Origin: Deltaproteobacteria bacterium
Lineage (GTDB): Bacteria > JAUYMQ01
Direction: 5' to 3'
Assembly (NCBI GenBank): GCA_030698575.1
Contig: JAUYMQ010000625.1
Location: 1-14,937 of the forward strand
DNA length: 14,937 nucleotides
Shown: in pieces, positions 1-14,937 of the stretch
How positions within the stretch are numbered: the first letter of the stretch is position 1
How the letters are laid out: every line of letters starts with the position of its first letter
The notes under the pieces: generated by a model
Seen by the model: the letters and a program-made list of their open reading frames with translations, nothing else
What the model was told of the DNA's origin: nothing
The model's database searches: none
Made by a program: the position numbers and the translations under genes

Positions 1-169
1 CGTAGGCTGACGACATGCCGTTCTTGTTCTTGTAGAGCCAGTTTCCGCCCACCTCGTCGCTCTTCTCGAAGCAGTCGAAGGGGATGCCCCGATCCTTGAG
101 CGCCTTGATGATCGTGATTCCGGACGAGCCCGCCCCTATCACGCAGACCTTGGGATAGTTCGGTGCCAT
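1..169 (-). CDS. Flavin-containing monooxygenase-like NAD(P)/FAD oxidoreductase, N-terminal part (runs off window)
   Basis: Only the first 56 codons are inside the window. The peptide opens [18 protein letters not shown], a GxGxxG Rossmann fold for the FAD ADP moiety at residues 11-17. An acidic/aromatic strand end ([13 protein letters not shown], about residues 34-46) follows, typical of flavin-containing and Baeyer-Villiger-type monooxygenases. Such enzymes use NADPH and O2 to oxygenate a soft nucleophile or a ketone; the substrate cannot be read from this fragment. The start is supported by GGTGGAG ending 7 nt upstream. The gene lies 30 nt downstream of an acyl-CoA dehydrogenase on the same strand, so it is probably the fourth gene of the tetR-led operon. 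The class is fairly safe; monooxygenase versus another two-dinucleotide-binding flavoprotein would be settled by the missing C-terminal part. Confidence 0.8.
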
Positions 170-199
170 GTCGATCTCCACCTGTAACGGGCGCCGCCG

Positions 200-1441
200 T
201 CAGGAAAGAGCTTTAGAGGAGTAGTCGAGCAGGCGGCGTGCAACGATGAGCAGGTTGATCTGCTGCGTTCCCTCGTAGAGATCGGTGATCTTCGCGTCCC
301 GCATCCATTTCTCGAAGAGGTGCTTCTGCGAGTAGCCGAGCGGGCCGAGAATCTCGACCGCCTTCTGGGTCACCTTCGTGGTGACCGAGCCGGCCTTGGC
401 CTTGGCCATCGAGGCCTCGAGGGCGTTATGACGCCGCTCGTCCATCATCCACGCCGAGCGGTAAGTTAGCAAGCGGGCCGCCTGGACCTGGGCCTCCATG
501 TCGATCACGTCCCGCTCGATGGCGGTCAGCTCGTGATCCGGGGCGTCGTATCGGATCTCGATCCCCTCTTTCTCCAGGATCTCCTTCAGGCCGTCGAGGG
601 CCGCCTGCGCCACGCCCACGCCGCTCGCGGCAACAGCCGGACGCGATGCGTCGAAGGTCGCCATGGCGCCCTTGAAGCCCGCCGTCCCGCTGCTCTGCAC
701 GACCTCCGCCGAGCCCAGGATGTTCTCGATGGGAATGCGGCAGTTGTCGAAAACGATCGGGGCCGTGTCGTTGGCCCGGATGCCGAGCTTGTCCTCGACC
801 CCGAGGACCTTCATGCCGGGCGTGCCCGCCTCGACCACGAAGCTCTTGATCCCCGCGCGGCCGGCGTTCTTGTCCAGCGTGGCCCAGACGACGAGGATGC
901 CCGGCGACTCCTGCGCCGCCATGAGCCCGCTCGTGACGAAAATCTTCGTGCCGTTCAGCACCCATTCGTCGCCGTCGCGCACTGCCGTGGTGGCCACCTG
1001 TGAGGTATCGGATCCGAAGTGCGGCTCGGTGATCGCCATCGCGCCCCACTTGGGCTCTCCCTCGGTGAAGCGCTTCAGAAAACGCTCCTTCTGCTCCGGG
1101 GTGCCCACGGCCTCGATGGCGAAGCCCGCCAGCCCCGCGTTCGGCGTGCAGAGGTAGATGCCCGCGTCGCCCCAGGCCAGCTCCTCGATGATGGTCACCA
1201 TCTGCATGTTGCCTTCGCGGGGCCCGTCGGCCTTCTTTTCTTTCTTTTCCTTCTTGGCCGCGGCGGCGGACTCCGTGCCCCGGGCCTTCACCGATTCCCA
1301 CATGAAGTTGATGTGGTCCCACGGCTTCTCGGCATCGTGGTGATCGCACTGCCGGGCAACGGGGCGGATCTGGTTCTCGGCAACCATGTGCAGCAGGTTG
1401 CGCATATTCTCGAGGGCAGCGCTCGGCTTGAAGCTGATCAT
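200..1441 (-). CDS. Acyl-CoA dehydrogenase, subunit retaining the catalytic Glu
   Basis: The 413-residue flavoprotein should make the alpha,beta-double bond in an acyl-CoA thioester and pass electrons to ETF. It keeps the front FAD motifs AITEPHFGSD (136-145) and KIFVTSG (166-172). It also keeps the C-terminal DLYEGTQQI with the expected catalytic base at Glu390. Two things are odd. The usual helix-B stretch (LGLxGxxxPEEYGG) is missing and replaced by an Ala/Lys/Glu-rich linker (residues 59-70, AAAAKKEKKEKK). The RxxFG motif that normally reaches across the dimer to FAD is absent around residues 284-301. The preceding ACAD gene keeps RxxFG but lacks the motifs kept here, so the two probably form one enzyme. 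Start: AGGAGA lies 5-6 nt upstream of ATG. It is 68 nt after the preceding ACAD gene and 30 nt before the monooxygenase gene. The family is certain; the substrate is unknown. Confidence 0.93.
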   Translation of the reverse strand: MISFKPSAALENMRNLLHMVAENQIRPVARQCDHHDAEKPWDHINFMWESVKARGTESAAAAKKEKKEKKADGPREGNMQMVTIIEELAWGDAGIYLCTPNAGLAGFAIEAVGTPEQKERFLKRFTEGEPKWGAMAITEPHFGSDTSQVATTAVRDGDEWVLNGTKIFVTSGLMAAQESPGILVVWATLDKNAGRAGIKSFVVEAGTPGMKVLGVEDKLGIRANDTAPIVFDNCRIPIENILGSAEVVQSSGTAGFKGAMATFDASRPAVAASGVGVAQAALDGLKEILEKEGIEIRYDAPDHELTAIERDVIDMEAQVQAARLLTYRSAWMMDERRHNALEASMAKAKAGSVTTKVTQKAVEILGPLGYSQKHLFEKWMRDAKITDLYEGTQQINLLIVARRLLDYSSKALS

Positions 1442-1509
1442 GTCAGTCTCCTGCTTTTTGAAGTTGCGACTGGCGCCGGGTTCCGGACCCGGCCGCCGCG
1501 CCGGCCATG

Positions 1510-2604
1510 TCAGACGAAAGTCATGAGATCGAGCGTCGACAACCCCCGCGCGTTGCGAAGGTGCTGCTCGACCAGGTGCTCGCGGATGTAGCCGTGGCCG
1601 CCGAGGACCTGAACGGCGCAGTCGGTCACCCGGAGCGCCGTGTCGGCCACGGTGCGGCGCGCCAGCGTCACCTCACGCGAGGCGTCCAGTCCCTCGTCAA
1701 TCCGCCAGGCGGCTTCCCAGACGAGCAGGCGCGCGGCATCGACGTCGATCGCCATCTCGGCGAGCATGAAGGCAATGGCCTGCTTGGTCGCGATGGGAAC
1801 CCCGAAGGCGGTGCGCTCCTTCGCGTACTCCTTCGAGTAGTCCAGCGCCGCGCGGGCCACGCCGACACCCATGGCCGCCAGCCCCACGCGCGAGCGGTCG
1901 AGCAGGAGCCGGAAGTCGCACCCCTTCTCGCCCCCCAGGCGGTCGGCGGCGCTCACCCGGACGCCGGCGAGCGCGATCTCGGCGGTCGGAAGCGCGAGCA
2001 AGCCCATATTTCGTTCACCCGCTTCGATCGTCAGTCCCGCGGCGTCGCGGGGAACGAAGAATCCCTGCACGCCATCACCCTCGCTTGCGAAGACGAGGAT
2101 CGGGGTCTCGCCCGCGAGCACCGGCACGAAGCACTTGCGCCCTTCGAGAACGTACCCGTCACCTTCACGCTTGGCGGTCGTGGCGGGACGGCGCGGATCG
2201 AACCGGAAGCTCGGCTCGACGAAAGCTGCCGACCCCGGCGCGAAGCGCTCCTCCACGAAGGGGGCGAGGTGCTTCGTCTTCTGCGCGTCGGTTCCCGCCA
2301 GAACGAGCGGCGTCGCGTGCAGGCCGGGGGAGAGGATGGCTATTGCCAGCGCCAGATCGCCGTAGGCGAGTTCCTCGGCGACCAGCGCACCCGTGACGGC
2401 CGAAGCGTTCTCGCCGCCGCCCCCGTACTGCTCGGGGATATTGGTCATGACGAGCCCCAGTGAGTTGGCGGAATCGAGGATCGCCTGGGGTATGGCGCCC
2501 GCTTGATCGCAAGGGCGCGCCTGGGGGCGCACTTCCTTTTCGACCAGGCGGCTTACCGCCTCGACGATGGCCTTTTGCTCGTCGCTTGGCTCAAAAGAAA
2601 TCAT
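1510..2604 (-). CDS. Acyl-CoA dehydrogenase-like subunit lacking the catalytic Glu
   Basis: The 364-residue protein has the ACAD fold: N-terminal helices, IPEQYGGGG (56-64), a beta domain, ERTAFG (263-268) and QVLGGHGY (332-339). It ends at STLDLMTFV, where catalytic ACADs continue with YEGT, so the usual catalytic Glu is missing. The alternative helix-G Glu of isovaleryl-CoA dehydrogenase is also absent (LLLDRSRVG, 233-241). The front FAD motif TEPxAGSD is degenerate (FVEPSFRFD, 128-136), and the W/F-x-T-S motif reads CFVPV. It is therefore unlikely to work alone, but it can supply the cross-dimer FAD contacts that the next ACAD has lost. The ATG at 2604 was chosen over one 36 codons upstream because AAGGAG precedes it by 7 nt and it forms an ATGA overlap with the tetR stop, suggesting translational coupling. 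Family membership is clear; the heteromer role is inference. Confidence 0.9.
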   Translation of the reverse strand: MISFEPSDEQKAIVEAVSRLVEKEVRPQARPCDQAGAIPQAILDSANSLGLVMTNIPEQYGGGGENASAVTGALVAEELAYGDLALAIAILSPGLHATPLVLAGTDAQKTKHLAPFVEERFAPGSAAFVEPSFRFDPRRPATTAKREGDGYVLEGRKCFVPVLAGETPILVFASEGDGVQGFFVPRDAAGLTIEAGERNMGLLALPTAEIALAGVRVSAADRLGGEKGCDFRLLLDRSRVGLAAMGVGVARAALDYSKEYAKERTAFGVPIATKQAIAFMLAEMAIDVDAARLLVWEAAWRIDEGLDASREVTLARRTVADTALRVTDCAVQVLGGHGYIREHLVEQHLRNARGLSTLDLMTFV

Positions 2605-3287
2605 CTGACCGCTCCTTCTGCGGATGGGGGAACACGCTTTCCGCCGCGCGCCATGTTGATGGGGCGACGGATGAGTCCCTGGAGTGACGTGAGCTGAACG
2701 CGGTAGATCCATTCGGCCGGCCGGCCGAAGACCTTCGCTTGCGCGAGGGAACTGTAGTTTCCCACGTAGATCCAGGCCGCGATCTCGGCATCGACCTCGG
2801 CCCGGATTGAACCCTCGGTGATGCCCCGGCGGATCGTCTTCTCGACGCGCTGGGCCATCTCGGTGACATTCGATTCGATGACTTGCCGGAGGGACGGATC
2901 GAGCAGCGCCGCGCCCTGATCGAGGAGGAGCCGCGCATACTCGGGGTGTCGCTCGAGCTCGGCGGCGAAGGCGACGGCGTAGTCGACGAGAACATCGAGC
3001 GCTTCCTTCCGGGCCTTTTCGATGCGATCGAAAATGGAGCGGAAGTGCGCCCCGAGCCGCTCGATGACCGCAAGATTGAGCGCGCGCTTGTCGGGGAAGT
3101 ACTTGAAGACGGTGGCTTCGGAAACGCCGGCCTCTTCGGCCACCGTAGCCGCCGAGGCGGCCTGCGCGCCCGCTTTGGCGATCACGTGGAAGGCGCAGTC
3201 GAGAAGCTGCGCGCGGCGCTTGTCCGGTTCCAGGCGCGCGGCCCGGCGGCGCAGGGTGCCGCCGCGCCGGTTGTTCGCTCGGGCCAT
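2601..3287 (-). CDS. TetR-family transcriptional regulator
   Basis: The 228-residue protein has an N-terminal TetR DNA-binding domain. The helix-turn-helix spans roughly residues 44-63 (SAATVAEEAGVSEATVFKYF), followed by PDKRAL and a helical ligand-binding domain with no recognisable signature. The N terminus is unusually basic (RANNRRGGTLRRRAARL). The start at 3287 was preferred over one 16 codons upstream because AGGAGG precedes it by 5 nt, and because the longer version would begin inside the promoter/operator. The gene ends in an ATGA overlap with the first ACAD gene and leads the operon, so it most likely represses itself and the ACAD and monooxygenase genes, with an acyl-CoA or related substrate as inducer. 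That role is inferred from position and from the habits of TetR regulators of fatty-acid catabolism. The ligand is not known. Confidence 0.93.
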   Translation of the reverse strand: MARANNRRGGTLRRRAARLEPDKRRAQLLDCAFHVIAKAGAQAASAATVAEEAGVSEATVFKYFPDKRALNLAVIERLGAHFRSIFDRIEKARKEALDVLVDYAVAFAAELERHPEYARLLLDQGAALLDPSLRQVIESNVTEMAQRVEKTIRRGITEGSIRAEVDAEIAAWIYVGNYSSLAQAKVFGRPAEWIYRVQLTSLQGLIRRPINMARGGKRVPPSAEGAVR

Positions 3288-3306
3288 GGTGCCCTCCTGG
3301 AGGATT

Positions 3307-3335
3307 AGCTTAGTAAGGCATTCCTTATTTGGCAA
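3307..3335 (-). promoter_or_regulatory. Candidate promoter of the tetR-ACAD operon
   Basis: Read on the minus strand, TTGCCA (3335-3330) and TAAGCT (3312-3307) are separated by exactly 17 nt. The -35 matches 5 of 6 consensus bases, the -10 only 3 of 6. The predicted transcript start near 3300 leaves a very short leader containing the AGGAGG of tetR. The tight leader and weak -10 limit confidence. Confidence 0.4.
3314..3327. promoter_or_regulatory. Candidate TetR operator, TAAGG-N4-CCTTA
   Basis: TAAGGCATTCCTTA is an inverted repeat with 5-bp arms and a 4-bp centre. It lies wholly within the spacer between the proposed -35 and -10 of tetR, the classic position for an autorepressor site. It is 27 bp upstream of the tetR start codon. 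Confidence 0.45.
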
Positions 3336-3371
3336 GGGGCAAGCTTTGGGCCTTTAATCGGCCGAATAAGC

Positions 3372-3397
3372 CATGTAATTACATGTGTTTACGTGTA
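3372..3397. promoter_or_regulatory. Overlapping palindromes upstream of tetR
   Basis: CATGTAATTACATG (3372-3385) is a perfect 14-bp palindrome. It overlaps an imperfect 18-bp one, TACATGTGTTTACGTGTA (3380-3397). The stretch is markedly AT-richer than its surroundings and lies 85-110 bp upstream of the tetR start. It may bind a dimeric regulator, possibly not TetR itself. No gene starts to its right on the plus strand. Confidence 0.35.
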
Positions 3398-3445
3398 TAG
3401 ACGGACCTCTCGGAAACGACGTGACGCTCAGAGACGCCGCGTTAA

Positions 3446-3462
3446 TAGTAATACGCTTACTA
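3446..3462. promoter_or_regulatory. Inverted repeat TAGTAA-N5-TTACTA
   Basis: Six-bp perfect arms flank TACGC. The left arm TAGTAA also begins the tetR promoter-proximal site (TAGTAAGGC at 3311-3319), so this may be a second, distal operator of the same regulator. It lies between the frd terminator and the tetR promoter region. Confidence 0.3.
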
Positions 3463-3489
3463 GGCTGGGAAGGCGTCCGCCAACGCGAA

Positions 3490-3511
3490 GGGCCCGCCGG
3501 ATAGCGGGCCC
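3490..3511 (-). terminator. Terminator hairpin after frdD
   Basis: GGGCCCGC and GCGGGCCC form a perfect 8-bp GC stem around a 6-nt loop (CGGATA). It begins 22 nt past the frdD stop. On the minus strand the hairpin is followed only by TTCGCGTT, so the U tract is poor. Confidence 0.65.
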
Positions 3512-3533
3512 CCGGGAATCCTGAGGGGTGTGA

Positions 3534-3887
3534 TCAGCCGATGTTCGCGAGAGCGAAAACGGTAAGGCCCGTTCCGAGGAACGCGACGCCGTAGAAGATG
3601 AAGGCCACCAGGCCCGGGGCCTCGAGCCCCAGATCGGAAACGACGTGCTTGAGCCGGTGCCCCGCGTGGAATAGCGAGAGCGAAATGAGCGCCAGGAGGT
3701 AGAGCTTCGCGATCGGGTGAGAGAGCAGCTCGACCATGCGCCCGTAGCTCGTGGCGCTTTCCGGCAGCCAGCCCAGCTGCATGGCCAGCCCCTGGAAGAA
3801 CACGTGCCCCGGCAGGAAGATCGCGGACATCATCCCGCCTGCCGAGAACAGAAGCCACCAGAAAGATTCAGTCTTCTGTGCAGCCAT
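3534..3887 (-). CDS. frdD: Fumarate reductase membrane anchor subunit D
   Basis: The 117-residue hydrophobic protein has about three membrane spans (around 10-34, 58-76 and 91-113). It shows FrdD hallmarks: FWWLLFSAGGMMSAIFLP near the N terminus and FHAGHRLKHVVSDLGL at 73-88, matching the His-rich HRxxH segment next to the quinone site of E. coli FrdD. With FrdC it anchors the catalytic FrdAB dimer to the cytoplasmic membrane and binds menaquinol or quinone. It is last in frdABCD, 6 nt after frdC. Its Shine-Dalgarno GGAGG is made from the last Gly codons of frdC, so the two are probably co-translated. The length is close to the roughly 119 residues usual for the family. Confidence 0.92.
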   Translation of the reverse strand: MAAQKTESFWWLLFSAGGMMSAIFLPGHVFFQGLAMQLGWLPESATSYGRMVELLSHPIAKLYLLALISLSLFHAGHRLKHVVSDLGLEAPGLVAFIFYGVAFLGTGLTVFALANIG

Positions 3888-3893
3888 TTTCGT

Positions 3894-4316
3894 TCACCCT
3901 CCGAGCGAGAAGTAGCCGATCACCGCCGCCACGGCGACGACAAGTCCCATGTTGCCCAGCACGAACATGGACGGCGGGACCTCGAATTTTCCAATGCGCA
4001 TGGGCGACACGACGGCGCCGGCCTGGAACCATGTAATCGAGTGAAAAAGCACGAAGAAGAGGGCGAAGAGCGAGCCGATGGCAAGCGCGACCGAATTCGT
4101 GGCGCCCGCCAGCCAGGCGTTCCAGGCCGCCTCGCCCTTCGAAATCGCGATGAGCCCCTGCAGTAGCCTCATGGCGAACAGCAGGACGAAGAGGGCCGTG
4201 AATTCGCGCACCATGAAGAGCAGGTAGGGGCGCTTCTTGGTCCACCAGAGCTCGGGGTAGGGCTTGATGTAGTCCTTGTAACCGGGCTCGGGAACGCGGT
4301 AGTCCTTTGCGCTCAT
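3894..4316 (-). CDS. frdC: Fumarate reductase membrane anchor subunit C
   Basis: The 140-residue protein has three predicted membrane helices (about 31-54, 72-93 and 116-137). FMVREFTAL (34-42) aligns with the R-E pair of E. coli FrdC. FHSITWFQ (91-98) aligns with its LHTKTWFE, so the quinone-site His (H92) and Trp (W96) are kept. WW at 24-25 also matches the family N terminus. The start at 4316 follows GGGGAG by 5 nt. An in-frame upstream ATG would overlap frdB and has no support. The anchor has no obvious heme-ligand pattern, consistent with a heme-free E. coli-type complex. It lies 13 nt after frdB. Confidence 0.92.
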   Translation of the reverse strand: MSAKDYRVPEPGYKDYIKPYPELWWTKKRPYLLFMVREFTALFVLLFAMRLLQGLIAISKGEAAWNAWLAGATNSVALAIGSLFALFFVLFHSITWFQAGAVVSPMRIGKFEVPPSMFVLGNMGLVVAVAAVIGYFSLGG

Positions 4317-4329
4317 TGCTTCTCCCCTC

Positions 4330-5076
4330 TCATCGGGACGACCCTCGCGGAAGAATGAAAGACTTGATCTTGTCGAGGACGTTCGCGAGCTTCTCGCGCT
4401 GAATGGCCGCCGCGGGATCCACGTGCTTCGGGCAGACCTCGCTGCACTCGCCAACGAAGGTGCATTCCCACACGCCCTCGCCGCTGCCGATGATCTTGTT
4501 GCGCTCGGCCCGCGCGCCGTCGCGGCTGTCCTCATTGTAGCGATGGCCGAGGGCGATAGCCGCCGGGCCGAGGAAGTCTTGGTGCTTGCCGTAAACCGGG
4601 CAGGCGGCATAGCAGAGCATGCAGTTGATGCACATGGAGAACTGCCGGTAGGCCTCGAGCTGGCGCGGCGTCTGAAGGTACTCGCCCTCGTCGATCGACT
4701 TCTCTTCCTTGGGGATGAGCCAGGGCTTCACCCGCTTCAGCTTCTCCATGAAGTCGCTCATGTTGACGACGAGATCCCGCATGATGGGGAAGTTCGCCAG
4801 AGGCTCAACGGTGATGTCGCCCTCGAAGTCGCGAAGGAACGTGGCGCAGGTGAGCTTGGGCACGCCGTTCACGTTCATTCCGCAGCTACCGCAAACCCCC
4901 ATCCGGCAGGACCAGCGGTAGGTGAGTGTTCCGTCCTGCTGGTCCTTGATGTGGTTCAGGGCGTCGAGAACGACGGTGTCGTCGTCATAGGGGACCTCGT
5001 AGGTCTGCGTCCGCGGCGCCGAATCGGTTTCGGGGTTGTAACGCGTGACGGTCAGCTTCTTCATCTTATCGCTCAT
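4330..5076 (-). CDS. frdB: Fumarate reductase/succinate dehydrogenase iron-sulfur subunit
   Basis: The 248-residue protein carries the electron wire between FrdA flavin and quinone. The N-terminal plant-type ferredoxin domain holds the [2Fe-2S] ligands C57, C62, C65 and C77 (SCRMGVCGSCG and LTCATF). The C-terminal helical domain has CINCMLCYAACP with C149, C152, C155 and C159, then C205, C211 and C215 (WECTFVGECSEVCPKHVDP). By family rules C149, C152, C155 and C215 bind [4Fe-4S], and C159, C205 and C211 bind [3Fe-4S]. All ligands are present. The start codon shares its A with the frdA stop (TGATG), indicating translational coupling; GAGGAG lies 11 nt upstream. Confidence 0.97.
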   Translation of the reverse strand: MSDKMKKLTVTRYNPETDSAPRTQTYEVPYDDDTVVLDALNHIKDQQDGTLTYRWSCRMGVCGSCGMNVNGVPKLTCATFLRDFEGDITVEPLANFPIMRDLVVNMSDFMEKLKRVKPWLIPKEEKSIDEGEYLQTPRQLEAYRQFSMCINCMLCYAACPVYGKHQDFLGPAAIALGHRYNEDSRDGARAERNKIIGSGEGVWECTFVGECSEVCPKHVDPAAAIQREKLANVLDKIKSFILPRGSSR

Positions 5077-6797
5077 CAGTACTTGCGCTCCTCGGGCTGC
5101 CAGCGGGTGATCGTGGCCGGGCGGTATTCGAGGCGCGGCCCGTCCTCCGTCCGGTGGGCGATCGTGTGTGTCAGGAACTGCTGATCGTTCCGCCCCTTGT
5201 GGTCCCTGCGCTGGTGCGCCCCGCGGGATTCCGTTCGCCTGAGCGCACCCTCGGCCATGGCCAGCGCGATGTCGAGCATGAAGTCCAGCTCGATAGCCGC
5301 CGTGAGGTCGGTGTTGAAGACCCGATTGCGGTCGTCGATGCTGATCCTGCCATAGCGCTCGCGAAGCGTCAGAAGCTTGTCGCGCGCGGCCTGGATCGTC
5401 TCGCCGTTCCGGTAGACGCCGCAGCCTTTCTCCATGGCGTCCTGCATTTCATGGCGGATGGTCGCGATGCGCTCGCCGTTCTTGTGATCCTGGAGGTAGG
5501 TCCGCTCGATGCGGGCCCACTCGTCGCGAGCAATCGATTCCGGCGCAGGGCTGCTGTCCGAGCCTCCCTGCCTCACGTACTGCGCCGCATGCTTGCCGGC
5601 CCAGGCGCCGAAGACGAGGCACTCGGTGAGGGAGTTCGATCCGAGCCGGTTGGCGCCGTTGATCGAGACGCAGGCAACCTCGCCGGCGGCATAGAGCCCC
5701 CGCAGGGGCGTTGCGCCGTTTATGTCGGTATCGATGCCGCCCATGCAGTAGTGGACCACGGGGCGGATGGGGATCGGCTGCTTCACAGGATCGATACCGA
5801 CGTATTTCGTGGCCAGCTCGCGCACGAACGGGAGCCGCTCGTTGATCTTCTTTTCGCCCAGATGGGTGAGGTCCAGATGCACGTACTGGCCGTGCTTGCC
5901 TTCGAAGGCGCGTCCCGCTTCCATTTCCTCGATGATCGCGCGAGAGAGGAGATCGCGCGGCCCCAGCTCCATCTTTGTAGGCACGTAGTTGCTGAGGAAC
6001 CGGTCTCCCTCCTTGTTGAAGAGGTAGCCGCCCTCGGCGCGCGATGCTTCGGTGATGAGGATGCCGGTGCCCGGCAATCCCGTCGGATGATACTGAACAA
6101 ACTCCATGTCCTTCAACGGCACACCGGCGCGGTAGGCCATCGCCATTCCGTCGCCGGTCTTGATGGAGGCGTTCGTGGTGAAGGGGAACACCTTGCCTGC
6201 GCCCCCCGTGCAGATGATGACCGCGCGGCCGTAGATGGGCAGAAGCTTGCCGCTGTGCAGATCGATCGCCGTGACGCCCCGGACGGCTCCGTCGTGCACG
6301 ATCAGCGAAGTTACGAACTGCTCGTCGTAGCGCACGATGCGATCGTACTTGAGGGAGGTCTGGAACAGGGCGTGGAGCATGTGAAAGCCGGTTTTGTCGG
6401 CGGCGAAGAGCGTGCGCGGCGTGCTCATCCCTCCGAACGTGCGGGTGGCCACCCGCCCGTCGGGATCGCGGCTCCAGGGACAGCCCCAGTGCTCCAGCTG
6501 GAGAAGCTCACGGGGAGCTTCCTTCACGAAGGCCTCGACCGCGTCCTGGTCGGAGATGAAATCGCTTCCCTTGATTGTGTCGAAGGCGTGCAGATCGAAG
6601 CTGTCGTTCTCCGTCTTGACCACGCCCGCCGCGCCGCCCTCGGCGGAGACGGTGTGGCTGCGCATGGGGTAGACCTTCGAAACCATTGCGACGGTGAGCT
6701 TCGGGTCGGCCTCGACCGCGGCGATGGCGGCGCGAATGCCGGCGCCGCCGCCCCCTACCAGCACAATGTCGTGTACGACGGGATCGGTCAGGGACAT
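5076..6797 (-). CDS. frdA: Fumarate reductase/succinate dehydrogenase flavoprotein subunit
   Basis: The 573-residue catalytic subunit interconverts fumarate and succinate with covalently bound FAD. GGGGAG (15-20) begins the Rossmann fold. H48 in [10 protein letters not shown] is the expected 8-alpha-histidyl FAD site. Active-site residues are present: H237 (YHPTG), R281 (ELGPRD, the proton-shuttle Arg), H349 (VVHYCMGG) and R384 ([10 protein letters not shown]). The sequence around 231-392 is close to E. coli FrdA but lacks about 11 residues before ELGPRD, and overall it is some 30 residues shorter. Start: GGAGGTGA, a near-perfect Shine-Dalgarno, lies 5 nt upstream. It opens frdABCD. Because no other complex II is visible, it could run as succinate:quinone oxidoreductase aerobically as well; direction cannot be decided from sequence. 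Confidence 0.97.
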
Positions 6798-6820
6798 GTT
6801 TTCACCTCCGGGGAGACAAG

Positions 6821-6849
6821 AAGCTACCGCGCCGCCCGATGGAGTTCAA
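6821..6849 (-). promoter_or_regulatory. Candidate promoter of frdABCD
   Basis: On the minus strand TTGAAC (6849-6844) and TAGCTT (6826-6821) are 17 nt apart, giving a transcript start near 6814 and a leader of about 17 nt. Matches to consensus are only 4/6 and 3/6, but this is the best candidate I found in a very GC-rich gap. Confidence 0.35.
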
Positions 6850-6899
6850 GCGCCGGCGCGCGGGAGGCGGGTGGGAGAGCGCGGTCCCGCCCCGCGGGC

Positions 6900-6941
6900 C
6901 GGGAGTGCACGGAGGCACATCGGAGGTGCAACGGGAGCGAA
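6900..6941. repeat. Helically phased short direct repeats upstream of frdA
   Basis: Four similar 10-mers start at 6900 (CGGGAGTGCA), 6910 (CGGAGGCACA), 6921 (CGGAGGTGCA) and 6932 (CGGGAGCGAA). The spacing of 10, 11 and 11 bp puts them on one face of the helix. They lie 51-97 bp upstream of the candidate frd -35 box and past the terminator of the beta-helix gene, so they could be an activator or repressor array for frd. The fourth unit is weak. Confidence 0.4.
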
Positions 6942-6986
6942 AGGGGCGTCCCCGTATGGACGTTCGAAGTGCAGCGAAGATGCAAG

Positions 6987-7014
6987 AAGGCCCGGAAAGG
7001 GAATCCCGGGCCTT
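6987..7014 (-). terminator. Terminator of the beta-helix gene
   Basis: AAGGCCCGG and CCGGGCCTT make a perfect 9-bp stem around a 10-nt loop, 67 nt past the stop of the beta-helix gene. On the minus strand the stem ends in TT and is followed by CTTGC, a modest U-rich tail. It insulates frdABCD from the gene upstream. Confidence 0.75.
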
Positions 7015-7081
7015 AAGGGCTGGCGGTTCGCCGCCCGGTTCGCGGCCCGATCCGGGCAGGCGCGGGCCGGCGGCTACCCAA

Positions 7082-7918
7082 TCAAGGGCAGCCGGTGTCG
7101 TTGCCGCAGAGGTTCTTGCCGAGCTGATCCGGATCGCCGACGCCCTGAGAACTCACGTTGGTATTGTTGTCGGTCACGATGTTCTCCAGGTAGCCGGAGT
7201 TGTCGGCGATGAAGAGGCCGATGATGTTTCCCGTGAGCACATTCCCGGCCACGAAGCATTGCTCTCCAGCCGAAGTTCCCGGGCCGCCGTTGCCAGAGGC
7301 GGTGTTGTGGGTGAGGCGGCTGGAATCCCCGCCGGCGATTCCGAAGTCGTCGTTCCGGATGGCCTGGCAATAGGTAACCGCGCTGTTCCCGCCCACCCCG
7401 ATGCCGCCCTCGCCGTTCTCCTCCGCCCTGATCCGCTCCACGCGCGCTGCATCGCCGAGCCGGAGGCCATGGCCCGGCATGCCCCGGATGGTTCCGTCCA
7501 CCACGGTCGTGTTCTTCACGCACCCCTCGCCGGCGCAGGCGTCGACGCCGCTCCCCCCCTCCACCTCACCGGACGGATCGCAATCGTCGACGGGGCTTCC
7601 CGTGCAGCTTCCCGGGCCGATGATGCTGAAGCCGTTCATGTTGAGGCTGACGTTGTCGGCGGCGATCTGGATGGCGTCGGTGTCCGCCGTCGCCAGGGGA
7701 TCGATCGTGAGGTCGAGGTTCGTGACGAGCACGTAGGCGCCCGGCTCGAGGATGACAATCGGGAAGAGGGACTCCGAGGTTTTCTTGTTCTTCTGGAGAT
7801 CCTGCCCGATCTGGACCGGGCCGTCGTTTTTCTTGCCGGCGAGCGCGGGCGAGGTCGTGAGTATGAGTGCCGCGAGGGTCGCCAGGGCGATCTTCGTTAT
7901 TCGCTGAAACTTCCGCAT
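7082..7918 (-). CDS. Secreted right-handed parallel beta-helix repeat protein
   Basis: The 278-residue protein starts with a clear Sec signal peptide: MRKFQRITK, a hydrophobic core, then SPALA before GKK (cleavage near residue 28). The mature part has short repeats with regular Gly/Asn turns, such as VSLNMNGFSI, TTVVDGTIRGMPGHGL, GEGGIGVGGNSAVTYC and NVLTGNIIGLFIADNSGYLEN. This is the pattern of right-handed beta-helix proteins (NosD/pectate-lyase-like, Beta_helix family). About eight Cys in the exported part, including a pair near the C terminus (NLCGNDTGC), may form disulfides. No catalytic motif of a polysaccharide lyase is evident, so the function is unknown; carbohydrate binding or a surface/periplasmic role is possible. 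The start at 7918 was chosen for GGAGGTGG upstream and because the signal peptide begins there; a start 41 codons earlier would bury it. It looks monocistronic. Confidence 0.85.
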   Translation of the reverse strand: MRKFQRITKIALATLAALILTTSPALAGKKNDGPVQIGQDLQKNKKTSESLFPIVILEPGAYVLVTNLDLTIDPLATADTDAIQIAADNVSLNMNGFSIIGPGSCTGSPVDDCDPSGEVEGGSGVDACAGEGCVKNTTVVDGTIRGMPGHGLRLGDAARVERIRAEENGEGGIGVGGNSAVTYCQAIRNDDFGIAGGDSSRLTHNTASGNGGPGTSAGEQCFVAGNVLTGNIIGLFIADNSGYLENIVTDNNTNVSSQGVGDPDQLGKNLCGNDTGCP

Positions 7919-8242
7919 GCCTTCCACCTCCGAAATCTCTGATCGGTCTTCTCTCGCGCGGAGCGAGGAGCAGAGTGCTGGATTGTCGGGGGGGGATTTA
8001 TTTACGGGGTATTTCGAGTTGCCGGACGCCGAGACTCCCACGCGGAGTCCGGAGTGTCAATGACGGGAACGCCCCGGATCAACCTGCCACAACGCCTCGT
8101 GGCATCCAGGGGGCAGGGCACAACATCTTCCACAGGGCCTCAAGGCGGGATCCTTCATGGCGGGAACAGTCTAAAAATGCTTGACTCGGCGCGTCGGCGC
8201 GGCATGATGGCCCGACCAAGCTTCCCCCCCGAGAGGGAAGCC
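7919..8242. other. Divergent intergenic region (324 bp), no gene seen
   Basis: The gap lies between the beta-helix gene (leftward) and the first small membrane peptide gene (rightward). It holds an AT-rich patch beside a G tract near 7988-8014 (ATTTATTTACGGGGTATTT). It also holds an inverted repeat GACTCC-CACGC-GGAGTC at 8033-8049, a small hairpin TGCCAC-N8-GTGGCA at 8085-8104, and the candidate promoter at 8181-8208. I found no convincing promoter for the beta-helix gene. Confidence 0.5.
8181..8208 (+). promoter_or_regulatory. Candidate promoter of the first small membrane peptide gene
   Basis: TTGACT (8181-8186) is followed after 16 nt by CATGAT (8203-8208), 34 nt before the start codon. 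The match to sigma70 boxes is 5/6 and 4/6. The same arrangement, with identical spacer length and TTGAC/CAT cores, recurs before the paralogous gene at 8447-8474, which raises confidence. Confidence 0.55.
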
Positions 8243-8392
8243 ATGCGTACACCAAGCATTGTCAGACGCGTCACACTGCCCCTCATCATCCTGTTCTTCG
8301 CAGCCTTGTTCATCATCTTCAGCGCCAACATGGGTGAGTGGGTGCGCTCCAACGCCAGTAGCCCGCTGATCGAGGCCTTCGTATCGCACTAG
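8243..8392 (+). CDS. Small single-span membrane peptide, 49 aa (tandem paralogue 1)
   Basis: The peptide begins MRTPSIVRRVTLPLIILFFA. It has a basic N terminus, one hydrophobic helix (about residues 10-27), then NMGEWV (29-34) and a short polar tail ending AFVSH. It is exactly as long as the gene at 8507 and shares 24 of 49 residues with it, including PS, VRR, PLIIL, AAL and GEWV. Conservation of length and pattern despite DNA divergence supports real coding. The positive-inside rule predicts the N terminus in the cytoplasm and GEWV with the tail outside. The ATG at 8243 was chosen because GAGG lies 6 nt upstream, the promoter is 34 nt upstream, and the similarity starts there; a longer in-frame ORF from 8054 would begin upstream of the promoter. 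I do not recognise the family; a small toxin, a stress peptide or a complex accessory subunit are all possible. Confidence 0.75.
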   Translation: MRTPSIVRRVTLPLIILFFAALFIIFSANMGEWVRSNASSPLIEAFVSH

Positions 8393-8446
8393 GATCGGGG
8401 AGCTTCCGGCCCGCTCGGCCGCGAGGAACCCCGAAAACACCCCTAC

Positions 8447-8474
8447 TTGACGCGGCCCGGGGATCAGCCATACT
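8447..8474 (+). promoter_or_regulatory. Candidate promoter of the second small membrane peptide gene
   Basis: TTGACG (8447-8452), a 16-nt spacer and CATACT (8469-8474) lie 32 nt before the start codon. The layout copies that of the first gene, suggesting the promoter was duplicated with the gene and that both respond to the same sigma factor. Confidence 0.55.
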
Positions 8475-8506
8475 GACAGGGTCCCACCGCCGGTCGGATC
8501 GGAACC

Positions 8507-8656
8507 ATGAAACGACCCTCTCTCGTCAGACGCCTCTCGGTGCCGCTCATCATCCTTCTGCTCGCAGCCCTTTACCTGCTCTTCACCACCAATGTGGGTG
8601 AGTGGGTAAGTTCGCTCGAAGGGAGCCACCTGACCGACGTGCTCGTGACGCGGTAA
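8507..8656 (+). CDS. Small single-span membrane peptide, 49 aa (tandem paralogue 2)
   Basis: The peptide begins MKRPSLVRRLSVPLIILLLA. It has a basic N terminus, one membrane helix (about residues 10-28), NVGEWV (29-34) and a tail ending VLVTR. About half the residues equal those of the upstream paralogue, and most other differences are conservative (I/L, V/L, S/T). It lies 114 nt after that gene with its own promoter-like element, so the two can be expressed independently. The ribosome-binding site is weak (GGATCGGAACC before ATG). A strong hairpin starts 41 nt after the stop. No known family is recognised. The divergent tails (residues 35-49) are where the two peptides could have specialised. 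Confidence 0.72.
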   Translation: MKRPSLVRRLSVPLIILLLAALYLLFTTNVGEWVSSLEGSHLTDVLVTR

Positions 8657-8697
8657 CGGCGGAAGCGGAAAAATATTTCAGAGCCTCAAAATACGTG

Positions 8698-8721
8698 CCC
8701 GGGGGGAGCTGTCCCCCCGGG
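8698..8721. terminator. Strong bidirectional terminator hairpin
   Basis: CCCGGGGGGA and TCCCCCCGGG form a perfect 10-bp stem around GCTG. It stands between the convergent second peptide gene (stop at 8656) and the charged-protein gene (minus strand, stop at 8766). Plus-strand transcripts continue TTCGCGTTT and minus-strand ones CACGTATTTT, so it could serve both, with imperfect U tracts. Confidence 0.75.
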
Positions 8722-8765
8722 TTCGCGTTTCAGGGCGTGCACGACCTTCCTATCGAGGCCCGTGC

Positions 8766-9263
8766 TCAAACGGATTCAAGCAGCTCGTCTGCGGCTGATT
8801 CGACGTCGGCATCGTCCGTGATGCTCTTCACGCGGCGAAGGGCCTTGGCCAGCGCATCGCGGTCGACGCTTCCGGCGCGGGCCATCGGCGCGAGCGCGTC
8901 GAGCGCGCGAAGAACGATCTCGGCGTTCTCGTGGTCGAGGAATAGCAGGAGCAGATCACCCGAGGCGGGGAAACCGCTTTTCTCGATGTAAGCGTCGCAA
9001 GCCTCCGAGAAGCCCCGGGTGCCGCGCGCGTCGCGCACAGCGCTCTCGGCCGCGCCGCCGGACCTCTTCTTCGAGCCGCCGAAGAGCTTCTGGTCGAGCT
9101 TCTTGAGATAGGCATCCTTGGCCGCCTTCGAGGTCTCCCGCTCCTTCTCCGTCCGGGGCTCGCGCGGCCCCTCACGGGCGCCATGGGCGCTCCTGTCCCG
9201 CTTCTTGTCCATCTCCCGCCAGCTCGGGCGGTCGTGGCGATCCATGTCTTCACGTTTGGGCAT
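8766..9263 (-). CDS. Hypothetical charged protein with helical C-terminal domain
   Basis: I do not recognise this 165-residue protein. Residues 1-80 are rich in Arg, Lys, Asp and Glu (MPKREDMDRHDRPSWREMDK) and probably disordered. Residues 84-163 are predicted helical, with alternating hydrophobic positions (SGDLLLLFLDHENAEIVLRA, then further Leu/Ala-rich helices), resembling a pair of HEAT/ARM-like units. There is no signal peptide, membrane span or Cys. The Lys/Arg-rich tail could bind nucleic acid or a membrane surface, but nothing proves it. It lies 59 nt after the molybdoenzyme gene on the same strand with no terminator between, so they may be co-transcribed. The ATG at 9263 lacks a good Shine-Dalgarno; another at 9245 is possible. 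Confidence 0.7.
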   Translation of the reverse strand: MPKREDMDRHDRPSWREMDKKRDRSAHGAREGPREPRTEKERETSKAAKDAYLKKLDQKLFGGSKKRSGGAAESAVRDARGTRGFSEACDAYIEKSGFPASGDLLLLFLDHENAEIVLRALDALAPMARAGSVDRDALAKALRRVKSITDDADVESAADELLESV

Positions 9264-9322
9264 GGCTGGAGATCCGGCTGGAGAAGGCGCGGCCAGGGGG
9301 GCGCCCAGGGGTGCGGGATGCC

Positions 9323-9718
9323 TCAGGCGGGCCGCACCTCGACAGGGACGCCGTTCATGATCGAGGCCGAGGCGAGAGGCTCGGCCACTTTCTCATCGAT
9401 GAGATCGTTGATGTTCACGCCGGGGTTCGCTGACGCGACGCTGAGATCCGCCCCCTCCCGGTCGTGCCCCCAGCCGTGGGGAAGGCTCACCACGCCGGGC
9501 ATGACCGCGTCGGTCACGCGCACGCGTGTGCGCAGCGAGCCCACGCGGCTGGAGATGACGGCGTTCGCGCCGTCAGCGATGCCGAGGCTCTCGGCATCGC
9601 CGGGATGCACGAAGAGATCGCAGCTGCGCCCCCCCTTCATGAGCGAGGGGGCGTTGTGCATCCAGGAGTTGTTCGTGCGGATCTCGCGGCGCCCTATGAG
9701 GCGAAGCCAGCCGTCGTC
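9323..9718 (-). pseudogene. C-terminal part of the molybdopterin oxidoreductase, cut off by an in-frame TAG
   Basis: After the TAG at 9721-9719 the same frame stays open for 131 further codons to a TGA at 9323. The translation continues DDGWLRLIGRREIRTNNSWM, then LFVHPGDAESLGIADG and GVVSLPHGWGHD. These are hallmarks of the molybdopterin-dinucleotide-binding C-terminal domain of the DMSO-reductase family. It is the missing end of the enzyme at 9719-11494, not a separate gene. An ATG at 9661 could start a 112-residue product but has no convincing ribosome-binding site and would lose the first domain strand. Apart from the single stop, there is no frameshift or decay. Confidence 0.85.
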
Positions 9719-11494
9719 CTACTCGTGCAGCGCCTCGCGCATTCGCGCGACGTCGCCCACGAGCACCTCGTGCGCCACCCGGATGCGGTTGTCGGGGAGC
9801 CGCACCTTCCGCGCCCGGCCCCCGGGGCGCATGGGACCCAGATCGATGCCGTGGGGCGACTGCTTGATCTTGTCCAGGGTGAGTCCGTCCGGGTTGGCCC
9901 CGAACTGCTCGCCGTAGGTTCCCGTCCGCACGAGAACGTCCACCATCCGCTCCGGCGTGATCGGCTCATCCCCGGCGGAAGAGCCGTTGATCAGATCCCT
10001 GAGGCCGTGCGGCACGAGCTCGAGACCCATCGCGCGGCAAAGATCGTCGAAAATCACCCATTCCTCGCGCTGCTCCGGGCCCGGCTCGAAGACCTTGGGC
10101 GACCACTGGACGTAGTTGCGGACGCTCAGGTTCCCGAAGATGATATCCATGTGATTGCGCTCGAAGGCGAACACACCCGGCAGGATGATGTCGGCGTGAC
10201 GCGTGGTCTCGTTCCGGTAGATGTCGATCGAGACCATGAAATCGAGCTTCTCGAAGGCCTCCGACAGGCGCTTTCCGTTCGGCGCCGAGAGGATCGGATT
10301 GCCCGCGATCGTGATGAGCGCGTGGTGCTGCCCTTCGCCCGGCGTCTCGATCTCGTCGGCGAGCGTCGAGCAGGGAAGCTCGCCGGAGACCTTCGGGAGC
10401 CCGTTGATGCGGCTCCGCCACTTCCCGTAGTTCGGCGAGCTGAGCCCGCCCAGCTGCGTGCCGGGATCAATCGGATACTCCGGGAACATCAGCCCGCCTT
10501 CCCGATCGAAGTTCCCCGTCACGATGTTCATCAGCTCAACAAACCAGTGCGTCAGCGTGGCGAAGGGGACGAGGCTGATCCCGACGCGTCCGTAGGCGAC
10601 CGCCGAGGGGGCGGCTGCGTATTCGCGCGCGATGCGGCGGATGGTGTCCGCGTCGATGCCGACCTTCGGCGCGACGGCCTCGGGCGTGAAGGGCTCCAGC
10701 AGCTCGGGGATGACGTGCCAGCCGCCGTCGGTGATCTCGTCGAGAAGTTCGGTCTTCCAGGCGCCGTCCTTCCAGAGCGTCCGCAACATGGCGGCCACAA
10801 GCCAGCCGTCGCCGCCCGGGCGGACGAAGTGGTGCTCGCCGCCCCGCTTCAGGACCTCCATGGCGGTTTCGGTGCGGCGAGGGTCGATCACCACCACCTT
10901 GCCGCCCCGCTCGCTGACCTCGCGGAGCCTTCGATGCAGATCCGGCGCCGTCATGATGCTGCCGTTCGATGCAGCCGGGTTGGCGCCGAGCATCAGGAAA
11001 TAGTCAGTTCGATCGACGTCGGGAACGGGGAGGGCGCCGTAAGCGCCGTAGAGCAGGAAGGAGGTCAGTAGCCGCGCGTTCGTGTCCTGGGAATTGGCGC
11101 TGTAGATCGACCGGGTGCCGAGCGCCTTCAGGAACAGCGCACCGAAGAGCGACATGCCGAGCGCGTGCACATTTGGATTGCCGAGGTAGACGCCGATGGC
11201 GCTGGGCCCGAATTTCTCCCGAACCGCGCCAAGCCGATCGGCCGTCTCGCGGATGGCCTCCTCGTAGGAAATCTCGCTCCAGCCGCCGCCCCGGGTCCGG
11301 CGGAGCGGCTTGCGGAGCCGGTCCGGGTCGTGGTGAATGTCGCGCATGGCGGCGCCCTTCACGCACATGTAGCCCCGCGAGAAGGGGTTCTGCGGATCCG
11401 ATCGGATGGCCTTGATGGTCTGGCCCTCGGTCTCGACCTCGAGGCCGCAGATCGCCTCGCACATGGAGCATGCGCGGTGGTGGATGTCGGGCAT
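9719..11494 (-). CDS. Molybdopterin oxidoreductase (BisC/DMSO-reductase family), truncated by an amber codon
   Basis: The 591 residues before the stop hold the N-terminal [4Fe-4S] domain (C9, C12, C16, C44; RACSMCEAICG and GYMCVKG) and the central molybdopterin domain. That domain has ANPAASNGS, GGKVVVIDPRRTETA and YRNETTRHADIILPG. The C-terminal Molydop_binding domain follows in the same frame after TAG, for about 723 residues in total, a normal family length. No Tat or Sec signal is seen, so the enzyme is probably cytoplasmic. Where NapA-type enzymes use Cys as Mo ligand, the segment YSANSQD (131-137) has none. The substrate is unknown: COG0243 enzymes include formate dehydrogenases, assimilatory nitrate reductases and thio- or S-oxide reductases. 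Start: GGAGGAGA lies 6 nt upstream of ATG. Without its C-terminal domain the product should be inactive, unless the stop is read through or is an assembly error. Confidence 0.9.
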   Translation of the reverse strand: MPDIHHRACSMCEAICGLEVETEGQTIKAIRSDPQNPFSRGYMCVKGAAMRDIHHDPDRLRKPLRRTRGGGWSEISYEEAIRETADRLGAVREKFGPSAIGVYLGNPNVHALGMSLFGALFLKALGTRSIYSANSQDTNARLLTSFLLYGAYGALPVPDVDRTDYFLMLGANPAASNGSIMTAPDLHRRLREVSERGGKVVVIDPRRTETAMEVLKRGGEHHFVRPGGDGWLVAAMLRTLWKDGAWKTELLDEITDGGWHVIPELLEPFTPEAVAPKVGIDADTIRRIAREYAAAPSAVAYGRVGISLVPFATLTHWFVELMNIVTGNFDREGGLMFPEYPIDPGTQLGGLSSPNYGKWRSRINGLPKVSGELPCSTLADEIETPGEGQHHALITIAGNPILSAPNGKRLSEAFEKLDFMVSIDIYRNETTRHADIILPGVFAFERNHMDIIFGNLSVRNYVQWSPKVFEPGPEQREEWVIFDDLCRAMGLELVPHGLRDLINGSSAGDEPITPERMVDVLVRTGTYGEQFGANPDGLTLDKIKQSPHGIDLGPMRPGGRARKVRLPDNRIRVAHEVLVGDVARMREALHE

Positions 11495-11533
11495 GAACGG
11501 TCTCCTCCGGAAGGATCAGCACGCGGGATATCC

Positions 11534-11562
11534 ATCATCGGGGATCGAGCCCCTTTTGTCGA
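11534..11562 (-). promoter_or_regulatory. Candidate promoter of the molybdoenzyme gene
   Basis: On the minus strand TCGACA (11562-11557) and GATGAT (11539-11534) are 17 nt apart, with 5/6 and 4/6 consensus matches, giving a leader of about 33 nt. The spacer holds a GGGG-CTCGAT-CCCC inverted repeat, a possible operator. Confidence 0.45.
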
Positions 11563-11563
11563 G

Positions 11564-11577
11564 CCGGATGCATCCGG
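11564..11577. promoter_or_regulatory. Perfect palindrome CCGGATGCATCCGG
   Basis: This 14-bp perfect palindrome lies 1 bp upstream of the proposed -35 box of the molybdoenzyme gene, a position suited to an activator or co-repressor dimer. It is separate from the intergenic repeat that begins 12 bp further right. Confidence 0.4.
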
Positions 11578-11588
11578 GGCACTAACCC

Positions 11589-11685
11589 TGTCATTGCGAG
11601 GAGCGAAGCGACGAAGCAATCCCCTTGTTTGAGGCGCTTCCCGGGGGATTGCTTCGTCGGGCCTGTGGCCCTCCTCGCAATGACA
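11589..11685. repeat. Palindromic intergenic repeat (TGTCATTGCGAGGAG type)
   Basis: The 97-bp element has inverted arms. The left reads TGTCATTGCGAGGAGCGAAG and goes on through CGACGAAGCAATCCCC. The right arm, read on the minus strand, begins TGTCATTGCGAGGAGG and ends CGACGAAGCAATCCCC, with GGGCCACAGGCCC in place of the left arm's CGAAG. The centre is about 19 nt. This TGTCATTGCGAGGAG / CGACGAAGCAATC pattern is a familiar non-coding repeat in several bacterial lineages. It carries no ORF and lies just before transketolase, so its transcript could fold into a large hairpin in the leader. Confidence 0.85.
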
Positions 11686-11701
11686 TGCGGGAGGCGCTAT
11701 C

Positions 11702-13828
11702 ATGCCCCCCATCGGACCGCCCGGCGCCCCTGTTTTCCGGGCGGGACCTTCCCGTTCATCCTTCCAGCCGCGGGTTCAGAGAATGACGAGACGCTCCGCC
11801 GCGCCGGAACCGTCCCGGTCGCCGGCCTTCAGCCAGCTCGACGAACTGTGCGTCAATACCCTCCGCACGCTCGCCATGGACATGGTCCAGAAGGCGAACA
11901 GCGGGCATCCCGGCGCGCCCATGGGGCTGGCGCCGCTTGCCTACGTGCTCTGGACCCGACACCTGCGCTTCGATCCCCGTGACCCGGCCTGGCCCGGGAG
12001 AGATCGCTTCGTGCTCTCGGCCGGCCACGCCTGCGCGCTCCACTACATCCTGCTGCATCTCACCGGCTTCGACGTCTCGATGGAAGATCTTCGAAACTTT
12101 CGGCAGTGGGAGAGCCTGACCCCCGGCCACCCCGAGCGGGATCACACGCCGGGCATCGAGATCACGACAGGCCCGCTGGGGCAGGGCATCAGTTCGGCGG
12201 TGGGCATGGCCATCGCTGCGCGTTTCCTCGCCGCCCGGTTCAACCGGCCCGGCCATCCGGTGATCGATCACCAGGTGTATGTCATCGCAAGCGATGGCGA
12301 TCTGATGGAAGGGGTGGCATCCGAGGCCGCGTCGATCGCCGGCTTCCAGCGCCTGGGCAACCTGAACGTCTACTACGATGACAACCACATCACGATCGAC
12401 GGCAGCACCGATCTGGCCTTCAGGGAAGACGTGGGGAAGCGGTTCGAGGCTTACGGATGGCGGGTGCTGCGTGTCGAGGACGGCAACCGCGATCTCGCGG
12501 CGCTCGACGCGGCGATCGCCACGGCGCGCGACGAGCATTCGCGCCCGACGCTCGTCATCGTTCGGACGAGCATCGGTTACGGAAGCCCCGGAAAGCAGGA
12601 CACGGCGGCGGCCCACGGCTCCCCGCTCGGCGAGGACGAGGTGCGCCTCACGAAGCAGAAGCTCGGCTGGCCTGAGTCGCCCGCCTTTCTCGTTCCGGAC
12701 GACGCGCTCAAGCGGTTTCGCGAGGCGGTCCCGCGGGGCGAGGTGGCCCGGAAGTCCTGGACGGCAATGCTGGAGTCCTACCGGAAGGCCCATCCCGACC
12801 TGGCCGCGATTTTCGAGCAGGCGCTGCGAGGCGAGCTTCCGAAGGGGTGGTCTTCGGATCTGCCGCGCTACGAGGCGAGCCAGGGCGCCATGGCGACCCG
12901 GACGGCGTCAGGCAAGGCGCTGAACGCCATTGCGAAGAAGGTCCCCGTCTTTCTGGGCGGCTCGGCCGACCTTGCGCCATCGAACAATACGCTGATCGAC
13001 GGCGAGGAAAGTCTCTCGGCCGACAATCCCGGTGGGCGGAACATCCACTTCGGCGTCAGGGAGCACGCGATGGGCGCCGTCCTGAACGGAATGGCAGCGC
13101 ACGGCGGTGTCGTTCCCTACGGCGGCACGTTCCTCGTCTTCGCCGACTACATGCGGCCTTCGATTCGCCTGGCCGCCATGCAGAAGCTCCACACCATCTA
13201 CGTCTTCACGCACGACAGCATCGGGCTCGGCGAGGACGGCCCCACGCATCAGCCGATCGAGCACCTGGCGATGCTGCGCGCGACACCGGGCCTCGCCGTC
13301 ATCCGGCCGGGCGACGCGAACGAAACGACGGCGGCCTGGCGCGAGGTGATGGAGCGGAGCGACGCGCCCGCGGCGCTGATCCTGACGCGCCAGAAACTGC
13401 CCATCCTCGACGGCACGGCCGATCTGGCGGAGAAGGGTGTGGCTCGCGGCGCCTACGTGCTGGCGGACGCGGTCGACATCGACGCCATCGTGATCGCGTC
13501 GGGCTCGGAGGTGCAGCTGGCCATGGGCGCGCGCGAGGCGGTCGCGCGAGAGGGCGTCGGCGTGCGCGTGGTGAGCTTCCCGTGCTGGGAGTGGTTTGCA
13601 CGGCAGGACGCGGCCTACCGCGAGGCCGTTCTGCCCGCGTCGGTCACGCGCCGCCTCGTCGTAGAGGCGGCCTCTCCCTTCGGCTGGGAGCGGTGGGCGG
13701 GTTCGGCGGGATCGATCCTCGGCATCGATCGGTTCGGCGCGTCGGCTCCCGAGCAGGTGAACCTCGAGAAATTCGGCTACACCGTCGAGAACGTCACGGC
13801 GCGCCTGCGCGCGCTCCTCTCCCGCTAG
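11702..13828 (+). CDS. tkt: Transketolase
   Basis: This 708-residue TPP enzyme moves two-carbon ketol units between sugar phosphates in the pentose-phosphate pathway (and the Calvin cycle where present). The TPP/Mg site is ASDGDLMEG (196-204) through [11 protein letters not shown] (N228). Substrate and TPP residues lie in [12 protein letters not shown] (64-75) and [14 protein letters not shown] (155-168). The catalytic Glu for TPP activation is E454 in [29 protein letters not shown] (506-523) is also typical, so all three domains are complete. Start choice is uncertain. ATG 11702 has GGGAGG 7 nt upstream, but ATG 11783 (681 aa) fits the family N terminus better and has no Shine-Dalgarno. Residues 1-27 are Pro/Arg-rich and unlike the family. 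The stop TAG shares a CTAG with the stop of the convergent regulator gene, so the two genes end on each other. Confidence 0.96.
11717..11744 (+). other. GC-rich hairpin at the start of transketolase
   Basis: CCGCCCGG and CCGGGCGG form a perfect 8-bp stem around a 12-nt loop. It lies between the two possible start codons. If translation begins at 11783 it is a leader hairpin; if at 11702 it is inside the N-terminal coding part. Confidence 0.35.
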
Positions 13829-14379
13829 CCTGCGCCGGGCCCGTCGGGATCGTCCGGCGGCAGCAGGAGATCCTCCAGAAAGAACGCCGACAGCTCAGCC
13901 CTTCCGGAAAGCCCCGACTTTCGATAGACCGCCACGGCGTGCTGGCGCACCGTTCGTTCGCTCCTGCCCAGCAGCGCCGCTACCTCCTTGTGCCCGTAGC
14001 CCTTCAGCAAGAACATCGCGACATCCCGCTCGGCCGGGGTCAGGCCCCACGCCTCGAGCTGGCGGCTGATCTCCTCGCCCAGTCCGCGGAGCAGCTTTCC
14101 CGACTTCCGGCGCCAGGCGTCGCGGTCGGCGCCTTGCTCCGAGAGGGCCTGCTCGACACGCGCCAGCGAACGCCGGGTCTGCATCCACCCCGCCCACAGG
14201 TAGGCCACCGTTCCCAGGCAGCCCAGGACGAATATCGTTTCGAAGATGAAGTGAAAGGGGTCGCGCGACCATGCGCGGTCGAGAACGATGTCCGTCAACC
14301 CGGCCGCCGCCGTCGCGCCGAGTAGCGCTGTGAGCAGCATCCGGAAGCGGAGGTCTCCGTCATTTGTCGGAAGCGGCAC
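13825..14379 (-). CDS. Membrane-anchored LuxR-type HTH regulator
   Basis: With a GTG start at 14379 the protein has 184 residues. It has two membrane helices (about 13-33 and 42-65), a charged, probably coiled linker (66-115) and a C-terminal LuxR/GerE-type helix-turn-helix. The latter reads [20 protein letters not shown], then [20 protein letters not shown]. The final helix ([14 protein letters not shown]) is typical of this small one-component group. There is no receiver domain, so it probably senses a membrane or redox signal directly. Start choice: the longest frame from ATG 14517 would run through the promoter and overlap the neighbour's start. GTG 14379 has AGGG 8 nt upstream, and ATG 14340 is a shorter alternative. 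It is divergent from the DUF2231-like gene, a likely target. Its stop overlaps that of transketolase. Confidence 0.85.
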
Positions 14380-14404
14380 GAGGATTACCCTGAGGGAAGG
14401 GGGG

Positions 14405-14429
14405 ATCCGGCATCGGGCAAGTGCCGGAT
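14405..14429. promoter_or_regulatory. Inverted repeat ATCCGGCA-N9-TGCCGGAT in the regulator leader
   Basis: Perfect 8-bp arms lie between the predicted transcript start (near 14444) and the start codon of the LuxR-type gene. It could be an autoregulatory operator or a leader hairpin affecting translation. Confidence 0.4.
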
Positions 14430-14451
14430 GGCAGGAAACGCGGCGGGCGCG

Positions 14452-14480
14452 AATATTCCCCTGCGTAACCTGACAGTCAA
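14452..14480 (-). promoter_or_regulatory. Candidate promoter of the LuxR-type gene
   Basis: On the minus strand TTGACT (14480-14475) and AATATT (14457-14452) are 17 nt apart, with 5/6 and 4/6 consensus matches. The predicted start near 14444 rules out translation from 14517. No equally good promoter was found for the divergent gene at 14516. Confidence 0.55.
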
Positions 14481-14515
14481 CCCGAACATACCAACCATAA
14501 CATGGAGGACATACC

Positions 14516-14937
14516 ATGCTTCCGGACCCGCTTCATCCGGCGGTCGTTCACCTGCCGCTGGCCCTCGCGGCGCTCCTGCCTGTTTTCGCGCTGCTGGCGG
14601 TTGCCGCCATTCACGCCCGGCGCCTGCCCGTCCGCGCCTGGGCCGCCATCCCGATTCTCGCGGCCCTCATGGCGGGGGGCGGCTGGCTGGCCCTTGAGAC
14701 GGGCGAGCACGAGGAGGATCGCGTGGAGGACGTCGTGGCCGAGCGATACATCGAGGAACACGAGGAGCACGCCGAGGTCTTCACCGTCCTGGCTGCAGCT
14801 CTTGCCGCCATCTCCCTGGGCGGCTTGATCCCCGGCCGTCCGGGAAACCTGGGGCGCGTGGCCGCGGCGGCGCTGTCAGTCGTCACGCTCGGCTTCGCGC
14901 TCGCCGTCGGGCACTCCGGCGGTGAGCTGGTCTACCG
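14516..14937 (+). CDS. DUF2231-like membrane protein, N-terminal part (runs off window)
   Basis: The first 140 codons are visible. The protein opens MLPDPLHPAVVHLPLALAAL, with the HPxxVHxP signature typical of DUF2231 membrane proteins. It has four predicted membrane helices (about 15-33, 42-60, 88-106 and 112-132). An acidic, His-containing loop (ETGEHEEDRVEDV and IEEHEEHAE, residues 61-86) follows helix 2, and VGHSGGELVY (131-140) sits at the right edge. Conserved His at 7, 12, 65, 82/85 and 133 could bind heme or metal, an inference from their placement at membrane edges. The start is supported by GGAGG 7 nt upstream. It is divergent from the membrane LuxR-type gene; I recall similar pairs elsewhere but cannot confirm it here. 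The C-terminal end is outside the window. Confidence 0.85.
   Translation, partial: MLPDPLHPAVVHLPLALAALLPVFALLAVAAIHARRLPVRAWAAIPILAALMAGGGWLALETGEHEEDRVEDVVAERYIEEHEEHAEVFTVLAAALAAISLGGLIPGRPGNLGRVAAAALSVVTLGFALAVGHSGGELVY

Follow-up and report, generated by a model that had tools for sequence, protein, structure and literature searches.

A FadE23/FadE24-type pair of adjacent acyl-CoA dehydrogenase genes predicted to form one enzyme with a composite FAD site

Two acyl-CoA dehydrogenase (ACAD) genes lie next to each other at one end of the window (the whole stretch of DNA analysed, 14,937 nt), and each lacks active-site motifs that the other keeps. Most annotation pipelines would call two separate acyl-CoA dehydrogenases, neither of which should work alone, and the locus raises the question of whether the two products make a single enzyme. 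The order on the minus strand is a TetR-family regulator (2601..3287; Pfam), the beta-type subunit (1510..2604; 364 aa, FadE24-like), 68 nt, the alpha-type subunit (200..1441; 413 aa, FadE23-like) and, directly downstream, the start of an FMO-like flavin monooxygenase (1..169; PF00743) that is cut by the window and contig end; within the window itself the flanks are TetR and FMO only. The TetR stop codon overlaps the beta start codon (ATGA), and the two genes therefore probably belong to the same operon. The Pfam ACAD N, middle and C domains are all present in alpha and all present in beta, and the two subunits were assigned by homology, trees and AF2 models.

Elsewhere on the minus strand, a complex II operon at 3534-6797 encodes a flavoprotein, an iron-sulfur protein and fumarate-reductase type C and D anchors (PF02300, PF02313). 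A molybdopterin oxidoreductase gene at 9323-11494 has an in-frame TAG at 9719-9721, past which the frame runs on into a molybdopterin dinucleotide-binding domain (PF01568, 9323-9661); nonsense mutation, assembly error, a split gene or readthrough are all possible. The frames at 7082-8041 (319 aa) and 8766-9263 (165 aa) have no Pfam matches. The genome is the sole member of its phylum in the genome collection, and thus represents a deep, rarely sampled lineage; because it stands alone, the related loci were drawn from other phyla.

Alpha and beta were aligned to 1ukw and other ACADs. Alpha keeps TEPHFGSD at residues 138-145 (T138 to D145; 1007..1030, minus strand, as are all window positions below), IFVTSG at residues 167-172 with the flavin Thr170 (926..943; KIFVTSG in the alignment) and the catalytic Glu390 in LYEGT (codon at 272..274), and lacks RxxFG, with EIRYDAP at the ERxxFG position. 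The preliminary description had listed these same features, and they are borne out by the alignment and by the 70 complete alpha homologues, in which TEPxxGSD is found in 69 and the Thr and EGT in all 70. Two further changes had been overlooked. The Gln/Gly ADP-binding set of alpha is also gone, with EILGPLGY (beginning at E363) at the QxxGGxG site and GGxG in 0/70 homologues, and where the PEEYGG loop would normally lie there is a variable Lys/Glu-rich linker, at about residues 50-78 (1208..1294; alignment and AF2). In alphas generally the linker is 12-44 residues long, gap-rich and often Lys/Glu-rich, and the betas keep a P-E-YGG-type loop. Window residues 56-72 of the linker (model residues 55-71, the model starting at residue 2) have pLDDT below 50 and are predicted to be disordered.

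Motif conservation in beta is complementary to this. ERTAFG (residues 263-268, with the cross-dimer FAD-binding Arg264 and Phe267; 1801..1818) and QVLGGHGY (residues 332-339; 1588..1611) are kept; the lost TEPxxGSD is represented by the remnant EPSFRFDP (VEPSFRFDP in the alignment; residues 130-137, 2194..2217), and CFVPV (KCFVPVL) is found at the site of the T-S motif. All of this agrees with the preliminary description and with 81 beta homologues, in which TEPxxGSD and a T/S at the flavin Thr position are each found in 0/81, Arg264, Gln275, Gln332 and G335/G336/G338 each in 81/81, and QxLGGxG in 80/81. What does not stand is the claim that beta ends before the YEGT Glu. The beta tail (RGLSTLDLMTFV, the last 15 residues) aligns through the Glu column, with Asp359 there (1528..1530), and the chain stops five residues past it, at the same end residue in 80/81 homologues. 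The column holds D in 27 homologues, E in 25, L in 11 and other residues in the remainder, and on this alignment is unconstrained, not absent. Because the chain reaches the column and the residue there is variable, the inability of beta to catalyse would rest mainly on loss of the flavin cradle.

We propose, with a probability of roughly 85%, that the two genes specify an FAD-dependent, heteromeric acyl-CoA dehydrogenase belonging to the FadE23/FadE24 lineage, most probably alpha2beta2, with one composite FAD site per heterodimer; very probably, two half-enzymes must join for one working fatty-acid-oxidising site. Alpha would cradle the isoalloxazine, bind acyl-CoA and supply Glu390 as the base, and beta would keep the ACAD fold and give only the arm (Arg264, Phe267, Gln275, Gln332, G335-G338) for the ADP moiety of the neighbouring alpha's FAD. 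The reciprocal site, with the roles exchanged (flavin in beta, ADP in alpha), appears to have been lost on both sides, so that there would be one FAD site per heterodimer and two per tetramer. In solved alpha2beta2 ACADs the isoalloxazine, the Glu and the substrate site are in alpha and the ADP-ribose is bound by beta (PMC10925408). The motifs of the window pair are divided in just this way, and homology with the solved ChsE4-ChsE5 and ChsE1-ChsE2 suggests the FAD placement and the alpha2beta2 stoichiometry. Neither chain of the window pair combines flavin-cradle and cross-dimer ADP motifs as canonical homomeric ACADs do; five single ACADs of the same genome each have both TEPxxGSD-type and RxxFG motifs. 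The AF2 monomers (alpha, mean pLDDT 85.2 and pTM 0.86; beta, 91.6 and 0.92) bear out the fold of each chain, and both best match MCAD/SCAD-type structures, which are homomeric ACADs, with 1ukw first. The solved-structure matches of both profiles include none of the FadE23/24-type lineage, the best-scoring being homomeric-type ACADs, and no NCBIfam model covers the family, the top hits falling far below cut-off.

One scan of an 84,980-species genome collection yielded the best 80 beta homologues, the nearest relatives only (47-56% identity), in Chloroflexota, Binatota, bins labelled Deltaproteobacteria or Proteobacteria, Vicinamibacteria and HR30. An alpha homologue lies directly downstream of beta on the same strand at 77 of the 80 loci; at two of the others (L071 and L077) the contig ends first, and at L067 only 0.7 kb is left. 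A pattern in which homologues are usually unpaired was not found among these best 80. The gap between beta and alpha has a median of 26 nt and is at most 100 nt in 62/76 loci, and alpha and beta distances are correlated (r = 0.79, 77 pairs), although a correlation of this kind would be expected from shared ancestry by itself. The alpha2beta2 form with one composite site per heterodimer had been predicted at the outset, and the motifs, the adjacency, this correlation and orthology with FadE23-FadE24 all argue for it. Where the flanks are long enough, the pair is followed by a FadB-like fusion at 18/51 loci and by a thiolase at 11/51, and is preceded by a TetR gene at 19/60. These neighbours in the relatives point to acyl-CoA beta-oxidation, and suggest beta-oxidation of some acyl-CoA as the substrate context.

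An unlikely reading that nevertheless deserves some weight is that the pair is a composite-FAD heteromer that catalyses something different from the ordinary alpha,beta-dehydrogenation of acyl-CoA, for example a reaction in the reductive direction. The best NCBIfam profile is that of acryloyl-CoA reductase, if far below cut-off, and PMC11980559, citing other sources, credits FadE23-FadE24 with an activity other than acyl-CoA dehydrogenation, which we count against the main reading. Against this, both Glu390 and the whole flavin cradle are near-invariant in the alphas, and FadB-like and thiolase genes lie downstream in the proportions given above.

Not every alpha has a beta beside it. G033, G068 and G069, three genomes of one phylum, each have one adjacent pair and, respectively, one, one and two extra alphas (670-679 bits) whose flanks are free of other ACADs for about 3 kb in both directions; all four are on the minus strand (L110:3125-4534, L111:3136-4413, L112:3089-4411 and L113:3117-4421). 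Whether the homologues always occur as neighbours, a check proposed in the preliminary description, therefore has a divided answer: the 80 best beta loci are adjacent to alphas except where contig ends intervene, but the four lone alphas mean that strict co-location is not universal. The lone alphas also lack the RxxFG and GGxG features, and each of the three genomes has exactly one beta of the lineage (577-590 bits; next hits at most 349), such that several alpha isozymes sharing a single beta may be the natural reading. Both the lone alphas and the acidic residue at the beta Glu column (52/81) are counted against a heteromer. The former fit a rival in which alpha is self-sufficient, a homo-oligomer whose ADP arm has been remodelled ([RP]YGxP, ExxGPxGYS), with beta as a paralogue that is inactive or has a regulatory role, as do the conserved residues that alpha has of its own at the lost sites (R297 in 58, Y298 in 67, E363 in 66 and P367 in 70 of 77). 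We regard this as improbable: beta retains nearly every cross-dimer FAD residue (n=81), which would be needless in a regulator that does not bind FAD, Arg297 is missing from the actinobacterial and Acinetobacter alphas, and the genomes with lone alphas encode a beta as well.

It is more doubtful still that the genes encode two separate ACADs with different substrates that merely have a common operon. Genomes of this kind often have ACAD genes side by side (there are some 33 ACAD hits in that of the window), but about half of the canonical FAD site is absent from each protein, in a fixed complementary pattern and in essentially every homologue examined, and the beta-alpha co-linearity extends over several phyla. 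Pseudogene decay or assembly error behind the motif losses, conceivable for a contig of an assembly fragmented into 653, can be set aside, as the same losses are common to some 80 homologues, a conservation that rules out chance or decay, and the beta end residue is the same in all but one.

The heteromeric enzyme favoured here can be placed by two trees (66 rows and 38 rows; small sampling, with long branches present). The alphas of the lineage form a clade that is sister to its betas, with support of 98/95 from 38 rows and 96/77 from 66. Both clades take in the Acinetobacter and actinobacterial pairs and another pair from the window's genome (contig C323), and lie near the homomeric-type 1ukw and C286. 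Elsewhere in the tree, PimC-like alphas form a group (100/100) with those of ChsE4 and Tcur3483, beside PimD-like betas. A single origin was rejected by AU tests, with moderate p values, when all alphas (0.0207), all betas (0.0177) or all heteromeric subunits (0.0203) were constrained to stay together. Helix G carries HER in ChsE4, Tcur3483 and the PimC-like alphas, with GG at the YEGT site in ChsE4 and Tcur3483; the window lineage has no HER, and EGT is near-invariant. By analogy with LCAD and IVD (PMC10925408), the helix G Glu would be the base in ChsE4, Tcur3483 and PimC-like alphas, and the different base position provides independent support for separate origins. Membership of the ChsE/PimCD lineage is rejected on the tree, the AU tests and the position of the catalytic base.

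With sister clades apart from ChsE/PimCD and the base elsewhere, the split site probably evolved twice. We lean towards a scenario in which the ACAD site was split at least twice, from different homomeric ancestors (FadE23/24-type and ChsE/PimCD), and several alpha isozymes may share one beta in one or more groups of genomes. A statement of such a double origin was not found in the literature searched, a scope outside which the main mycobacterial papers fall. We note that the second pair of the window's genome (L085:642-3383, on C323) is of the same lineage and less derived, with a full-length beta C-terminus (LSGTDEAQNLLIADAIM), so that beta was probably shortened at its C-terminus later than the split. 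Two further pairs in this genome (L086 and L087, on contigs C424 and C646) are heteromeric ACADs of the PimCD/steroid type, and together with the window and C323 pairs give the organism at least four split ACADs.

Support for the clades with the actinobacterial fadE24-fadE23-like pairs is 100/98 for beta and 100/99 for alpha. The beta-alpha order also occurs in Nocardia, Tsukamurella and Rhodococcus, with hisN upstream in two annotated records (Tsukamurella and Rhodococcus), and Acinetobacter baumannii carries the pair too, in the same order. We take impC (Rv3137) of M. tuberculosis to be a hisN-type gene. The gene order in that organism is impC-pflA-fadE24-fadE23-fadB4 (PMC2834668), and the window pair appears to be of the FadE23/FadE24 type, identity with the M. 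tuberculosis genes being made through the hisN synteny of the actinobacterial pairs. FadE23-FadE24 is described as a complex in PMC11980559, which cites the alpha2beta2 FadE family paper (Wipperman 2013). The lineage is present in Chloroflexota, Binatota, Acidobacteriota, Myxococcota-like bins, Actinomycetota and Acinetobacter, and most of its carriers in this comparison are uncultivated Chloroflexota and Binatota. The little-studied FadE23/FadE24-type pairing is known from mycobacteria but is far wider than the mycobacterial literature suggests; new here is the placement separate from the ChsE/PimCD heteromers, with alpha and beta as sister clades. This apparent independent invention of the split-site design of steroid catabolism provides a natural replicate for understanding why half-site heteromers evolve, and merits further attention, as does the possible sharing of one beta among alphas.

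Among known systems, FadE23-FadE24 (Rv3140-Rv3139) has the same beta-alpha order, complementary motifs, two sister clades with hisN-linked pairs and a lipid/beta-oxidation context. It differs in that the actinobacterial betas are extended by about 100 aa at the N-terminus (to about 458-478 aa, versus 364) and in its neighbours, which are hisN, pflA and fadB4, as opposed to TetR and FMO at the window and FadB and thiolase in Chloroflexota. ChsE4-ChsE5 (FadE26-FadE27), ChsE1-ChsE2, Tcur3481-Tcur3483 and PimC-PimD likewise have adjacent genes, with flavin and base in alpha and the ADP arm in beta, and the analogy with FadE/ChsE pairs drawn in the preliminary description holds for how the enzyme would work. 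It does not hold for kinship, as the ChsE/PimCD type is a separate tree lineage, in which the P-EYGG loop of alpha is retained, and ChsE4 and Tcur3483 show LNHER on helix G and FGGG at the YEGT site, where the window alpha has FDASR and YEGT. Homomeric ACADs of the MCAD/SCAD type (1ukw, 5ol2_C) have the same fold, all of the motifs found over the two subunits combined, and the base at the MCAD Glu376 position, but carry both motif sets in each chain, whereas in the window pair the sets are split over two genes.

What the first reader, a model, noticed from the sequence alone, without database searches (positions are those of the whole stretch)
8181..8721. Tandem pair of unrecognised 49-residue membrane peptides with duplicated promoters
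Two plus-strand genes encode peptides of identical length (49 aa) sharing 24 residues, including VRR, PLIIL, AAL and GEWV. Each is preceded by TTGAC, a 16-nt spacer and CATxxT, and a perfect 10-bp hairpin follows the second. Gene and promoter were duplicated together, the membrane core was kept, and the tails diverged. The set resembles small stress or toxin-like peptide loci, or accessory subunits of membrane complexes, but matches nothing I know. Such short genes are commonly left unannotated.
Basis: partly seen in the sequence, partly recalled or inferred. Interest (0 to 1): 0.72.

Follow-up and report, generated by a model that had tools for sequence, protein, structure and literature searches.

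The report
Tandem orphan small membrane-protein genes
Two neighbouring, duplicated genes each seem to make a 49-residue protein that crosses the cell membrane once; they look real and kept by selection, but no relatives were found elsewhere, so their job is unknown and they are one more example of short bacterial genes that annotation tends to miss.

Summary
Two 49-codon plus-strand ORFs (8243-8392, 8507-8656) encode peptides sharing 24 of 49 residues without gaps. Each follows a sigma-70-like site with a 16-nt spacer (8181, 8447), the only two in 1.4 kb where 0.1 is expected; a perfect 10-bp hairpin follows the second. Neutral simulation rejects unconstrained divergence (P about 0.0007) and codon-position GC supports the plus strand, so both are probably real genes; dN/dS is only about 0.55 and rests on one pair. 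Both peptides have a basic N-terminus, one hydrophobic helix, a conserved N-x-GEWV boundary and a variable tail, predicted N-in/C-out. No homologue was found in about 900 whole genomes, a peptide-word scan of 85,000 species, phages, plasmids, viral contigs, Pfam, NCBIfam, PHROGs, PADLOC or the PDB. The genome is Myxococcota-like (best rpoB match 75%) and no close relative is held, so conservation between species is untested. Best reading: a lineage-restricted pair of single-pass membrane microproteins, more likely partners or modulators of a larger membrane protein than toxins; that function is inferred, not shown.

The parts
8181..8208 (+). sigma-70-like promoter of sORF1 (TTGACT-16-CATGAT)
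   Evidence: consensus match only
8220..8241 (+). leader hairpin GCUUCCC/GGGAAGC next to the sORF1 start codon; part of the Shine-Dalgarno-like GAGAGGG lies in it
   Evidence: z -3.5 to -4.1, none of 200 shuffles as stable; not matched in sORF2
8243..8392 (+). sORF1, 49-aa predicted single-pass membrane protein
8395..8434 (+). GC-rich hairpin between the two genes, no U-tract
   Evidence: z -3.2 for 8390-8446
8447..8474 (+). sigma-70-like promoter of sORF2 (TTGACG-16-CATACT)
   Evidence: consensus match only
8507..8656 (+). sORF2, 49-aa predicted single-pass membrane protein
   Evidence: model helix 6-48
8698..8721 (.). perfect 10-bp hairpin between convergent genes; the scanner scores it as a terminator for the minus-strand gene, weaker T-run on plus

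Best explanation
A lineage-restricted tandem pair of paralogous genes, each with its own promoter and 3' hairpin, encoding 49-residue single-pass inner-membrane microproteins (basic end in the cytoplasm, tail outside). Most likely each binds a larger membrane protein through its helix and the interfacial GEWV motif and tunes that partner, the variable tail and separate promoters giving the two copies different conditions or targets. Shown: the duplication, the promoter-like sites, protein-level constraint (statistically). Predicted: membrane helix and topology. Inferred only: partner binding and modulation.
For: Gap-free 49/49 alignment with 24 identities. Changed residues are far more conservative than neutral change gives (mean BLOSUM 0.40 against -0.85; total score P 0.0007) and helix hydropathy is kept (P 0.015). 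GC by codon position is low-low-high on the plus strand, like the window's known genes. Promoter pair similar beyond chance. N-terminus of 3-4 basic residues before a 19-residue segment of hydropathy 2.4-2.7. Confident helix in the model, pLDDT about 92 over residues 11-30. No antisense promoter-like site.
Against: No homologue in any collection, so conservation between species is unshown. dN/dS of 0.55-0.63 from 48 codons is weak; the third-position excess is not significant (P 0.11). No partner gene is linked. No expression data. The helix model rests on two sequences.
Confidence: 0.45

Rival explanations
1. Membrane-acting stress peptides like type I toxins (Hok, Ldr, TisB, DinQ kind): held silent in normal growth and, when made, insert in the bacterium's own membrane and lower its potential.
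For: Small hydrophobic single-helix peptide, tandem copies, good promoter-like sites, and a stable leader hairpin at the sORF1 start that could block ribosome entry. DinQ shows that a single-helix peptide can act so (PMC3567139, abstract).
Against: No promoter-like site for an antisense RNA; leaders of about 28 nt are short; the hairpin is not significant in sORF2 (z -1.3); no Pfam or PADLOC toxin match.
Confidence: 0.2
2. Exported peptides: the hydrophobic stretch is a signal peptide and the variable 14-20-residue tail is released as a signal or bacteriocin-like peptide.
For: Basic-hydrophobic-polar layout; tail most diverged, 4/14 identical.
Against: No good signal-peptidase site seen in both copies (by eye); the stretch just after the helix is the best conserved; no exporter or immunity gene adjacent.
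Confidence: 0.12
3. A gene pair of recent local origin with little or no function, drifting since duplication.
For: No homologues; dN/dS 0.55-0.63; single genome.
Against: Neutral simulation rejects drift (P 0.0007; frame, start and stop all kept in only about 4% of runs); promoters kept as well.
Confidence: 0.13
4. The minus-strand ORF 8171-8629 (152 aa) that spans both copies is the real gene and the two peptides are its shadow.
For: It is open and in register across both repeats.
Against: Codon-position GC would be high-low-low, the reverse of the window's genes; promoters are on the plus strand; its E/D/Q-rich product is what the complement of a membrane helix gives.
Confidence: 0.03

Closest known systems
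Small single-pass accessory subunits and regulators (CydX, KdpF, AcrZ, SgrT and MgtS kind; MtrI bound to the Mtr complex, PMC12774963)
   Same: Very short, one helix, stand-alone short gene, commonly unannotated.
   Different: No sequence match to any Pfam or NCBIfam model; tandem paralogues; no partner operon.
Type I toxins (Hok, Ldr, TisB, Ibs, DinQ)
   Same: Short hydrophobic peptide; tandem copies occur in some families.
   Different: No antisense promoter-like site, short leaders, no family match.

Membership tests
Pfam/NCBIfam small membrane protein families held in the libraries | Match to the family profile | tested here: not met
   no family up to E 1 and E 10
Small single-pass accessory subunits | Physical association with a larger membrane complex | not testable with these tools
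   needs a pull-down; no linked partner gene in the window
Type I toxin-antitoxin | Profile match to a known toxin family | tested here: not met
Type I toxin-antitoxin | Antisense RNA antitoxin gene | tested here: inconclusive
   no minus-strand promoter-like site in 7900-9300, no Rfam match; other promoter types are not covered
Type I toxin-antitoxin | Growth arrest on overexpression | not testable with these tools
   experiment needed
Single-pass membrane microprotein (general kind) | One hydrophobic helix with asymmetric charge | tested here: met
   prediction only

The most novel reading that the evidence does not exclude
The founding pair of a new small membrane protein family confined to an unsampled Myxococcota-like lineage, with translation of one copy gated by a start-site hairpin.
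Probability: 0.25. Interest if true: 0.45.

Novelty: new member of a known kind. Interest (0 to 1): 0.3.

Why it matters
If real, it adds a lineage-specific pair to the short membrane-protein genes that annotation misses, and the duplicated promoters give a within-genome test of coding when no relatives exist. Function remains open, and nothing here departs from the known kind.

Tried and rejected
Weak hits to the two-sequence profile were each read and rejected as chance: L086 is the N-terminus of a 493-aa multi-helix membrane protein; L087 is a polar frame opposite a longer gene; L088 lies opposite another ORF; L089 has stops in frame and an unrelated sequence. Synteny through frdA: 80 loci in many phyla, none with the pair. 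Synteny through the 165-aa neighbour: 20 regions, none with the pair and almost no other window gene. PDB: only chance matches at E 0.75. The second genome-contig scan went to frdA in order to place the genome, so the two-row profile was not run on all 85,000 species.

Full report
Observation. They align end to end without gaps with 24 identities. A promoter scan finds exactly two sites in 7900-9300, one before each ORF, with the same 16-nt spacer (0.1 expected by shuffling). The promoter segments share 19 of 31 bases (P 0.0003) while the leaders share 11 of 31. The 10-bp hairpin is at 8698-8721. DNA similarity is a 127-nt, 70% direct repeat with 264-nt spacing.

Are they genes? Three lines, none decisive alone. 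First, GC by codon position is 0.46/0.44/0.80 and 0.62/0.40/0.74, close to the pattern of the window's other genes (for example frdA 0.64/0.45/0.86), which also argues against the open minus-strand ORF 8171-8629 that spans both copies. Second, 52 nucleotide differences were simulated without selection: the frame, start and stop all survive in about 4% of runs; among runs without an internal stop, the total BLOSUM score reaches the observed 129 in 0.07%, and the helix keeps its hydropathy in 1.5% (the model assumes 62% GC and a twofold transition preference, and starts from one copy). Third, dN/dS is 0.55 (NG86) or 0.63 (LWL85), but with 48 codons the third-position excess is not significant (P 0.11). 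I judge real protein-coding genes at about 0.85-0.9.

What they look like. Residues 10-28 have mean hydropathy 2.7 and 2.4, preceded by 3-4 basic residues. By the positive-inside rule (general knowledge) this predicts N-in/C-out. The model of sORF2 is one helix, 6-48, confident over the membrane part and poor in the tail (two sequences only). The strongest conservation is N-x-G-E-W-V at the outer end of the helix. Each gene is followed by a GC-rich hairpin. The sORF1 leader folds into a 7-bp stem ending 1 nt before the AUG and covering part of a GAGAGGG ribosome-binding-like sequence (z -3.5 to -4.1); the sORF2 leader stem includes the AUG but is not beyond chance (z -1.3).

Relatives. The window is a whole contig of a 4.1-Mb draft genome that holds only these two copies. 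That genome has no classified kin in the held set. Its rpoB fragment is at most 75% identical to any tested genome and 72-73% to several Myxococcota-like ones, and the neighbouring 165-aa protein has homologues in 65 of 342 genomes of that phylum, so I place it near Myxococcota at a deep level. The peptide sequence or two-row profile found nothing credible in 192 diverse genomes, 377 and 319 (largely overlapping) genomes of the nearest phylum, 336 of a second phylum, an exact 8-residue-word scan of about 85,000 species, viral contigs, plasmids and phages. Pfam, NCBIfam, PHROGs, PADLOC and the PDB gave no match. Because no close relative was available, this shows narrow distribution, not absence of conservation.

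Mechanism. The anatomy fits a single-pass membrane microprotein whose helix and interfacial GEWV contact a partner, duplicated so that two copies can be made under different control. That a partner exists is inference from the known behaviour of such proteins. The toxin reading remains open, since type I toxins share size, hydrophobicity and tandem copies, and the sORF1 leader hairpin could silence translation; but an antisense promoter, a long regulatory leader and a family match are all missing. An exported peptide and recent drifting duplicates are less likely.

Verdict. It is an orphan member of a well-known kind, of modest interest.

Noticed in passing
8766-9263 (-): A 165-aa protein without any Pfam, NCBIfam, PHROGs or PADLOC match is found in 65 of 342 genomes of the nearest phylum (up to 45% identity): an uncharacterised conserved family.
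   Followed up: partly
3534-6797 (-): An E. coli-type fumarate reductase set (frdD, frdC, iron-sulphur subunit, frdA) whose frdA is 58-69% identical to copies in Latescibacterota, Gemmatimonadota, Acidobacteriota, Planctomycetota and others, suggesting wide horizontal transfer.
   Followed up: partly
8171-8629 (-): A 152-codon open frame lies in register opposite both small genes; codon-position GC argues it is a shadow frame.
   Followed up: yes
8220-8241 (+): A stable hairpin abuts the sORF1 start codon and covers part of its ribosome-binding-like sequence.
   Followed up: partly
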